From Oleomonas cavernae (GTDB taxonomy: Bacteria > Pseudomonadota > Alphaproteobacteria > Zavarziniales > Zavarziniaceae), in contig NZ_QYUK01000011.1 of NCBI RefSeq assembly GCF_003590945.1, positions 586,001 through 650,000 of the forward strand: a DNA stretch of 64,000 nt. The letters are read 5' to 3'. The notes under the pieces were generated by a model. That model searched no databases. It worked only from the letters and a program-made list of their open reading frames with translations, and had not been told where the DNA came from. Position numbers and translations under genes: made by a program. Shown piece by piece: positions 1 to 64,000 of this stretch (within the stretch, counting starts at the first letter, position 1; each line of letters begins with the position of its first letter).

Positions 1-1
1 T

Positions 2-415
2 TCCAAGGCGGCCGGCCTCTACATGATCTGCACCCTCTCCAAGCACAAGGCCGAGCAGGCGGGCTTCGACGATGCCCTGATGTTCGACTACCGCGGCCAG
101 GTGGCCGAGGCGACCGGCGCCAACATCTTCTTCGTGAAGGACGGCAAGCTGCACACGCCCAAGCCCGACTGCTTCCTGGACGGGATCACAAGGCGCACGG
201 TCATCGATATCGCGAAAAAGCATCAGATCGACGTGGTCGAACGGGCGATCATGCCGGGCGAGATGGAAGGGTTCGAGCAGGCCTTCCTGACCGGCACCGC
301 GGCGGAAGTGACCCCCTTGCGCGAGATCGGCCCCTATAATTTCGAAGTCGGCACGATCACCCAGACCCTGATGCACACCTACGACGACCTGGTCCGCGGC
401 AAGCTCAGGGACTAA
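2..415 (+). CDS. ilvE: Branched-chain amino acid aminotransferase, C-terminal part
   Basis: This is the C-terminal 137 residues of a class IV PLP-dependent aminotransferase, which interconverts branched-chain amino acids and their 2-oxo acids in the cytoplasm. The frame is open from base 2, so the start lies outside the window. The segment EATGANIFFVKDGKLHTP matches the family core that follows the cofactor-binding region, and FLTGTAAEVTPL is the conserved phosphate-side loop of IlvE proteins. The gene ends at TAA and is followed at once by a long palindromic repeat. D-amino acid transaminase shares the fold, but the TGTAAEVTP loop favours IlvE. Confidence 0.9.
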   Translation, partial: SKAAGLYMICTLSKHKAEQAGFDDALMFDYRGQVAEATGANIFFVKDGKLHTPKPDCFLDGITRRTVIDIAKKHQIDVVERAIMPGEMEGFEQAFLTGTAAEVTPLREIGPYNFEVGTITQTLMHTYDDLVRGKLRD

Positions 416-420
416 CAATC

Positions 421-512
421 GTCATCCCGGCGAAGGCCGGGATCCATTGCCGTGGCAGTCAAGATCCATCTCGCGTTCCACCACCATGGATCCCGGCTTT
501 CGCCGGGATGAC
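421..512. repeat. Family A palindromic intergenic repeat (copy A1)
   Basis: Two 27-base arms at 421-447 and 486-512 are inverted copies with one mismatch (core GTCATCCCGGCGAAGG), separated by 38 bases. It lies between the convergent ilvE and flotillin genes, so its hairpin could act as a two-way terminator. A second copy, split by an insertion sequence, lies at 55712-57399. Confidence 0.8.
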
Positions 513-529
513 GATTGAGGTTACTGACC

Positions 530-2266
530 TTACTCCTCCGCCTTCCGGCCGATCTCCGGCACCAGGCCGTCCAGGCCCTTGCCCAGGCCCAACTCGCCCA
601 GCAGGCGGTCGAGCAGGGGGGCCTGGGTGCGGTAGCGCAGCGCCGCGGCCACGGCCTTGTCGGCCAGGTTGTCGCCGGCTTCGCCGTTGCTCTCGGCGCC
701 TTCGGTGGCCTTGCCCAGGCCGCCCATGTCGACGATGCGGATCGAGTCGATCTTCTCGATCGGCTTGACCATCTGCGCGACGATGGCCGGCAGGGCCTCG
801 ACGATGCGCAGGCGCAGCTCCAGTTCCACCATCTTCTCCGACAGCGAATTGCGCGCCTCGTTCAAGGCGCGCTGGCCCGCCGAGTCGACCTCGTAGCTGC
901 GCGCCCGGGCATCGGCGCGGATCCGCTCGGCATCCGCTGACGCCTGGGCTTCGATGCGCAGGGCCTCGGCGCGTTCATCCGCTGCCGTGCGGTCGGCCTC
1001 GGCGCCGACGGTCACCTTCAAGGCTTCCTTCTCGGCTTCCTTGCGTGCCTCGGTCAGTTCGACCGCCTTGCGCCGTTCGGCCTGTTCGATGGCACGGGCG
1101 GATTCGACCCGTTCATCGGCGCGCACTTCCTCGGCCCTCGCCAGCGCCGCCGCGGCTTCCGCAGCGGAGCGGGCCTTGGACTGTTCGGCGATGGCGATTT
1201 CCGATTGCTGGCGGGTGATGGCGACGGTCTTCTCGGTCTCGATCTTCACCGTCTGGACCTGCTGGTCGGCGGTGATGCGCGCCTGCTCGGCCGAGGCTTC
1301 CGCGGCGACGCGGGCTTCCGACTGCTTGGCGATATCGATCTGGGACTTCTGGCGTTCGATCTCCAGGTCGCGGTCCTTGGCGATCTTCACCGTCTCGACC
1401 TTGCGCAGCGCCTCGATGCGGGCGTTCTCGGACAATTGGTCGGAGTCGGCTTCGCGCTTGGCGATTTCCATCTTGGCGGCGGCGCGCATGAAGGCGATCT
1501 CGCGTTCCTGGGCCAGGGTCGCGTCCTCGCTGGATTGCTCCAGGCTCAGCTTCTCGCGGGTCGCCTCCAGGTTCTTGCGCTTGATCGCCACCTCGGTGTC
1601 CTGCTCGATGACGAAGCGTTCGCGCCGCTTGATCTCGGTCTTCTCCTTCAACTTGGTCAGGCCCTCGGCATCGAAGGCGTTTTCCGGGTTGAAGAATTTC
1701 TGGTCGGTCTGGTCAAGGCCGGTCAGCGAGGCGGATTCAAGCTCCAGGCCGTTCTTGGACAGATCCTCGGCCACCACGTTCTGCACGCTCTGCACGAAAT
1801 CGGCGCGCTTCAGGTGCAGGTCTTCCAAGGTCATCTGGGCGGCGACCGCGCGCAGGGCGTCGACGAACTTGCCCTCGACCAGTTCCTTCAGGGCCATGGT
1901 GTCGTTGGTGCGGGTGCCCAGGCTCTGCGCCGCCATCTGGATCGCGTCGCTGTCGCGCTTCACGCGGACGAAGAATTCGACCGTCACGTCGGCGCGCAGC
2001 TTGTCGTTGGTGATCAGGGCCTCGTTCTCGGCCCGGCGCACGACCAGCTTCAGGGTCTTGAGGTTCACCGCGGTGATCTCGTGGAACACCGGCAGGACCA
2101 GGGCGCCACCGTCCAGGATCACCTTGGACCCACCCAGGCCGGTGCGCACGAAGGCCATTTCCTTGGAGGCCCGGCGGTAGAGCCGCGCGAACACCAGGCC
2201 GATGGCGAACAGCAATACCAGGCCCAGGATGACGGGCACCAGGATGGTCGGGATCATCTCTTCCAT
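530..2266 (-). CDS. Flotillin-like SPFH/Band 7 membrane protein (YqiK type)
   Basis: The 578-residue protein has one N-terminal transmembrane segment (about residues 5-28), a Band 7/SPFH domain (about 30-190) and a very long Glu/Ala/Arg-rich coiled coil (about 215-490). This is the layout of bacterial flotillins such as YqiK, which assemble into membrane scaffolds. It lies 13 bases downstream of a YqiJ/NfeD-type gene, the usual flotillin partner, so the two are probably co-transcribed. The role is structural (membrane domain organisation or stress); no catalytic site is expected. The start ATG is preceded by a GA-rich stretch (GAGGATTAGACC). Confidence 0.9.
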   Translation of the reverse strand: MEEMIPTILVPVILGLVLLFAIGLVFARLYRRASKEMAFVRTGLGGSKVILDGGALVLPVFHEITAVNLKTLKLVVRRAENEALITNDKLRADVTVEFFVRVKRDSDAIQMAAQSLGTRTNDTMALKELVEGKFVDALRAVAAQMTLEDLHLKRADFVQSVQNVVAEDLSKNGLELESASLTGLDQTDQKFFNPENAFDAEGLTKLKEKTEIKRRERFVIEQDTEVAIKRKNLEATREKLSLEQSSEDATLAQEREIAFMRAAAKMEIAKREADSDQLSENARIEALRKVETVKIAKDRDLEIERQKSQIDIAKQSEARVAAEASAEQARITADQQVQTVKIETEKTVAITRQQSEIAIAEQSKARSAAEAAAALARAEEVRADERVESARAIEQAERRKAVELTEARKEAEKEALKVTVGAEADRTAADERAEALRIEAQASADAERIRADARARSYEVDSAGQRALNEARNSLSEKMVELELRLRIVEALPAIVAQMVKPIEKIDSIRIVDMGGLGKATEGAESNGEAGDNLADKAVAAALRYRTQAPLLDRLLGELGLGKGLDGLVPEIGRKAEE

Positions 2267-2279
2267 GGTCTAATCCTCC

Positions 2280-2906
2280 TCAGATCTTGTCGGCATCGGG
2301 CATGGCGGCGGCGGTATAGACGGTGCCTTCCCGGGCCAGCAGCACCACGCGGGTGCCGGGCGGGTGGGATTCGCTGTCGATCGCCGGGCGCACGCGGACG
2401 TAGTGGGTGTGACCATGGGCATCGCGCACGCGCGCCTCCGCCGGGCTGCCCGAGCGGGCCGTGCCCGTCGTCACTTCGGCGATCCGGCCGACCAGCGAAT
2501 CCTGTGTGACGGCTTCCGTTTCTTCACGCGGCAGCACGCGGGCGACCCCGATCGACAGCCAGCGGGTGGCGAAGATCGCAGGCGGCAGGGTGACCAGGCC
2601 GGCGAGCCAGGCGGTCAGCGGCACGCCGTTCGAAAAATGCTCAATTATTGCCTGCAGGCTCAGGCCGATCGCGGCGAAGGCGGCGCAGAATTCGGCGATC
2701 AGGATCAGCAAGGGCACCTTGCCCAGACCCAGCCAGTCGAACACGCCGGCATCGCCGTCGACATGGGGCGCATCGGCATGGTCGCCGTGCCCGCTCAGCG
2801 ACAGGCCGGTCAGGGTGCCGATCAACTCGATCGCGACCAGTGCCACCAGGAACACGATGGCGATGGCAAAGGGCGTATTCGGGCCGGAAAAGATCTCGTG
2901 GATCAT
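2280..2906 (-). CDS. YqiJ/NfeD-like membrane protein with OB-fold tail
   Basis: This 208-residue protein has hydrophobic segments near residues 12-34, 62-86 and 95-117 and a C-terminal beta-rich region (about 130-200) like the OB fold of YqiJ/NfeD proteins. A His/Asp-rich loop (GHGDHADAPHVDGD) follows the first membrane span. YqiJ-type proteins are encoded next to flotillins and are thought to anchor or regulate them. The start overlaps the stop of the upstream hypothetical gene by 4 bases (ATGA) and the flotillin gene follows 13 bases downstream, so all three look like one operon. Family call is from architecture and context. Confidence 0.8.
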   Translation of the reverse strand: MIHEIFSGPNTPFAIAIVFLVALVAIELIGTLTGLSLSGHGDHADAPHVDGDAGVFDWLGLGKVPLLILIAEFCAAFAAIGLSLQAIIEHFSNGVPLTAWLAGLVTLPPAIFATRWLSIGVARVLPREETEAVTQDSLVGRIAEVTTGTARSGSPAEARVRDAHGHTHYVRVRPAIDSESHPPGTRVVLLAREGTVYTAAAMPDADKI

Positions 2907-3424
2907 TGGTCCTCAGGCTTCAGGGCGGCGGTCAGGATGGCATGGCGCGCCACTGTATTCTGTGTCGCCCGCCACAAAGGCAGCGTCGTTTCAACAAAAT
3001 GACGGCCCCAGGCCGCCGCCGCGTGCTCCGCCCTGAGCGCGGCTTGGGCGGCGGCCAGCAATTGCAGGCGCACGCTTTCCTCGCCGCCGTTGGCGACGGC
3101 GAGCGCTTTCGCCTGGTCGGCGATCCAGTCGATGGTGGCCGCCCGGCCCTCGGCATGGGCGATCAGGTCGCGCAGGCGGCCGGTCATGGCGACGACGGCA
3201 TCGTCCGGGCCGGCCTGTTCGCCGGGCACGCGGCCCCAAAGGCGCCTGATCAGGCTGCGGCGGGCGGGCGGCAGGCTCAACCGCGGGACGACCTCGCGAA
3301 TGGCGGCGATCATGGCGCCGCCGGTATCGGCCCCCGCGGTCAGATCAGCCAACGCCTGGGTCAATGCCGCAAGGCTGTCGCCGGTGGCCGGCGACGTTGC
3401 TGCGGTTGAGGATTCGCGGATCAT
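2903..3424 (-). CDS. Hypothetical helical protein of the flotillin operon
   Basis: I do not recognise this 173-residue protein. It is rich in Ala, Leu and Arg, has no signal peptide or membrane span, and is predicted mostly helical. The start at 3424 (MIRESS) was preferred over more upstream codons because a purine-rich GGGAAAGGG sits just before it and the upstream extension is not protein-like. Its stop overlaps the start of the YqiJ-like gene by 4 bases, which implies translational coupling and a role with the flotillin pair. No catalytic motif is visible. Confidence 0.65.
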   Translation of the reverse strand: MIRESSTAATSPATGDSLAALTQALADLTAGADTGGAMIAAIREVVPRLSLPPARRSLIRRLWGRVPGEQAGPDDAVVAMTGRLRDLIAHAEGRAATIDWIADQAKALAVANGGEESVRLQLLAAAQAALRAEHAAAAWGRHFVETTLPLWRATQNTVARHAILTAALKPEDQ

Positions 3425-3541
3425 CCTGGCCCTTTCCCTGAAGCACAGGATGCCGCAGGGAACGTCACGGGGCGAGACCCCGATCGCGTAAAAGATGTGA
3501 TTGTGCCGACCCGGCTTCAAGCAGGGTTGCGCCGATTTTCA

Positions 3542-4366
3542 TCAGCGGTCGCGGAAACGCAGGCGTTCGAGCGTCGGCGCGACGCTGCTCCCCAAGCTGA
3601 TCTGGGGCAGGGACGGGACGAAATTCTCGGCTTGCTCGCGCCGTGAAACGCAAACGCGGGCAGCCTCCGCCAGGGCCGGGAAGTTGCCCGCGGCAGGGAG
3701 ATTCTGCAAGGTGCAGGCATCGAAATAGGGATACCGGTCATCTTCGCTGCAGCCAAACGACGACCGGTCGGCCCGCGCTGCGGCCACCACCAGGCGGTTG
3801 GGGGCCGATAGCGCGGGGAGGAAGACGCCCGAGTGACAGGCGGAGATGACGACCACGGTGGGGCGGCCGGCACAGGTTGAATCCAACAACTGCGCCATCG
3901 CCCACGGCGCGATCAGGTCGTGGCCCATCAGCACGCCGTCCTCGCTGCCATGGGAGGTGATGTAGACCAGGCAACCCTCGCCGGCCCGGGTCAACAGGCG
4001 GCCGAGGGTCGAGGCGACGTCACCGAAACGGCTGGCTTCCGCGACAGGATCCGGTCCCGGGCCGGCTGAGAACTGGCGGATATTGGCGGGCGAGAAACCG
4101 GCCCGCACGAAGGCTGCGCTCAGGTCGCGCCGGGCATTGTCGAAGGTCGCGCTGGGCACGCCTTCGCCCGACCGCCAGTCGCCGGCGACCACCACCGCGG
4201 CCCAGTTGGCAAAGCCGGCGGCGTTGCCCGGCGCCGGCGGCGGGACGGGTGCTGCCGGGGCCGCGATTGGCGTCGGCAAGGCACCCGACGCCTTCTGGCC
4301 ATCGGCAGCACAGCCCGCCAGCATCAGCAGGCCAAGCAGAACCGGGGCAACGCGCCAAGACCGCAT
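3542..4366 (-). CDS. Caspase-like lipoprotein, peptidase C13 family
   Basis: The 274-residue protein begins with a lipoprotein signal (LLMLAGC, lipidated Cys19), then a Pro/Ala linker, then a C13-type caspase-fold domain (about residues 53-230). The catalytic dyad is visible: His139 in YITSHGSEDG and Cys177 in VISACHSGVF, each after a hydrophobic beta strand as in legumain-type peptidases. It should act in the periplasm, tethered to a membrane. The gene starts 9 bases before the stop of the GS-like gene in the same direction, so it may be the last gene of the polyamine set, or independent. Its substrate is unknown. Confidence 0.85.
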   Translation of the reverse strand: MRSWRVAPVLLGLLMLAGCAADGQKASGALPTPIAAPAAPVPPPAPGNAAGFANWAAVVVAGDWRSGEGVPSATFDNARRDLSAAFVRAGFSPANIRQFSAGPGPDPVAEASRFGDVASTLGRLLTRAGEGCLVYITSHGSEDGVLMGHDLIAPWAMAQLLDSTCAGRPTVVVISACHSGVFLPALSAPNRLVVAAARADRSSFGCSEDDRYPYFDACTLQNLPAAGNFPALAEAARVCVSRREQAENFVPSLPQISLGSSVAPTLERLRFRDR

Positions 4367-4375
4367 CTAACCTCC

Positions 4376-5755
4376 TCAGGCGTTACGCAGGTACCAGGTG
4401 TAGTCGAGTGCCGTCACCTGGGCGTTGAAGCGATCGAGTTCCGCCCGCTTGATCGCGGTGAAGACATCCGCGTAGCGGGCACCCAGATAGTCGCGCATCA
4501 GATCGGAGGCGGCAAACAGGTTGATGGCATCGTTCCACTGGGTCGGCAGGCGCTGTGCCGTTTCGGCATAGCCGTCCTTGATCACCATGGCCGGCGGCGT
4601 GAGCTGCCTGGTGATGCCATGATGGACACCGGCCAGCACCACCGCCGCTGCCAGATAGGGATTGGCATCGGCGCCGCAGACCCGGTGTTCGATATGCCGG
4701 CTCGAGGCCGGGCCGATCGGCACGCGCACGCTGACCGAGCGGTTGTTGACACCCCAGCACGGCGCGATCGGGGCGTAGGAACCCAGGCGGAAGCGGCGAT
4801 AGGAATTGGCGTTGGGGGCGAAGATCGCCGTGCCCGCTTCCATGGTCTCGATCAGGCCGGCGATGGCCTGTTGCATGATCGGCGGGCCGGCGGGCTCGAC
4901 GCTGGCAAAGATGTTCGTCCCCGCCGCGTCGTTCAGGCTCAGGTGCAGGTGCAGGCCCGAGCCGGTGCGGCCGGTGAAGGGCTTGGCCATGAAGGTGGCG
5001 ATCAGGCCGTGCTTCTGGGCCACGCCGCGGATGGTGCGCTTGAAGAAGATGGCATCGTCGATCGCCTTCATGGCATGGGGCTGGTGGCGCAGGGTGATCT
5101 CGAACTGGCCGGGCGCGAATTCGCTGATCGCGGTTTCGGCCGGCAAGCCTTGCGCATCGGCCGCCGCCTGCAACTCGGTCAGGAAGGCGCCGAATTCCTC
5201 CAGCGCGTTCAGCTCGTAGACCTGGGTGGTGACCAGCGGCCGGCCGGTCAGCGGCGAGGAGGCGAGCCTGATCATGCCGTCATCGCCCAGCTTGGGATCG
5301 ACGACATAGAATTCCAGTTCCGCCGCGACCACCGGGGTTGCGCCCAGCGCCTCGTAACGCTTGACGACACGGGCCAGGGCATGGCGCGGATCGGCTTCCT
5401 CGGGCCGGCCGTCGAGGTGATGGACGGTCAGGATCACCTGCGCCGTGCCGGCAAGCCAGGGCGCCCGCTTCAGCGTGCCGGGCACCGGGAAGGCGAGACG
5501 GTCGGCGTCGCCTTCCTCCCACACCAGGCCGGTCTCGTCGACATCGGCGCCGGTCACGTCCAGGCCTAAGATCGAGCAGGGCAGGGGGCGGCCGTTGACG
5601 TAGACCGAGGCGAGCTCGTGGGCGCGCACGGTCTTGCCGCGGGCAACGCCGCTGGTATCGGTCAAGACCAGTTGCACCGCCGTGATATCGGGATTGGCGG
5701 CCAGGAAGCGGGCGGCTTCGGCGCCGTCGGTGGCGGCGGGGTGGGGGGTGCTCAC
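4376..5755 (-). CDS. Glutamine synthetase family ligase (gamma-glutamylputrescine synthetase-like)
   Basis: This 459-residue protein is a type I glutamine synthetase fold enzyme of the PuuA/GlnT group. These ATP-dependent ligases join glutamate to an amine. The N-terminal beta-grasp domain is followed by the catalytic domain with the active-site motif NANSYRRF and the sequence IEHRVCGADANPY, typical of non-GlnA members. It lacks the adenylylation loop pattern of GlnA. Its start overlaps the aminotransferase stop by 4 bases, and a Pot-like transporter lies upstream, so gamma-glutamylation of putrescine or another polyamine is the likely first catabolic step. The exact amine is inferred from context only. 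Confidence 0.88.
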   Translation of the reverse strand: MSTPHPAATDGAEAARFLAANPDITAVQLVLTDTSGVARGKTVRAHELASVYVNGRPLPCSILGLDVTGADVDETGLVWEEGDADRLAFPVPGTLKRAPWLAGTAQVILTVHHLDGRPEEADPRHALARVVKRYEALGATPVVAAELEFYVVDPKLGDDGMIRLASSPLTGRPLVTTQVYELNALEEFGAFLTELQAAADAQGLPAETAISEFAPGQFEITLRHQPHAMKAIDDAIFFKRTIRGVAQKHGLIATFMAKPFTGRTGSGLHLHLSLNDAAGTNIFASVEPAGPPIMQQAIAGLIETMEAGTAIFAPNANSYRRFRLGSYAPIAPCWGVNNRSVSVRVPIGPASSRHIEHRVCGADANPYLAAAVVLAGVHHGITRQLTPPAMVIKDGYAETAQRLPTQWNDAINLFAASDLMRDYLGARYADVFTAIKRAELDRFNAQVTALDYTWYLRNA

Positions 5756-7131
5756 GATTCAACTCCGGAAATCAGGGCGTCGCAGGCGCCGGCGACGGTC
5801 GCGACCAGATGGTCGACATCGGCAATGGTGGTCGCGGGACAGGTCAGGGTCATGTTGTGGAACGGCGCGATCAGCACGCCGCGGTTCATCAGGTAGAGGT
5901 GAATAGCTGCTTCCAGCGGCCCGTGCATCGCCTTGGCCGCCTGCGTGCCGTTGCGCGGCGGGGTCGGGCCGCAGACGAATTCCGCGCGCGCCCCCACCGC
6001 CGAGACGTGCCAGGGCAGGCTGCGTACTTCGATGATCCGGCGCAGCCCCCGCTCCACGCCTTCGGACATCGCCAGCATCTGGGCATAGGCGGCCGGGGTC
6101 ATGACCTGTTCCAGGTTGGCCCGCAAGGCCCGCATCGCCAGCGCATTGGCCGACAAGGTGGTGCCCATGCCGGAATGGCCGGGGCCGGTCCTGGCGCGGG
6201 CCGCCTTCATCGCCTGGGCGACCGCCGCGGTGAAGCCCCAGACGGCGCAGGGCACGCCGCCGGCGATCGCCTTGCCGACCACGAAAAAATCGGGTTCGAG
6301 CCCGTGGGCGCGGGTCCAGCCGCCCGGCCCGGTCGAGATCGTGTGGGTCTCGTCGATCAGCAGCAGCGTACCGGTCGCCCGGGTCAGGCGGCGCACGCCG
6401 TCGAGGAAGCCCGCTTCCGGCAGGACCATGCCGATGTTGGTCAGCGCCGGTTCGGTGATGACGCAGGCGACATCGCGGTCCGCCAGCGCCGCTTCCAGCG
6501 CCTCGAGATCGTTGAATTCGACCACCTTGGCGACGGTCGCGATGTCCGTCACCTGGCCCAGCAGGCCGGGCCGGTGGATGGCGCCGCCGTCGGCATCCAG
6601 GCGCAGGAAGGTCTCGTCCACCGTGCCGTGATAGCAGCCGTTGAACACCAGGATCCTGGGCCGGCCGGTGATGGCCCGGGCCCAGCGCAGGGCAAAGCGG
6701 TTGGCATCGGTCGCGGTCGAGGCGACCTGCCAGAACGGCAGGCCGAAGCGCATGGCCAGCAGTTCGCCCACCGCCGGCGTATCCTCGGTCGGCAGCATAT
6801 AGGTCAGGCCATGGCCGCCTTGCTCGGCCAGGACCCTCAGGATCGGCTCGGGCGAATGCCCGAACATCGAGCCGGTGTCGCCCAGGCAGAAGTCGCGATA
6901 CCGGTTGCCGTCGACATCGGTCAGGCTGGCGCCCTGGGCCTTGGCCACGAACAGCGGGAAGGGCGTGCCCCAGTCGGTCATCCAGTGCAGCGGCACGCCG
7001 TCGGGGAAGTGCGCGCGGGATTTCTGGCCCAGGGCCGCCGACCTGGGGTGGGTGGCGACGAAGCGTTCGGTTTCCCGGGCCAGCACGGAATCGATGTGGC
7101 TGGACTTGATTCCGGCGACGAGGGCATCCAT
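5752..7131 (-). CDS. Class III aminotransferase (polyamine-cluster type)
   Basis: The 459-residue PLP enzyme belongs to fold type I, class III. DETHTISTGPGG carries the conserved Asp that contacts the PLP ring nitrogen, and FFVVGKAIAGG carries the Schiff-base Lys. The N-terminal part resembles glutamate-1-semialdehyde aminomutase-like enzymes. It is translationally coupled to the GS-like ligase (4-base overlap), which suggests a role in moving the amino group during polyamine or omega-amino acid breakdown. The gene is divergent from the kinase gene at 7253. Heme biosynthesis is an unlikely role because hemL is normally not in such a cluster. Confidence 0.87.
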   Translation of the reverse strand: MDALVAGIKSSHIDSVLARETERFVATHPRSAALGQKSRAHFPDGVPLHWMTDWGTPFPLFVAKAQGASLTDVDGNRYRDFCLGDTGSMFGHSPEPILRVLAEQGGHGLTYMLPTEDTPAVGELLAMRFGLPFWQVASTATDANRFALRWARAITGRPRILVFNGCYHGTVDETFLRLDADGGAIHRPGLLGQVTDIATVAKVVEFNDLEALEAALADRDVACVITEPALTNIGMVLPEAGFLDGVRRLTRATGTLLLIDETHTISTGPGGWTRAHGLEPDFFVVGKAIAGGVPCAVWGFTAAVAQAMKAARARTGPGHSGMGTTLSANALAMRALRANLEQVMTPAAYAQMLAMSEGVERGLRRIIEVRSLPWHVSAVGARAEFVCGPTPPRNGTQAAKAMHGPLEAAIHLYLMNRGVLIAPFHNMTLTCPATTIADVDHLVATVAGACDALISGVES

Positions 7132-7252
7132 TCAAGAACCTGAAATTTTACAAAGCCGGCCGGGATGATGCGTCGACGCCCCTGAATTGGGCAATAGGAT
7201 CATGAAGGAAGGCGTGCTAGGTGCCTTAGGGGCGCAAGGAGGGTTGGGGCCG

Positions 7253-8095
7253 TTGTCGGACGAAATAGCAAGGCAGGCGGTGGCGGATGTGTGCGATGGG
7301 CTGGCCGTGATCGGCCAGGGCCAGCGCGCCACCCTGTATCGCCTGGCCGATGGCCGGGTGTTGAAGCTCTACCATCCGCAGATCCCCGACGAGGTGGTCC
7401 AGGCCGAATACGCCTTGTCCCAGGCCGCCAACCGGGCCGGCCTGCCGAGCTGGCCCGTCCACGAGCTGATCCTCGAGGGCGGCTGGCGCGCGCTGCTGGG
7501 CGATTTCGTCGACGGTCCCAGCGTCAGCGACCAGATGCGTCGGCGGCCCTGGCGCATCCCGCGGCTGCTGCGGGCACTGGCCGCGATCCAGGCCAGGCTG
7601 CACACCACGCCGGTGGTCGTCGAACAGCCCGCCCGGCTTCACGATCCCAAGCGCATCAGGGGATTCTTGCGGGGCCTGTCCGCCCCCTTGGCGGCGCTGG
7701 TCGAGCGCGAGGTGGCGGCGGCGGCCTCGCAAGGCTTCTGCCATGGCGATTTCCACGGTGGCAATGTCCTGGTCAGCGCCCGGGGCCTGATCATGATCGA
7801 TTGGGACCGTGCCGGGCGCGGCCCGGTCGCCGCCGATGTCGGGCGCACCCTGGCCTGGCTGTCGCTGGGGCCGACTGACAGCCGCAGGATCGGCAAGGTG
7901 GAACTGGCGTTCCGCAACCGGCTCGCCGAAATCTACCTGGCCGAATATTGCCGGCTGACCGGCACGCCACCGCGCCCGATCCTGGCCTGGCTGATGTTCG
8001 AGATCGTCCGCCGCCGCCGCGAGCAGGAAAGCGATCCGGCCATCAGGCGCCATCTCAAGCACCTGGCCCGGAGACTCCGCCGGGCGGCGGCGTGA
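7253..8095 (+). CDS. Aminoglycoside phosphotransferase/choline kinase-like protein
   Basis: The protein has the APH-type kinase core: an N-lobe with RVLKLYHP (ATP-anchoring Lys), the catalytic loop HGDFHGGNVLV and the metal-binding MIDWDRAG. It transfers phosphate to a small molecule, identity unknown. I chose the TTG start at 7253 (280 residues) because a near-perfect AAGGAGGG at 7236-7243 sits 9 bases before it. Upstream in-frame ATG 7202 and TTG 7187 have no good ribosome site. It stands alone on the plus strand inside an otherwise minus-strand polyamine cluster, so the substrate might be an amino alcohol or amine, but this is only inference. Confidence 0.82.
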   Translation: MSDEIARQAVADVCDGLAVIGQGQRATLYRLADGRVLKLYHPQIPDEVVQAEYALSQAANRAGLPSWPVHELILEGGWRALLGDFVDGPSVSDQMRRRPWRIPRLLRALAAIQARLHTTPVVVEQPARLHDPKRIRGFLRGLSAPLAALVEREVAAAASQGFCHGDFHGGNVLVSARGLIMIDWDRAGRGPVAADVGRTLAWLSLGPTDSRRIGKVELAFRNRLAEIYLAEYCRLTGTPPRPILAWLMFEIVRRRREQESDPAIRRHLKHLARRLRRAAA

Positions 8096-8103
8096 CGGGC
8101 ATA

Positions 8104-8247
8104 TAGCCCTCTCCACCCTTCAGGGGGGAGAGGGTTGGGTGAGGTGGGTTGGTGGCATAAAGCTCGCTTTGGCCCAAGCCACCACCTCACCCTCCCCGTC
8201 GCTACGCGCCGGGTCCCCTCCCTCTCCCCCGCAAGCGGCGGAGAGGG
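8104..8247. repeat. Family C palindromic repeat between convergent genes
   Basis: This 144-base block contains nested inverted segments: CCCTCTCC with GGAGAGGG, GGGTGAGGTGG with CCACCTCACCC, and a final CCCCGCAAGCGGCGGAGAGGG stem. It separates the convergent kinase and permease genes, where it may end transcription from both sides. A short relative lies at 26991-27013. Confidence 0.6.
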
Positions 8248-8249
8248 CC

Positions 8250-9044
8250 TTAAGGCGTAGCCGGCGTGCGGCGGCGTTTCAGTTCATAGAACACGGCGCC
8301 GAGGATGGTCAGCGCGATCAGGATCAGGCCCAGGGCATTGACCGCCGGGGTGACACCGGTACGCACCTTGGAGGCGATGTAGACGGTCAGGGTCGTGTCG
8401 ATGCCGCGCACGAACATGGTCGTGTTGTAGTTCTCGAAGGATTGCAGGAAGGCCAGGAACGCCGCCGCGATCAGGCTGGGCGCCAGATAGGGCAGGGTGA
8501 TCCGCCGGAACACCATGCCCTGGGTGGCGCCGAGGTCGAGCGCCGCCTCTTCCAGGGTGCGGTCGAAGCGCTCCAGCCGGGCCGCGACCATCAGCATGAC
8601 GTAGCCCGAAATGAAGCTCGCCTGGGCGATGATGGTGAGCAAGGGCCCGCCGCCCACACCGAAGCGCTCGCGCCAGAAGATCAGGGTCGAGATGCCGATG
8701 ATCACGCCGGGGGTGAGCAGGGGCGAGACCATGATGCCGTACAGCACGGTGCGGGCGCGCTTGTGCACCGATTGCAGGATCAGCGCGGCGGCGACCCCGG
8801 TGGGCACGGCCAGGGCGATGACGCCCAAGCCGATGACGATGCTGGACCACAAGGCGTCCCACATCTTGCCGTCGGTGAACAGGGCATCGAACCACTTGGT
8901 GGTGAAGTCGACCCAGGGCGTGATGGTGGGGAAGCGGCTGTCGTTGAAGGTCGCCAGCCCCATGATCACCAGGGGCAGGAACAGATAGATCAGGAACACC
9001 GCCAGATAGGCGCGCATCACCGGCGAGGAATGGTTGCCGTTCAT
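8250..9044 (-). CDS. Polyamine-type ABC transporter permease (PotC/PotI-like)
   Basis: The 264-residue inner-membrane protein has about six transmembrane segments and the EAA loop that contacts the ATPase (EEAALDLGATQGMVFRRI). It is the second permease of a spermidine/putrescine-type importer. The start at 9044 (MNGNHSS) gives a 4-base ATGA overlap with the first permease and removes an implausible polar N-terminal extension. Together with the genes at 9041-12324 it makes a complete importer: substrate-binding protein, ATPase and two permeases. The enzymes for ligase and transaminase steps downstream fit import of a polyamine for catabolism. Confidence 0.92.
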   Translation of the reverse strand: MNGNHSSPVMRAYLAVFLIYLFLPLVIMGLATFNDSRFPTITPWVDFTTKWFDALFTDGKMWDALWSSIVIGLGVIALAVPTGVAAALILQSVHKRARTVLYGIMVSPLLTPGVIIGISTLIFWRERFGVGGGPLLTIIAQASFISGYVMLMVAARLERFDRTLEEAALDLGATQGMVFRRITLPYLAPSLIAAAFLAFLQSFENYNTTMFVRGIDTTLTVYIASKVRTGVTPAVNALGLILIALTILGAVFYELKRRRTPATP

Positions 9045-9925
9045 CGGGTCAGCTCCCCGAGGCTGACCTTGAAGGTCCGCATCATCACGCCGATGAAGCC
9101 GATGCACATCAGCAGCAGCAGGAAGGCATAGGCCGCCCCCTGGTTCCAGTTCCCGCCTTCGAAGAACCAGTTGTAGATGATCTCGGTGAACCAGCGGCTG
9201 TTGGGCGAGCCCAGCAGGGACGGCACGGCATAGGAGCCGGCGGCCAGCATGAAGACCATGATGCAGCCCGTGGCGATGCCCGGCTTGGCATGGGGCAGGA
9301 CCACCCGGCGGTGGATCCGGCCCCAGGAGGCGCCCAGGTCTCGCGCCGCCTCGACCTGCGCCGGGTCCAGGCTTTCGATGGCGTTGTAGAGCGGGAAGAC
9401 CATGAACAGCAGATAGGCATAGACCATGCCGATCATCACGCCGGCGTTGCCGTCGAGGAACCGCACCGGTTCATCGAGAATGCCCAGCCAGACCAGCACG
9501 GCATTCAGGGGTCCGGCATAGGCCAGCACGATGTACCAGGCAAAGGTGCGCAGCACCTCGTTGATCCAGAACGGGATCACCAGCACCAGCATCAGCCGCG
9601 CGGCCTTCGGCCCCTTGAGCTCGTAGGCGAGGTGGAAGGCGATCGGGTAGCAGACCACCAGGGTGACCAGGGTTACCAGGGCCGAGGCGACGATGGTTTT
9701 CACGAAGATGCCGAAGTGGATCGAGTTCGCCCACAGCGTCTCGTAATTGCTCAGCGTGTAGACATCTTTCTCGGTGCCGATCTCGCTGGGCAGCAGATTG
9801 GGCTTGAACGAGAAATCGATCATCAGGATCTGCGGCAGGACGACCTGCATGACGATCCAGAACGCCACGATCAGCAGCATCAGCCCGCCCAGGGGCCAGC
9901 CATGCCGCTTGAACAGCATGGTCAT
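9041..9925 (-). CDS. Polyamine-type ABC transporter permease (PotB/PotH-like)
   Basis: The 294-residue protein has about six hydrophobic spans and the EAA motif EAARDLGASWGRIHRRV before its last spans, as in PotB/PotH. The start at 9925 (MTMLFKR) was chosen because it follows the ATPase stop by one base (TGACATG) and begins just before the first membrane segment. It pairs with the permease at 8250-9044 to form the membrane pore. The tight spacing indicates one mRNA for ATPase and both permeases. Confidence 0.92.
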   Translation of the reverse strand: MTMLFKRHGWPLGGLMLLIVAFWIVMQVVLPQILMIDFSFKPNLLPSEIGTEKDVYTLSNYETLWANSIHFGIFVKTIVASALVTLVTLVVCYPIAFHLAYELKGPKAARLMLVLVIPFWINEVLRTFAWYIVLAYAGPLNAVLVWLGILDEPVRFLDGNAGVMIGMVYAYLLFMVFPLYNAIESLDPAQVEAARDLGASWGRIHRRVVLPHAKPGIATGCIMVFMLAAGSYAVPSLLGSPNSRWFTEIIYNWFFEGGNWNQGAAYAFLLLLMCIGFIGVMMRTFKVSLGELTR

Positions 9926-9926
9926 G

Positions 9927-11000
9927 TCAGGCCTCCGCCGGCAGGGCGACCGCGTCCTCGACCCGGAACGAGACGGTGAAACGCTCGCCGGGTGCCACAC
10001 TCAGCGCGCTGCCGGAATTGGGCACCTGGACCAGGAAGGGGGCGCCATCGTCGAGGCGGGCGACCAGGTGGATATGGGCCCCCTCGAAGCTCGAATTCTC
10101 CAGGGTTGCGGTGACCCGGTTGGGGCCGCCGCCGTCGCCCAGGGTCAGGCGTTCGGGGCGGACGAACAGGCCCAGCTTCTCGCCCGCCTGCGGTTCGCGG
10201 GTCAGCCGCGCGCCCAGCGGGCCGAAAGCGGTTTCCAGCACCGCGAACTGCGCCTCGGTGCGCACCAAGGTGCCGGCGACGCGATTGGTCTCACCGACGA
10301 AGCCGGCGACGAAGGCGGTCTGGGGATAATCATAGAGTTCGCTGGGGCTGGCGATCTGCTCGATCCTGCCCGCCCGCATCACGGCGACACGGTCGGACAT
10401 GGCCAGCGCCTCGCCCTGGTCGTGGGTGATGTAGATAAAGGTGACGCCGGTACGCTTCTGGATCGCCCGGAGTTCCGCGCGCATGTGCTGGCGCAGCTTC
10501 AGGTCCAGCGCCGACAGCGGCTCGTCCAGCAGCAGCACCTGGGGCTCGACGGCCAGGGCGCGGGCGATCGCCACGCGCTGGCGCTGACCGCCGGAGAGTT
10601 CGGAGACTTTCTTGTCGCCCTGGCCGGGCAGGGCGATCAGCTCCAGCAATTCATCGGCACGCTTGCGCCGGTCGGCCTTCGACAGGCCGCGCACCTCGAG
10701 CCCGAAGGCGATGTTCTCGGCCACCGACATCAAGGGGAACAGGGCCAGGTTCTGGAAGATCATCGCGGTCGGCCGCTTGTTGGGGCCGATGCCGCGCATG
10801 TCCTTGGCGCCGATCGAGACGCGCCCCTCGGTCGGGTCCATGAAGCCCGAGACCAGCCGCAGCAGCGTGGTCTTGCCGCAACCCGACGGCCCGAGAAAGG
10901 AGAAGAATTCACCCGCCTGGATGGTAAGCGTCGCGTCCTTCACGGCAACGAAGTCGCCGAAACGCATGGTGACGTGATCGATCTCGACAGCGGCGGTCAT
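9927..11000 (-). CDS. Polyamine-type ABC transporter ATP-binding protein (PotA/PotG-like)
   Basis: The 357-residue protein carries Walker A (GPSGCGKT, near residue 37), signature LSGGQRQR, Walker B (VLLLDEPLSALD) and the switch His (YITHDQGEA), followed by a C-terminal TOBE domain (about 280-355) typical of the Pot/Mal subfamily. It powers import through the two permeases encoded immediately downstream. A family B palindrome (11034-11141) separates it from the substrate-binding gene, which could lower downstream expression relative to the binding protein. Confidence 0.93.
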   Translation of the reverse strand: MTAAVEIDHVTMRFGDFVAVKDATLTIQAGEFFSFLGPSGCGKTTLLRLVSGFMDPTEGRVSIGAKDMRGIGPNKRPTAMIFQNLALFPLMSVAENIAFGLEVRGLSKADRRKRADELLELIALPGQGDKKVSELSGGQRQRVAIARALAVEPQVLLLDEPLSALDLKLRQHMRAELRAIQKRTGVTFIYITHDQGEALAMSDRVAVMRAGRIEQIASPSELYDYPQTAFVAGFVGETNRVAGTLVRTEAQFAVLETAFGPLGARLTREPQAGEKLGLFVRPERLTLGDGGGPNRVTATLENSSFEGAHIHLVARLDDGAPFLVQVPNSGSALSVAPGERFTVSFRVEDAVALPAEA

Positions 11001-11033
11001 GCGGTACCCTTAGGTCAGGATGAACCCCTTAAT

Positions 11034-11141
11034 CGTCATGGCCGGGCTTGTCCCGGCCATCCACGTCGGCAAGCTGCCTCTTCCGTCAACGGGCTTGGCG
11101 GCGTCCCGACGTGGATGCCCGGCACAAGGCCGGGCATGACG
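11034..11141. repeat. Family B palindromic repeat (copy B1)
   Basis: The ends are inverted: CGTCATGGCCGGGCTTGTCC at the left and a matching GGGCATGACG at the right, with inner arms around ATCCACGTCGG and CCGACGTGGAT. It lies between the binding-protein gene and the ATPase gene of one transport operon. Other copies are at 37169, 41171 and 41346. Confidence 0.8.
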
Positions 11142-11181
11142 ATGAGACTTGGGCCGACGCCGAATGGCGACGGCCGGTTTC

Positions 11182-12324
11182 TTACGCCGCCAGGAACTTG
11201 TCCTGGTATTCGTTGCGCTTGCCGACGTACCAGGCGGCCTGGGCCGGCCACCACCACAGCTTGTCCAGCGCGTCCTTGGGATAGGCGTCGGCGAAGAACT
11301 TGCTGGCCGACTCGGGCAGGAACTTGTCGGCACCCTTGGCCACCGGGTTGAAGGCCAGGGGGGCGACATATTCGGCCGAGTTCTTGGGCTCCAGGAACCA
11401 GTTCATCCAGGCATAGGCCTGGTCGAGGTTGGCAGCCTTGGCCGGCACGCAATAGCCTTCAAGCCAGGCGAAGGCGCCTTCCTTGGGGGCGAGATAGCCG
11501 ACGTCCTTCTTTTCCTTGATCAGGGCGGCGGCGGTCTCGTCCCAGTTCTGGCCGATGGTGCAGCCTTCGACCAGGTAGGCCGCGGTCGCCTCATTGCCGT
11601 TCGACCAGAACTTGCCGATGTTGCCCTTGTGGGCGACGGCGAACTTCAGGATCTCGTCCCAGATCGCCTTCATCTTGGTCTCGTCGGCAAAGCCCTCCAG
11701 GAAGGGATGGGGCAGCTTGCCTTCGGCGTCGAGATAGCGGCCGACGCCGGCCAGGCCCGAATGGCCGCGCACCGAGACCTTGCCCTTGTACTCGTCCTTC
11801 CACAGGTCGCCCAGGGAGAAGCCGTATTCGATCGGTGCCTTCTTCTTGTCGAACAGGATCGCCTCGGTGCCCCAGTCGGCCGGCGACATGTAGCGCGCGC
11901 CCGTGCCCACGCCGGCCTTGCCGCCCGTGCCCGCGGCGGGGCCCGACAGCATGTTGTCGACCTTCAGCTTCTTCTCGTCCAGCGGCTGGACCAGGCCCAG
12001 CTCGACATAGTTGGCGACGCGGTCGACGGTCGGCATGACCACGTCGAAGCCTTCGCCGTTGGTCGCCTTGAGCTGGTTCAGCAGCTCGTCGTTGGTGCCG
12101 TATTCGGTCAGGGCCACCTTGATGCCGGTGTCGGCCTCGAACTTCTTCAGCAGTTCAGGGGTGAAGTGGGCGGACCAGGCGAACACGCGCACTTCGCCCG
12201 ACGAAGCCAGGGCGCGGCGGGAAACCAGCGCGCCTGCCCCGGCCACGAGGCCGACCGCGGCGGCGGATTTCAAAAGGGTACGGCGATTGAACGCCGCGGC
12301 TGCGGACAAGGTCTTGTCGATCAT
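11182..12324 (-). CDS. Extracellular solute-binding protein of polyamine ABC importer (PotD/PotF-like)
   Basis: The 380-residue periplasmic protein starts at ATG 12324. It has a Tat-like signal (NRRTLLKSAAAVGLVAGAG) with cleavage near residue 40, then a two-lobed type 2 binding fold with VRVFAWSAHFTPELLKKFE near the mature N-terminus and a Trp/Tyr-rich C-terminal part, as in PotD/PotF. It captures the substrate for the transporter encoded downstream. The long open frame continuing upstream of 12324 is not coding; it overlaps the EamA gene in another frame. Polyamine specificity is inferred from similarity and from the neighbouring ligase and aminotransferase. Confidence 0.9.
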   Translation of the reverse strand: MIDKTLSAAAAFNRRTLLKSAAAVGLVAGAGALVSRRALASSGEVRVFAWSAHFTPELLKKFEADTGIKVALTEYGTNDELLNQLKATNGEGFDVVMPTVDRVANYVELGLVQPLDEKKLKVDNMLSGPAAGTGGKAGVGTGARYMSPADWGTEAILFDKKKAPIEYGFSLGDLWKDEYKGKVSVRGHSGLAGVGRYLDAEGKLPHPFLEGFADETKMKAIWDEILKFAVAHKGNIGKFWSNGNEATAAYLVEGCTIGQNWDETAAALIKEKKDVGYLAPKEGAFAWLEGYCVPAKAANLDQAYAWMNWFLEPKNSAEYVAPLAFNPVAKGADKFLPESASKFFADAYPKDALDKLWWWPAQAAWYVGKRNEYQDKFLAA

Positions 12325-12515
12325 CTTGAGGTCTCCCCAACCTATTGGGCCATCGCATGTTACAGCGGCGATGGCGGACAATAGGCTGTTGCTGTGACCG
12401 CCGTGTGACAAGAAAATACTGCGTACCCGAGTGCGATTCTTATGCTGCGTCGCGGTATTTGTGGGATTACGACGCGCTCGTCGGATTTCTGAAACTGGTG
12501 CTGTGCCTTGGAAAA

Positions 12516-13439
12516 TCAGCGATCTCGCAACAGCACAATGGCCACCGCGACGATGATCATGGCCGAGGCCAGAATGCCGGTCAGGCTGAGCGGTTCGCCC
12601 GCTACGGCAGCCCCCAGGCACAGGGCGACGACGGGGTTGACGAAGCCGTAGGTCCCTACCCGTGCCGGCGTGGAGACCTTCAGCAGCCAGGTGAAGGCAA
12701 GGAAGCCGGCCAGCGAGCCGAACACCATCAGATAAAGCACTGCGGCCCAGCCGGCGGCCGAGGGCGGGGTGTCGATGAAGCTCGCGATGTCGCCGCGGCT
12801 CAGGGCCAGCAAGGCGATCAGGCCGCCGCCGAACAGGTGCTGAACGGCAGCGGTCGCAACCGTGCCCTGGGTCGCCTGCGGGGCACGGCGGGCAACGCCG
12901 GTGCCCAGGGCCCAGGAGGCCGCACTCACGATCAGCAGGAGGCAGTCGACGAGACCGACGGGCGGGCCGGCGTCCGAGGGGGCAAACAGCACGACGATGC
13001 CGGCAAAACCGATCAGCAAGGCGACCACGGTCACCGGGCGCGGCGCCCGCCCGCCGGGCAGCACCCAGTCGACGAAGGGGATGAGCAGGGGCACCAGGGC
13101 CATGATCACGGCCGCAATCCCCGACGGCACCCGTCCTTGCACCAGGGCCAGCACGCCATGGCCGCTGCCGAAGAACAGGATGCCGACCAGCGCGCAACGC
13201 CCGATCTCGCGCCCACGGGGCAGGGCAATGCCGATGGCCCGCGCCAGGATCAGCATGATCACCCCGGCGCTCAAGGTGCGCACGCTGATCGCTGCCAGCG
13301 GCGGAAATTCGCCCACGGCGATCTTGAGCGCCAGGTAGCTCGAGCCCCAGACAAAATAAATCGCGCCGAAGGCCAGCAGAACCAGCAGAAGCGGCGGCCG
13401 CGGGACAACATCGGCCGTCGCCGAAATGGCACTGGTCAT
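12516..13439 (-). CDS. EamA/DMT-family transporter
   Basis: The 307-residue inner-membrane protein shows ten hydrophobic segments in two tandem EamA repeats. The first begins with FGAIYFVWGSSYLALKIA, a hallmark of drug/metabolite exporters. The start at 13439 (MTSAIS) is supported by GGAGGAG about 8 bases upstream. It probably exports a small metabolite or amino acid, but substrate cannot be read from sequence. It is divergent from the FNR-type regulator, and the region between the two starts contains an FNR-like site. Confidence 0.88.
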   Translation of the reverse strand: MTSAISATADVVPRPPLLLVLLAFGAIYFVWGSSYLALKIAVGEFPPLAAISVRTLSAGVIMLILARAIGIALPRGREIGRCALVGILFFGSGHGVLALVQGRVPSGIAAVIMALVPLLIPFVDWVLPGGRAPRPVTVVALLIGFAGIVVLFAPSDAGPPVGLVDCLLLIVSAASWALGTGVARRAPQATQGTVATAAVQHLFGGGLIALLALSRGDIASFIDTPPSAAGWAAVLYLMVFGSLAGFLAFTWLLKVSTPARVGTYGFVNPVVALCLGAAVAGEPLSLTGILASAMIIVAVAIVLLRDR

Positions 13440-13597
13440 TTTGGGGAGCTCCTCCACCCCTGATCGAAGCCGATGGCGACCAGCACCGCAATCACCGCCG
13501 CTGCCATGGCCCCATGCCCGGATAGCAGGGCAGTGCTGCCAGCCGGTTGCCGGCAGGCGCTGCGCATTGCCGCAGGCAAGCGCAATCGAGGGCAAGA

Positions 13598-13611
13598 TTG
13601 ATCCATGTCAA
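13598..13611 (+). promoter_or_regulatory. Putative FNR/FixK box
   Basis: TTGATCCATGTCAA matches the FNR half-site pattern TTGAT-N4-ATCAA at 9 of 10 fixed positions. It lies 94 bases before the FNR-type regulator start and 159 bases before the EamA start, so it could serve autoregulation or control of the divergent gene. Confidence 0.5.
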
Positions 13612-13704
13612 GAGGTAGGGCGGCAATGTCAGGCACTCGCAGGGGGTGATCAGCGAGGATCGGCGGACATGGATCGGGTTCCAGCCTTCAGGAGCGAGAC
13701 GGGT

Positions 13705-14463
13705 ATGCACGGCGGTCTGGCGCGCCCAGCGTCGCGGCGCCCGCGCCCGGACACCAGGGTGTGCAGCCAATGCGAAGGCCGCGAGTTCAACATGTGCCGC
13801 GACCTCGACGCGGTCGAACTGGCGCAGGTCAAGGCCATCTCGACGCCGCTGCATCTCGACGCCGGGGCGACCCTGATCGAGGAAGCAGCGCCGGCCGACC
13901 ATGCCTTCAACCTGACCCACGGCGTCGCCAAGGCCTTCAAGCTGCTGCCCGACGGCCGCTGCCAGGTCACGGGCTTCTTCACGGCGGGCGACTTCATCGG
14001 CCTGTCGCGCGACGGCCTCTATCCCTACAGCGTCGTGGCGCTGACACCGCTTTCCCTGTGCCGGTTCGAACGGCCGCGTCTGCGCCCGCTGCTGGACGAG
14101 TGCCCCAAGCTGGGCCGGCAACTGTTGCGCATGATGACCGACGACTTGCTGATTGCGCAGGATCAGATGCTGCTGCTGGGCCGGCGAACCGCGCGGGAAC
14201 GGGTGATCTGCTTCCTGCTGATGCAGTCGGACCGAGCGGTCCGCCAACACCGGCCGGCCGACCTGATCGACCTGCCGATGACCCGGGGCGACATTGGCGA
14301 CTATCTCGGCCTGACCATCGAAACGGTCAGCCGGACCATCACCCAGCTCAAAGGGGAGGGCCTGATCGCGCTGAAGGGCCATCATGCCCTGGCCATCCTG
14401 GAGATGGATCGGCTGATGGAGGAATCCGGCCGGGACATGGGACTCGGCGATCCGGTGGTTTGA
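13705..14463 (+). CDS. FNR/FnrN-type oxygen-responsive transcription regulator
   Basis: The 252-residue CRP/FNR-family protein has an N-terminal cysteine motif C-X2-C-X7-C (RVCSQCEGREFNMC) and a fourth Cys in PLSLCRF in the beta-roll, so it should bind an oxygen-labile [4Fe-4S] cluster. The dimer helix and a C-terminal winged HTH follow (DIGDYLGLTIETVSRTITQL, recognition helix ETVSR). That is the FNR-specific E-x-x-S-R reading of TTGAT. The start at 13705 has AGGAG 10 bases upstream; ATG 13669 is an alternative. It likely activates genes at low oxygen, with the downstream USP gene as a plausible target. Confidence 0.9.
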   Translation: MHGGLARPASRRPRPDTRVCSQCEGREFNMCRDLDAVELAQVKAISTPLHLDAGATLIEEAAPADHAFNLTHGVAKAFKLLPDGRCQVTGFFTAGDFIGLSRDGLYPYSVVALTPLSLCRFERPRLRPLLDECPKLGRQLLRMMTDDLLIAQDQMLLLGRRTARERVICFLLMQSDRAVRQHRPADLIDLPMTRGDIGDYLGLTIETVSRTITQLKGEGLIALKGHHALAILEMDRLMEESGRDMGLGDPVV

Positions 14464-14552
14464 TCTGCCGCAAGGCCTGCAACTTTGATCCTCCTCCAGG
14501 CTTATCTCCAGTAAACTGATGGCCTCGGTGCCGCGATCACAAGGAGACGGCC

Positions 14553-15428
14553 ATGTCCTTCCGAAAGCTTCTGGTTCCGGTCGAACGGCCGAAGACAGCC
14601 CGGACGGCCCTGCGCTATGCCTTGGAGCTGGCGCGGGAGTTGGACGCTCATGTCGAGGTCTTTCATCCCCAACTCGACCCGGCGATGGTTCTGCCGCCGG
14701 TTTTCGACGGCCTCTCGGGCATGGCCTACGCGCCCGAGTTGCTGGCCCAGGCACAAAAAAGTGCCGATGACCTTCATGCCGAGATCAAGGCCATGATCGA
14801 AGGCGAACTGGCCTCGCTCGGCTGCTCGGACATCGCGCGCGGCCACCGGGCTGGTTTCTCGATATCGTTCGAAACGGCGATCGGGCCGCCCGAGCGGCTG
14901 GTCGCGCGGCGGGGGCGGATCGCCGACGTGACGATCGTGGCCCGGGCACCCCACGGCAGCCGGGGCGAGACCGATTGCCTCGCCGGCGCCCTTTGGGCCA
15001 GTGCCCGGCCGGTCATCCTGGTGCCGGGCGCCGAAGACAGCTTTTCCGCCAACGGCAAGCGCCCGGAGCGTATCGTCGTCGCCTGGAACGGCAGCGCCGA
15101 AGCCTCGCGGGCGATCGCGGCGGCCCTGCCCATGCTGGTGCAGGCCGTGGCGGTCGAGATCCTGACCATCGACAACGCGGTCGACCGCGAGGCGCTGGAC
15201 CGGGTTCGCGACTATTTCCTGACCCACGGCATCGAGGTGACGGGCAAGAGTGTCGCCTCGAACGGCGAGACCTTGGCCAAGGTCCTGCTCGACCGCGTGG
15301 TGGAGCGCGAGGCCGACATGATCGTGATGGGCGCCTACACCCACAGCCGGCTGCGCGAATACCTGCTGGGCGGCCTGACCCAACAGGTGATGGACGGCGC
15401 CCCGGTACCGGTACTGCTGGCGCACTAG
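14553..15428 (+). CDS. Tandem universal stress protein (UspA family)
   Basis: The 291-residue protein contains two USP modules, about residues 1-155 and 170-291. The second ends with VMGAYTHSRLREYLLGG, the usual USP beta-strand and ATP-loop region. Start ATG has AAGGAGA 7 bases upstream. USPs with two domains often belong to low-oxygen or stress regulons, and this one sits 89 bases after an FNR-type gene in the same direction. The last 44 bases of this gene are repeated almost exactly at 16225-16268, on the far side of a toxin-antitoxin module. Confidence 0.9.
   Translation: MSFRKLLVPVERPKTARTALRYALELARELDAHVEVFHPQLDPAMVLPPVFDGLSGMAYAPELLAQAQKSADDLHAEIKAMIEGELASLGCSDIARGHRAGFSISFETAIGPPERLVARRGRIADVTIVARAPHGSRGETDCLAGALWASARPVILVPGAEDSFSANGKRPERIVVAWNGSAEASRAIAAALPMLVQAVAVEILTIDNAVDREALDRVRDYFLTHGIEVTGKSVASNGETLAKVLLDRVVEREADMIVMGAYTHSRLREYLLGGLTQQVMDGAPVPVLLAH
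15385..15428 (+). repeat. Left copy of 44-bp direct repeat (3' end of usp gene)
   Basis: This 44-base segment encodes the last residues of the USP protein and its stop. It matches 16225-16268 at 42 of 44 positions, in the same orientation, and together they bracket the TA module. Confidence 0.85.
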
Positions 15429-15478
15429 ACACGCACACGATCCGCAGGGTCGGGATTGATGAATCTTGCGAAATATGC

Positions 15479-15504
15479 GAATAATTCTCCTATTGAGAAT
15501 ATTC
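15479..15504. promoter_or_regulatory. Putative TA operator (inverted repeat)
   Basis: GAATAATTCTC and GAGAATATTC form an imperfect inverted repeat 17 bases before the antitoxin start in a locally AT-rich patch. Antitoxins of this kind usually bind such palindromes to repress their own operon. Confidence 0.5.
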
Positions 15505-15521
15505 ACCCCGCGAGTGACGCC

Positions 15522-15770
15522 ATGAAGACCTTTTCCACCGTCGACCTGCTGAAGGATCTGCGGACGGTCATTTTCGCCGCTGCCAAGAGCCCGGTCTCCA
15601 TCACGCAGTATCGCAAGCCGAGGTTCGTTCTGATGACGGTGGAAGATTACGAGCGGATCACCAATCGCGACCCCAGGAAAGCCTACGCGATCGAGGAGAC
15701 GCCCGACGAGTTGCGCGCTTTCATGCTTGGTGAAATCGACAAGGTTCTGGGCGACGACGATGCGCCATGA
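15522..15770 (+). CDS. Phd/YefM-type antitoxin
   Basis: The 82-residue protein matches the Phd/YefM pattern: an N-terminal beta-hairpin/helix DNA-binding part (STVDLLKDLRTVIFAAAKSP then VSITQYRKPRFVLMTVEDYE) and an acidic C-terminal tail that would wrap the toxin. The start at 15522 (MKTFST) fits the family N-terminus. A longer in-frame start at 15456 would place the operator inside the gene. It overlaps the toxin gene by 11 bases, which is typical for coupled antitoxin-toxin translation. GC content of the leader is lower than the neighbours, as expected for a mobile module. Confidence 0.8.
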   Translation: MKTFSTVDLLKDLRTVIFAAAKSPVSITQYRKPRFVLMTVEDYERITNRDPRKAYAIEETPDELRAFMLGEIDKVLGDDDAP

Positions 15771-16182
15771 GCTGCCGCGGGGCTCGGTCATCCGATACCC
15801 GTATCTCTGGCGCCGGCAGCGGACTCAAGGCGAGACGGAAGGACGCAAGGAGCGCCCGGTCTGCCTGGCCATTACCGGCGAACTGCGCGGTTCGACGGTC
15901 CTGATCCTGCTGCCAATTTCGGGCACGGCGCCATTGGCTGACCAGGTAACCCTGGAGATTCCTCAGTTGGAGCGTCGCCGCGCCGGCCTCGATGAGACGA
16001 AGCCGGCCTGGATCACCATGTCGGAATACAACTTCGACATTGCTGAAGCCTCGTTCTATTTCGATCCGTCGAGCAAACCGATGGGGCAGTTCAGCGACGC
16101 ATTCCTCAAGCAGATCTACCGGTTGCTGCGGAAATACCTGGTCGATCCCAAGGCCCGTGTCGATCGCACACAAACAGATTGA
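15760..16182 (+). CDS. Putative PemK/MazF-like toxin
   Basis: The 140-residue protein starts at 15760 (MRHELPRGSV), inside the antitoxin gene. GSVIRYPYLWRRQ followed by GRKERPVCLAI resembles the first strands of the MazF/PemK SH3-like barrel (G-x-V-x-x-x-x and R-P-V patterns), and TVLILLPISG resembles the second half. The region EYNFDIAEASFY and the helical C-terminal FLKQIYRLLRKYL are not typical of short MazF toxins, so this may be a diverged branch. If correct it would be a ribosome-independent mRNA endonuclease neutralised by the upstream antitoxin. Position and overlap support the toxin call more than sequence identity does. Confidence 0.65.
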   Translation: MRHELPRGSVIRYPYLWRRQRTQGETEGRKERPVCLAITGELRGSTVLILLPISGTAPLADQVTLEIPQLERRRAGLDETKPAWITMSEYNFDIAEASFYFDPSSKPMGQFSDAFLKQIYRLLRKYLVDPKARVDRTQTD

Positions 16183-16224
16183 TTGGCAAGTCTCCGCCTA
16201 CGGGCCGGCCTCAATTGCACCAGG

Positions 16225-16268
16225 AGGTGATGGACGGCGCCCCGGTGCCGGTGCTGCTGGCGCACTAG
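16225..16268 (+). repeat. Right copy of 44-bp direct repeat (usp 3' remnant)
   Basis: This segment repeats the last 44 bases of the usp gene, including the TAG stop, with two A-to-G differences. There is no open usp frame leading into it. The 840-base offset between copies spans exactly the TA module. Confidence 0.85.
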
Positions 16269-16318
16269 GCCGGCGATTGGCAGGGCAGAGATCCATAACG
16301 TGGACCTGCCCGCGGTGG

Positions 16319-17197
16319 TCACAGGTGGCGGCGCTGGCGATACTGCTGGGGGGTCTCGCCCAGGTGGCGTTTGAAGACCAGTGAGAAATGGCTCTGGCTG
16401 GCAAAGCCGATCTGGTCCGCGAGTTCGGCCAGTTGCACGCTGGTGGATTGCAACAATACGCAGGCCCGGTCGACCCGCGCCCTGGTGATGAAGGCATGGG
16501 GGGTCATGCCGAATTCCGACTTGAAGAAGCGGAACACATAGGACGGGCTGACGTCGAACAGCCGGGCGATCTCGTCGACCTCGATCGAGCGTTCTATGTT
16601 TTTCTCGATGAATTCCAGCAGGGCGGCCTTGCGGAACGACTGCCGGCCGCTGGAGGGCTGCACGGCTGGCGACTGGCGCAACGCCTTCACCTCGAGGTGA
16701 CTGCACAGGGCGTCGGCCAGGGCCCTGATGTGGTTGGGGCTCAGGCCATCGCCCGTGCGTTCCAGTTCGTTCGCCACGGCAAGGCCCAGCGCAAGCGACA
16801 GTGGGTCTGCGACGGCGAATTGCAACTCGTCGATGAACACAGCCGGTGCCATCAGCGCGCGCGCCGGCCCGGAAGGAATGAACTGCACGGTCAGCAGATC
16901 GAGTTCGCCGTTGATCTGCCAGGCGATGCGGCGGCCTGCCGGGATGAACTGGGTGGAGCCCGGCGCGGCATCGCGCTCCGACCAGCGGTCGCCCACCCGG
17001 TACCGGGTGCCGGCCTTGCCGCCCAGCAGCACGGCGACAGCGCAATGCGCCAGGGGGGCCATGTCGAAAATGCCGACGTGCTTGCGCCAATGGCCGAGCA
17101 TCGCGGGGCGGTCACCGTCGATCACATAGCGCGCGACGGGCTCGGTCGACAGGGCGTGACGGACATAATCGAAATCGCGCTGAAACAGCTCCAGCAT
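16319..17197 (-). CDS. AraC-family transcription regulator
   Basis: The 292-residue protein has an N-terminal cupin-like sensing region (about 1-170) and a C-terminal double HTH domain (about 190-288). The second HTH is QLAELADQIGFASQSHFSLVFKRHLG in outline, with the classic F-S-x-x-F-K-R ending. The start at 17197 (MLELFQ) follows GGGGGAAGG; GTG 17209 is possible. It is divergent from the DUF1329/DUF1302 genes across a 364-base gap and is the obvious candidate regulator of that pair. The ligand is unknown; such pairs respond to lipids or aromatics in other bacteria. Confidence 0.88.
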   Translation of the reverse strand: MLELFQRDFDYVRHALSTEPVARYVIDGDRPAMLGHWRKHVGIFDMAPLAHCAVAVLLGGKAGTRYRVGDRWSERDAAPGSTQFIPAGRRIAWQINGELDLLTVQFIPSGPARALMAPAVFIDELQFAVADPLSLALGLAVANELERTGDGLSPNHIRALADALCSHLEVKALRQSPAVQPSSGRQSFRKAALLEFIEKNIERSIEVDEIARLFDVSPSYVFRFFKSEFGMTPHAFITRARVDRACVLLQSTSVQLAELADQIGFASQSHFSLVFKRHLGETPQQYRQRRHL

Positions 17198-17561
17198 GCC
17201 TTCCCCCACTTGGTGAGCGATCTTTCGTGCCGCCCGTTACCCGCACGGTAGGGGAACGCGACAGAAATATGAAAAACTTAGTTCAGCCCTGTGAGAGATT
17301 CTGAACCATTCCGGCTGCTATTCCTCCATCCCGAGTGGTTCGCGGAGGAGAGACACGCTCGCACGGAGCCAACGCATTGCGCTGCGTCGGCTCAGGGGAG
17401 CGCTTTTGCCTGAGGGCAGAAAAGTAACATTACAAGTATCAATCGGCCGTTCGCGCGGAATGGCCGCTGTCATGGCATGTGTTTCTTGCCAGGGCGAAGC
17501 TTTGCCCGAAGTCGTCCGGGCCATAAAAACGGCTGTCAGAAAAACGGTTGGGGGATTGGAG
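17198..17561. other. Divergent intergenic region, AraC/DUF1329
   Basis: This 364-base gap has no convincing gene. It includes an AT-richer stretch (about 17255-17310) near the araC start and another (about 17415-17445) upstream of the DUF1329 gene, where the promoters probably lie. A start near 17406 would extend the DUF1329 frame but adds a non-signal N-terminus and was not accepted. Confidence 0.5.
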
Positions 17562-18944
17562 ATGCATAAGATTACGATGGCGATGGCCGGGATGGTTCTT
17601 GCCGCGACGGGCGTGGGCTCGGTGCAGGCCAAGGTGCCGCAGGCCGAGGCTGATCGCCTGGGCCGGGATCTGACATCGATCGGCGCGATGAAAGCCGGGA
17701 ATGCTGATGGCAGCGTTCCGGCTTACGAGGGCGGCATCACGGCGCCGCCCGCCGGCTACAAGCCGGGCATGCATCACATCAGCCCCTTTGCCGCCGATCC
17801 AATCAAGCTGACGATTACGGGTCAGAACGCCGGCCAGCATGCGGCCAGGCTGACGGCCGGCCAGCTGGCGATGCTGAAGATCTATCCGACCTACAAGCTG
17901 AACGTCTATCAGTCGCGGCGTTCCTGCGCCCTGCCGGAGCGGGTCTACGAGGCGAGCAAGCGCAACGCGATCACCGCGACCATGACCGAGGATCAGAACG
18001 GCCTCAACGATGCGCTGCTGGGTGTTCCCTTCCCGATTCCCAAGTCGGGCGTCGAGGCGATCTGGAACCACCGCCTGCGCTACCGCGGCTTCAAATTCCG
18101 GCGGTTCTTCGGCGGCGCGGCGGTCAATCGCGACGGCAGCTTCCTGCTGTTCAAGACCCAGGACGAAGGCATCATCCACTATTCGGGGCCGGGCCTCGCG
18201 AACATCGGCGACGTGACCGATATCAAGCAGCTCAAGAATATCGGCATCTCGTACCTCAACATCACCACGGCGCCGTCCCGCCTCGCGGGGTCGATCATCC
18301 TGGTCCTGGACACGATCAACGCCAAGGAACTGCCACGCCAGGCGTGGCAGTACAACCCCGGCACGAGGCGGGTGCTGCGCGCCCCGGAACTGGCCTACGA
18401 CAACCCGCTGTTCAATTCGGACGGGCTGGCGACGACCGACCAGTTCGACATGTATAACGGTGCCACCGACCGCTACGATTTCGAGCTGAAGGCGCCGACC
18501 GAGAAATACATCGGCTACAACGCCTACGAGCTGATGTCGGAAAAGCACCCCTACAAGGAGGTGCTGACGGCCGTGCACCTGAATCCCGACTTCAACCGCT
18601 ATGAGCTGCACCGCACCTGGGTGGTCGAGGCCAAGCTGAAGGAAGGCACCCGGCATGTCTATGCCAGGCGCACTTTCTATCTGGATGAGGATAGCTGGAA
18701 CATCGTCGCCGCCGACCTGTACGACGGCCGCGGCCAGCTCTGGCGTAATCAGGAAGGCCCGGTCGTCAACTACTACGACCTGCCGCTGTGCTCCTCGGTC
18801 ATGGAGGTGACCTACGACCTGCAGTCCGGCCGGTACGTCGCCTTTGGCATGAAGGGCGAGGAGAAAATGCTCGACTGGAACGTCAACGATATCGACCCGT
18901 CGAACTTCTCGCCCGACGCCATCCGCCGCCTCGGCACGCGCTGA
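17562..18944 (+). CDS. DUF1329 outer-membrane-associated protein
   Basis: The 460-residue protein begins with a Sec signal peptide (MHKITMAMAGMVLAATGVG, cleavage after VQA) and belongs to the DUF1329 family, which has a LolA/LolB-like beta-sheet fold. VPAYEGGITAPPAGYKPG near the N-terminus and HLNPDFNRYELHRTWVVEA near the C-terminus are family hallmarks. The start has GGGGGA 7 bases upstream. It is followed 26 bases later by a DUF1302 gene, its standard partner. The pair is thought to act in envelope lipid or hydrophobic-substrate handling, but no reaction is established. Confidence 0.9.
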   Translation: MHKITMAMAGMVLAATGVGSVQAKVPQAEADRLGRDLTSIGAMKAGNADGSVPAYEGGITAPPAGYKPGMHHISPFAADPIKLTITGQNAGQHAARLTAGQLAMLKIYPTYKLNVYQSRRSCALPERVYEASKRNAITATMTEDQNGLNDALLGVPFPIPKSGVEAIWNHRLRYRGFKFRRFFGGAAVNRDGSFLLFKTQDEGIIHYSGPGLANIGDVTDIKQLKNIGISYLNITTAPSRLAGSIILVLDTINAKELPRQAWQYNPGTRRVLRAPELAYDNPLFNSDGLATTDQFDMYNGATDRYDFELKAPTEKYIGYNAYELMSEKHPYKEVLTAVHLNPDFNRYELHRTWVVEAKLKEGTRHVYARRTFYLDEDSWNIVAADLYDGRGQLWRNQEGPVVNYYDLPLCSSVMEVTYDLQSGRYVAFGMKGEEKMLDWNVNDIDPSNFSPDAIRRLGTR

Positions 18945-18970
18945 CACGGCGCATGCCGGAGGGAGCAATC

Positions 18971-21154
18971 ATGCAAAAGCAATCGTTTGGATGGCGCCCG
19001 GCGGCGACCTTGTGCGCCGCCTGTGCCCTGGGCATTTCCGCGACCGCCTTCGCCTACGACTTCGAGCTGGGCGAGGAGATCACGGGATCGATCATCATGT
19101 CGCTGTCCACCGGGGCACAGATGCGCATGGCCGATCGTGACCCGCGCAACTATGGCTACTACTATGGTGGCGGCCTGATTTCCGCCGGCAACGACGACGG
19201 CAACCTGAATTTCGACAAATACGACGTTGTCAGCCAGGTTTCGACCGCCAAGGCCGAACTGGCACTGAATTGGAAGAACTACCTGCTCTATGTCCGGGGT
19301 GCCGCATTCTACGACTCGATCGCGGCCAACAACGACCTGGCTGATTTCGAGCCGGGCCTGCGGCCCTACAGCAGCGGCCGCTATCACGAAGGCGCCGCGC
19401 ACAAGGCGGACTGGGACGCGACGCTGCTCGACTATTACATCAAGGGCAACTACACGGTCTTCGACCGGCCGCTGACGGTTACCATCGGCAGCCAGATCCT
19501 GAACTGGGGCGAGGCCCTGTTCACCATCAACGGCATCTCGATCATCAACCCGATCGATGCCGGCAAGATCCGCGTGCCCGGGGCGGAACTGAAGGACGCC
19601 CTGATCCCGGTGCCGATGATTTCCGCCAGCATGGAATTGGCCGCTGGCCTTTCGGCCGAAGCCTTCTACCAGCTCGACTACAAGCCGTTCAAACTGGATG
19701 CCTGCGGCAGCTTCTTCTCGTTCACCGACAATTTCTGCGACGGGGTGAAATATTCCTCCAGCTTCACCGATCCTCTCGACACCCGTTCCTACACCACCGG
19801 GGTCGGCCTGAATCCGGCCGACTATGACGATCCCAACAGCACGCTGATTGCGGTCAACGCCCCGATCACCACCCATGACGATCCGGGAACGAACGACTGG
19901 GGCGTTTCGCTGCGCTATTTCTCGCCGGAACTGAACAATACGGAATTCCAGCTCTACTACGTGAACTACACGTCGCGGCTGCCCTCGCTCTATGCGGAAT
20001 CCCCGCCCCGGTTCGCTGCCGGCACGGGGCAGGCCAACCTGGCCAGCCTGCCGGCCCCGCTGCTGCAGGGGTTGCTCGACCAGTTGAGCGTCGACCAGTT
20101 GAACCAGCTCACCTCGGCCCTGTCCGGCCTGCTGGGCGGGCCGGTGACCGATCTTCTCGGCGCCCTGACCAATCCGGTCAGCAGCGCCCTGATCGATCCG
20201 CCGTTCGGCACGGCGCCGCGGTCGACCGTCTTGACCAACCTCGAGAACGGCAACCTCAATCTCTACTACCCGACGGGGTTGGAGATGATCGGCTTTGCCT
20301 TCAACACCACCTATGATCCGCTGGCGGTCGCCATCAACGCCGAAGTCAGCTGGAAGCACAATGTTCCGGTCTGGATCTCGGAACCGGCCTTCCTGGCCAG
20401 CGTCTACAACGCGGCCGGCGGTGTGCCGATCGATCAGGCCACTCGGGCGGAAACACCCATCTGCCTCGGCGCGGTCTGCGTGCCCAATCCCGGTATCGCG
20501 CCGATCCTGGAGACGGGCTTCACCACGAACGACGACCAGTATGTGCCGGGCCGCCGCGTCTATCTGGACCGGCCGCACGATGTCTGGCAGGCCGCGGTGC
20601 GCTTCATGCAGATCAAGGGCGGCACCAGCTGGATTACCGAACTGCTGGGGGCGAACCAGCTCTTTGCCCTGGTCGAATTCGGCGCCCTGTACATCGACCT
20701 GGACGACGGTACGCAATATGCCGCCTATGGCCAGAACGGCTTCAGCGGTTTCCAGACCCGTCCACTCAACGTCGGGCCGGTCACGATCACCGAGCCGATC
20801 ATGGCGACCAGCCTGGGGGACTATTTCCCGGCCACGCACAAGCAGCCGACCGAATGGTCGGGCGGGGTCCAGGGGCTGATCTTCTGGGACTATCCCAACG
20901 TTATGGATGGGGTAACGATGACGCCGTCGATCGGCTTTGCCCATGGCCTGTTCGGGTCGACGCCCGCGCCCAGCCCCGGCTTCACCAAGAGCGTCACCTC
21001 TTTGAACTTCGGGGTGAAGTTCGACTACCTCGAGCACTGGACCGTCAATCTCAACTACTTCAAGAGCTTTGGCGGCGGTGGTGGCGGTGGCGGGTCGCGC
21101 AATCCCTACATCGACCGCGACTTCATCGGCGTCAGCGTCACCTATACCCTTTGA
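18971..21154 (+). CDS. DUF1302 family outer-membrane protein
   Basis: The 727-residue protein has a signal peptide (cleavage after FAYDF region, near residue 27) and alternating aromatic beta strands through to a C-terminal strand ending in VSVTYTL, as expected for an outer-membrane barrel. Family matches include GSQILNWGEALFTINGIS and NDWGVSLRYFSPELN. The start at 18971 has GGAGGGAGC just upstream. A run of eight glycines (GGGGGGGGS) lies in a late periplasmic or surface turn. With the DUF1329 gene it forms an operon divergent from the AraC regulator. Substrate transport is plausible but unproven. Confidence 0.9.
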   Translation: MQKQSFGWRPAATLCAACALGISATAFAYDFELGEEITGSIIMSLSTGAQMRMADRDPRNYGYYYGGGLISAGNDDGNLNFDKYDVVSQVSTAKAELALNWKNYLLYVRGAAFYDSIAANNDLADFEPGLRPYSSGRYHEGAAHKADWDATLLDYYIKGNYTVFDRPLTVTIGSQILNWGEALFTINGISIINPIDAGKIRVPGAELKDALIPVPMISASMELAAGLSAEAFYQLDYKPFKLDACGSFFSFTDNFCDGVKYSSSFTDPLDTRSYTTGVGLNPADYDDPNSTLIAVNAPITTHDDPGTNDWGVSLRYFSPELNNTEFQLYYVNYTSRLPSLYAESPPRFAAGTGQANLASLPAPLLQGLLDQLSVDQLNQLTSALSGLLGGPVTDLLGALTNPVSSALIDPPFGTAPRSTVLTNLENGNLNLYYPTGLEMIGFAFNTTYDPLAVAINAEVSWKHNVPVWISEPAFLASVYNAAGGVPIDQATRAETPICLGAVCVPNPGIAPILETGFTTNDDQYVPGRRVYLDRPHDVWQAAVRFMQIKGGTSWITELLGANQLFALVEFGALYIDLDDGTQYAAYGQNGFSGFQTRPLNVGPVTITEPIMATSLGDYFPATHKQPTEWSGGVQGLIFWDYPNVMDGVTMTPSIGFAHGLFGSTPAPSPGFTKSVTSLNFGVKFDYLEHWTVNLNYFKSFGGGGGGGGSRNPYIDRDFIGVSVTYTL

Positions 21155-21205
21155 GCCACCCGCCTCCCGGCGCCTCAGGATCGATCATGCCCCGTCAGAA
21201 TCCGC

Positions 21206-22459
21206 CTAAGCCACGAACGCCACGCCCAGGGCCGCGATGGTCATGGCGATCGCGGCCGGGATCAGGCGCGTGGCAATGGCGCGCCCGCCGGCAAAGGTGC
21301 CGAGGCCGGCCTTGACCAGGTTGTTGGTCACGGCGGCGAGCAGGATCACCTGCGCGGCCTCGCCCTCGCTGATGCCGCGGCCTTGGGCGCCGCTGGCGAT
21401 CGACAGGGTGATGGCATCGACATCGGCGAGCCCTGAGATGATGCCCAGCACATCCAGGCCGGTGGCGCCGTAACGGTCCTCGACCCAACGGCTGGCCAGC
21501 ATGATCGCCGCCAGCAGTCCGGCAAAACGCACGGCGCTCCAGAATTCGAATGGATTGCCCAGGTCGGCACGCTCCATGTCGCCGGCCGGCCGCCGCCGGA
21601 CGAACCACAGCATCAGCGCCAGGCCGACCAGGGCCATGGCCCCCAGGGGCAGGGCCAGGGCAATGGCCAGGCCCGGGTCCAGGAGATAGGTGATCAGGCC
21701 GATGCGGGCGCACATGACCAGCCAGGCGGTCAGTGCGCCAGCTGCGATGATCGAGGCAAAGCCGGGCTGGCGGGCCGCGATGCGCGACAAGGCCAGGGTC
21801 GTCGCCGTCGACGAGACGATGCCGCCGAAGACGCCGGTAAAAAGAATGCCCTGGCGCGCGTCGCCCAGGCGCATGGCGACATAGCCCAGGAACGACAGGC
21901 CCGAGAGTGCCACCACCATCAGCCACAGCTTGAACGGATTGAGCGCCTGATAGGGGCCGTAACCCTGGTCGGGCAGGACCGGCAGGATCACGACGGAGAT
22001 CAGCAACAGGCGCAGCGTCGCCTGGATCTCGGCCTCCTCGATGCGTTCGAGCAGGCGATGGGTGAACGGCTTGACCGACAGGATCAGCGCGGTCACCACC
22101 GACGCCATGGCAGCGGGCAGGGGATGGCCCATGGTCGCGGTGCCGCCCAGCAGAACGGTCAGGACGCTGGCCACCTCGGTGGTCAGGCCCATGCCGCTGC
22201 CGACCGCGGCACCGCGCCAATAGCCAAGGCCGATCAGCAGCCCCGCCGCGAGGATGGCGGCGGCCAGCGGCCAGGGGGCGGCCGTCGTGCTGAGCAGGCC
22301 GGCCGCGCCGCCCAGGAGGCCCAGCAAGCTGAAGGTGCGGATGCCGGCGACCCTTGTCCCCGGGGCCTTGGCCCGGTCGCTCCAGCCGCGTTCCAGGCCG
22401 ATGATCGCCCCGCACCCCAGGGCAATGGCCAGGGGGACAAGTTCTGCGACCGGGTCCAT
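21206..22459 (-). CDS. MgtC/SapB-DUF4010 membrane protein
   Basis: The 417-residue protein combines an N-terminal MgtC/SapB domain (LAIALGCGAIIGLERGW, about residues 8-140) with a C-terminal DUF4010 membrane domain (about 180-410). Around twelve hydrophobic spans are visible, one containing GLADVDAITLSIA. The family is membrane-bound; the short MgtC proteins are linked to Mg2+ limitation and ATPase control, while the role of the long form is not settled. It starts 10 bases after the PqqD-like gene and could be the last gene of the molybdenum hydroxylase array. Confidence 0.85.
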   Translation of the reverse strand: MDPVAELVPLAIALGCGAIIGLERGWSDRAKAPGTRVAGIRTFSLLGLLGGAAGLLSTTAAPWPLAAAILAAGLLIGLGYWRGAAVGSGMGLTTEVASVLTVLLGGTATMGHPLPAAMASVVTALILSVKPFTHRLLERIEEAEIQATLRLLLISVVILPVLPDQGYGPYQALNPFKLWLMVVALSGLSFLGYVAMRLGDARQGILFTGVFGGIVSSTATTLALSRIAARQPGFASIIAAGALTAWLVMCARIGLITYLLDPGLAIALALPLGAMALVGLALMLWFVRRRPAGDMERADLGNPFEFWSAVRFAGLLAAIMLASRWVEDRYGATGLDVLGIISGLADVDAITLSIASGAQGRGISEGEAAQVILLAAVTNNLVKAGLGTFAGGRAIATRLIPAAIAMTIAALGVAFVA

Positions 22460-22469
22460 TCCAGCGTCC

Positions 22470-22733
22470 TCAAGCGTTGATGACGATGCCGCGGTTCGTC
22501 AGATCCTCGAGCAAGGCGAGAATGTCGGCCTCGATCTCGGCTTCCGGGGCATCGTACTCGGCGGCCAGCGAAGTAATTATATCAGTCACATCGGCCACGC
22601 CATCGACCATGGCCAGCACGGCGGCGCCGATGGCATCGAGGATCACGACCCGTTCGGGTGCCTGGACCATCCAGCGATCGCGGCGGCCGTCGAAGCTCAG
22701 GCGCACACCGGGGGCGAGGCGGGGGACGGTCAT
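22470..22733 (-). CDS. PqqD-like protein (stand-alone RiPP recognition fold)
   Basis: The 87-residue protein matches PqqD closely in length and pattern: PRLAPGVRLSFDGRRDRW, then APERVVILDAIGAAVLAMVDG, then an acidic helix and LLEDLTNRGIV. PqqD is a winged-helix peptide-binding protein that presents the PqqA precursor to the radical SAM enzyme PqqE. No pqqA, pqqE, pqqB or pqqC is in this window. Instead the gene overlaps sufU by 4 bases and is the end of a coupled chain xdhC-moCo fusion-sufS-sufU-pqqD-like. Here it may bind a peptide or protein of the hydroxylase maturation path. It may also serve a PQQ operon located elsewhere. Confidence 0.82.
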   Translation of the reverse strand: MTVPRLAPGVRLSFDGRRDRWMVQAPERVVILDAIGAAVLAMVDGVADVTDIITSLAAEYDAPEAEIEADILALLEDLTNRGIVINA

Positions 22734-23164
22734 GATTTTTCTTCCGCGATCCTGGCCGCCGCCTCCAAGGCCTCGAAGGGCAGCAGCACGCAGGCGAAGC
22801 GGCTGCGGTGGGGTGATACGGTGGTGAACAGGTCGAAGGCCGGCGCCTGGGCCAACAGGGGGGCGGCGCCACGCTTCAGGCCCGCCAGCAGCGTCTCGCC
22901 CAGATCGGCGATCTGGGGCCCCGTGTGGCCCGCGGCGCGTTCGGCCAGCAGGGCGGCGCTGGCCTGGCACAGCACGCAGGCCTTGACCCGATGGCGCACG
23001 GCCTTGATCCGCCTGTGGTCGTCGAGGCTCACATCGAAGCTGACCCGGTCGCCGCAGAACGGGTTGTCCAGGGTGGCGCTGCCGTCGGCGCCGGCAAGCT
23101 CGCCCGCGTGGCGCACATCGCTCGCCGCACGCAACATGTCCCGGGGATAGAGGTCGTCGGTCAT
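22730..23164 (-). CDS. sufU: Fe-S cluster scaffold, SufU/IscU type
   Basis: The 144-residue NifU_N/SufU protein has the three cluster or zinc-ligand cysteines in DNPFCGDR, KACVLCQAS and RFACVLLPFEAL, the positions known for IscU/SufU. SufU accepts sulfur from SufS and passes it on. The gene overlaps sufS upstream and the pqqD-like gene downstream by 4 bases each. Being next to a molybdenum hydroxylase with two [2Fe-2S] centres rather than a complete suf operon suggests a dedicated cluster supply. No sufB, sufC or sufD is present nearby. Confidence 0.88.
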   Translation of the reverse strand: MTDDLYPRDMLRAASDVRHAGELAGADGSATLDNPFCGDRVSFDVSLDDHRRIKAVRHRVKACVLCQASAALLAERAAGHTGPQIADLGETLLAGLKRGAAPLLAQAPAFDLFTTVSPHRSRFACVLLPFEALEAAARIAEEKS

Positions 23165-24394
23165 GGCAACAGGATCCGCATGGCGTCTTCCAGGGCCCTC
23201 AGGCAGGCGTCGATATCGCCATCGTCATTGAACGCAGCCAAGCTTGCCCGCGCCGATCCGGCGATACCGAAACGATCGTGCAGCACCTGGGCACAATGAT
23301 GGCCGCCGCGCAAGGCGACACCATGCCGATCGAGGATCTGGCACAGGTCGTGGGGGTGAGTTCCCTCGATGGCGAAGGACACCAGCGCCAGCCGGTCCAC
23401 GAGGTCGTCGGGGCCGATCAGGCGCAGGCGATTGCCGGCGATCTCGTGCAGCCCGGCGATCAGCTTGCCTGTCAGGCCTAGCAGATGCGCCTCGGCCCCC
23501 CTGGTCGATCGCGGCATGGAAGCGGCAGGCGGCCGCCAGGCCGACCGCAGCGGCGATCGGCGGGGTGCCGGCTTCGAAACGCTGGGGCGGCTTGGCATAG
23601 CTCGACTGCTCGAAACCGACGCTGCGGATCATTTCGCCGCCACCCAGGAACGGCGGCATGGCCGCGAGGATGTCGTGACGTCCCCACAGTACGCCGACAC
23701 CGTTGGGCGAGCCCATCTTGTGGCCAGCGAAGGCGTAGAAGTCGCAGCCCAGCGCCGGCACGTCCACCGGGCCGTGCGGCGCCATCTGGGCCCCGTCGAC
23801 CAGAACCTTGGCCCCCACCGTCCGCGCCATGGCCACAACCTGCGCCACCGGGGTGATCGCGCCCGTGACGTTCGAGGCATGGGTAACGGCGACCAGCCGG
23901 GTTCGGGCGTCGAGCAGGTGCTGGATGGCGCCGAGGTCGAGGCGCCCGTCATCGGTCATAGGCAGGCGGATCAGGCGCAGGCCCCGGCGCTGCGCCAGCA
24001 TCTGCCAGGGCACCAGGTTGGCGTGGTGTTCCAGTTCCGAGACGGCGATGGCGTCGCCTTCGTTCAACAGGCTGCCGAAGCTGTGCGCGACCAGGTTGAT
24101 CGCCAGGGTGGCGCCCGACGTGAAAACGATCTCGCGGGCGGCGACGTTGAGGTAGTCGGCAACGGTGTCGCGGGCCTCGTCATAGGCGCCGGTGGCCCGT
24201 TCCGCCAGGGTATGCACGCTGCGCTTCACATTCGAGCGGGCCGTCGTCTCATGGGCGATGACGGCGTCCAGCACCGGCTGCGGCATCTGGCCGGTCGCGC
24301 CATTGTCCAGGTAATGCAGGGGCCGGCCATCGCCAAGGCCATGGCGCAGGATCGGGTATTGGGCACGCAGGGCGGCCACGTCGAAGGCGGTCAT
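23161..24394 (-). CDS. sufS: Cysteine desulfurase SufS (frame broken by one extra base)
   Basis: This class V PLP enzyme removes sulfur from cysteine for Fe-S assembly. The first part (from ATG 24394) reads MTAFDVAALRAQYPIL and includes the PLP-Lys motif FAGHKMGSPNGVG. The reading frame then shifts at a run of six G (plus strand C, 23496-23501). The remaining part, in the other frame, runs from AEAHLLGLTGKL to the TGA at 23161 and carries the catalytic Cys in RGGHHCAQ. Removing one G gives 410 residues, the normal SufS length. Overlaps with both neighbours are intact, so sequence error is more likely than gene decay. Confidence 0.85.
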
Positions 24395-26001
24395 GTGGCT
24401 CTCTCTGCCGCAAAAGCCGCCGCCGTGTCGAGGTCGATCAGCACCCCGTCGCCCGGCATGGCCACTTCGGTCACGAATTCCTGGTTGGCGACGGCCAGCA
24501 TCCGCGCGCCGCGATCGCCGGTCAGTTCGCGCATCGCCGGGAAAAAGCGCCGTGCCCACAAGATCGGATTGCCCCATTCGCCGCCGGCCGTGGGCACCAG
24601 GATGGCGCGGCCCTCGTCGGGCGCGAACCCCGCCGCCAGCCGTGACAGGTCCTGGGCGCAGATGCGCGGCATGTCGCCCAGCAGGATGAAGGCGCCGTCG
24701 ATCGCCTCGTCCAGGGCGTCGAGCCCGGCGCGCAGCGAGGTCGACAGGCCGTCGGCGAACTGCGGGTTGTGCACGGTGGTGACCGGGCGATTCGCCACCA
24801 GCTGCGCAACCGCCTCGCGGTCATGGCCGGTGACCACGACCACGCGCTCGCAGCCCGCCTCGATCGCGGCATCGACCCCGTGCAGCACCAGCGGCTTGCC
24901 GCGCAGGGGCTGCGTCAGCTTGTTGGGCCCCGCCATGCGCGACGAGCGCCCGGCCGCCAGCACGATCGCCGCCAGGCGCGGGGCCCGGGCGACCATGGGG
25001 GCGATGTCGCGCGGCTGGGGCCGGATCTCGATCTCCTTCAACAGGCCGCCCACGCCCATGCGGGCGATCGCCGGCCCGTCGACCGGCTGCCCTGCGGCCA
25101 GACGGCGCAGCACGAAATCGAAGCCGTTCACCTTGGGCGAGCGGGCACAGCCCGGCACGCCGATCACCGGCCGGCCGGCCAGTTCGCCGATCAGAATCAG
25201 GTTGCCGGGGTCGACCGGCATGCCGAAGCGGATCACCGTGCCGCCCGCCGCCCGGATCGCCGCCGGCACCACGTCCAGCGTATCGACGATGGCGCTGGCG
25301 CCGAAGACCAGAATCGACTCCGGTTGGCCCGCCGCCATCTCGCCCAAGGCCGCCGCCAGGGCCTGTTCGTCGTGGCCGACGGTCAAGGCGCTCCCGATCC
25401 GGCCGCCCAGCTGCGCCAGCCGGTCGGCCACGGCCTTGTGGGTCTTCTCCAGCACCGATGCCTTGGTGGCCGGCAGGCGGGTCATGATCAGGCCGGTGGT
25501 CAGCGGCCGGAACGGGGCCGATCCGATGGCCGGCGTCCCTGCTGCCGCTGCCAGGGCACGGTCCAGCACGGCTTGGGGCACGGCGAAGGGGATGATCTTG
25601 ACCGTGGCCAGCATCTGCCGCGCCTCGACCATGTCGTCCGGGGCCAGGGTGGCCACGGTGATGGCCTCGTCCACCGCGTTGATCGCCTCGATCCGCGCCG
25701 CGTTGATCATGGCGAGGCCGGCCGCGGCGGCATAGAGATTGGCGCGGCCGGTGAAGGCGGCGGTCAGGGTGGCGCCGGGTCCGCACAATACCTCGGCCAG
25801 GCGGCGGGCGGCCTGGTCCTCGGGCACGTCACCTGCTTCCAGCCGGCCGGCCACGACGCTCTCGCGCCCGTTGGCCTGCAAGGCGGCGATGTCCGCGGCC
25901 GACAGGTGCCGGCCCTTTTTCCAGGATTGGCCCGAGACGGCGATGCCATGGGCCAGGATCGTCCCCTCGGCCTGGGCGACGGGCAGGGAACCGAATTTCA
26001 T
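24391..26001 (-). CDS. Molybdopterin-binding / MobA-like nucleotidyltransferase fusion
   Basis: The 536-residue protein joins a MoeA/MogA-like molybdopterin-binding module (about residues 1-330; VIGVPGCARSPKVNGFD) to a MobA/MocA-type nucleotidyltransferase (about 340-536; IVLAAGRSSRMAGPNK and FILLGDMPRI). MocA-type enzymes make the molybdopterin cytosine dinucleotide form used by xanthine and CO dehydrogenase family proteins, so the fusion probably inserts molybdenum or binds MPT and then cytidylates it. It overlaps xdhC upstream and sufS downstream by 4 bases. The start MKFGSLPVAQAEG fits the family N-terminus. Confidence 0.87.
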   Translation of the reverse strand: MKFGSLPVAQAEGTILAHGIAVSGQSWKKGRHLSAADIAALQANGRESVVAGRLEAGDVPEDQAARRLAEVLCGPGATLTAAFTGRANLYAAAAGLAMINAARIEAINAVDEAITVATLAPDDMVEARQMLATVKIIPFAVPQAVLDRALAAAAGTPAIGSAPFRPLTTGLIMTRLPATKASVLEKTHKAVADRLAQLGGRIGSALTVGHDEQALAAALGEMAAGQPESILVFGASAIVDTLDVVPAAIRAAGGTVIRFGMPVDPGNLILIGELAGRPVIGVPGCARSPKVNGFDFVLRRLAAGQPVDGPAIARMGVGGLLKEIEIRPQPRDIAPMVARAPRLAAIVLAAGRSSRMAGPNKLTQPLRGKPLVLHGVDAAIEAGCERVVVVTGHDREAVAQLVANRPVTTVHNPQFADGLSTSLRAGLDALDEAIDGAFILLGDMPRICAQDLSRLAAGFAPDEGRAILVPTAGGEWGNPILWARRFFPAMRELTGDRGARMLAVANQEFVTEVAMPGDGVLIDLDTAAAFAAERAT

Positions 26002-26975
26002 GTCGCCCCGCCGCGCAGTTTTCCGGTCATCTGCGCCAGGATCGACACGGCGATTTCGGCCGGGCTGCGTGCCCCGATGTTCAGCCCCACCGGCCCGTGG
26101 ATCCGGGCGATGGTGTCGTCGTTAAAGCCCAGCAGGCGCAGGCGGTCGCGCCGCGTCGCCTGGGTCCGGGTCGAGCCCAGCGCGCCCACATAGAAGGCGG
26201 GTGAGCGCAGGGCGACGGCCAGCGCCGCATCGTCGATCTTGGGATCATGGGTCAGGGTGACCACGGCGCAGCGCGTGTCGAGGCCTAGGCGGGGCAGGGC
26301 TTCGTCGGGCCAGTCGACCACCAGGGTTACATCGGGGAAGCGTTCGGCCCGGGCAAAGGCCCGGCGCGGGTCGATGATGGTTACGGCATAGCCGGCCAGG
26401 GCCGCCATGCGGGCCAGCGGCTCGGCGATATGCACGGCGCCGACCAGGACGAGGCGCAGCGGCGGATTGAAGGGATTGAGGAACAGCCGCCCCGCTTCGA
26501 CCAGGGTGGCCCGGTCGGCGGCCAGGGCCTGGGCAGCGTCGGCATCGCCCTCGGGCGCACGCAAGGCGTGCCAGCCGGTTTCCAGGTCGGTTTCCAGGAC
26601 CGTCGGCCGCCTCGCGGCAATGGCCTGGCGCAACTCGGCCAGGTCGCTGCCGGCGATGACGGGCTCCACCAGGATGCGGATGCGCCCACCACAAGCCAGC
26701 CCCACCGCCCAGGCATCGGCATCGGGCACGCCGAATTCGAGAATGCAGTGCTGGCCGTCGCCCGTCGCCTCCCGCGCCGCCTGGATCACCGCCCCCTCGA
26801 CACAGCCGCCCGAGACCGAACCGGCGAAGTCGCCCGCCCGGCTCACCGCCATCTGGCTGCCCGCCGGCCGCGGGGCCGAACCCCAGGTCTCGATGACGGT
26901 CGCCAGCGCCGCAATGCCGTCGCGGTCGGCCCATTGCGCGGCCAGCGCCAGGATCTCGTCGCGTTCAGCGGTCAT
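25998..26975 (-). CDS. xdhC: XdhC/CoxF-family molybdenum cofactor maturation protein
   Basis: The 325-residue protein is of the XdhC/CoxI family. The N-terminal part includes GSAPRPAGSQMAV and SGGCVEGAVIQAA (the conserved Cys motif). A Rossmann-type C-terminal domain follows, with LVLVGAVHIAEPLARMAALAGY and YVGALGSTRTQATR. XdhC proteins bind the molybdenum cofactor, help its sulfuration with a cysteine desulfurase, and deliver it to the hydroxylase. The coupled sufS and the nearby coxSLM genes fit exactly that role. A short palindrome (26991-27013) separates it from coxM. Confidence 0.9.
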   Translation of the reverse strand: MTAERDEILALAAQWADRDGIAALATVIETWGSAPRPAGSQMAVSRAGDFAGSVSGGCVEGAVIQAAREATGDGQHCILEFGVPDADAWAVGLACGGRIRILVEPVIAGSDLAELRQAIAARRPTVLETDLETGWHALRAPEGDADAAQALAADRATLVEAGRLFLNPFNPPLRLVLVGAVHIAEPLARMAALAGYAVTIIDPRRAFARAERFPDVTLVVDWPDEALPRLGLDTRCAVVTLTHDPKIDDAALAVALRSPAFYVGALGSTRTQATRRDRLRLLGFNDDTIARIHGPVGLNIGARSPAEIAVSILAQMTGKLRGGAT

Positions 26976-26990
26976 GATCCTGGCTCGAAG

Positions 26991-27013
26991 CCTCTCCCCC
27001 GCGGGAGGAGAGG
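26991..27013. repeat. Short palindrome related to family C
   Basis: CCTCTCC and GGAGAGG pair across a 9-base loop in the 86-base gap between coxM and xdhC. It resembles the hairpins of the 8104-8247 block and may weaken read-through. Confidence 0.5.
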
Positions 27014-27061
27014 CGTGGGTAGGGAGAAAAGCATCGGCACCATCAGGACAAGATAGTGCCT

Positions 27062-27847
27062 CTATCCCAAGGCTGCGACCGCTCGCTTCGTCATGACAGT
27101 TACGAGGTGGGCGCGATACTCGGCGGTGGCGTGCATGTCGCTGTTCAGCTTGCCCGCCGCCACCTTGATGCCGTCGACCGAGGCACCACGAGCCAGCGCC
27201 GCCTCCATTTCCGGCACCCGGAAGACCGAGCCGCCGGCCCCGGTGACCGCCACGCGCCAGCCGCCGCCCGTCTTGGCGACGAAGACACCGACGACGGCGT
27301 AGCGCGAGGCCGGATTGGGGAATTTGGCATAGGCGGCCTTCTCGGGGATCGGGAACTTCACCGCGGTGATGATCTCATTGGCCTCAAGCGCCGTCTCGAA
27401 CATGCCGGTGAAGAAGGCATCGCCCGCGATCTCGCGCTTGCTGGTCACCACGGTGGCGCCCAGGCCGACCACGGCGGCGGGATAGTCCGCGGACGGGTCG
27501 GCATTGGCGACGGAGCCGCCAATGGTGCCGCGATGGCGCACATGCTGGTCGCCGATGCCGCCGGCAAGGCAGGCCAGGGCCGGAATGGCCTTGGCCACCA
27601 CATCGCTGGCGGCGACGTCGGCATGCCTGGTGGTGGCACCGATGACCAGGCTGTTGCCCTCGAGCTTGATATAGGCGAGGTCCTTGACAGCACCTAGATC
27701 GATCAGGTCGCTGGGGCTGGCCAGGCGCTGCTTCAAGGTCGGGATCAGGGTCATGCCCCCGGCCAGGATCTTGGGATCGGCAGCCTTGCCCAGTTGGGCC
27801 GAGGCATCGGCCACGCTGGCCGGGCGGTGATAGGCGAAGTCGTACAT
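27062..27847 (-). CDS. coxM: Molybdenum hydroxylase FAD-binding subunit (CoxM-like)
   Basis: The 261-residue protein has the two FAD-binding motifs of the CO dehydrogenase medium subunit: AGGMTLIP (near residue 29) and TIGGSVANADPSADYP (near residue 105). A C-terminal CO-dehydrogenase flavoprotein domain follows. It passes electrons from the [2Fe-2S] subunit to an acceptor. The start at 27847 (MYDFAYHRP) has GAGGAGG 8 bases upstream and follows the corrected coxL stop by 17 bases. Gene order S-L-M is that of form II enzymes. Confidence 0.9.
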   Translation of the reverse strand: MYDFAYHRPASVADASAQLGKAADPKILAGGMTLIPTLKQRLASPSDLIDLGAVKDLAYIKLEGNSLVIGATTRHADVAASDVVAKAIPALACLAGGIGDQHVRHRGTIGGSVANADPSADYPAAVVGLGATVVTSKREIAGDAFFTGMFETALEANEIITAVKFPIPEKAAYAKFPNPASRYAVVGVFVAKTGGGWRVAVTGAGGSVFRVPEMEAALARGASVDGIKVAAGKLNSDMHATAEYRAHLVTVMTKRAVAALG

Positions 27848-27864
27848 GATGCTGCCTCCTCGCC

Positions 27865-30224
27865 TTACTCGGCTGCCCGGGCGTTGATGGTCTGCCAGAT
27901 TTTCAGGGGCGTCGCCGGCATGTCGATGTGCCTGATCCCCAGGGCATCGGTAATCGCATTGATCACGGCCGGCGGCGAGGCGATGGCGCCTGCTTCGCCG
28001 CAGCCCTTCACCCCAGCGGGTTGTGGGTGCAGGGCGTCGAGGTGAAGCCCACCTTGAAGTCCGGCATGTCATCGGCCCGTGGCATGCCGTAGTCCATGAA
28101 GGAACCGGTGAGGAGCTGGCCCGAATCCTCGTCATAGACGCAGTTCTCGATCATGGCCTGGCCGATCCCCTGGGCGACACCGCCATGGATCTGGCCGTGC
28201 ACGATCAGCGGATTGATCAGGGTGCCGAAATCGTCGACCGCCACCCAGTTCACCACCTTGGCGACACCGGTTTCGGGATCGATCTCCACCTCGCAGACAT
28301 GGGCGCCGGCGGGATAGGTGAAGTTCAGCGGGTCGTAGAAGGCATTCTCGTCCAGCCCCGGTTCCAACTCGTCGAGCGGATAATCGTGTGGCACATAGGC
28401 GGCGAAGGCGACTTCCGAGATGGTCATCTGCTTGTTGGTATTGGGCACCGAGAAGACACCGTTCTCGAACTGCACATCCTCGTGCTTGGCGCCGAAGCGG
28501 TAGGCAGCGATCTTCTTGCCCTTGGCGATGATCTTGTCCGCCGCCTTGTAGATCGCGCTGCCGCCGACCGAGCCCGAGCGCGAGCCATAAGTCCCTAGGC
28601 CGAACTGCACCTGGGCGGTATCGCCGTGGATCACCTCGACATTCTCGATCGGCACGCCCAGCCGGCTGTTGATGATCTGGGCATAGGTAGTCTCGTGACC
28701 CTGGCCGTGGCTGTGGCAACCGGTGAAGACCTGGACATTGCCGGTCGGGTTGAAGCGCACCTGCGCGCTCTCGAACAGGCCAACGCCCGCACCCAGGCTG
28801 CCCACCAGCTTGGACGGGGCCAGGCCGCAGGCCTCGATATAGGTCGACAGGCCGATGCCGCGCAGCATGCCGCGCTTGGCGGCTTCCGCCTTGCGGGCCG
28901 GGAAACCCTTGTAGTCGGCCAGTTCCAGCGCCTGGTCGAGCGAGGCCTGGTAGTCGCCGATGTCATATTCCAGGGCGACCGGGGTCTGGTAGGGGAAGGT
29001 ACGGATGAAGTTGCGCCGGCGCAGTTCCGCCGGGTCGATCTTCAATTCCCGCGCCGCCACCTCGACGATGCGCTCCAGCACATAGGTCGCTTCCGGCCGG
29101 CCGGCCCCGCGATAGGCATCCACCGGGGCGGTATTGGTGAAGATGGCATCGACCTCGCAATAGATCGCCGGCGTCGCATATTGCCCGGCGAGCAAGGTGC
29201 CATAGAGATAGGTTGGCACCGAGGAAGCGAAGGTCGAGAGATAGGCGCCCATCGCAGCCAGGGTCTTGACCCGCAGCCCGAGGAAGATGCCGTTTTCGTC
29301 GGTCGCCAGCGCCACATGGGTGACATGGTCGCGGCCATGGGCATCGGCCAGGAAACTCTCCGACCGGTCGGCCACCCATTTCACCGGGCGGTTGACCTTC
29401 TTGGAGGCCCACAGGCACACCGTCTCCTCGGCATAGATGAAGATCTTGGAGCCGAAGCCGCCGCCCACGTCGGGCGCCACCACGCGCAGCTTGTGCTCCG
29501 GCGCGATGCCGATGAAGGCCGACAGCACCAGCCGCGCCACATGGGGGTTCTGGCTGGTGGTGTAGAGGGTAAAACTCTCGGTACCCGGCTCGTACAGGCC
29601 AAGGGCCGCGCGCGGTTCCATGGCATTGGGGATCAGGCGGTTGTTGATCAGGTCCAGCTCGATCACATGGGCCGCCTTGGCGAAGGCTGCCTTGGTCGCC
29701 GCTTCGTCGCCGATCTCCCAGCGATAGCTGGTATTGTCGGGGATGCTGGCATGGACCGCCGGGGCGCCCGGCTTGGCCGCCGCCGCGACGTTTACCACCG
29801 ACGGCAGGATGCCGTAATCGACATAGACCGCTTCGGCGGCGTCGCGCGCCTGGGCCTTGGTTTCGGCGATGACGATGGCGACATGGTCGCCGACGTAACG
29901 CACCTCGTCGAGGGCGAGGGCCGGATGCGCCGGCGCCTTCATCTCGCTGCCGTCTTTCGAGTGGATCATCCAGCCGCAGATCAGGCCGCCCAGCTTGTCG
30001 GCCGCCAGTTCCTTGCCGGTCAGGATGCCGACCACGCCCGGCATGGCCAGCGCCGCCGTCGTGTCGACGCCCAAGATCTTGGCGTGGGCGTGGGGCGAGC
30101 GGACGAAGACCGCATGGGTCTGCCCGGCCACGTCGATATCGTCGGTATATTTGCCGCGGCCGGTGAGGAACCGCTGGTCTTCCTTGCGCGTGACGGACGC
30201 GCCGATGCCGCTACCTTCAGGCAT
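27865..30224 (-). CDS. coxL: Form II CO-dehydrogenase-like molybdenum subunit (frame broken near its end)
   Basis: The large catalytic subunit of a xanthine oxidase-family enzyme. The active-site loop reads [12 protein letters not shown], the form II signature, not the AYXCSFR of true form I CO dehydrogenase. The substrate is therefore uncertain (CO at low rate, an aldehyde or a heterocycle). As sequenced the frame stops at 28008 after CTHNPLG. One G more in the run at 28011-28014 restores [10 protein letters not shown], with the catalytic Glu, and continues to TAA at 27865 (786 residues, normal length). Sequence error is therefore likely. It lies between coxS and coxM in one operon. Confidence 0.88.
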
Positions 30225-30236
30225 GGTCTGTCTCCC

Positions 30237-30704
30237 TCAACCGCGCATGGCTTGCGCGCCGGCCAGGACGGCGGCGACGATATTGTGATAGCCGGTGCAA
30301 CGGCACAGGTTGCCGTCCAGGCCTTCGCGCACGGTCGCCTCATCGGGGGACGGGTGGCGGCGCACCAGGTCGAGGGCCGCCATCACCATGCCCGGCGTGC
30401 AAAAGCCGCATTGCAGGCCGTGGTGTTCCTTGAACGCCGCCTGCATGGGATGAAGGGCGCCGTTGGCAACACCTTCGATGGTGGTGATTTCCGTACCATC
30501 GGCCTGGATCGCCAGCATGGTGCAGGATTTGACCGACTTGCCGTCGACATGGACGACACAGGCGCCGCATTGGCTGGTGTCGCAGCCGACATGGGTGCCG
30601 GTCAGGTCGAGATGTTCGCGGATGAAGTGGACGAGCAAGGTTGGCGGCTCGACCGCGGCCGTGACGGACTTTCCGTTCACGGTCAGGCTGATACTCGACG
30701 ACAT
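30237..30704 (-). CDS. coxS: Molybdenum hydroxylase [2Fe-2S] subunit (CoxS-like)
   Basis: The 155-residue protein has the N-terminal plant-type ferredoxin cluster motif ([16 protein letters not shown] plus a later Cys in KSCTML) and the C-terminal all-helical cluster motif ([10 protein letters not shown] and [10 protein letters not shown]). It carries electrons between the molybdenum and FAD subunits. It lies 12 bases upstream of coxL. The 132-base gap to coxG probably holds a promoter, or the mRNA may begin at coxG. Confidence 0.93.
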
Positions 30705-30836
30705 GATGTCCTCCCTGTCGACGCGGGCGGATGTTGCTCATCCGTCACCGGCAGCACATAAGCGCTGCGATCGGAAAGTCTTTGCGCCTACGGGGCGGCG
30801 GTCAAGGCCTGTCTGATCAATCGCCCTGCATTCGTG

Positions 30837-31409
30837 TCATTTGATCAGGAACCACAGGACCAGAAGGCCGATGGCGATCAGCCCGCCAACCCAGACCATG
30901 GGGGGAATGCCGCTGCCTTCGCCCTTGGGCGGGGCGGCGGTCTTGACCACTTCGACCTCGGCGGCGCGGCTGCCGGCGGCGATGCGCGAGAAGGCCTCGA
31001 AGAATTCGTCGGCCATTTTCCGGGCGGTGCCGTCGATGAGACGCGAGCCGATCTGGGCCAGCTTGCCCATGACCTGGGCCTTGGCCTCGAAGGTCAGCAC
31101 GGTGAATTCGCCGTCCTGCGCCAGGTGCACCTTGGCCTCGCCCTTGGCAAAGCCCGCCGAGCCGCCGTTGCCCTCGCCGGTCAGGGTGTAACCGGCCGGG
31201 GGATCGATGTCGGACAGGGTCACTTTGCCCTTGAACTTGGCCTTTACCGGCCCGACCACCGCCGTGACCAATGCTTCCAGCTCGGTCGGGGAATGGGCCG
31301 TGACGCTCTCGCAGCCGGGAATCGACTGGCGCAGCACCTCGGGGTCGTTCAGGGCCTTCCAGACGATCTCGCGCGGGGCGGGGATACGATATTCACCAGT
31401 CATGTCCAT
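30837..31409 (-). CDS. coxG: CoxG-like SRPBCC protein with C-terminal membrane anchor
   Basis: The 190-residue protein has a CoxG/SRPBCC domain (MDMTGEYRIPAPREIVW start; about 1-145) and ends in a single hydrophobic span (MVWVGGLIAIGLLVLWFLI) with a short charged end. CoxG is needed to place CO dehydrogenase on the inner face of the membrane and may recruit the enzyme to the respiratory chain. It is the most upstream gene of the array. The start at 31409 is preferred over 31403 because family members begin with a similar Met-rich segment. Confidence 0.88.
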   Translation of the reverse strand: MDMTGEYRIPAPREIVWKALNDPEVLRQSIPGCESVTAHSPTELEALVTAVVGPVKAKFKGKVTLSDIDPPAGYTLTGEGNGGSAGFAKGEAKVHLAQDGEFTVLTFEAKAQVMGKLAQIGSRLIDGTARKMADEFFEAFSRIAAGSRAAEVEVVKTAAPPKGEGSGIPPMVWVGGLIAIGLLVLWFLIK

Positions 31410-31553
31410 GGGCGCGTCTCCCGCTCTTCTTGTGACAAGCGGCACAGTAATCCAGCCGCATCCCGATGCAATGTCCCGCCGCGTCCTGATGGCGCCTTGC
31501 CGGGCATCCGGCAGGATGTCATCGTGCGCCCTTGATCCAGACGTAAGGCGCCG

Positions 31554-32237
31554 ATGGCCGAATTTCATTTCGTTGAAGATTACGAGCGCTACGTCGCCGA
31601 CCTCATCAAGCAGCATCCGATCGACGAAGCCATGGCCCTGGCCGTCGGCGGCCAGTTCGAACTGATCGGCAAGATCGAGCGGCTGATCCTGGAATATGCC
31701 GGTCTCGAGGACGGCATGGCCGTTATCGACCTGGGCTGCGGCAGCGGCCGCCTGGCCCATGCCCTGGGCGCCGGCTGCAAGGTCGACTACCTGGGGATCG
31801 ACGTCGTGTCCGCCTTGCTGGCTTATGCCCGGACCAAGGCGCCGGCGCACTACAAGTTTGTCCTGCACCGCGAATTGTCGCTGCCGGCGGCGGATGCCTC
31901 GGCCGATCTGGCCTGCGCCTTCAGCGTCTTCACCCACCTGCTGCATGCCGAGACCTACATCTACCTGGCCGAGATGCACCGCGTGCTCAAGCCGGGCGGG
32001 CTGGTGGTCTTCTCCTTCCTCGAGTTCGGTGCCGGGGCGCATTGGACGGTGTTCGAACAGACGGTGGCCCATCAGCGCGCCAAGGCCAACCCGCCGCTCA
32101 ACACCTTCATCGAGCGCAGCGTGATCCAGGTCTGGTGCCGGCACCTGGGCTTTGAACTGCTCGAATGCATCGACGGCGACCAGCCCCGCTGGGACGGCCG
32201 CCTGCTGGGCCAGTCGATCGCCATCTTGAGGCGGTGA
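31554..32237 (+). CDS. Class I SAM-dependent methyltransferase
   Basis: The 227-residue protein shows motif I VIDLGCGSGRLAHALG (SAM binding), an acidic motif II (YLGIDVVSALL) and the post-motif VLKPGGLVVFSFLE. It likely methylates a small molecule or lipid; the acceptor cannot be inferred. It is alone on the plus strand, divergent from coxG and 59 bases before parD, so it has no clear operon partner. The intergenic space to parD contains the parDE operator. Confidence 0.85.
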   Translation: MAEFHFVEDYERYVADLIKQHPIDEAMALAVGGQFELIGKIERLILEYAGLEDGMAVIDLGCGSGRLAHALGAGCKVDYLGIDVVSALLAYARTKAPAHYKFVLHRELSLPAADASADLACAFSVFTHLLHAETYIYLAEMHRVLKPGGLVVFSFLEFGAGAHWTVFEQTVAHQRAKANPPLNTFIERSVIQVWCRHLGFELLECIDGDQPRWDGRLLGQSIAILRR

Positions 32238-32252
32238 TTGCCGAGGTCGCCA

Positions 32253-32283
32253 CGATATGAGAGATTATTAAATCCTCATATCG
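32253..32283. promoter_or_regulatory. Putative parDE operator
   Basis: CGATATGAG (32253-32261) and CTCATATCG (32275-32283) are a perfect 9-base inverted repeat with a 13-base AT-rich spacer, ending 13 bases before parD. ParD-like antitoxins repress their operon through such sites. Confidence 0.65.
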
Positions 32284-32296
32284 AGGGAAGCTGCCG

Positions 32297-32560
32297 ATGA
32301 ATATCTCCATTTCCCTGACCCCAGAGCTTTTGGCGCTCGCGAAGGCCAAGGTCGAGACGGGACGCTATACCTCGATCAGCGAAGTGGTTCGCGAGGCCTT
32401 GCGCATGCTCGAGCGCGCCGACCAGCGCGATGCAGAAGTGATGGCCGGTCTCAGGCAGGCTTGGGAGGAGGGGATTGCATCCGGGGATGCAGGGCCGCTC
32501 GACTTTGCCGAATTGAAGGCCGAAGGCCGGCGTCGTCTGGCTGAATCGGTGAAGCGCTAG
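32297..32560 (+). CDS. parD: ParD-like antitoxin
   Basis: The 87-residue protein has an N-terminal ribbon-helix-helix DNA-binding part (MNISISLTPELLALAKAKVE, then YTSISEVVREALRMLE) and a charged C-terminal tail that would bind the toxin. This is the CC2985/ParD antitoxin type. It precedes a ParE-like toxin by 4 bases. The operator repeat lies just upstream. Confidence 0.88.
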   Translation: MNISISLTPELLALAKAKVETGRYTSISEVVREALRMLERADQRDAEVMAGLRQAWEEGIASGDAGPLDFAELKAEGRRRLAESVKR

Positions 32561-32564
32561 CCAA

Positions 32565-32873
32565 TTGGCGCAGATCCGCAAAACCAAGCGGGCGCGTGCA
32601 GACTTGCTCGAAATATGGCTGAAGATCGCAGCGGCAAACACCGGGGCCGCTGATCGCGTTCTCGATCAAATCGAACGGCGGGTGTCGCTGCTCGAAAATT
32701 CGCCGGCGGCGGGGCCATCTCGTCCCGATATTGCGCCGACAGCGCGGGCCTTGGTCGTGCGGCCCTATCTGGTTCTCTACCGGGTGCTCCCCAAGTCAGT
32801 CGTACAGATAGTGCGGGTGCTTCACGGCGCCCGGAAGATCGATCTGTCGCTGTTCCTCGAAGGGATCGAATAG
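32565..32873 (+). CDS. parE: ParE/RelE-superfamily toxin
   Basis: The 102-residue protein follows parD by 4 bases and has the ParE fold pattern: KRARADLLEIWLKIA helix, a second helix with VLDQIERRVSLLENSP, and beta strands with VVRPYLVLYRVL and VQIVRVLHGARK. ParE toxins inhibit DNA gyrase; RelE relatives cut mRNA. The RVLHGARKI ending favours ParE. The start is TTG at 32565, with no better start in frame. The gene is convergent with and 5 bases from the DUF934 gene. Confidence 0.85.
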   Translation: MAQIRKTKRARADLLEIWLKIAAANTGAADRVLDQIERRVSLLENSPAAGPSRPDIAPTARALVVRPYLVLYRVLPKSVVQIVRVLHGARKIDLSLFLEGIE

Positions 32874-32878
32874 GCCCT

Positions 32879-33375
32879 TCAGGCCAGGCCGTGGCGCTTT
32901 TGCAGGATGGTGGGGCCGCCGACCACGGCCGGCTGGTAGTAGTCGCTGAATTCCCTGGGGCCTGGGCGAAGGCTTCCAGCGGGAAGTCGTCGTCGACCTC
33001 GAAGGTGTCGATGCCGCAGCGGATCATGTTCAGGATCTGGTCGCGCAGCACGTCGCCCACGGCGCGGATCTCGCCCTTGAAGGCGAAGCGATTGCGCAAC
33101 TGGGTGGCGTGGCTATAGGCGCGGCCGTCGCGGAAGATCGGGAATTCCAGCGCGACCACGGCGAAACGGTCGAGATCGCCGTCGACGGACGAGGGCGGCT
33201 CGTTCGATTTCAGGCGCAGGCCCAAGGGTGCGTTGCGGCCCATCAGCTGGTCGCGCTCGGCCTTGAAGCGGGTCAGGGAGACGATCACCGCCTTGCCGTC
33301 GTCGGGCAGGCTCTCGTCGTCGGCAACCAGGGTCCAGTCGTCGGCGACAACCGCGCCGTGCTTAACGAGCTTCAT
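32879..33375 (-). CDS. DUF934 protein of the sulfite reductase operon (frame broken)
   Basis: DUF934 proteins accompany cysI in many proteobacteria and are needed in sulfite reduction, although their biochemical role is not known. The N-terminal part (MKLVKHGAVVADDW; PLGLRLKSNEPP) is in one frame. After AFAQA the frame shifts at a G run on the plus strand (32957-32960). The other frame then gives REFSDYYQPAVVGGP and RHGLA before a TGA at 32879. Restoring one base gives 165 residues, normal for the family. It overlaps cysI by 14 bases. An indel from sequencing is the simplest explanation. Confidence 0.8.
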
Positions 33376-35017
33376 ACAGGGCCGCCTTGAAGGGGGCCAT
33401 GCCGACCCGCCGGTAGCAGTCGAGGAACGCCTCCGCGTCGCCCTCGCGCAGTTTCAGATAGGTTTCGACCACGGTCTCGATCGCGTCGACGATCTTGTCG
33501 GCCGGGAAACCCGCGCCGGTGATCTGGGCCAGCGAGGCATCCTCCGCCGCCGAGCCGCCGAGCTGGAGCTGGTAGAGCTCCTCGCCCTTTTTGTCGACGC
33601 CCAGGATGCCGATGTGGCCGACATGATGATGGCCGCAGGCATTGATGCAGCCCGACATCTTGATCTTCAGCGAGCCGATGCTGTACTGGCGCTCCAGGTC
33701 GGCGAAGCGGGCCTGGATCTCCTCGGCCACCGGGATCGAGCGGGCATTGGCCAGGTCGCAATAATCCAGTCCCGGGCAGCAGATGATGTCCGAGATCAGG
33801 CCGATATTGCTGGCCGCCAGGCCCGCTGCCTTCAACTGCTGCCAGACCGCATGGACATCGTCGAGACGGACATGCGGCAGCACCAGGTTCTGTTCGTGGG
33901 TGACGCGGATTTCGTCGAACGAGTACTGCTCGGCCAGGTCCGCCGCCAGGTCCATCTGTTCGGCCGTAGCATCGCCGGGGGCCACGCCCAGGGGCTTCAG
34001 CGAGACCGAAATGATGGCATAGCCCGGCACCTTGTGGGCGTGGACATTGGTGCGGGTGAAGTCGCGGAAGGCGCAGTCTTCGAACTTGTGCGCCTCGAAG
34101 GCCACCGACTTTTCCGGCAGCGTGGCGAAGGCCGGCGGCTGGAAATAGGCGCGGATGCGCTCGATCTCGGCTTCCGGCAGGGCGACGGTGCCGTGGATGC
34201 GGGCGAATTCCTCGTCCACCGCGGCCTTGAACTTATCCAGGCCCATCTCGTGGACCAGGATCTTGATCCGCGCCTTGTAGATATTGTCGCGCCGGCCCAG
34301 CTCGTTATAGACGCGCAGGCAGGCGGTGGCATAGGTCAGCAGGTCGGCCTTCGAGACGAAGGGGTTGATCAGCTTGGCCAGGATCGGGGTGCGGCCCAGG
34401 CCGCCGCCGATCCAGAACTGAAAGCCGGTCTCGCCCGCCTCGTTCTTCACCACACGGATACCGATGTCGTGCATCAGGATCGCGGCGCGGTCGTGGGCGC
34501 AGCCGGTCACCGCGATCTTGAACTTGCGCGGCAGATACGAGAATTCCGGGTGGAAGGTCGACCATTGCCGGATGATCTCGGCCCAGGGCCTGGGATCTTC
34601 CACCTCCTCGGCCGCGGCGGCGGCGAAGGGGTCGGAGGTCACATTGCGGATGCAGTTGCCCGAGGTCTGGATGCCGTGCATCTGCACGGTGGCGAGGTCG
34701 GCCAGGATGTCCGGCGTGTCGACCAGGCGCGGCCAGTTGTACTGGATGTTCTGGCGCGTGGTGAAATGGCCATAGCCCTTGTCGTACTTACGCGCGATAT
34801 GGGCCAGCATGCGCATCTGCGCCGACGACAGGGTGCCATAGGGGATGGCGACCCGCAGCATATAGGCGTGAAGCTGCAGGTAGAGGCCGTTCATCAGGCG
34901 CAGCGGCTTGAACTGGTCCTCGGTCATCGCCCCGGCGATGCGGCGGCTCACCTGGCCGCGGAACTGGGCGACCCGTTCGTTGACCATGGTCTGGTCGAAT
35001 TCGTCATAGCGGTACAT
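33362..35017 (-). CDS. cysI: Nitrite/sulfite reductase, hemoprotein CysI type
   Basis: The 551-residue protein carries siroheme/[4Fe-4S] motifs: CCPGLDYCDLA and SGCINACGHHHVGHIG supply the four cluster cysteines. Two ferredoxin-like half domains (about 45-115 and 310-380) frame the fold, with TRQNIQYNW near the first. It reduces sulfite to sulfide for cysteine synthesis; nitrite is a possible alternative. The DUF2849 and DUF934 partners point to sulfite. The expected cysH does not follow DUF934; a toxin-antitoxin pair is there instead. Confidence 0.9.
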   Translation of the reverse strand: MYRYDEFDQTMVNERVAQFRGQVSRRIAGAMTEDQFKPLRLMNGLYLQLHAYMLRVAIPYGTLSSAQMRMLAHIARKYDKGYGHFTTRQNIQYNWPRLVDTPDILADLATVQMHGIQTSGNCIRNVTSDPFAAAAAEEVEDPRPWAEIIRQWSTFHPEFSYLPRKFKIAVTGCAHDRAAILMHDIGIRVVKNEAGETGFQFWIGGGLGRTPILAKLINPFVSKADLLTYATACLRVYNELGRRDNIYKARIKILVHEMGLDKFKAAVDEEFARIHGTVALPEAEIERIRAYFQPPAFATLPEKSVAFEAHKFEDCAFRDFTRTNVHAHKVPGYAIISVSLKPLGVAPGDATAEQMDLAADLAEQYSFDEIRVTHEQNLVLPHVRLDDVHAVWQQLKAAGLAASNIGLISDIICCPGLDYCDLANARSIPVAEEIQARFADLERQYSIGSLKIKMSGCINACGHHHVGHIGILGVDKKGEELYQLQLGGSAAEDASLAQITGAGFPADKIVDAIETVVETYLKLREGDAEAFLDCYRRVGMAPFKAALYEAR

Positions 35018-35028
35018 CGGGCACCTCC

Positions 35029-35352
35029 TCAGCGAGTGCCGTTGGCGGACGGGCCGCCATTATGCAGCCCGGCCTGCTTGCCGAGGTCGTTCCGGTTCGA
35101 GGGGCCGGCCGCGCGAATCCGCTCGCGCACGCTCGCCGGCAGGATCCGGCCGCCCTCGACCGTGACCGGCATCAGATAGGCACCGACCACCAGCCGCGCC
35201 TTGATGGCAGCGGCCCCGGCAGCGGTCAGCGCGACCTCGCCGTCATCATCGCTCACCACGCGCGCAGACGCCAGATCCTCGGCCCAGGCGTCGCCTTCAG
35301 CCAGATAGACAACTTCACCGTCGAGCAGCCTGTTGGCCGTCAGAACCTTCAT
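35029..35352 (-). CDS. DUF2849 protein upstream of cysI
   Basis: The 107-residue protein begins MKVLTANRLLDGEVVYL and contains VVGAYLMPV, the pattern of the DUF2849 family found almost only in alphaproteobacterial sulfite reductase operons. It lies 11 bases upstream of cysI. No enzymatic motif is visible; a helper role in sulfite reduction is inferred from context. Confidence 0.82.
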   Translation of the reverse strand: MKVLTANRLLDGEVVYLAEGDAWAEDLASARVVSDDDGEVALTAAGAAAIKARLVVGAYLMPVTVEGGRILPASVRERIRAAGPSNRNDLGKQAGLHNGGPSANGTR

Positions 35353-35460
35353 GGGAATCCGCGCCTGAAAACCGGTCGGCCCTGATACGCCGTGGCCCGA
35401 TCAAGGTCAAGGGATCGCTTGGAGAATAAATGATATAACAACCGCAATATGGAAAATATG

Positions 35461-35486
35461 CCGGCCGGGTACGGCACCCCGGCCGG
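35461..35486. terminator. GC-rich hairpin, possible terminator
   Basis: CCGGCCGGG (35461-35469) and CCCGGCCGG (35478-35486) form a perfect 9-bp stem with an 8-base loop, in an otherwise AT-rich gap between the DUF2849 start and the hypothetical gene stop at 35548. It could end transcription of the gene at 35548-36045 or act as a leader hairpin for the sulfite reductase operon. Confidence 0.5.
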
Positions 35487-35547
35487 TAGTAAATCCAATG
35501 CTACGATCTTATTTAATATCAAATAGTTATAGGGATTTTCTAATGCC

Positions 35548-36045
35548 CTATTTGAACAGCTTGGCGTTCACGCGCGAGGTGGGGGTAATGCGCTTGGCGC
35601 AATCCGCCACCGCGCCATCCGCACCGGTGCAGGCCATGACCTCGTTGATCAGCACGCTGCCGATCTTGGTGCAGTCCTGGCCGTCGATGTCGAACAGCTT
35701 CACCGTGGTCTTGCCCATGGGCAGCGGGGCAAGGCCGACCGCGATGCGCCGCTCGATGATCTGTTCCGGGCTGAACAGGATCAGGTCCAGCTTCAGGTCG
35801 GTGATGTCGGGCCCGCCCGGATTGGACAGCACCAGATAGGCCCGGCACGCCTTGTCCTGGGGCTCGAGCTTGTTCAGTTCGATCGAGATCGGTTCGGCTG
35901 CTGTGGCCGCGGCCGGGGCAGGGGCGGCCGGTTCGGCTGCCGGTGTCTGGGCCAGGGAGGCGCCGGCGAAATAGACAATGCCGGCGGCAAATATCCCGGC
36001 GCCTCTCAAACCGAGGCGGAGAGCGGCGGGTGAAGAAGCGATCAT
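35548..36045 (-). CDS. Hypothetical secreted protein
   Basis: I do not recognise the 165-residue product beyond general features. It has an N-terminal signal sequence (GAGIFAAGIVYFAGASLAQ), a Pro/Ala-rich linker, and a beta-rich domain (ISIELNKLEP, LVLSNPGG, KLDLILFSP) with paired cysteines in KACRAYLVL, GQDCTKIG, MACTG and ADCAKR, likely forming periplasmic disulfides. The gene is divergent from the zinc cluster; the space between contains the Zur-like box and three 15-bp repeats, so zinc control is possible. Confidence 0.7.
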   Translation of the reverse strand: MIASSPAALRLGLRGAGIFAAGIVYFAGASLAQTPAAEPAAPAPAAATAAEPISIELNKLEPQDKACRAYLVLSNPGGPDITDLKLDLILFSPEQIIERRIAVGLAPLPMGKTTVKLFDIDGQDCTKIGSVLINEVMACTGADGAVADCAKRITPTSRVNAKLFK

Positions 36046-36158
36046 GCTGTCCCTCGTAAATCACGAACCGATCGGGGGCCTGAGAATGCGGTCACGGCCG
36101 ATGCGGTGGCAAGCATGCTTGCAAACGGTGGCGGCGGAAATGGGGCGATCGTGAAATC

Positions 36159-36198
36159 TGTGATCCCCTAAGATGTGATCCCCCGAAATGTGATGCCC
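36159..36198. repeat. Three 15-bp-phased direct repeats
   Basis: TGTGATCCCC at 36159 and 36174 and TGTGATGCCC at 36189 recur at exactly 15-base steps in the region between the secreted-protein gene and the znu operon. The regular spacing suggests a regulator array or slipped duplication. Confidence 0.6.
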
Positions 36199-36232
36199 AT
36201 CATCGCCGCAGATTTTGCCTTGTGCTAAAAAT

Positions 36233-36245
36233 GTTATGTTATAAC
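36233..36245. promoter_or_regulatory. Putative Zur box
   Basis: GTTATGTTATAAC is a near-perfect palindrome of the GTTAT-N2-ATAAC kind described for alphaproteobacterial Zur sites. It lies 30 bases before the small ORF that leads the znu operon. Confidence 0.55.
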
Positions 36246-36274
36246 GTATCTCGAAATCAGCGCCGGTGCCCCAG

Positions 36275-36385
36275 ATGCCTTCCGTCACCCCCTCGGTTCT
36301 CATGTTCGGTGCCGCCGCCAGGCTGGGCATCGTGGCCGGCCTGATCGGGACCTTGTGGCTCGCGGTCTGGTGGGCGCTGGGGTGA
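36275..36385 (+). CDS. Small membrane protein leading the znu operon
   Basis: This 36-residue ORF runs from ATG 36275 to a TGA whose last base is the A of the znuC start (TGATG). The sequence has one hydrophobic stretch (LGIVAGLIGTLWLAVWWAL) after a polar start, so it would be a single-span membrane peptide. The exact stop-start overlap with znuC and its position directly after the Zur-like box suggest that it is translated and coupled to znuC. It might also be a leader peptide. No family assignment is possible. Confidence 0.6.
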   Translation: MPSVTPSVLMFGAAARLGIVAGLIGTLWLAVWWALG

Positions 36386-37146
36386 TGACGGTGAGCGCCA
36401 TTCCCCCCCTGGTGGTCGAAGACCTGACCGTCGCCTATGACCGTCATCCGGCCGTGCATCATCTCTCCGGCCGGTTCGAGCCGGGCTCGCTGACCGCCGT
36501 GGTCGGGCCCAACGGGGCCGGCAAGTCGACCCTGGTCAAGGCCCTGGTCGGCCTGATCACGCCGGCGCAAGGCCGGATTTCCACCGGCAAGCTGCGTCGG
36601 CGCGACATCGCCTACCTGCCCCAGCAGGCGGAAATCGACCGCAGCTTCCCCATCATGGTCGCCGATACGGTCGCCCTGGGCCATTGGGGTCGGATCGGCC
36701 TGTTGCGTGCCCTGACCGGCGCCATGAAGCACGAGATGGCGCATGCCCTGTCGGCGGTGGGCCTGGAAGGCTTCGAGGCGCGGCCGATCGGCTCGCTCTC
36801 GGTCGGCCAATTCCAGCGCGTGCTGTTCGCCCGCCTGCTGCTCCAGGACGCCAAGGTGATCCTGCTGGACGAACCGTTCAACGCGATCGACGCCAAGACC
36901 ACGGCCGACCTGCTGGAACTGGTCGCCCGCTGGCACGGCGAGGCGCGCACCGTGGTTGCCGTGCTGCACGACATGGATCAGGTCCGCAGCCATTTCCCCG
37001 ACACGCTGCTGCTGGCCCGCGAGCAGATCGCCTGGGGCCCGACCGCGACGGCCCTGACGGCCGAGCACTTGCTCCGCGCCCGCCACATGGCCGAAGCCTG
37101 GGCGGAAAACGCCGGTGTCTGCGCCCCCGACCGCCGCATCGCCTGA
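36385..37146 (+). CDS. znuC: Zinc ABC transporter ATP-binding protein
   Basis: The 253-residue ATPase starts at 36385 (MTVSAIPP), overlapping the small ORF stop. Walker A is GPNGAGKS, the signature is LSVGQFQRVLFARLL, Walker B is VILLDEPF and the switch His is in VLHDMDQV. It belongs to the metal-ion (ZnuC/MntA) subfamily. ZnuA and ZnuB follow on the same strand, so import of Zn2+ from the periplasm is the likely role; Mn2+ is an alternative. A family B palindrome follows between znuC and znuB. Confidence 0.9.
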   Translation: MTVSAIPPLVVEDLTVAYDRHPAVHHLSGRFEPGSLTAVVGPNGAGKSTLVKALVGLITPAQGRISTGKLRRRDIAYLPQQAEIDRSFPIMVADTVALGHWGRIGLLRALTGAMKHEMAHALSAVGLEGFEARPIGSLSVGQFQRVLFARLLLQDAKVILLDEPFNAIDAKTTADLLELVARWHGEARTVVAVLHDMDQVRSHFPDTLLLAREQIAWGPTATALTAEHLLRARHMAEAWAENAGVCAPDRRIA

Positions 37147-37168
37147 GATGCAGTTTCACCCAACCAGT

Positions 37169-37276
37169 CGTCATGGCCGGGCGAAGTCCCGGCCATTCAC
37201 GTCGCCAAGCTGCCTTTTCCGTCGACGGATGTGGCTCGTCCCGACGTGGATGACCGGGACAAGCCCGGTCATGACG
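37169..37276. repeat. Family B palindromic repeat inside the znu operon (copy B2)
   Basis: A 108-base copy with inverted ends (CGTCATGGCCGGGCGAAG and a matching GGTCATGACG) and the internal CCCGACGTGGATGACC. It separates znuC and znuB, where a stable mRNA hairpin could alter the ratio of their products. Confidence 0.8.
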
Positions 37277-37299
37277 ATATGGGGTGAGGGGCCACGGCC

Positions 37300-38171
37300 A
37301 TGAGCCTCGCCGCCCTCCTGATCGATCCCTTTGCCGATTTTGCCTTCATGCGCCGCGCCCTGGTCGCCTGTTTCGGCTTGGCCCTGGGCTGTGGCCCGGT
37401 CGGCGTGCTCTTGATGCTGCGGCGGATGAGCCTGGTCGGCGATGCCATGAGCCATGCGGTGCTGCCGGGTGCTGCCATCGGCTTCCTGATCGCCGGGCTC
37501 AGCGTCTGGGCGATGGGCTTAGGGGGCTGATCGCCGGCCTGTCGGTGGCGCTGCTCTCAGGGCTGGTCACCCGCGCCACCAACCTGCGGGAAGACGCCAG
37601 TTTTGCCGGCTTCTATCTGATCTCGCTCAGCCTGGGCGTGCTGATCGTCTCGACCAAGGGCTCCAACGTCGACCTGCTGCATGTGCTGTTCGGCGCGGTG
37701 CTGGCGGTCGACAATGCCGCGCTGTTCACGGTGGCGAGCATCGCCAGCCTCACCCTGGTGGTGTTGGCGCTGATCTACCGGCCGCTGATCGTCGAATGCT
37801 TCGACCCCGGCTTCATGCGCGCGGTGGGCGGCTCGGGCTCGCTCTATCACGTCGTCTTCCTGGTCCTGGTGGTGGTCAACCTGGTGGCCGGGTTCCAGGC
37901 CCTGGGCACCTTGATGGCGGTCGGTCTGATGATGCTGCCGGCCGCGGCCAGCCGCTTCTGGGCCGGCCAGGTGTGGTCGATGTCGGCGGTCGCCATGGGC
38001 GTCGGCATGGTGTCCGGCTGGGTCGGCCTGCTGGTTTCGTATCACCGGGACCTGCCCTCGGGGCCGGCCATCGTGCTCACCGCCGGCGTCTTCTACCTCG
38101 CCTCGATCGTGTTCGGCACCCAGGGCGGCGTCATCTGGCGCTACCTGCCGCGCCGCCATCTGGAAGCCTGA
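37300..38171 (+). CDS. znuB: Zinc ABC transporter permease ZnuB (frame broken)
   Basis: An ABC-3 family permease. The first 76 codons from ATG 37300 read MSLAALLIDPFADFAFMRRA to WAMGLGG and then stop at 37530. The other frame continues LIAGLSVALLSGLVTRATN through to HLEA at 38171. Adding one G to the run at 37522-37526 joins both halves as GLGGLIAGL and gives 290 residues with about eight spans, normal for ZnuB. The conserved SHAVLPGAA loop is in the first half. An indel error is the best explanation; a true null allele cannot be excluded. Confidence 0.85.
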
Positions 38172-39103
<932 letters not shown>

Positions 39104-39119
39104 CCACGGAGTAAGTTTC

Positions 39120-40079
39120 ATGGATCGCGTTCCCGTCACGGTACTGACCGGCTACCTGGGCGCCGGCAAGACGACGCTGCTCAACCGCATCCTGACCGAA
39201 GAACACGGCAAGCGTTATGCGGTCGTGGTGAACGAGTTCGGCGAGATCGGCATCGACAACGACCTGGTGGTCGAGACCGATGAAGAAGTGTTCGAGATGA
39301 ACAACGGCTGCATCTGCTGCACCGTGCGCGGCGACCTGATCCGGATCCTGAGCGGCCTGATGCGCCGCAAGGGCAAGTTCGACGCCATCCTGATCGAAAC
39401 CACGGGCCTGGCCGATCCCGCACCCGTGGCCCAGACCTTCTTCGTCGACGAGGATGTCCAGGCCAAGGCCAAGCTGGATGCCGTGGTGACCGTGGTCGAC
39501 GCCCGCCATATCGAGCAGCGCCTGGCCGACAGCAAGGAAGCCCGCGAGCAGATCGCCTTTGCCGACGTCATCCTGCTGAACAAGACCGACCTGGCCGACG
39601 AGGCGGACCTCGCCCGGATCGAGGGCCGCATCCGCTCGATCAACAAGGCGGCCGAAATCCACCGGACCGAGCAATGCGGCATCGACCTGGCCAAGGTGCT
39701 GGACCGCGGCGCCTTCGACCTGGACCGCATCCTTGAATTCGAGCCGAGCTTCCTGGAGGTCGGCCACGAGCACAATCACGAGGATATTTCCTCGATTTCG
39801 TTCACCGATGTCGAGCCGCTGGACGAGCAATTGTTCAACCGCTGGATCTCGCAGGTCCTGCAGACCAAGGGCGCCGACATCCTGCGCTCCAAGGGCATTC
39901 TGTCGTTCAAGGACCAGGACGACCAGTTCGTCTTCCAGGGCGTCCACATGCTGATGGACGGCGACTATCGCAAGCCCTGGGCGCCGGATGATCCGCGCAT
40001 CAGCCGGCTGGTCTTCATCGGCCGCAACCTCGATGTCCCCGCCCTGCAGGCCGGTTTCGAGGCCTGCCGTGCCTTCTGA
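39120..40079 (+). CDS. CobW/G3E-family GTPase, probable zinc chaperone
   Basis: The 319-residue protein has Walker [12 protein letters not shown], the metal-binding motif GCICCTVRG (C-x-C-C), the Walker B region [11 protein letters not shown], the guanine-specificity motif LLNKTD, and a C-terminal CobW_C domain. A His-rich [10 protein letters not shown] lies between the domains. Proteins of this family encoded in Zur-regulated zinc operons move zinc to client proteins in the cytoplasm. It follows znuA by 16 bases and overlaps the WD40 gene by 11 bases, so all are one operon. Confidence 0.9.
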
Positions 40080-41151
40080 GTTCGGCTCGTTCCAGGACGA
40101 AATCTACGCCGACCGCCTGCCGCAAAGCCGGGTCGACCTGTTCCCGCAGGAGGCCGGCATCGTCGGCCTGGCCGTGGCCCGCAAGGGCGGCATCGGCCTG
40201 GCCCTCGACGATGGCCGCGTGGCGGTGGGCGATCTGGCCGCGCCGGCGGAACTGGTGCCGGTCGAGGTTCATGACGGGGTCTCGCTGTCCTTCGCCCCGG
40301 GGCCGCAGGGCGGTTTCGTTTCCGGCGGCGACGACGGCCGGGCGGCATTGATCGGCGGTGATGGAAAAATCACGGAACTGGTGGCGCCGGGCAAGGAATG
40401 GGTCGGCGCGGTGACGACCTCCGCCGCCTCCTGCCTGATCGCCTTGGGCACCGCCAAGACGCTGCGGGTGTTCGATGCCGCGGGCAAGGCGCTGGGCGCC
40501 GCCCCGCCGGCCGGCAGCACCATTGCCGCGCTGGCCTTCAACCCCAAGGGCAAGCGCATCGCCGTCGCCCATTACGGCGGCGTCACCCTGTGGTGGTCGG
40601 GCGGCCTCACCGGCACGCCCAAGCCCTTGAACTGGAAGGGCAGCCACATCGCCGCGACCTGGAGCCCGGACGGCCGCTTCGTCGTCACTGGCACCCAGGA
40701 CAAGGAATTGCACGGCTGGCGCGTCGAGGACGAGGTCGATATGCGCATGTCCGGCTATTCGGCCAAGGTGAAGTCCTTCGCCTGGTCGGCCGACGAGCGC
40801 TGGCTGGCCTGCGCCGGCAGCCCTTCCGTCACCTGCTGGGATTTCAGCGGTAAGGGCCCCATGGGCCGGCCGCCGCACCAGTTCGGCGGCAGCGAGGAGT
40901 ATCTGGCGACCCACGTCGCCTCCCACCCCAAACTGCCGATCGTCGCCGCCGCCTTCGAAGACGGCCGCATCGAAATGGGCCGTTTCGGCGTCGAGGGTCA
41001 GGTTCTGCTGAAGGAGGTGGGCGGTGGCCTGCCGACCGGCCTCGCCTGGTCGCCCGATGGCGGCAAGCTGGTCATGAGCACCGAGGACGGCGAGTTGTTC
41101 ATCGTCGACCTCGACGACCTGAAGGTCGCGGCTTCACCCAAGAAGCGCTGA
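40069..41151 (+). CDS. WD40-repeat protein of the zinc operon
   Basis: The 360-residue protein starts at GTG 40069 within the GTPase gene and shows about seven WD40-like blades with [20 protein letters not shown] and [14 protein letters not shown] as clear repeats. No signal peptide is present, so it is cytoplasmic. WD40 proteins are protein-binding platforms; co-translation with the G3E GTPase suggests it links this GTPase to clients or holds zinc enzymes. The precise role is unknown. It is the last gene of the zinc cluster. Confidence 0.82.
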
Positions 41152-41267
41152 GCCCAGGCAACCACAAAACCGTCATGACCGGGCTTGTCCCGGTCATCTA
41201 CGTCGGGACGAGCCACATCCGTTGACAGATTAGGCGGCTTCCCGACGTGGATGCCCGGCACAAGGCC

Positions 41268-41511
41268 ACGGCTGTCCGGCTAAGGAAATCGAGCATAGGA
41301 GGCCGCTTCCTTCGGGTAGTTTTCCTTCCATTCTCACTACTCAGTCGTCATGGCCGAGCGAAGTCCCGGCCATCCACGTCGGCAAGCTGCCTCTTCCGTC
41401 AACGGACTTGCAATGTCCCGACGTGGATGACCGGGACAAGCCCGGTCATGACGTTTGAGAGTGGTACGAATATGCCCTGCAACAACCCGATTTCCTTAAC
41501 CGGACAGCCGT
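41268..41511. mobile_element. MITE-like element with terminal inverted repeats
   Basis: The ends are CGGCTGTCCGGCTAAGGAAA at 41269 and its inverse at 41510 (23-base arms 41269-41291 and 41488-41510, one mismatch). GGCACAAGGCC is duplicated on both sides, a target-site duplication of 7-11 bases depending on where the arms are taken to end. No transposase is inside, so the element is non-autonomous. It contains a full family B palindrome. Confidence 0.75.
41346..41453. repeat. Family B palindromic repeat inside the MITE-like element (copy B4)
   Basis: A complete 108-base copy, nearly the same as B1, with ends CGTCATGGCCGAGCGAAG and GGTCATGACG. It is carried within the inverted repeats of the 41268-41511 element, so one family B copy lies inside another. 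Confidence 0.8.
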
Positions 41512-41555
41512 GGCACAAGGCCGGGCATGACGTAAGGGGAGGGGCAGTCTCGAGA

Positions 41556-41978
41556 TCAATGCGCAGCAGTGGGTTCCTGCATCAACTCGACCAGGACGCC
41601 GCCGGTGTTCTTGGGGTGGACGAAGATGATCGGCACGCCGTGGGCGCCGATGCGCGGCTCGCCGTTGCCCAGCACGGTGGCGCCCTTGGCGCGCATCTCG
41701 TCGCGCGCGGCATAGATGTCCTTCACCTCGAAGCAGACGTGGTGCTGGCCGCCCGCGGGGTTCTTCTCCAGGAAATTCTTGATCGGCGACTTGTCGTCAT
41801 AGGGCTCGATCAGTTCGATCTGCGAATTGGGCAGGTCGACGAAACAGACCCACACGCCCTGGTCGGGCATGGCGAACTTGTTGCCGATCTTGGTCGCGCC
41901 CAGCAGGTCGCGGTACATCTCGACCGACTTCTCGATCGAGGGCGTGGCGACGCCCACATGGTTCAGCTTGCCGATCAT
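41556..41978 (-). CDS. mce: Methylmalonyl-CoA epimerase
   Basis: The 140-residue vicinal-oxygen-chelate protein interconverts (R)- and (S)-methylmalonyl-CoA. Metal ligands are visible in KLNHVGVATP, GGQHHVCFEV and VLVELMQEP, and QIELIEPYDDKSPI is a strong epimerase match. It works with propionyl-CoA carboxylase and methylmalonyl-CoA mutase in propionate and odd-chain or branched-chain catabolism. It is the last gene in a minus-strand run after the Mrp operon, with an 83-base gap from the DUF4149 gene. Confidence 0.92.
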   Translation of the reverse strand: MIGKLNHVGVATPSIEKSVEMYRDLLGATKIGNKFAMPDQGVWVCFVDLPNSQIELIEPYDDKSPIKNFLEKNPAGGQHHVCFEVKDIYAARDEMRAKGATVLGNGEPRIGAHGVPIIFVHPKNTGGVLVELMQEPTAAH

Positions 41979-42061
41979 GATGCTCTCCGTCAGCGGTCAA
42001 ATCTCTCGCTGACGGTGTAGTGCTTCCGTGACCGGCCGACAAGATCCTCGCAAGATAGGTA

Positions 42062-42469
42062 TCAGCGGTCGATGGCGACCCAGACGATCAGCGCCAGGGC
42101 CACCATCTGGGCGAGGTTCAGCGCCATGCTGATGCCGTGCAGCCGCTTGAACTCGGCAGCCGCGGCAAGGTCGCCGGCGGCGCGGCGGTCGGCCAGATCG
42201 TTTACCGCGGGGCGCAGCAGCAACTGGGCCAGGACGAAGCCGATGGCGATGAGGGCCAGGATCGTGGCCGGCCAGAACGGCGGCATGGTCAGGGCCGCCA
42301 TGCCGGTCAGCAAGGCCATTAGCGGATAGTAGGTGCTGAAGGCTTCGCGGATGAACGGCCCGCCATGTTCGGGCGGCAGCCGGCGATGAACCAGCGGGGC
42401 GATCACGAAGCTGAAGAAGACCATGCCGCCCAGGGCAAGGCTGGCGAGGAATACCGCGGTGGTTGGCAT
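42062..42469 (-). CDS. DUF4149-like small membrane protein
   Basis: The 135-residue protein starts at 42469 (MPTTAVFLASLALGG) and shows four hydrophobic spans. It fits the DUF4149 family (FVIAPLVHRRLPPEHGG; RLHGISMALNLAQM), whose function is unknown. It lies 29 bases after the last antiporter gene in the same direction, so it may be co-transcribed with the Mrp operon. Confidence 0.72.
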   Translation of the reverse strand: MPTTAVFLASLALGGMVFFSFVIAPLVHRRLPPEHGGPFIREAFSTYYPLMALLTGMAALTMPPFWPATILALIAIGFVLAQLLLRPAVNDLADRRAAGDLAAAAEFKRLHGISMALNLAQMVALALIVWVAIDR

Positions 42470-42498
42470 GTTCTTCTTGTCCTCTACGCGCTGACGCC

Positions 42499-44286
42499 TC
42501 AACCGAACGAGACGATAAGGATCACGGCCAGCAAGGCAAGGGTCCACAGCACCCCGTCGCCGGCGCCGCCGATGGTCAGGGTGCGGGCGATCGAGCCGAT
42601 CAGCCCGGCCACGGGCCGGGCGACCGCCGCCAGGACCTGTTCGGCGAGTGTGCCCGCCCCGGCCAGCAGCAGGCCGGGCCACGCCAGGAGGCCGCCCAGC
42701 CGTTCTCCCCACCGGGGCAGGGGGCTGTGGCGGAACAGGGCGGCGGCGGCGAAGATCAGGCCGACAAGGCCCAGTTCCGCCCAGGCGGCTTGGTGGTGCA
42801 GCGCTGCCTCCAGGCTCGCGGCCCGGCCGCTGACCGGGGCCAGAACCGGGGCGAGAAAATCGATGATCGCGGGCGCGGCAAAGAACAGGGCCAGGGTTCC
42901 CGCGGCCGTCACCAGGGTCGCGGCCAGCATGCCGGGCGGCACTGGGGCATGGTGGTGGGAGCCTTCCGTGGGCTGGCCGAAGCAGGCCTTGAGCACGATC
43001 GGCAGCAGATAGGACAAGGTCAGCAGCGAGGACACGAGGAGCATGGCGCTCACCCAATCCAGGCCCCGGGCGGCGGCGCCGTCGCCCAGCAGGGCCTTGG
43101 CCCACAGGCCGCCGAAGGGCGGCAGGCCGGCGACCGACAGGGTGCCGAGCAGGATGGCGATTATCAGCAGCGGCATGCGCCGGCCGATGCCGCCGATTTC
43201 CGACAGCTTCTTCTTGTGGGTGGCGATCTGGATCGCGCCCGCGCCGAAGAACAGGGTGATCTTGCCCCAGGCGTGCATGACCAGTTGCAGCACGCCGGCC
43301 GCGATCGCCAGGGGATGCCCGATCGCCACCGCCAGGGTGACCAGGGCAAGCTGGGCCACGGTCGAATAGGCGAGGCGGGCCTTGAGGTCGTCCTTGCTCA
43401 GGGCGATCAGGCTGGCGGCGATGACGCTGCCCGCAGCGACCCAGACCAGCCAGTCGCCCACGCCGCGGCCGATGGTCTCGATGCCGAAGATGTAGACGGC
43501 GATCTTCAGCAGGGTGAAGACGCCGGCCTTGACCACGGCGACGGCATGGAGCAGGGCGCTGACCGGGGTCGGCGCCACCATGGCGGCGGGCAGCCAGCCG
43601 TGCAGCGGCATCAAGGCCGCCTTGCCCACGCCGTAGGCGTAGAGCCCCAGCAGCAGCGCCAGCAGGCCGTCGTCCAGCTTGCCGTCGAGAATGCCGCCGG
43701 GCACGAAATCGAGCGTCCCGGCCACCCCCCAGGTCCACACCAGGGCGGCGAGGAAAGGGACCAGCGAGGTTGCCAGCAGATAGGCGAGGTAGCGCCGGGC
43801 GCCGGCAATCGCCCCCTCCGTCTGCCAGTGCACGACCAGCGGATAGGTGACCAGGGTCAAGGCCTCGTAGGCGACGAACAGCGTTGCCAGGTTGCCGGCC
43901 AGGGCGATCGCCATTGTCGCCGACAGGGCCAGGGCGAAACAGGCATAGTACCGCGTCTGGTTCCGGGCGTGTTCGGCCCGCATATAGCCGATCGAATAGA
44001 GCGAATTGAGGATCCACAGGCCCGAGGCGACACCGGCGAAGATCAGGCCGATCGGCTCCGCCCGCAGGGTGAGCGAGAAGCCGGGCAGCAATTGGGCGAG
44101 GACCAGCGGCGCAGCACTACCGGCGTCGAAGCCGGCGATCAGGGCGGCGACGGCGCCGGCCAGCGCCAGCGCCGCGACCAGGGTTGTGGTCTCGCGCAGG
44201 TTGGGCCAGGCGCCGGCCAGGACGATCAGCAGGGCCGCGAAGGCGGGGATCGCCAGGGCGGCGAGCATCAGGATCTGAGGGGTCAC
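42499..44286 (-). CDS. Second MrpD/NuoM-like proton-conducting subunit
   Basis: The 595-residue protein has about fourteen membrane spans and the Proton_antipo_M core, with a GKAALMPLHGWLP segment that carries the key Lys and the MVAPTPVSALLHAVAVVK channel segment. The start GTG 44286 overlaps the corrected mnhD stop (GTGA). The N-terminal part resembles MrpD more than MrpA, and the MrpA-specific C-terminal MbhD/E part is elsewhere in this operon, so this is probably the second pumping subunit that takes the role of MrpA. Confidence 0.87.
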   Translation of the reverse strand: MTPQILMLAALAIPAFAALLIVLAGAWPNLRETTTLVAALALAGAVAALIAGFDAGSAAPLVLAQLLPGFSLTLRAEPIGLIFAGVASGLWILNSLYSIGYMRAEHARNQTRYYACFALALSATMAIALAGNLATLFVAYEALTLVTYPLVVHWQTEGAIAGARRYLAYLLATSLVPFLAALVWTWGVAGTLDFVPGGILDGKLDDGLLALLLGLYAYGVGKAALMPLHGWLPAAMVAPTPVSALLHAVAVVKAGVFTLLKIAVYIFGIETIGRGVGDWLVWVAAGSVIAASLIALSKDDLKARLAYSTVAQLALVTLAVAIGHPLAIAAGVLQLVMHAWGKITLFFGAGAIQIATHKKKLSEIGGIGRRMPLLIIAILLGTLSVAGLPPFGGLWAKALLGDGAAARGLDWVSAMLLVSSLLTLSYLLPIVLKACFGQPTEGSHHHAPVPPGMLAATLVTAAGTLALFFAAPAIIDFLAPVLAPVSGRAASLEAALHHQAAWAELGLVGLIFAAAALFRHSPLPRWGERLGGLLAWPGLLLAGAGTLAEQVLAAVARPVAGLIGSIARTLTIGGAGDGVLWTLALLAVILIVSFG

Positions 44287-45765
44287 GGCGCCCCCCGAGC
44301 AATTGTCCGACGATGCGTTCGGCCAGGCCGAAGCTCAGGCGGCTGTCGATGCCCAGGAACACGGTGCCCATGGTCAGGATCGCCATGGGCAGCAGGAACA
44401 TGGCCCCGGCATCCCGGCGCCCGCCTCGGCGGGCTGGCCCAGCATGCCGGCCTCGACGATCCGCCAGACGTAGACGACCGTGATCAGCGAGGTGAGCAGA
44501 ATGCCACCGGCCACGATCCAGTCGCCGAGATCCAGGGCGACCCGGATCACGCTGAGCTTGGAGACGAAGCCGGCGGTCAGCGGCACGCCGATCAGCGCCA
44601 GGCCGCCCACCAGCAGGCACAGGAAGGTGACGGGCATGGTCCGTGAGAGGCCGGCCAGGGTCTCGAAGCGGGCATTGCCGTGGCGGGCCACGATGGCGGC
44701 GGTGGCGGTGAACAGGCCGCCCTTGATCGCCGCATGGTTCAGCAGGTTGACGAGGGCCGCGGTGATGCCGGCAACACCGCCCAAGCCCAGGGCGATCAGC
44801 ATCAGGCCCAGGTTGGCGATCGAGGAATAGGCCAGCAGGCGCTTCAGATCCCGCTCGCGCACCGCCAGGGCCGAGGCGAACAGCAGCATGGCCAGGCCGA
44901 TGGGCGGCATCACGGCGGCGAAATTCACCCGGCCGATCTCGCCCGCCGTGTCGAACACCAGCACCGACAGGCGCAGCATCAGGTACAGCGCCACCTTGGT
45001 CGCGGTCATGGCCAGGAAGGTCGTCACCGCCGTGGGCGCATAGGCATAGGCGTTGGGCAGCCAGCGGTGCAGGGGCGCCATCGCCGCCTTCAGGGCCAGA
45101 CCGACGAACAGGAACGAGCCGCCGACGACCACGGCCCGCCGCCCGGCACCGGGCAGGCGCTGCCCCAGGTCGGCCATGTTGAGGGTGCCGGTGGCGACAT
45201 AGAGGAAGGCGATGCCGATGACGATGAAGGTGGCGCCCACGGCGCCCAGGATCAGGTAATCGAAGGCGGCGGTCAGGGCCCGGCGGTCGCGCCCGGCGCC
45301 CGCGGCGATCAGGACATAGGTCGAGAGCGAGGCGATCTCGAGGAAGACGAAGACGTTGAACAGGTCGCCGGTGACGACGATGCCGGTGAGGCCGGCGACG
45401 CACAGCAGGAAGGCGGCGTAGAACCGCGGCCGATCGCCGGGCGCAATTTCATCGGCAACGGCCGTGGGCAGGAACCAGGCGACCAGGGCGGCGCTGATCG
45501 CGATCAGGCTGGCCATGACCGCCGACAGCAGGTCGATGCGGTATTCGATGCCGATCGGCGGCGCCCAGTTGCCCAGGGCGTAGCTGATCACGTCGCCGTC
45601 CAGGGTCTGGCCCACCAGGCTCACGGCCAGCAGGCTTTGGAGGGCAACCACGGCGAAACACAGCAGGCCAGCCAGCCGGCCGTTGCCCAGCACGGACAGG
45701 ATGGGGGCAGCCAGCAGCGGCAGCACGACGACGAGGATCGGCGCCTGGGCGTTGAGGAAACTCAT
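44283..45765 (-). CDS. mnhD: Na+/H+ antiporter subunit D (frame broken twice)
   Basis: A Proton_antipo_M protein (MSFLNAQAPILVVVLPLLAA; AMAPLHRWLPNAYAYAPTAV). As sequenced the frame leaves the family pattern at GAGMPG, where a G is missing in the run at 44404-44407. The next frame gives AMFLLPMAILTMGTVFLGID, and at 44291-44296 a second missing G restores LLGGAP and a TGA at 44283 that overlaps the next gene. With both bases the protein has 494 residues, the normal MrpD length. Two nearby indels in one gene again suggest sequence error. Confidence 0.86.
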
Positions 45766-45808
45766 GACGTACCTGGGGGCACAGCCGCATGTGCAAGGAC
45801 CGCCATCC

Positions 45809-46174
45809 TCACCCCTCGCGCTCGGGGTGGGTCAGCGGCAGCAGCTCGTCCTCCTCGATCGTGCCGAAGGCTTCGCGGATGCGCACGGCCAGGGCCAGGC
45901 CGACGGCCAGGGTGGCGACGCCGACCACGATCGCGGTCAGGATCAGGACCGAGGGCAGGGGATTGCTGTAGACCTCGAACCCCGGCGTGAGGATGGGGGG
46001 CGTGCCGTCGGCGACCACGCCGATGGCGATGTAGAAGACGAAGACCGAGACCTGGAAGATGCCAAGGCCGATCAGTTTCTTGATCAGGTTGCCCTGGGCG
46101 ATGGTGATGTAGAGGCCGGTCATCATCAGCACGACGACAACCCAATAGGGAAACAGGCCCACAAGGTCCATCAT
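45809..46174 (-). CDS. mnhC: Na+/H+ antiporter subunit C (NuoK-like)
   Basis: The 121-residue protein has three hydrophobic spans and matches MrpC/NuoK: GLYITIAQGNLIKKLIGLG and NPLPSVLILTAIVVGVAT. Its ATG overlaps the stop of the mnhB gene (ATGA). The start could equally be the second Met at 46171. It forms part of the membrane complex with MnhB, D, E, F and G. Confidence 0.92.
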   Translation of the reverse strand: MMDLVGLFPYWVVVVLMMTGLYITIAQGNLIKKLIGLGIFQVSVFVFYIAIGVVADGTPPILTPGFEVYSNPLPSVLILTAIVVGVATLAVGLALAVRIREAFGTIEEDELLPLTHPEREG

Positions 46175-47151
46175 GACGCGGAAGCCCGGCTGGCGAAGCG
46201 CTGATAAAGCAGGGTCATGACGCAGGCGACGGTCATGAAGACGCCGGCCTCGATCGCGGTGATGCCGATCTGCTGGCCGGTGGGCCGGCTGCCGAAGGCA
46301 TCGTAATCGAGGAAGTTATGGCCCAGCGCCAGGGTGGCGAGGCCGGTGCCGCCATAGGTGAGGACGCCCAGCGCCATGATGGCGCGCAGCACCCGTTCGG
46401 GCACCAGCAGGTTCAGCCGCTCGACGCCGAAGACGAGGCCGAAGAGGATCAGGCCTCCCCCTAAGATGGCGCCGGCCTGGAAGCCGCCGCCGGGGCTGTA
46501 GGCACCGTGGAATTGCACATAGGGCGCCAGGAACAGGGTCAGCGGCACGAGCAGCGTGGCCACGGCGCGCAGCACTACGTCGCGGTCGGCCCGTGCCGGG
46601 GCATCGCCGCGGCCAGGGCGCCGCGACGGCGCGCCGCCGGTCAGCAGCAGCAGCACACCGAGGCCGGCCGTGAACACCACCACCACCTCGCCCAGGGTGT
46701 CATAACCGCGATAGCTGGCCAGGACCGAGGTGACGACATTGGGAATGGCGATCTCGCTGCCGCTTTCCTGGAGGTAGTGGGGCGCGACGTGGCCCTGGGC
46801 GGGGGCGCGGGCATCGCCGAAGCGCGGCAGCTCCAGGGTGCCGTAGGCCAGCGCCAGGCCGGTAAGTACGCAGACGCCGACGCCGATCGCCGAGGCCGGC
46901 CGGCCGCGCCGGCGTTCCTGCCGCCCGGTCAGGCGCAGGGCGGTGACGATCAGGACGGTGGAAACGCCGGCCCCCACGCAAGCCTCGGTAAAGGCGACGT
47001 CGGGCGCATCGAACAGCACGAACAGGGCGCAGCAGGTGAAGCTGAAGATGCCCGACAGCATGGTGACGACCAGCAAGTCGCTCAGGAAGGCCATGGCCAC
47101 CGCCAGCGCCACCAGGGCGCCGAGCAGGCCGATCATCAGCATGGTCTCCAT
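46171..47151 (-). CDS. mnhB: MbhD-MbhE-MnhB fused antiporter subunit
   Basis: The 326-residue protein starts at 47151 (METMLMIGLLG). It combines a DUF4040/MbhD domain (FDAPDVAFTEACVGAGVST), an MbhE-like middle and a C-terminal MnhB domain (YVQFHGAYSPGGGFQAGAIL). In classic Mrp systems the MbhD and MbhE parts are the C-terminus of MrpA. As sequenced, the frame is open with mnhG upstream, but a TAA appears 4 bases before this ATG if one G is added at 47161-47164, so a separate gene is more likely. Confidence 0.83.
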   Translation of the reverse strand: METMLMIGLLGALVALAVAMAFLSDLLVVTMLSGIFSFTCCALFVLFDAPDVAFTEACVGAGVSTVLIVTALRLTGRQERRRGRPASAIGVGVCVLTGLALAYGTLELPRFGDARAPAQGHVAPHYLQESGSEIAIPNVVTSVLASYRGYDTLGEVVVVFTAGLGVLLLLTGGAPSRRPGRGDAPARADRDVVLRAVATLLVPLTLFLAPYVQFHGAYSPGGGFQAGAILGGGLILFGLVFGVERLNLLVPERVLRAIMALGVLTYGGTGLATLALGHNFLDYDAFGSRPTGQQIGITAIEAGVFMTVACVMTLLYQRFASRASAS

Positions 47152-47155
47152 GGGC

Positions 47156-47508
47156 TTACTCCCCGGGCCGGCGGGCGGCAGCTTGTCGCCGTCCAGCACC
47201 GGGCGCAGGCCCGTGCGGAAGGCGGCCCGCGCCAGGGCATGGCACGCCGCCGGCGACGCGAACAGGGCGACGATCAGCACGACGAGAAGTTTCAGCGCGA
47301 CCAGGACATCGGGCGACAGCACGGCGAGTCCGGCCAGGATGCCGATCGCCCCCAGGGTGTCGGTCACCCCGGCGGCATGGGCCCTGGTATAGAAGTCGGG
47401 CAGGCGCAGCAGCCCGACCGCCCCGACCAGGGCGGCCAGCGCGCCGATGGCAACCATCCCGCCGCCCAAAATGCTGCGCAGCAATTCGATCAGCTCCGCG
47501 CCGCTCAT
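47156..47508 (-). CDS. mnhG: Na+/H+ antiporter subunit G (frame broken near its end)
   Basis: A MnhG/PhaG protein with three spans: LLRLPDFYTRAHAAGVTDT is the family signature. As sequenced it reads through into the mnhB gene as a 445-residue product. Adding one G to the run at 47161-47164 makes the sequence end PPAGPGE with TAA at 47156, giving 117 residues, the normal size. The start overlaps the mnhF stop by 4 bases (ATGA). The apparent G-B fusion is therefore probably false. Confidence 0.82.
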
Positions 47509-47768
47509 GCCCGGTCCTTCTCGCCGATCAGGTAGCGCATGACCGCCACGGTGCCGATCAGGTTGAGCACGGCATAGACCAGGGCGATGTCGATGAAGTC
47601 GAAACGGCCGGTGGCAAAGCCCAGGACGGCGATCAGCAGGATGGTTTTCGTGCCGATCAGGTTCAGCGCCAGGATCCGGTCGAACACCGTCGGCCCGGCC
47701 AGCGCCCGAATCAGCGCGAGCCCGAAGGTGGCAAGCAGGGCGGTGGCCGCGGCGGCATAGAGGCTCAT
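47505..47768 (-). CDS. mnhF: Na+/H+ antiporter subunit F
   Basis: The 87-residue protein starts at 47768 (MSLYAAAATALLATFGL) and has three spans with the MnhF signature RALAGPTVFDRILALNLIGT. It lies 10 bases after mnhE and overlaps mnhG. The order E-F-G-(D/E-B)-C-D follows archaeal mbhABCDEFGH. Confidence 0.9.
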   Translation of the reverse strand: MSLYAAAATALLATFGLALIRALAGPTVFDRILALNLIGTKTILLIAVLGFATGRFDFIDIALVYAVLNLIGTVAVMRYLIGEKDRA

Positions 47769-47778
47769 GACCGGCGGA

Positions 47779-48264
47779 TCACGGGCGCGCGCCCCGGAAA
47801 CGTGCATCGAGGGCGGTGCAGCGGCGGTTCATTTCGCCCTCGGCCAAACTACCCAGGCCGTCGCGGCGCAGGGCGTGGACAAGAAAATGATCGCCTTCCG
47901 CGACAACCGTCACCGTACCGGGGGTAAGCGTGATCGAATTGGCGTAAAGAGCGCGGAAAACCTGGCTTTTCTGGCTGGCCGGGAGCCAGGCCATGGCCGG
48001 CGAAATGCGGCCGCGCAGGATCGCCACGATGACGTCGAAATTCGCTTTCAGGATTTCGACCAGCAGCCAGCCCCAGTAGCCGACGATGCCGGCGATCAGC
48101 GTAAACGGTTGAAAATCCCGGGAGATCAGGCCCAGGTGAGACACCAGCGCAACGACGCCGACGACCGACAGGACCGAGGTGGCCAGGAGAAACGGGGAGA
48201 AATGGCCGGACAAGCCCACCCACAGCAAGTAGAACGCCGACCCCAGCAAAATACGTTGCGTCAC
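47779..48264 (-). CDS. mnhE: Na+/H+ antiporter subunit E
   Basis: The 161-residue protein is the first gene of the operon, from GTG 48264 (MTQRILLGSAFYLLWVGL) with a GGGAGG ribosome site. The MnhE family pattern is GWLLVEILKANFDVIVAIL and NSITLTPGTVTV. A longer frame upstream lacks family similarity. The operon as a whole should exchange Na+ or another monovalent cation for protons, supporting pH and salt balance. Confidence 0.9.
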   Translation of the reverse strand: MTQRILLGSAFYLLWVGLSGHFSPFLLATSVLSVVGVVALVSHLGLISRDFQPFTLIAGIVGYWGWLLVEILKANFDVIVAILRGRISPAMAWLPASQKSQVFRALYANSITLTPGTVTVVAEGDHFLVHALRRDGLGSLAEGEMNRRCTALDARFRGARP

Positions 48265-48560
48265 CGGCCTCCCTTTCGCGCAGATAACGCCGCCGAACAG
48301 GCCGGTACTGTGCAGTATTGATGCTGCCTTGAAAACCCCAAGGTGGTGGCAACAGGCCCGCCTGCAGGTTGCGATGCAGCATTGAGATGAAGCGTTTCGG
48401 TGGCAAATTCCACCCGTCACAAATCATTCTTCGTGACAGTCATAAATCCTGGTGGGAATATGGCGTCATAAAGAACGCAGGAAAAACTGCGCGTGAAATT
48501 AGGGGGATAGCTCGAAAAGGTGACCAACGTGTCATCTTTTCCGTGTGGGAAGAGTTGCTC
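48265..48560. other. Divergent leader between mnhE and the cold-shock gene
   Basis: This 296-base region has no gene. Its half next to the cold-shock gene (about 48420-48560) is clearly AT-richer than the window and includes ATAAAGAACGCAGG and GGGATAGCTCG. A long structured 5' leader, common for cold-shock genes, would fit. Promoters for both directions must lie here. Confidence 0.45.
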
Positions 48561-49094
48561 ATGGAACATCTCATGGCGGCGGGTGGCGGCGCCGATATCG
48601 CCACAATCGAAATCTCGGGCCGGGTGAAGTGGTTTGACATGACGAAGGGCTATGGCTTCGTCACACCGGGGGACGGCCAGGGAGATATCTTGTTGCATTT
48701 GTCGGCGCTGCGCCAGGCAGGGCTCGACCATGTCGACGAGGGCGCCACCTTGCGCTGCGAGGCGGTGCGCCGACCGAAGGGCTTCCAGGCGCTGCGGGTA
48801 ATCGATCACGACCCGTCGACCGCCCTGCCTTCGGACCGGCTGCGACCACCGCCGCGCCGCGCCCTGCCGCCGATCGAAGACGCCGGCACACCGGTCGAGG
48901 CCACCGTCAAGTGGTTCAACCGGGCGCGCGGCTACGGCTTCGTGTCGCGCGGCGAGGGCACGCCCGACATCTTCGTGCACATGGAGGTGTTACGCCGTTC
49001 GGGCGTCGTCGAAGTGGCGCCGGGCCAGACGGTGATGGTGCGCATCGTCGAAAGCGACAAGGGGCCGCAGGTCGCCGAACTCAAACCGGCCTGA
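48561..49094 (+). CDS. Twin cold-shock-domain protein
   Basis: The 177-residue protein has two cold-shock domains: about residues 14-80 ([20 protein letters not shown]) and 112-175 ([20 protein letters not shown]), each with RNP1-type GYGFV and a later DI(L/F)-x-H motif, joined by a Pro/Arg-rich linker. It binds single-stranded RNA or DNA and probably acts as an RNA chaperone. The start at 48561 has GGAAGAG 6 bases upstream. Two-domain CSPs are typical of alphaproteobacteria. Confidence 0.9.
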
Positions 49095-49124
49095 CCGGCC
49101 GGTTGCCTCGGGGGAGAGGGAGCA

Positions 49125-49150
49125 CGGCGCGGTTCGCCAGAACCGCGCCG
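49125..49150 (+). terminator. Hairpin terminator of the cold-shock gene
   Basis: CGGCGCGGTTC and GAACCGCGCCG form a perfect 11-bp stem with a GCCA loop, 30 bases after the cold-shock stop. No T-tract follows, so it may be a weak or mRNA-stabilising terminator. Confidence 0.6.
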
Positions 49151-49188
49151 CTTGCTCGTCAGCAGGCTCGTAAACCCGGGTTAGACAT

Positions 49189-49307
49189 CCTGCGTCCTTC
49201 GAGACGCCACTCTTCGAGTGGCTCCTTGAGGCATGAGGTAAGTCTTTTTGCCATAAAGATTTTCCTCATCCTGAGGAGGCCCGCAGGGCCGTCTCGAAGG
49301 ACGCAGG
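49189..49307. repeat. Family D palindromic intergenic repeat
   Basis: CCTGCGTCCTTCGAGACG (49189-49206) and its exact inverse (49290-49307) frame inner arms with GAGGCATGAGG and CCTCATCCTGAGG. It lies between the convergent cold-shock and thiY genes. Confidence 0.8.
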
Positions 49308-49326
49308 GTGCCGATGCCACGCAGCG

Positions 49327-50265
49327 TTACTTCGGAAATGCGGCATAGGTCTGCGGCGGCGAGACCTTGGCGATCAGGCCGGCCTGATGCAGGAAGCTCG
49401 CCGCCCGGGTGAAACGCCCGGGGTCCAGCGCCGCCGGGCTGGCCGCGAAGCGCGGCAGGGTCAAGGCCCAGGCCTGCCTGTTCAATTCGTCGTTCAACTC
49501 GGGATAGGCCGCGATGAACGCCGCCCAGGCCTCGTCCGGGTGGTTGATGGTGTAACGTGCCCCGTCTTCCAGGGCGGCGACGAAGCGGGCGATGCGGGGG
49601 TCGTCGGCCTTGTCCGCGCCGGCCGCGATGATCAGCTCGTCATAGGACGGCACGCCATGATCCTCGACCGGGAAAATGCGCGCGGGCTTGCCCAGCAGGG
49701 CCATTTCCGGGATCTCGAAATTGCGGTAGGCGCCGATCACCGCATCGACCTGGCCCGCGGCGAGCGAGGTCGCCAGGGCGAAATTGACGTTCACCAGTTG
49801 CACATCGGCATTGGTCAGGCCCGCGGTCGCCAGCATGGTGTTGAGCAGGGCATCCTCGAAGCCTGCCACCGAATAGCCGATCTTGCGGCCTTTGAGGTCG
49901 GCGATCGATTTGACCGGCCCGTCGGCCAGCACCGCAAGGCAGTTCAGCGGCGTGTCGATCAGGGTCGCCACGCGTTTCAGCGGCAGGCCCTGGTCGACCA
50001 GCAGGACCAGTTGCGGCTGGTAGGTCACGGCTAGGTCGGCCTGGCCGGCGGCGACCAGCTTGGGGGGATCGTTGGGATCGGACGGCGCGATCAGTTCCAC
50101 CTCCAGCCCGCGCGCGGCGAAATAGCCTTGGGTCTTGGCCAGGATCAGCGGGGCGTGGTCGGGATTGACCGCCCAGTCGAGCAGCACGGTCAGCTTGTCG
50201 GCCGCGGCGGCGGGCGTTGCGGCGAGGCAGGCAAGGCCCAGGATCAGGGCGCGAAGTCGCTTCAT
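49327..50265 (-). CDS. thiY: Thiamine-precursor ABC transporter substrate-binding protein (ThiY/NMT1-like)
   Basis: The 312-residue secreted protein has a signal peptide (cleavage near AAAADK) and the NMT1/ThiY fold: LTVLLDWAVNPDHAPLILAK, GQADLAVTYQPQLVLL and GRKIGYSVAGFEDALL. ThiY binds formylaminopyrimidine-type thiamine precursors. The gene follows thiX by 4 bases and the group is led by a TPP riboswitch, which strongly supports a thiamine-related substrate. Whether HMP or a degradation product is transported is not resolved. Confidence 0.88.
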   Translation of the reverse strand: MKRLRALILGLACLAATPAAAADKLTVLLDWAVNPDHAPLILAKTQGYFAARGLEVELIAPSDPNDPPKLVAAGQADLAVTYQPQLVLLVDQGLPLKRVATLIDTPLNCLAVLADGPVKSIADLKGRKIGYSVAGFEDALLNTMLATAGLTNADVQLVNVNFALATSLAAGQVDAVIGAYRNFEIPEMALLGKPARIFPVEDHGVPSYDELIIAAGADKADDPRIARFVAALEDGARYTINHPDEAWAAFIAAYPELNDELNRQAWALTLPRFAASPAALDPGRFTRAASFLHQAGLIAKVSPPQTYAAFPK

Positions 50266-50269
50266 GGGG

Positions 50270-51055
50270 TCAACTATCCGTCAGGGTTGCAGGGTCGGAG
50301 GATTGGGCCCAGGGCGTCGCCCGGCGCATCAGCCGGTCGACACCCAGGTAAAGCAGCAGGGCCAGGGCCGCGAGCACGATCAGGGCGGCGAACATCAGGT
50401 CGATCTTGGCCCGGGCATTGGCATGCAGCATCAGCCAGCCCAGCCCCCCGGCCGAGCCGACCCATTCGCCCACCACGGCACCGATGGGCGCCACGGCGGC
50501 GGCGATGCGCAGGCCCGAGCCCAGGGCGGGCAGCGCCGCGGGACCATAGAGGTGGCGCAACAGGCGCCAGCGCCCGCCCGGCCGCTGCACCCCGCCGGTC
50601 ATCACCCGGGCCAGGTCGGCCAGGCCCGGTTCCAGCCGGGCGATGCCGTCGGCCAGGGCCACGGTCACGGGAAAGAAGATGATCACGCAGGCCATGGCGA
50701 TCTTCGACGCCATGCCATAGCCCAGCCACATCACCAGCAGGGGCGCCACGGCAAAGACCGGGATGGCCTGGCTGGCGATCACCAGCGGCAGCACCAGGCG
50801 CCGCAAGCGCGTGGTCGAGGCCAGCAGCACCGCCGTGGCGATGCCCAGCAAGGTGCCCAGCAGCAGGCCGGCGGCAATTTCAATCAGGGTCGTGGCGCCG
50901 TGGGCCAGCAACAGGTCGCGTTGCCGCCACAAGGTCTCGGCGACCGCCAGAGGCGAGGGCAGGATGAAGAACGGCACGTCGGTCAGCAGGATGATCGCCT
51001 GCCACAGGCCGATCAGGACCGCGAAGGCCGCCAGGGCGGCCAGCAGCTTGGTCAT
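50270..51055 (-). CDS. thiX: Thiamine-precursor ABC transporter permease (ThiX-like)
   Basis: The 261-residue permease of the SsuC/TauC family has about six spans and an EAA-type loop (GGVQRPGGRWRLLRHLYGPAALPALG in part). It overlaps the ATPase gene by 4 bases and precedes thiY. It moves the pyrimidine precursor into the cytoplasm. Confidence 0.88.
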   Translation of the reverse strand: MTKLLAALAAFAVLIGLWQAIILLTDVPFFILPSPLAVAETLWRQRDLLLAHGATTLIEIAAGLLLGTLLGIATAVLLASTTRLRRLVLPLVIASQAIPVFAVAPLLVMWLGYGMASKIAMACVIIFFPVTVALADGIARLEPGLADLARVMTGGVQRPGGRWRLLRHLYGPAALPALGSGLRIAAAVAPIGAVVGEWVGSAGGLGWLMLHANARAKIDLMFAALIVLAALALLLYLGVDRLMRRATPWAQSSDPATLTDS

Positions 51056-51813
51056 GCCATGGCCCCCAGCAGGGCCAGCAGCGCGGCCTGGGCGGCTGCC
51101 ACGGCGGCATCGCCCAGGCTGCGCGGCACGGGCTGCGGCGGCAGGGCCAGCGTGGTCAATTGCGCCGGCTCGCCGCGCAGGACGTGGACGGCATCGCCCA
51201 GGCGCAGCGCCTCGCCCGGGTCGTGGGTGACCAGCAGCACGGTGCGGCCGGCCAGCAGGCGGGCGGTGGTGGTTTGCAGGCGGTGGCGGGTGACCGCGTC
51301 GAGGGCCGAGAAGGGCTCGTCCATCAGCACGACCGGCCGGTTTTCATAGAGGGTGCGGGCCAGGGCCACGCGCTGGCGCTGGCCGCCCGACAGGGCGCGC
51401 GGCGGCAGGGCGGCGGCCGCGTCCAGTTCGACCAGGTCGAGCAGGTGGCGGGCGCGGGCGGGATCGACCGCCTCGCCGCGCAGGCGGGCCCCCAGGGTCA
51501 CATTGTCGAGCAGCGAGGCCCAGGGCAGCAGGTGGTCGCGCTGGTCCATCAGGGCGACGCGGCCGGGCAGGGGCAGGCCATCGCTGGCCTTGACCGTGCC
51601 GGTGGCGCCCGCGGGGGCGAGGCCCGCCAGCAGGCGCAGCAGGCTGGACTTGCCCACGCCGCTGGGCCCCAGCAGGCAGGCGGTGTGGCCGGCCTCGACG
51701 GCAAGGTCGAGACCGGCAAAGTAGACGCGATCGCCGAAGCGCAGGGCGGCGGACTCGATGGCGAGCGCCGGAGCGGTAAAGGCACGTGCGGTCGAACTGA
51801 CCGTATCGATCAT
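51052..51813 (-). CDS. thiZ: Thiamine-precursor ABC transporter ATPase (ThiZ-like)
   Basis: The 253-residue ATPase has Walker A GPSGVGKSSLL, signature LSGGQRQRVALART, Walker B VVLMDEPFSALD and switch His LLVTHDPGEA. The start at 51813 (MIDTVSS) is chosen because AGGGA, the conserved last part of the TPP riboswitch, is 8 bases upstream and would act as its ribosome site. ATG 51822 lies within that site. The gene is first in the operon thiZ-thiX-thiY. Confidence 0.88.
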   Translation of the reverse strand: MIDTVSSTARAFTAPALAIESAALRFGDRVYFAGLDLAVEAGHTACLLGPSGVGKSSLLRLLAGLAPAGATGTVKASDGLPLPGRVALMDQRDHLLPWASLLDNVTLGARLRGEAVDPARARHLLDLVELDAAAALPPRALSGGQRQRVALARTLYENRPVVLMDEPFSALDAVTRHRLQTTTARLLAGRTVLLVTHDPGEALRLGDAVHVLRGEPAQLTTLALPPQPVPRSLGDAAVAAAQAALLALLGAMA

Positions 51814-51821
51814 GACACCCA

Positions 51822-51906
51822 TCCCTACGCCGGTGCGAACCGGATCAGGTTCTAGGGGTCGTTCCCAAGTGGAACCTCTCAGCCGGCGCTCCGGCTCCCC
51901 GAGTGA
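51822..51906 (-). promoter_or_regulatory. TPP riboswitch (THI element)
   Basis: Read on the minus strand this shows the TPP aptamer core in order: CGGGGAGCC, CTGAGAGG (51875-51882), GACCCCTAGAACCTGATC (51843-51860), then GCACCGGCGTAGGGA at the 3' end. The 3' GTAGGGA overlaps the likely ribosome binding site of thiZ, so TPP binding would hide it and stop translation. It controls the thiZXY operon. Confidence 0.92.
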
Positions 51907-51970
51907 AGAGGCGGGGACTATGACCGCTCGGCGCTTGACGGGCAAGAGGCTCGTGGGCAGGGTCTGTCCC

Positions 51971-52420
51971 ATGTCGACCTTGCTGCGCCGCCTGTGTGCT
52001 CCCGCCCTCCTAGTACTGGCGCTCGTCCGTGCCGGTGCCGCCCACGCCGAACAGCTCACCATCGTCTCGGCCGCCGGCACCCGGCACGCCTTTCAGGTCG
52101 AGATCGCCGACGAGGATGCCGAGCGGATGAAGGGGCTGATGTTCCGCGAACAACTGGCATCCGATGCCGGCATGCTGTTCCTCTATCCGCGGCCGGTCGG
52201 CATCGTCATGTGGATGAAGAACACGCCCCTGCCGCTCGACATGCTGTTCGTCGACCAGAAGGGCATCATCACCTCGATCGCGGCCGACACCGTGCCCTAC
52301 AGCACCGACCGCATCCCCGCCGACCGTCTGGTGATCGGCGTGCTGGAAGTCAACGCCGGCACCGCCGCGCGCCTGCACATCGTGCCCGGCGACCGGATCG
52401 ACTACCCCGCCTTCCGCTGA
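51971..52420 (+). CDS. DUF192 secreted protein
   Basis: The 149-residue protein has an N-terminal signal sequence (LCAPALLVLALVRAGAAHA) and the DUF192 domain: HAFQVEIADEDAERMKGLMF, MWMKNTPLPLDMLFVD, and EVNAGTAARLHIVPGDRI. DUF192 proteins are small secreted or periplasmic beta proteins of unknown function, often with a conserved M-W-M-K-N-T loop. The ATG at 51971 follows GTGGGCAGGG. It is divergent from thiZ. Confidence 0.85.
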   Translation: MSTLLRRLCAPALLVLALVRAGAAHAEQLTIVSAAGTRHAFQVEIADEDAERMKGLMFREQLASDAGMLFLYPRPVGIVMWMKNTPLPLDMLFVDQKGIITSIAADTVPYSTDRIPADRLVIGVLEVNAGTAARLHIVPGDRIDYPAFR

Positions 52421-52432
52421 CGGCCGCCCCCG

Positions 52433-53050
52433 CTAGGGCCGGAACGCCGCCCTGACCTTGGGCGCATTGGCGACCCGCTCGGTCAGGTCGGCCAGGAGGG
52501 TGCGCATCGCCTCGCTCATCGCGGCGGCCAGGATCGCCGGGATGTTGTCGCAGGTCAGCGCCAGGACATCCTCGGCCTTGCCCGTTGCCTCGCGGCTGGT
52601 TTCATAGATCTTGCCGTCGGGCCCCTCGAGCCGTAGGGAGGCCGAGAGTTCGGCCGTCGCCCTGAACACGGTCTCGAGCAGGCCCACCTCGAGCTTGCCC
52701 CGATAGTCGACCTCGTCGACCGCCAGCGCGATGGTGCGCGGCGCGGCGGGATCGTCGGGCGCCACCTGGGCAAACACCTGGCGCAGCGAGGCCAGGGCCG
52801 CGATGCGGAAAGCCACGCTGGCGTCGACCTCGAAGACATGGCCGTTGCAGGGGCCGGGGCGCGCCCGGCGATGGCGGTCGAGTTCCCCGGTATCGACGAT
52901 CAGGCCGACCGGGCCGGGCAAGGGCGCCTCCAGGCTGATTTCGATCGGCGCTGGCGGTGGCGGCGTCACGGCGGCATTGTAGCTGCAGCCGGCAGCCGCG
53001 AGCGCGATCAGCGATGCCGCGAGGGGGCGGCGGAAGCTATGATGTTCCAG
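52433..53050 (-). CDS. Hypothetical lipoprotein, unusual start
   Basis: I do not recognise the family. The mature part reads SYNAAVTPPPPAPIEISLE and then a beta/alpha mixed domain (DDPAAPRTIALAVDEVDY; ASLRLEGPDG) ending AAFRP. The first standard start (GTG 52969) lies after a perfect lipobox, LIALAAAGC, whose Cys codon is at 52985-52987. Upstream residues HHSFRRPLAASLI form a typical signal with no ATG, GTG or TTG before them. CTG at 53050 (with GGGAAA upstream) is the best start candidate, giving 205 residues. A local sequence error is also possible. Confidence 0.62.
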   Translation of the reverse strand: MEHHSFRRPLAASLIALAAAGCSYNAAVTPPPPAPIEISLEAPLPGPVGLIVDTGELDRHRRARPGPCNGHVFEVDASVAFRIAALASLRQVFAQVAPDDPAAPRTIALAVDEVDYRGKLEVGLLETVFRATAELSASLRLEGPDGKIYETSREATGKAEDVLALTCDNIPAILAAAMSEAMRTLLADLTERVANAPKVRAAFRP

Positions 53051-53133
53051 GATCGAGGTTTCCCGTGCTGAGTGTTGCGCCTCGAAGGATTGTATAGATT
53101 GGTGAGATGATCGCTATGGGGGAATTGGGCGGC

Positions 53134-54024
<891 letters not shown>

Positions 54025-54033
54025 GAGAAGGGC

Positions 54034-54585
54034 ATGTTCGGTTGGATTGTGCTGGGGCTGGTTGTCCTCGTCGTCCTCTATGCGATTGCGACCTACAACG
54101 GCCTGGTCGCGGGCAAGAACCAGGTGCTGGCCGGCTGGAAGCAGATCGATGTCCAGCTCAAGCGCCGCTACGACCTCATTCCCAACCTGGTCGAGGTCGC
54201 CAAGGATTACATGGGCTACGAGCAGGAAACCCTGCAGAAGGTGATCGCCGCCCGCAATACCGCGATGGCCGCGACCACGCCCGCCGCCGCCGGCGCCGCC
54301 GAGGCACAGCTTTCAGGCGCCCTGGGCAAGTTCTTCGCCCTGGCCGAATCCTATCCAGACCTCAAGGCGAACGACAATGTCCGCACCTTGATGGAGGAGC
54401 TGACCTCGACCGAGAACAAGATCGCCTTCGCGCGCCAGCACTACAACGACAGCGCCATGACCCAGAACAACAGGATCGAGCAGTTCCCCTCGAACATCGT
54501 GGCGCGCATGGGCGGCTTTGGCCCCCATGAGTATTTCGAGGTGCCGGAGACGGAAAAGGCGCCGGTCAAGGTCGACCTGCGCTAG
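54034..54585 (+). CDS. lemA: LemA family protein
   Basis: The 183-residue protein has an N-terminal membrane span (about 2-20) and the helical LemA domain: TYNGLVAGKNQVLAGWKQID, RYDLIPNLVEVAKDYM and ENKIAFARQHYNDS. LemA proteins lie at the cytoplasmic membrane with a periplasmic helical part and often pair with M48 peptidases, as here (21 bases downstream). The exact role is unknown; links to envelope stress are suspected. Confidence 0.9.
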   Translation: MFGWIVLGLVVLVVLYAIATYNGLVAGKNQVLAGWKQIDVQLKRRYDLIPNLVEVAKDYMGYEQETLQKVIAARNTAMAATTPAAAGAAEAQLSGALGKFFALAESYPDLKANDNVRTLMEELTSTENKIAFARQHYNDSAMTQNNRIEQFPSNIVARMGGFGPHEYFEVPETEKAPVKVDLR

Positions 54586-54606
54586 GTATCGCGACGGGAG
54601 GCGGGC

Positions 54607-55689
54607 ATGACGGACGCGGGGCAGGGGGGCGGTTCGGGCCCCTGGGGCGATCGATCGGCTGCCGCTGCCGCCGACCCGGAAGCGACGGTCTTTGCGCCCA
54701 TGCCGTCCCGGGCGACCGCGGCCACGGGCATCGCCTCGACCGATTTCATCGGCGCGGCGGCCCGCAACCGGCGCAACACCTGGGTGCTGGTCAGCGTCAT
54801 GATCGCCATCGGGGCCGTGCTGGGTTACCTGCTGGGCGCCACGATCCAGGCGGGCGAGGGCGATCCCCGTTTCAACCCCTTCGCCTCGGGCCTGGGCTTC
54901 GGCTTTGCCCTGTTCATGATCGCGGTCAGCCTGATCTGGACCCTGATCGCCATGCGCTTTGGCGCGCGCATCGTGCTCAGCCTCTCCGGCGCCAAGGAAG
55001 TGTCGCAGGAGGAGGCGCCGCAACTCCACAACGTGGTCGAGGAAATGGCCATCGCCGCGGGCCTGCCCAAGCCCAAGGTCGCGATCATCGAGACCGATGC
55101 GCTCAATGCCTTCGCCACCGGCATGTCGACCGACAAGGCGGCCGTCGCCGTCACCCGCGGCCTGCTCGCGACCCTCAACCGCGAGGAATTGCAGGCCGTG
55201 GTCGGCCACGAGATGGGCCACGTCCTCAACCTCGACATGCGCTACGGCACGGCGGTGGGAGTCTATGTCGGCCTGATCGCCCTGGTCGCGGACGGCATCC
55301 TGCGCACCATGCGCTTTGCCAGCCTAGGCCGCTCGCGCTCGTCCAGCGGCAAGGGCAACGGCCTCCAGGCGATCCTGATGATCATCCTGCTGGTCTTCGC
55401 CATTATCGCGCCGATCGCCGCCAAGTTCGTGCAGATGGCGATCTCGCGCCAGCGCGAATACCTGGCGGATGCCACCAGCGTGAAACTCACGCGCAATTCC
55501 GTCGCCATGATCTCGGCGCTGGAAAAACTGGGCGCCTCGACCGTGCCCTTCGACAAGGCCAACCGGGCGACCCAGCACCTGTTCATCGTCAACCCGTTCC
55601 GCGATTTCTCGGCCAAGGCCAGCGCCCTGATGTCCACCCATCCGCCGCTCGCCGAGCGCATCGAACGGCTGCGTAACCTGAAGGGTTAG
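54607..55689 (+). CDS. M48-family membrane metallopeptidase (HtpX-like)
   Basis: The 360-residue protein has a Gly/Ala-rich N-terminus, two early spans (about 58-80 and 98-120), the zinc site VVGHEMGHVLN, two further spans and the third-ligand motif REYLADATSVK. A C-terminal THPPLAERIERLRNL closes the domain as in HtpX. It should degrade damaged membrane proteins with its active site in the cytoplasm. It is co-transcribed with lemA. Confidence 0.9.
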   Translation: MTDAGQGGGSGPWGDRSAAAAADPEATVFAPMPSRATAATGIASTDFIGAAARNRRNTWVLVSVMIAIGAVLGYLLGATIQAGEGDPRFNPFASGLGFGFALFMIAVSLIWTLIAMRFGARIVLSLSGAKEVSQEEAPQLHNVVEEMAIAAGLPKPKVAIIETDALNAFATGMSTDKAAVAVTRGLLATLNREELQAVVGHEMGHVLNLDMRYGTAVGVYVGLIALVADGILRTMRFASLGRSRSSSGKGNGLQAILMIILLVFAIIAPIAAKFVQMAISRQREYLADATSVKLTRNSVAMISALEKLGASTVPFDKANRATQHLFIVNPFRDFSAKASALMSTHPPLAERIERLRNLKG

Positions 55690-55720
55690 CTCCTTCACCC
55701 GACCCATTGTTGTCATCCCG

Positions 55721-57337
55721 CCTTCCAGGCTGTGTGGAAAGTCTCTTTGGCCGGTTTGCAAAGTGTTTTGGACGTGATTCACTGTTGTCGGCGGCAGGTC
55801 GGATGGCAAGCGATGGGTCACATAGAGGGGTCGAGCCGGGATCAGCGTGAACTTGTGGCGGCGAGCCTGGACGAGCGTCTTGACGAGGCGCACGTGGTTC
55901 GGGTGATCGATGCCTTTGTCGAGACGCTGGATTTGCAGGCGCTGGGCTTTTCCCGGGTGGCGGCGGGCACGCTGGGGCGGCCGGCGTTTCATCCGGGTGA
56001 TCTCTTGAAGCTCTATGTCTACGGCTATTCCAACCAGATGCGCTCCAGCCGCCGGCTGGAGCGCGAGGCGGTGCGCAATCTCGAGGTGCAGTGGCTGATC
56101 AACCGGCTGATGCCCTCGTTCAAGACGATCGCCGACTTTCGCAAGGATCACGCCCAGGCCATCGTCGCGGTGACGCGGTCGTTCGTGGGGTTCTGCCGGG
56201 GCCATTCGCTCTTGGGCGGCGCGTTGGTGGCGATCGACGGCAGCAAGATCGAGGCGGTGGCGAGCCGCAAGAAGGTGCTCACGCCCAAGGCGCTGGCCAA
56301 GCAGGCGGCGGCGCTCGACGCGAAGATCGCCGGCTATCTCGCGGCCATGGACGCGGCGGATCGCGACGATGCCGCCGCCGAGCCGGCCGGCTCGGCCCCG
56401 GCGGTGGCGGCGGCGCTGGCGGCGCTGCGGCAGCGGCGGGAAGATATCCAGGCGCAGACCAAGGCGCTGGCGGACCAGGGGCTGAGCCAACTGGTGATCG
56501 GCGAAGCCGAGGCGCGGCTGATGAAGACCGCGCACCATGGCCATCAGGTCGCCTACAATGCGCAGACCGCCGTGGACGGCCGGCACGGGCTGATCGCCGC
56601 CTTCGAACTCACCAGCGACGGCAACGACCTTGGCCAACTCCTGCCCATGGCCGAGCAGGCCAAGGCCGTGCTGGAGGTCGAGGCGCTCACCGTCGTCGCC
56701 GATACCGGCTACTCCAACGGCGAGCAGGGCAAGGCCTGCGCGGCGGCGGGCATCACCGCGGCGGTGCCGCGCCCCGAGACGGTCCAGACCAGGGATACGA
56801 CGCTCTTCAGCCGCGACGCCTTCCGCTACGATGCCGCCGGCGACCGCTGGACCTGCCCGGCGGGTGCCACCCTGACTCTGTTCAAGACCTCGCAGACGGA
56901 GAAGGTCCGCCACTACAGGACCGAGGCCTGCGCCGGCTGCGCGCTCAAGCCGCAATGCACCAAGGCGGCGAGGCGAACGATCGCCCGGCACTTCTACGAA
57001 GACGACAGGCAGGCCATGCACCGGCACGCCAGCGACGACCCGGGCTTGATGAAACGCCGCCGCGAACTGGCCGAACACCCCTTCGGCCACATGAAGTGGC
57101 TGCTCGGCTATCCCCGCTTCCTGGTCCGGGGCCTCGAGAAAGCCCGATCCGAACTCGCCCTCGCCGTCCTGGGCTTCAACCTCAAGCGGGCCATCACCAT
57201 CCTCGGCGTCCCGGCCATCCTCGACGCCCTCCGCGTCGAGCCCGCTTGACCGGCTTTGCTCTCCGCCAAGCGGCGAGCCGACCGGAACATCCAGACCCAC
57301 CCGGCGACCAAGGCGACTTTCCACACAGCCTGGAAGG
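55721..57337 (+). mobile_element. IS1182-family insertion sequence inside a palindromic repeat
   Basis: Perfect 23-base terminal inverted repeats (55721-55743, CCTTCCAGGCTGTGTGGAAA; and 57315-57337) enclose a single transposase gene. The left flank GTCATCCCG and the right flank CCGGGATCCAT are the two halves of one arm of a family A palindrome, so the IS has split copy A2. No clear direct target duplication is visible beyond the repeat itself. Length is 1617 bases. Confidence 0.88.
55813..57249 (+). CDS. IS1182-family transposase
   Basis: The 478-residue protein starts at ATG 55813 (MGHIEGSSRDQREL). It has the DUF772-type N-terminal region (GRPAFHPGDLLKLYVYGY), a DDE nuclease core with VAIDGSKIEAVAS (first Asp) and VVADTGYSNGEQ (second Asp), a Cys cluster CAGCALKPQC and EHPFGHMKWLLGY (Glu region). 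A longer frame from GTG 55732 lies inside the terminal repeat and was not used. The gene is full length, so the IS may be active. Confidence 0.9.
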   Translation: MGHIEGSSRDQRELVAASLDERLDEAHVVRVIDAFVETLDLQALGFSRVAAGTLGRPAFHPGDLLKLYVYGYSNQMRSSRRLEREAVRNLEVQWLINRLMPSFKTIADFRKDHAQAIVAVTRSFVGFCRGHSLLGGALVAIDGSKIEAVASRKKVLTPKALAKQAAALDAKIAGYLAAMDAADRDDAAAEPAGSAPAVAAALAALRQRREDIQAQTKALADQGLSQLVIGEAEARLMKTAHHGHQVAYNAQTAVDGRHGLIAAFELTSDGNDLGQLLPMAEQAKAVLEVEALTVVADTGYSNGEQGKACAAAGITAAVPRPETVQTRDTTLFSRDAFRYDAAGDRWTCPAGATLTLFKTSQTEKVRHYRTEACAGCALKPQCTKAARRTIARHFYEDDRQAMHRHASDDPGLMKRRRELAEHPFGHMKWLLGYPRFLVRGLEKARSELALAVLGFNLKRAITILGVPAILDALRVEPA

Positions 57338-57399
57338 CCGGGATCCATTGCGACATCGCGCGCTGCCCCAGAATGGATCCCGGCCTGCGCCGGGATGAC
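57338..57399. repeat. Family A palindromic repeat, right part (copy A2)
   Basis: This is the remainder of the palindrome split by the IS: CCGGGATCCATT then the right arm at 57373-57399 (ATGGATCCCGGCCTGCGCCG). The left stub is 55712-55720. The right arm ends 10 bases before the remnant gene at 57410. Confidence 0.78.
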
Positions 57400-57409
57400 G
57401 ATGAGGAGG

Positions 57410-57520
57410 TCAGTCCTGGTGCGCGTCGAAGAAGGCGAGCGTCCGTTCCAGTGCCAGCTTGCTGGCGGCGGCGTCGAAATTGGCCCGGCGCAGACTGAAG
57501 CCGTGGTCAGCGTCAAGTTG
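57410..57520 (-). pseudogene. Remnant 3' end of a second dienelactone hydrolase gene
   Basis: About 110 bases read on the minus strand match the 3' end of the intact gene at 58111-58791. The stop is at 57410-57412. Substitutions and a three-base gap separate it from the parent (DADHGFS-like reading lost; ARANFDAAASKLALERTLAF kept in part). Similarity fades beyond about 57520. It is therefore an old duplicated fragment, not a gene. It may mark an ancestral tandem duplication reduced by deletion. Confidence 0.8.
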
Positions 57521-57679
57521 ACGCGCGATCCTGGTTGCGACAATGCCCGCCGTTGCAAGGGCGGGCGGATCGGCCTGTACTCGTCCACAGGGCCAAGCGC
57601 GCGACCCATGTATCAGCGTCAGTCCATTCCAGATATTCGGCCAAGACCGGCGCTGGCGCGACCTGAAAGGACCGTGTGG

Positions 57680-58093
57680 ATGCTCGCCCAGATCCTAGTA
57701 GCCGTCAGTGCTGGCATTCTCCTGGCGCTCGGCATTGGTCACCTGTTTCTGACCTTTGTCGGCCCGAAGCTGATGCCACGGGATCGGTCGCTTCGTGCGG
57801 CCATGACCGGCGTGCCGCTGGTGATCTCGCGGCAGACCGACATGTGGCGGGCCTGGATCGGCTTCAATGCCACCCACAGTATTGCGCTGATCCTGTTCGG
57901 CCTCGTCTACGGCCACCTGGCCATCACGCGCGCCGGCCTGCTCTTCGATGACCCCGTGCTGCTGGTCGTCGGCTTTGCTACCCTGGCCGGGCTGCTGGTG
58001 CTTGCGCGGCTCTATTTTTTCGCCGGCCCGGTGCTCGGCGTCTCAATCGCGCTGGGCTGCTACCTGGCCGGCATCGCCGTCAACTGGTCGTAG
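57680..58093 (+). CDS. Hypothetical four-span membrane protein
   Basis: The 137-residue protein starts at 57680 (MLAQILVAVSAGILLALG) with AAAGGA 9 bases upstream and has four hydrophobic spans (about 4-24, 58-78, 87-108, 113-133). LMPRDRSLRAAMTGVPLVIS and AWIGFNATHSIALILFG resemble a family of small uncharacterised membrane proteins. No ligand or catalytic motif is visible. It lies between the hydrolase remnant and the intact hydrolase gene. Confidence 0.72.
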   Translation: MLAQILVAVSAGILLALGIGHLFLTFVGPKLMPRDRSLRAAMTGVPLVISRQTDMWRAWIGFNATHSIALILFGLVYGHLAITRAGLLFDDPVLLVVGFATLAGLLVLARLYFFAGPVLGVSIALGCYLAGIAVNWS

Positions 58094-58110
58094 CCGGGCC
58101 TGAACCCCGG

Positions 58111-58791
58111 TCAGTCCAGGTGCGCGTCGAAGAAGGCGAGCGTCCGTTCCAGCGCCAGCTTGCTGGCGGCGGCGTCGAAATTGGCCCGGCGGTCGGAACT
58201 GAAGCCGTGGTCGGCGTCGTAGAGATGGATCGCGACTTCCGGGTGCTTCTCGGCCAGAAACTCGATCCTGTCTTCGGGCGTGGAAGCGTCCTTCGAGCCG
58301 AAGTGCAGCATGGTGGGGCATTTCGGCGCCAGTTCGACGAAGTTCAGGATCGCCGTGCCGTAGTAGCCCACGGCGCAATCGAGCCGCGGCACCTTGGCCG
58401 CCGCCAGCCAGGCGATGGCGCCGCCAAAGCAGTAGCCGACGATGCCCACCGGCTCCTGGCCGGTGCCGCGCCGCAGATGGCCCGCGCAGGCGGTGACATC
58501 CAGCATCGGTGCCTCCCAGCCGATCTCCTCGCGCAGGGCGCGGCCCTTGGCGACGCCGTCGGCATCATAGGGCAGGTCGGCCTGCGGCAGGGCGCGGTCG
58601 TAGAGCTGGGGGGCCACGACCTCATAGCCTTGCGCGGCATAGCGCTGGCACAGGTCGCGGATGTGGGCGTTGACCCCGAAAATCTCCATGGCGACGATGA
58701 TGCCGCCGCGCGGGGTGCCGCCGGGCATGATGTGCCAGGCCTGGAACTTGTGGCCGTCGGCGGCCTCGAGCGTGATCCATTCGCCGCTCAT
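58111..58791 (-). CDS. Dienelactone hydrolase family protein
   Basis: The 226-residue alpha/beta hydrolase has the nucleophile Cys in GIVGYCFGGAIAW, an Asp in LAEKHPEVAIHLYDADHGF and the His in the same motif. Family members hydrolyse dienelactone in chloroaromatic degradation, but many act on other esters. The start at 58791 (MSGEWITL) overlaps the MaoC stop by 4 bases. A degraded copy of its 3' end is at 57410-57520. Confidence 0.9.
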   Translation of the reverse strand: MSGEWITLEAADGHKFQAWHIMPGGTPRGGIIVAMEIFGVNAHIRDLCQRYAAQGYEVVAPQLYDRALPQADLPYDADGVAKGRALREEIGWEAPMLDVTACAGHLRRGTGQEPVGIVGYCFGGAIAWLAAAKVPRLDCAVGYYGTAILNFVELAPKCPTMLHFGSKDASTPEDRIEFLAEKHPEVAIHLYDADHGFSSDRRANFDAAASKLALERTLAFFDAHLD

Positions 58792-59258
58792 TGCTGCCCC
58801 CGCTTGCCGATGAATGCCTTGCCCAGGACGCTGCAAACCACCTCGCCCGTGGCATTCGCGGCGGAAAAGCGCTGTTTGATCAGGCCCCGGTCGGGCCGGG
58901 TTTCCGACGCCGTCGCGCTGATGACCTCGATCGTTACCGTCAGCACGTCGCCCGGGCGCACGGGCTTGATCCAGCGCAGATCCTCGAACCCCGGCGAAAC
59001 GATGAAGCCGGGGCAGCCGTCATGGCCCAGGGTGTAATCGGTGATGGTGCGGATGATCTTGGAGAAGGTGTGCCAGCCCGACGCGATGATGCCGCCATAG
59101 AACGAGCCGGCCGCCGCGACCGGGTCGATATGGAACGGCTGGGGGTCGTAACGCCTGGCGAAGGCGATGATTTCCGCCTCGTCGAAGCTGATGGTGCCGG
59201 CCGTCACCGTGGTGCCGGGCACGAAATCCTCGAACCAGTGAAGGCGCCGGTCGCTCAT
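58788..59258 (-). CDS. MaoC-like dehydratase (first)
   Basis: The 156-residue hot-dog fold protein has the hydratase motif YDPQPFHIDPVAA (Asp/His pair) and FYGGIIASGWHT. MaoC proteins hydrate enoyl-CoA thioesters. It starts at 59258 (MSDRRLHWFEDF) overlapping the second MaoC gene by 4 bases, and overlaps the hydrolase gene at its end. The two MaoC genes could form a heterodimer. Confidence 0.9.
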   Translation of the reverse strand: MSDRRLHWFEDFVPGTTVTAGTISFDEAEIIAFARRYDPQPFHIDPVAAAGSFYGGIIASGWHTFSKIIRTITDYTLGHDGCPGFIVSPGFEDLRWIKPVRPGDVLTVTIEVISATASETRPDRGLIKQRFSAANATGEVVCSVLGKAFIGKRGQQ

Positions 59259-59740
59259 GCTGCCTCGCCCGCGCTGCGGCAGCGGAACATGACGCTGGCG
59301 CGCATCTCCAGGACGATCTCGCCGTTCTGGTTGACCAGTTCCTGCCGCGAGGTGACCACCCCGGTGGTCGGCCGCGACCGCGAGCGGCGCGCCTCCACCA
59401 CCTCCATGCGCAGGCGCAGCCGGTCGCCCGGGCGGACGGGCAGCAGGTAGCGGACCTCGTCGACCCCGGGCGAGCCCAGGGAGGTCGCGCGCAGCATGTA
59501 GCCGTCGCACATCAGCCGCATCATGATCGAACAGCTATGCGCGCCCGAGGCGATCAGGCCGCCGAAGGGCGAGTTCGCCGCAGCCTCGGCGTCGACATGA
59601 ATCGGCAGCGGATCGAATTCGCGGGCGAATTCCAGGATGTCGGCCTCGGTGATTTGCGTATCGCCGTAGGTTTCGACCTTGCCGACCTCGAAATCCTCGA
59701 AATGGAGCAGGTCGGCCGCTGGTGCCCCTGTTTCCGCCAT
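59255..59740 (-). CDS. MaoC-like dehydratase (second)
   Basis: The 161-residue protein has the same motif, FDPLPIHVDAEAA, and SPFGGLIASGAHS. The start at 59740 (MAETGAPAADLLHFED) removes a non-homologous extension. It is the first of three coupled genes (maoC-maoC-hydrolase), and the chain suggests one pathway on CoA thioesters or lactones. The gap to ychF is 85 bases. Confidence 0.9.
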   Translation of the reverse strand: MAETGAPAADLLHFEDFEVGKVETYGDTQITEADILEFAREFDPLPIHVDAEAAANSPFGGLIASGAHSCSIMMRLMCDGYMLRATSLGSPGVDEVRYLLPVRPGDRLRLRMEVVEARRSRSRPTTGVVTSRQELVNQNGEIVLEMRASVMFRCRSAGEAA

Positions 59741-59825
59741 TGCTGCCGCCTCGTCTGTCCTAGCCGGGACGGAATCTAGACGCTGGCCGCGCCCGGCGCA
59801 ATCGCACCGGGCCGGGCAGGGGATA

Positions 59826-60926
59826 TTAGGCGTTGAAGCGGAAATGCAGGATGTCGCCGTCGGCGACGACATATTCCTTGCCTTCCAGGCGCAGGCGGCC
59901 GGCATCGCGCGCCGCCGCTTCGCCCTTGTATTTCACATAGTCGTCATAGGCCATGGTCTCGGCCCGGATGAAGCCGCGCTCGAAATCGGAATGGATCACG
60001 CCGGCGGCGCCGGGGCCCTTGGTGCCCTTGACGATGGTCCAGGCCCGCGCTTCCTTAGGCCCGACGGTGAAATAGGTGATCAGGCCCAGCAGGCCGTAGC
60101 CGGCGCGGATCATCCGGGCGAGGCCGGTTTCCTCCAGCCCCAGGTCGGCGAGGAACGCCTGGCGTTCTTCCGCGTCGAGTTGGGCGACTTCCGCCTCGAT
60201 CGCGGCCGAGATGACGACGAAGGCGGCCCCTTCGGCCTTGGCCATCTGGGCGACCTTGGCCGAGTGGACGTTGCCGGTGGCGGCCGAGGCCTCCTCGACA
60301 TTGCAGACATAGAGCACGGGCTTGGAGGTGATCAGGTCCAGGGTCGGCCAGATCGCCCGCTCGTCGGCGGCGATCTCGACCACGCGGGCGGGCTTGCCCT
60401 CGCGCAGCACGGTCAAGGCGCGTTCCATCAGCGACAGGCGGATCTTGGTCTCTTCGTCCGTGGCGCCCTTGCTCTTCTTCTGCAGGGCGGGGAAGCGCTT
60501 TTCCAGGCTGTCGAGGTCGGCCAGCATCAGCTCGGTCTCGATGATCTCGGCATCGGCCAGCGGATCGACCCGGCCTTCGACATGGGTGATGTCGCCGTCC
60601 TCGAAGCAGCGCAGGACGTGGCAGACGGCGTCGACCTCGCGGATGTGGGACAGGAACTGGTTGCCCAGGCCTTCGCCCTGCGAGGCGCCGCGCACCAGGC
60701 CGGCGATGTCGACGAAGGTGATCTGGGTCGGGATGATCTGGGCCGAGCCGCCGATCTTGGCGATGGTCTCGAGGCGCGGATCAGGCACCGGCACCTGGCC
60801 GACATTGGGCTCGATGGTGCAGAAGGGATAGTTCGCCGCCGCCGCCGCTGCCGTCTGGGTCAGGGCGTTGAACAGGGTCGACTTGCCGACATTGGGCAGC
60901 CCGACGATGCCGCACTTGAAACCCAT
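59826..60926 (-). CDS. ychF: Ribosome-binding ATPase YchF/OLA1
   Basis: The 366-residue P-loop protein has GLPNVGKSTLFNALT (G1), FVDIAGLVRGASQGEGLGNQ (G3), a coiled-coil insertion with ELMLADLDSLEKRFPAL, the altered G4 and a C-terminal TGS domain ending HFRFNA. YchF prefers ATP and binds ribosomes during stress. The start at 60926 (MGFKCGIVG) is 3 bases after the pth stop, so it follows pth in one operon. Confidence 0.95.
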   Translation of the reverse strand: MGFKCGIVGLPNVGKSTLFNALTQTAAAAAANYPFCTIEPNVGQVPVPDPRLETIAKIGGSAQIIPTQITFVDIAGLVRGASQGEGLGNQFLSHIREVDAVCHVLRCFEDGDITHVEGRVDPLADAEIIETELMLADLDSLEKRFPALQKKSKGATDEETKIRLSLMERALTVLREGKPARVVEIAADERAIWPTLDLITSKPVLYVCNVEEASAATGNVHSAKVAQMAKAEGAAFVVISAAIEAEVAQLDAEERQAFLADLGLEETGLARMIRAGYGLLGLITYFTVGPKEARAWTIVKGTKGPGAAGVIHSDFERGFIRAETMAYDDYVKYKGEAAARDAGRLRLEGKEYVVADGDILHFRFNA

Positions 60927-60928
60927 GC

Positions 60929-61555
60929 TTACTCTCCTGAAGGTTCTGCCGGCGCCGCCTTGGGCGGTTTGGCCGGCTTGGGCGGCGCGGTCAGCAGCGC
61001 CACCTTTGATTGGAAGGCGGCATCCTCGCCGCGCGCGAGCAGCGGTGCCTCTTGCGCCACCGCGTCGAGCAGGGGATGCAGCCAGGTATTGTCGCTCTTG
61101 CCGAAGTCGCCCAGGACATAGCGCAGCACCGCCGCCTTGTCGCCGGGATGGCTGATCCCTAGGCGCACGCGGCGATAGGTCGGGCCGATGTGGGCGTCGA
61201 GCGAGCGCAGGCCGTTGTGCCCGGCATGGCCGCCGCCGGTCTTCATCTTCAGGCGGCCGGCGGCAAGGTCGAGCTCGTCGTGGAAGACCACGATATGGGC
61301 GAGGTCGAGCTTGTAGAACCGCGCGGCCTCGCCCACGGCCCGGCCGCTCTCGTTCATGTAGGTCAGGGGCTTCAGCAGCAGCACCTTGTCGCCGGCGGGG
61401 GCCAGCTTGCCTTCGGCGATCTCGCCCTGGAAGGCGCGCTTCCATGGCCCGAAATCGTGCCGGTGGTGAATGGCGTCGATCGCCATGAAGCCGATATTGT
61501 GCCGGTTGCCGGCATACTGGCCGCCGGGATTGCCCAGGCCGACGAGGAGGATCAT
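60929..61555 (-). CDS. pth: Peptidyl-tRNA hydrolase
   Basis: The 208-residue enzyme has [19 protein letters not shown] (Asn and His of the active site), [10 protein letters not shown] and [16 protein letters not shown]. It releases tRNA from peptidyl-tRNA. A Pro/Ala/Lys tail extends past the normal end. The start at 61555 ([11 protein letters not shown]) has GAGGAGG nearby (62 bases after the rplY stop). Confidence 0.95.
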
Positions 61556-61576
61556 CGAACTTCCCCTCGAAGGGGT

Positions 61577-61606
61577 GGACACCCGGCCGGTTCAGGCCGG
61601 GTGTCC
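61577..61606. terminator. Hairpin between rplY and pth
   Basis: GGACACCCGGCC (61577-61588) and GGCCGGGTGTCC (61595-61606) form a perfect 12-bp stem with a 6-base loop, downstream of rplY. No T-tract follows in the minus direction, so it may attenuate rather than end transcription into pth. Confidence 0.55.
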
Positions 61607-61617
61607 ATGTCAGAACA

Positions 61618-62310
61618 TTACTTCTTGGCCGGGGCCTTCTTTTCCGGCGCCTTGGCGGCACCGGCCGGGGCCTTCGCAGCACCGGCGGGCGCCTTGGCGG
61701 CGGCGGCGGGAGCAGCGGCGGCGGCCGGGGCAGCCTCGGCCGCGACGGTCGGCGGCGCGATCGTGGCAACGGTGAAGTTGCGGTCGGCCACGGTCAGCTT
61801 GGCGCCAGCCGGCAGGGCGACGTCGTTGATGTGCACCGAGTCGTTGATGTCGAGGCCGGCCAGGCTGATGGTGATCTGCTCGGGCACGTCATCGGCCGGG
61901 CACTTCAGCTCGATCTCGTGGCGAACGATGTTCAGCACGCCGCCACGCTTCAGGCCGGGGCTTTCGAGCTGGTTGGTGAAGGCGACGGGCACCTGCACCA
62001 AGATCAGGCCGTCCTTGGCGATGCGCAGGAAATCCACGTGCAGCGCCTTGTCGCTGACGGGATGGAACTGCACGTCGCGGGGCAGCACGCGCTCGACCCG
62101 GTCGCCGATCTGCAGGTCGTAAACGGTCGACAGGAACTTGCCCTTCGACAGTTCGCGGGCCAGCATCTTGTCTTCGACGGTGATGACTTCGGCGGCTTCC
62201 TTGTTGCCGTAGATCACGGCGGGAACTCGACCGTCACGACGCGCAGCCCGGGCGGACCCCTTACCAGCCCGGTCGCGTGCCTCGACGGCGAGCGTAGAAA
62301 TCTTGCTCAT
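61618..62310 (-). CDS. rplY: Ribosomal protein L25 (Ctc form)
   Basis: The 230-residue protein has the L25 5S rRNA-binding domain (VEARDRAGKGSARAARRDGR and VPAVIYGNKEA) and the Ctc/TL5 C-terminal domain, ending in an Ala/Pro/Lys tail (KAPAGAAKAPEKKAPAKK in part). The start at 62310 (MSKISTLAV) has GGAGATT upstream. It heads the conserved rplY-pth-ychF block. Confidence 0.95.
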   Translation of the reverse strand: MSKISTLAVEARDRAGKGSARAARRDGRVPAVIYGNKEAAEVITVEDKMLARELSKGKFLSTVYDLQIGDRVERVLPRDVQFHPVSDKALHVDFLRIAKDGLILVQVPVAFTNQLESPGLKRGGVLNIVRHEIELKCPADDVPEQITISLAGLDINDSVHINDVALPAGAKLTVADRNFTVATIAPPTVAAEAAPAAAAAPAAAAKAPAGAAKAPAGAAKAPEKKAPAKK

Positions 62311-62495
62311 TTCAATCTCCAATGAAAACGCCCGCCTCCAGGGGTGCGGGCGCCGGTGAACGCGGGTGTTTAGCGCAATTGGGGGGGAAGGGCAAGCCTT
62401 GCCCGCCGTGCAAAGCTCGGTTGCCCAGCTTGCCCTGGCGCCGGCCGTGGCGATATGGGATTGCCATGCCCCCGCGCCACGTCAGGATCCCAACC

Positions 62496-63821
62496 ATGAG
62501 TGAAGCCTTGCCGAGCCCCCAGGCCGGCCGATTGACCCGCCGCGATGCTCGCACCTTGACCCTGGCGGCCCTGGGCGGGGCGCTCGAATTCTACGACTTC
62601 ATCATCTTCGTCTTCTTCACGGTGGTTATCGGCCACCTGTTCTTCCCGCCCGACATGCCCGAATGGCTGCAGGTGGTGCAGACCTACGGCATCTTCGCCG
62701 CCGGCTATCTGGCGCGGCCGCTGGGCGGCATCGTCATGGCGCATTTCGGCGACCTGGTGGGCCGCAAGCGCATGTTCACCTTCAGCGTCTTCCTGATGGC
62801 CGTGCCCACGCTGCTGATCGGCCTGATGCCGACCTACGAGAGCATCGGCTATGCCGCGCCGATCCTGCTCCTGGTGATGCGCATGGCGCAGGGGGCCGCG
62901 ATCGGGGGCGAGGCGCCCGGCGCCTGGGTCTTCGTGGCCGAGCATGTGCCGGCCAACCGGGTGGGCATCGCCTGTGGCATGCTCACCGGCGGGCTGACCG
63001 CCGGCATCCTGCTGGGCTCGCTGATGGCAACCGCCATCAATGTCATCTACCTGCCGGAACAGGTCGCCGCCTTTGCCTGGCGAATTCCCTTCCTGGTCGG
63101 CGGGGTATTCGGCCTGATCGCCATGTACCTGCGGCGCTGGTTGGACGAGACGCCGGTGTTCGAGGCCATGCGCAGCCAGGCCCGGATTGCCAGCGTCCTG
63201 CCGCTGAAGCAGGTGCTGCGCGGCCATGGCCGCGCGGTCGTGATGTCGATGATGGCGACCTGGATGCTGACCGCGGCCATCGTCGTGGTCATCCTGATGA
63301 CGCCCACCTTGATGCAGAAGCTGCACCAGATCGCCGCGGCCGATACGCTGATCGCCAATGTCGCGGCGACCGTCACGCTGACGATCTCGGCCGTCGTGAC
63401 CGGCGCGGCGCTCGATCGTTTCGGCCCGGTGCGCGTGACCCTGGTCGGGGGCCTTGCCCTGATCGCCGGCGTCTATGCCCTGTACCTGGGCACCGCGGCC
63501 GATCCGTCCAGGTTGCTGCCGCTCTATGCGGTGGTCGGTTTTTGCGTCGGCGTGGTCAGCATCGTGCCCTACCTGATGGTTCATGCCTTTCCGGCCGCCG
63601 TGCGCTTCACCGGGCTGTCATTCTCCTACAATGTCGCCTACGCGGTGTTCGGCGGCCTGACGCCGCTCGCGGTCTCGATGATGACCGCGGTCAACCCGCT
63701 GGCCCCGGCCCACTATGTCGCCGCGATCGTCGTCATCGGCATTGCCACCGTGCTGGTCAATGCCCTTGCCGTCCCCCGCCTGGCGATCGCCGAGGTTGCG
63801 GCAGGCCAGCCGGCCCGTTGA
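62496..63821 (+). CDS. MFS transporter, metabolite:H+ symporter family
   Basis: The 441-residue protein has twelve spans and the MHS-type MFS motif between spans 2 and 3 (HFGDLVGRKRMFTFS), with ALGGALEFYDFIIFVFF at the first span, typical of citrate/ketoglutarate/proline carriers. The start at 62496 (MSEALPSP) has AGGAT 8 bases upstream; ATG 62466 is an alternative. It is divergent from rplY. Substrate is probably a carboxylic acid or osmolyte. Confidence 0.88.
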   Translation: MSEALPSPQAGRLTRRDARTLTLAALGGALEFYDFIIFVFFTVVIGHLFFPPDMPEWLQVVQTYGIFAAGYLARPLGGIVMAHFGDLVGRKRMFTFSVFLMAVPTLLIGLMPTYESIGYAAPILLLVMRMAQGAAIGGEAPGAWVFVAEHVPANRVGIACGMLTGGLTAGILLGSLMATAINVIYLPEQVAAFAWRIPFLVGGVFGLIAMYLRRWLDETPVFEAMRSQARIASVLPLKQVLRGHGRAVVMSMMATWMLTAAIVVVILMTPTLMQKLHQIAAADTLIANVAATVTLTISAVVTGAALDRFGPVRVTLVGGLALIAGVYALYLGTAADPSRLLPLYAVVGFCVGVVSIVPYLMVHAFPAAVRFTGLSFSYNVAYAVFGGLTPLAVSMMTAVNPLAPAHYVAAIVVIGIATVLVNALAVPRLAIAEVAAGQPAR

Positions 63822-63851
63822 GGGCCGGCTGCGGCCGCCCGCCGCCAATTC

Positions 63852-63893
63852 TTGACGATTGACCTAAAGTGGGGCTTTTGACGATTGACCTAA
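63852..63893. repeat. Tandem direct repeat after the MFS gene
   Basis: TTGACGATTGACCTAA occurs at 63852-63867 and again at 63878-63893, exactly 26 bases apart, just after the MFS stop. Each copy contains two TTGAC motifs. It could be a regulator-binding pair upstream of a gene beyond the window. Confidence 0.6.
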
Positions 63894-64000
63894 CTTGCCC
63901 GCTGAACCGAACCTTGCTGTGCGGCCGCTGGCCGCGGGACGATGCCGGGTGTGGCGATCGTGGTCGGCACGGGGGACATCTTGGCCTATGCTTCGCTGCT

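Follow-up and report, generated by a model that had tools for sequence, protein, structure and literature searches.

The window analysed here is a stretch of 64,000 nucleotides from the genome of Oleomonas cavernae (contig NZ_QYUK01000011.1, positions 586,001 to 650,000). It contains an intact gene for a universal stress protein (usp), which is followed by a small toxin-antitoxin (TA) module and then by a second copy of its own 3' end (Table 1). The two gene ends form a direct repeat of 49 nt, 45 of them identical, with a spacing of 840. A sequence-only reading had described a repeat of 44 bases with 42 matches (15385-15428 and 16225-16268), placed the TA module exactly between the copies and noted that it holds no integrase. 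All of this was borne out: the repeat extends to 49 nt, the cargo occupies positions 15429-16219, and no recombinase match was found among the cargo proteins scanned, either here or at the similar sites described below. The right copy keeps the reading frame of usp (QEVMDGAPVPVLLAH followed by the stop), and the body of usp is absent before it. A chance repeat is ruled out, as self-BLAST of the 64 kb window gave an E-value of 5e-11 and none of 3000 random genomic segments aligned as well. Outside the 49 nt, the flanks show no clear match beyond chance (the sequence after the stop against that after the remnant, 112 of 2000 random segments equally good), and no third copy of the usp end was found in the window.

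Table 1. Features of the usp locus and of the gene-end scars, in window coordinates or by locus
Feature	Position or locus	Strand	Remarks
Intact usp gene for a universal stress protein (291 aa)	14553..15428	+	Pfam PF00582, E 1.3e-17; ORF
Left repeat copy, functional usp 3' end including stop	15380..15428	+	last 49 bases of usp
Imperfect inverted repeat upstream of antitoxin gene	15479..15504		read by eye
Phd/YefM-type antitoxin gene (82 aa)	15522..15770	+	PF02604, TIGR01552, both below cut-off
MazF-like toxin gene (140 aa)	15760..16182	+	predicted fold, Foldseek, profile search
Right repeat copy, displaced usp 3' end (scar A), in frame, with stop	16220..16268	+	no gene body upstream
AraC-type regulator gene, right flank	16319..17209	-	PF12833; behind usp in 0/5 relatives
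Scar B, displaced dienelactone hydrolase 3' end	57410..57514	-	3-nt deletion
Scar B cargo	57515..58110		one gene, 57680-58093 (+), of no assigned family
Scar B, functional 3' end of dienelactone hydrolase gene	58111..58218	-	93.6% repeat; PF01738
Scar C, M32 peptidase	L150
Scar D, response regulator	L152		TA paralogue between copies
Scar E, acyl-CoA dehydrogenase	L336		ParE-type TA between copies
Scar F, cobalamin adenosyltransferase	L154		Sel1-repeat gene between copies
Scars G1 and G2, NAD kinase	L183		two nested copies
Scar H, short coiled-coil-like ORF	L327		ParE-type TA between copies

The cargo measures 791 bp and is organised as one operon, with the antitoxin gene first and the toxin gene overlapping it by 11 bp. 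The inverted repeat upstream is likely the putative operator of the module. The antitoxin matches PF02604 weakly (E 1e-5, 25.6 bits, under the 29.8-bit cut-off) and TIGR01552 at 16.9 bits, again under the family cut-off. No Pfam or NCBIfam family matched the toxin. With its structure model (pLDDT 91.8), MazF accounted for 11 of the 12 best Foldseek matches, at weak E-values (0.0099 at best) and a TM-score of about 0.6 by target length, and MazF also came out on top of a profile search (E 0.044). Homologues of the toxin occur in 487 plasmid records, mostly of Rhizobiales, with 54-58% identity among the top entries, and in one phage record. At all four plasmid loci that were opened, a Phd-type antitoxin gene overlaps the toxin homologue in the same order. 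From these plasmid homologues and their shared gene order, the usp cargo is predicted to be an addiction-type TA module of a kind common on plasmids. The O. cavernae genome itself encodes five paralogues of the toxin.

All five genus relatives compared (G001-G005) have one usp gene each, with 60-66% protein identity and the same Crp gene preceding it. None of them carries a TA module behind usp, and no second usp end was found in any of the five (in G003, where 727 bp were readable, there was one 21-nt match with an E-value of 0.002). Relatives that lack the module thus have a single usp end and not both repeat copies. The gene after usp varies, being of one type in G001, G002 and G003 and of another in G004 and G005, and it never matches the right flank of the window. 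This flank runs AraC-DUF1329-DUF1302 and in G001 lies on another contig. As the right flank is not conserved behind usp, the site offers no strict empty site; the comparison with relatives that the sequence-only reading had proposed therefore yields the single usp copy, and the sequence beyond it differs from one relative to the next. Among 78 usp homologues checked for copies of the usp end downstream, none had a comparable one.

The usp end is one of several such scars in this genome. We scanned for direct repeats containing the 3' end of a gene in the surroundings of the five toxin paralogues, in 33 further TA-centred loci and in 40 evenly spaced 20-kb stretches, altogether about 1.3 of the 5.64 Mb of an assembly that may be incomplete. 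The scan detects repeats from a length of about 28-36 nt and an identity of about 72% upwards, and the final list was picked by hand from its output, with a 755-nt repeat in L176 left out. In the stretches read, eight further gene-end scars lie behind seven other genes, with repeat lengths across all scars of 36-164 nt and no shared junction motif by eye. Scars were found in six of 39 TA-centred loci of O. cavernae and in none of 30 in relatives (p 0.027; 5/38 and p 0.048 without the window), while random stretches bore one in 40 cases here and none in 20 in G002. When TA loci are compared with the random stretches of O. cavernae itself, their excess is borderline (p 0.05, or 0.09 without the window). 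Each displaced piece makes up a small part of its gene, with fractions from 0.05 to 0.46 (p 6e-4 against a uniform distribution).

Several other kinds of repeat were set aside. Palindromic REP-like elements of the GTCATCCCGGCGAAGGCC type are frequent in the O. cavernae genome; such intergenic palindromes were dropped at 37165-37276 and 41342-41453 of the window, in L188, in L172 and in part of L183. The same genome has dozens of copies of a separate repeat about 100 nt long. Tandem paralogues or partial duplications were dropped at L152 (5000-5382), L166, L184, L187, L189, L195, L197, L199 and L339, as were tandem duplications in the control genome G002 (L225, L215) and a weak repeat pair in L205.

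Strict empty sites could be found in relatives for three of the scars. At the adenosyltransferase gene (F), the stop codon is followed directly by the leader of an ETF gene in G001, G002, G004 and G005, while in O. cavernae 2.2 kb are inserted at the stop: a Sel1 gene, the displaced end and an alpha/beta hydrolase gene, after which the native sequence resumes. The M32 peptidase site (C) is contiguous in G002 and G005 and here holds genes of the HTH_3 and DUF6678 families (these replace HigBA, a name first considered for this cargo), the displaced end and a Phd/toxin pair. The acyl-CoA dehydrogenase site (E) is contiguous in G001-G004, with gaps of about 55-170 bp, and here holds an ORF with a ParE-type TA module, the displaced end, and HipA and nucleotidyltransferase/HEPN genes. 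In all three, the displaced end is flanked by two foreign blocks and never by native DNA. At the outer joint, C and F have no copy of the gene end and E has a weak one (6 of 3000 random segments as good); no native intergenic sequence was found at the block edges of these three sites. The 3' end of the M32 peptidase gene is also a hotspot (L150, L452-L456): it is empty in G002 and G005, and its joint has received three different inserts, one in G001 and G003, one in G004 and one in O. cavernae. Copies of the M32 end were sought at the inserts of G001, G003 and G004, and none was convincing.

What, then, are the displaced ends? The 73 differences between intact and displaced ends fall 12, 20 and 41 times on codon positions 1, 2 and 3 (p 1e-4), and the third position is the one most often differing in eight of the nine scars. 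The indels between the ends measure 3 nt in B and 15 nt in F; E has a frameshift. Compared with G001-G005 in turn, the displaced usp copy matches at 34, 37, 37, 36 and 38 of 49 positions and the intact one at 32, 35, 35, 34 and 36, so that the displaced copy is nearer to every relative. Decay of a fresh copy would not yield a third-position bias or in-frame indels, and this bias, together with the closeness of the displaced usp copy to the relatives, implies that the two ends diverged as working alleles. The displaced NAD kinase end is likewise nearer to all five relatives (62-63 against 60-61 of 75 for the intact end). The pattern at usp is not general, since in scars E and F it is the intact copy that is nearer to every relative compared. 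Both NAD kinase copies have a common codon that is absent from all five relatives, which points to a donor closer to O. cavernae than the sampled genus.

Two scars carry a further footprint. In E, a second copy of the tail of the first block (55 nt, 94.5% identity) lies past HipA, close to where the nucleotidyltransferase gene begins. In H, the final 80 nt of the first block (93.8%) are repeated 837 nt beyond the displaced end, the tail stops exactly at the first base of that end, and both blocks share a region that is 62% alike and spans the ParDE genes of the first. The recurrence of these tails gives an order of gene end, TA module and tail followed by a second gene end, TA module and tail, that is, two alleles in a row. 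The footprint is clear in these two of nine scars. G2 has a similar order built of REP-like repeats, B has a weak 46-nt match, and no such repeat was found at A, C, D, F and G1. Elsewhere in the genome (L329, 4581-6619; C11:1518338-1520073), three consecutive ParE-type TA modules are spaced about 730 bp apart, the first two of them headed by a conserved leader (79%); this triple is possibly another allele stack.

Among the genomes of the class, 32 of 385 hold a homologue of the toxin. Flanking repeats were looked for at 32 homologue loci, 28 of them from this class-wide search and 4 from the search that gave the toxin paralogues. One of them (L414 in G329, 1135-2525), in a genome of another family, has an intact tRNA-Arg(CCT) gene on one side of its TA module and a displaced 3' half of that tRNA on the other, with the module filling the interval exactly. 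The repeat here is 182 nt long with 79% identity, starting in the anticodon region and running about 135 nt past the end of the tRNA, which is the outcome expected of an integrase. Another (L416) has a 37-nt pair with 84% identity around the TA module, with no gene end matched to it. Other arrangements were seen along the way. A lone antitoxin gene in G002 (L155, about 6127-6342; C2:39105), with 78% DNA identity to that of the window, has no recognisable toxin gene beside it and lies close to a possible remnant of a serine recombinase. Several genes in the vicinity of the TA module on Shinella plasmids are headed by leader-like repeats about 430 nt long (84-96%; L464 562-987, 4650-5080 and 7073-7501; L466 1285-1716 and 4640-5069), one of which lies before a ParB gene. 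In L321, a 165-nt direct repeat (77%; 4200-4362 and 5513-5677) encloses a 1.15-kb block with a weak Phd match.

The sequence-only reading had taken the usp locus for an insertion that rebuilt the 3' end of the gene. As far as the module being foreign to the site and the usp end being rebuilt, the single usp ends in relatives and the strict empty sites at the sister scars support it; integration at an att site by an integrase is not the best reading of varied target genes, repeats of 36-164 nt and the lack of a shared junction motif, and the joining of two alleles fits better with outer joints that lack a gene-end copy at two of three testable loci. We therefore favour, at about an even chance, a reading in which a variable site behind usp is represented in the window by two alleles, joined to each other through one-sided homologous plus illegitimate recombination. 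We infer the direction of transfer, this mechanism and its use for usp, and a selective role of the TA module. A putative donor strand, coming from a lineage related to that of O. cavernae yet separate from it, would have brought a usp end with the TA module and recombined by homology within or upstream of usp, leaving the gene whole with the last codons of the donor. The other end of the donor would have been joined, with no usable homology, into the resident usp gene 49 bases before its stop, and the resident end would have been left behind as the displaced scar; a plasmid-type TA module may then have favoured retention of such recombinants. The locus is continuous on the usp side, and on the far side the cargo, putatively that of the donor, is joined to the displaced gene end. 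The tandem order in E and H is what a head-to-tail joining of two alleles of the same variable locus would be expected to give.

Against this stand the absence of the tandem footprint at usp and the greater distance of the displaced copies in E and F. Short displaced pieces are also not predicted by a random illegitimate joint unless long repeats were lost, and the homologue behind a tRNA 3' end in L414, the kind of site that integrases prefer, counts against allele joining. It would be accounted for if an integrase had acted at the gene 3' end, with a usp-end-like attP rebuilding usp and leaving an attR, and the recombinase lost or supplied in trans (CIME-like). The repeat architecture and the third-position divergence fit this as well, the nested NAD kinase copies resemble accretion, and the weak match at the outer joint of E might be the trace of an older gene end. 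We nonetheless consider it less likely, as eight different targets in the stretches read would require many integrases, the scanned cargo offers no match to any, the outer joints of C and F are bare, and block tails that recur beyond the second block in E and H would be unexpected. Direct repeats of such lengths at arbitrary genes with no motif would also arise in situ, if a break had taken up a DNA fragment and the gene end had been copied to both sides of it, by fill-in or template switching, as a long target-site duplication. That course predicts random decay, yet 41 of the 73 differences sit at third codon positions, and the displaced usp and NAD kinase copies are nearer to the relatives than the working ones; it is already disfavoured, and we regard it as improbable. 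Least credible of all, with only a slight chance, is an old tandem usp paralogue that lost its body, through deletion or replacement by the TA module, and survives as the right copy. The genome does contain a further usp-like match, and tandem partial gene duplications exist in the genus (L225); that match is 32% identical against 92% for the tail, tandem usp genes occur in none of the five relatives, and seven other genes would be left unexplained.

Joining alleles in this way has relatives among known systems. The one-sided mechanism favoured here corresponds to homology-facilitated illegitimate recombination (HFIR). As the accessible part of the source describes it, HFIR is rare and usually deletes resident DNA (PMC3240628), which speaks against the favoured reading. 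It is like the present case in adding a cargo of about 1 kb; in the experimental event a deletion of similar size is usual, whereas here the process would be read from recurring gene-end scars in one genome (PMC3240628). An HFIR product would be expected to have 3-10 bp of microhomology at the illegitimate joint; here, the donor allele is putative. Classical CIMEs of 1.2-13 kb and microCIMEs of 130-220 bp, to judge from the portion of the source at hand, are alike in that small cargo devoid of recombination genes is stacked at a gene 3' end between direct repeats, and unlike in that they retain att sites belonging to a single family of integrases and occupy few targets (PMC7563491). O. cavernae has varied genes, no common site and no outer repeat at two of three testable loci, and neither an ICE nor an IME was seen. 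Direct repeats on both sides, by which CIMEs are recognised, are present at usp, but no such copy bounds the outer block in C and in F; instead of one common att, there are eight targets with no common junction motif by eye. The nearest architectural parallel for stacked toxin units with a displaced fragment is provided by the orphan rhs-CT/rhsI modules, in which, according to the part of the source available, toxin/immunity units stand in a row, the older one headed by a displaced fragment of the gene they have in common (PMC3967940). In those modules the toxin belongs to the target gene itself, and the fragment supplies a new toxin end (PMC3967940). In O. cavernae, the TA module is instead a free operon behind a housekeeping or stress gene to which it is unrelated.

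Displacement of a native gene end is also familiar from prophages. When prophage e14 or phage 21 occupies icd, a gene end borne by the element replaces the native one, which is displaced, and the differences between the two are mainly silent. Both, unlike the scars described here, carry an integrase and use one fixed site. A search of the literature by title or abstract found no TA modules flanked by displaced gene ends, which is no proof of their absence.

How small chromosomal TA modules that have no mobility gene come to their sites is an open question. The scars of O. cavernae suggest that such modules accumulate where two versions of one locus are joined end to end. Somewhat more tentatively, and at less than an even chance in our estimate, addiction modules may spread through chromosomes by allele stacking, in which, at a variable site that follows a conserved gene, an incoming gene end and its TA module are joined before the resident allele rather than replacing it. 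If this were true, competing TA modules would accumulate with each joint marked by a displaced gene end, and the scars would form a datable record of the arrival of chromosomal TA modules by a route that involves no recombinases. If displaced ends do mark such joints, that route would be readable from genomes through the count of scars, dating by codon position and the over-representation of TA modules between them.
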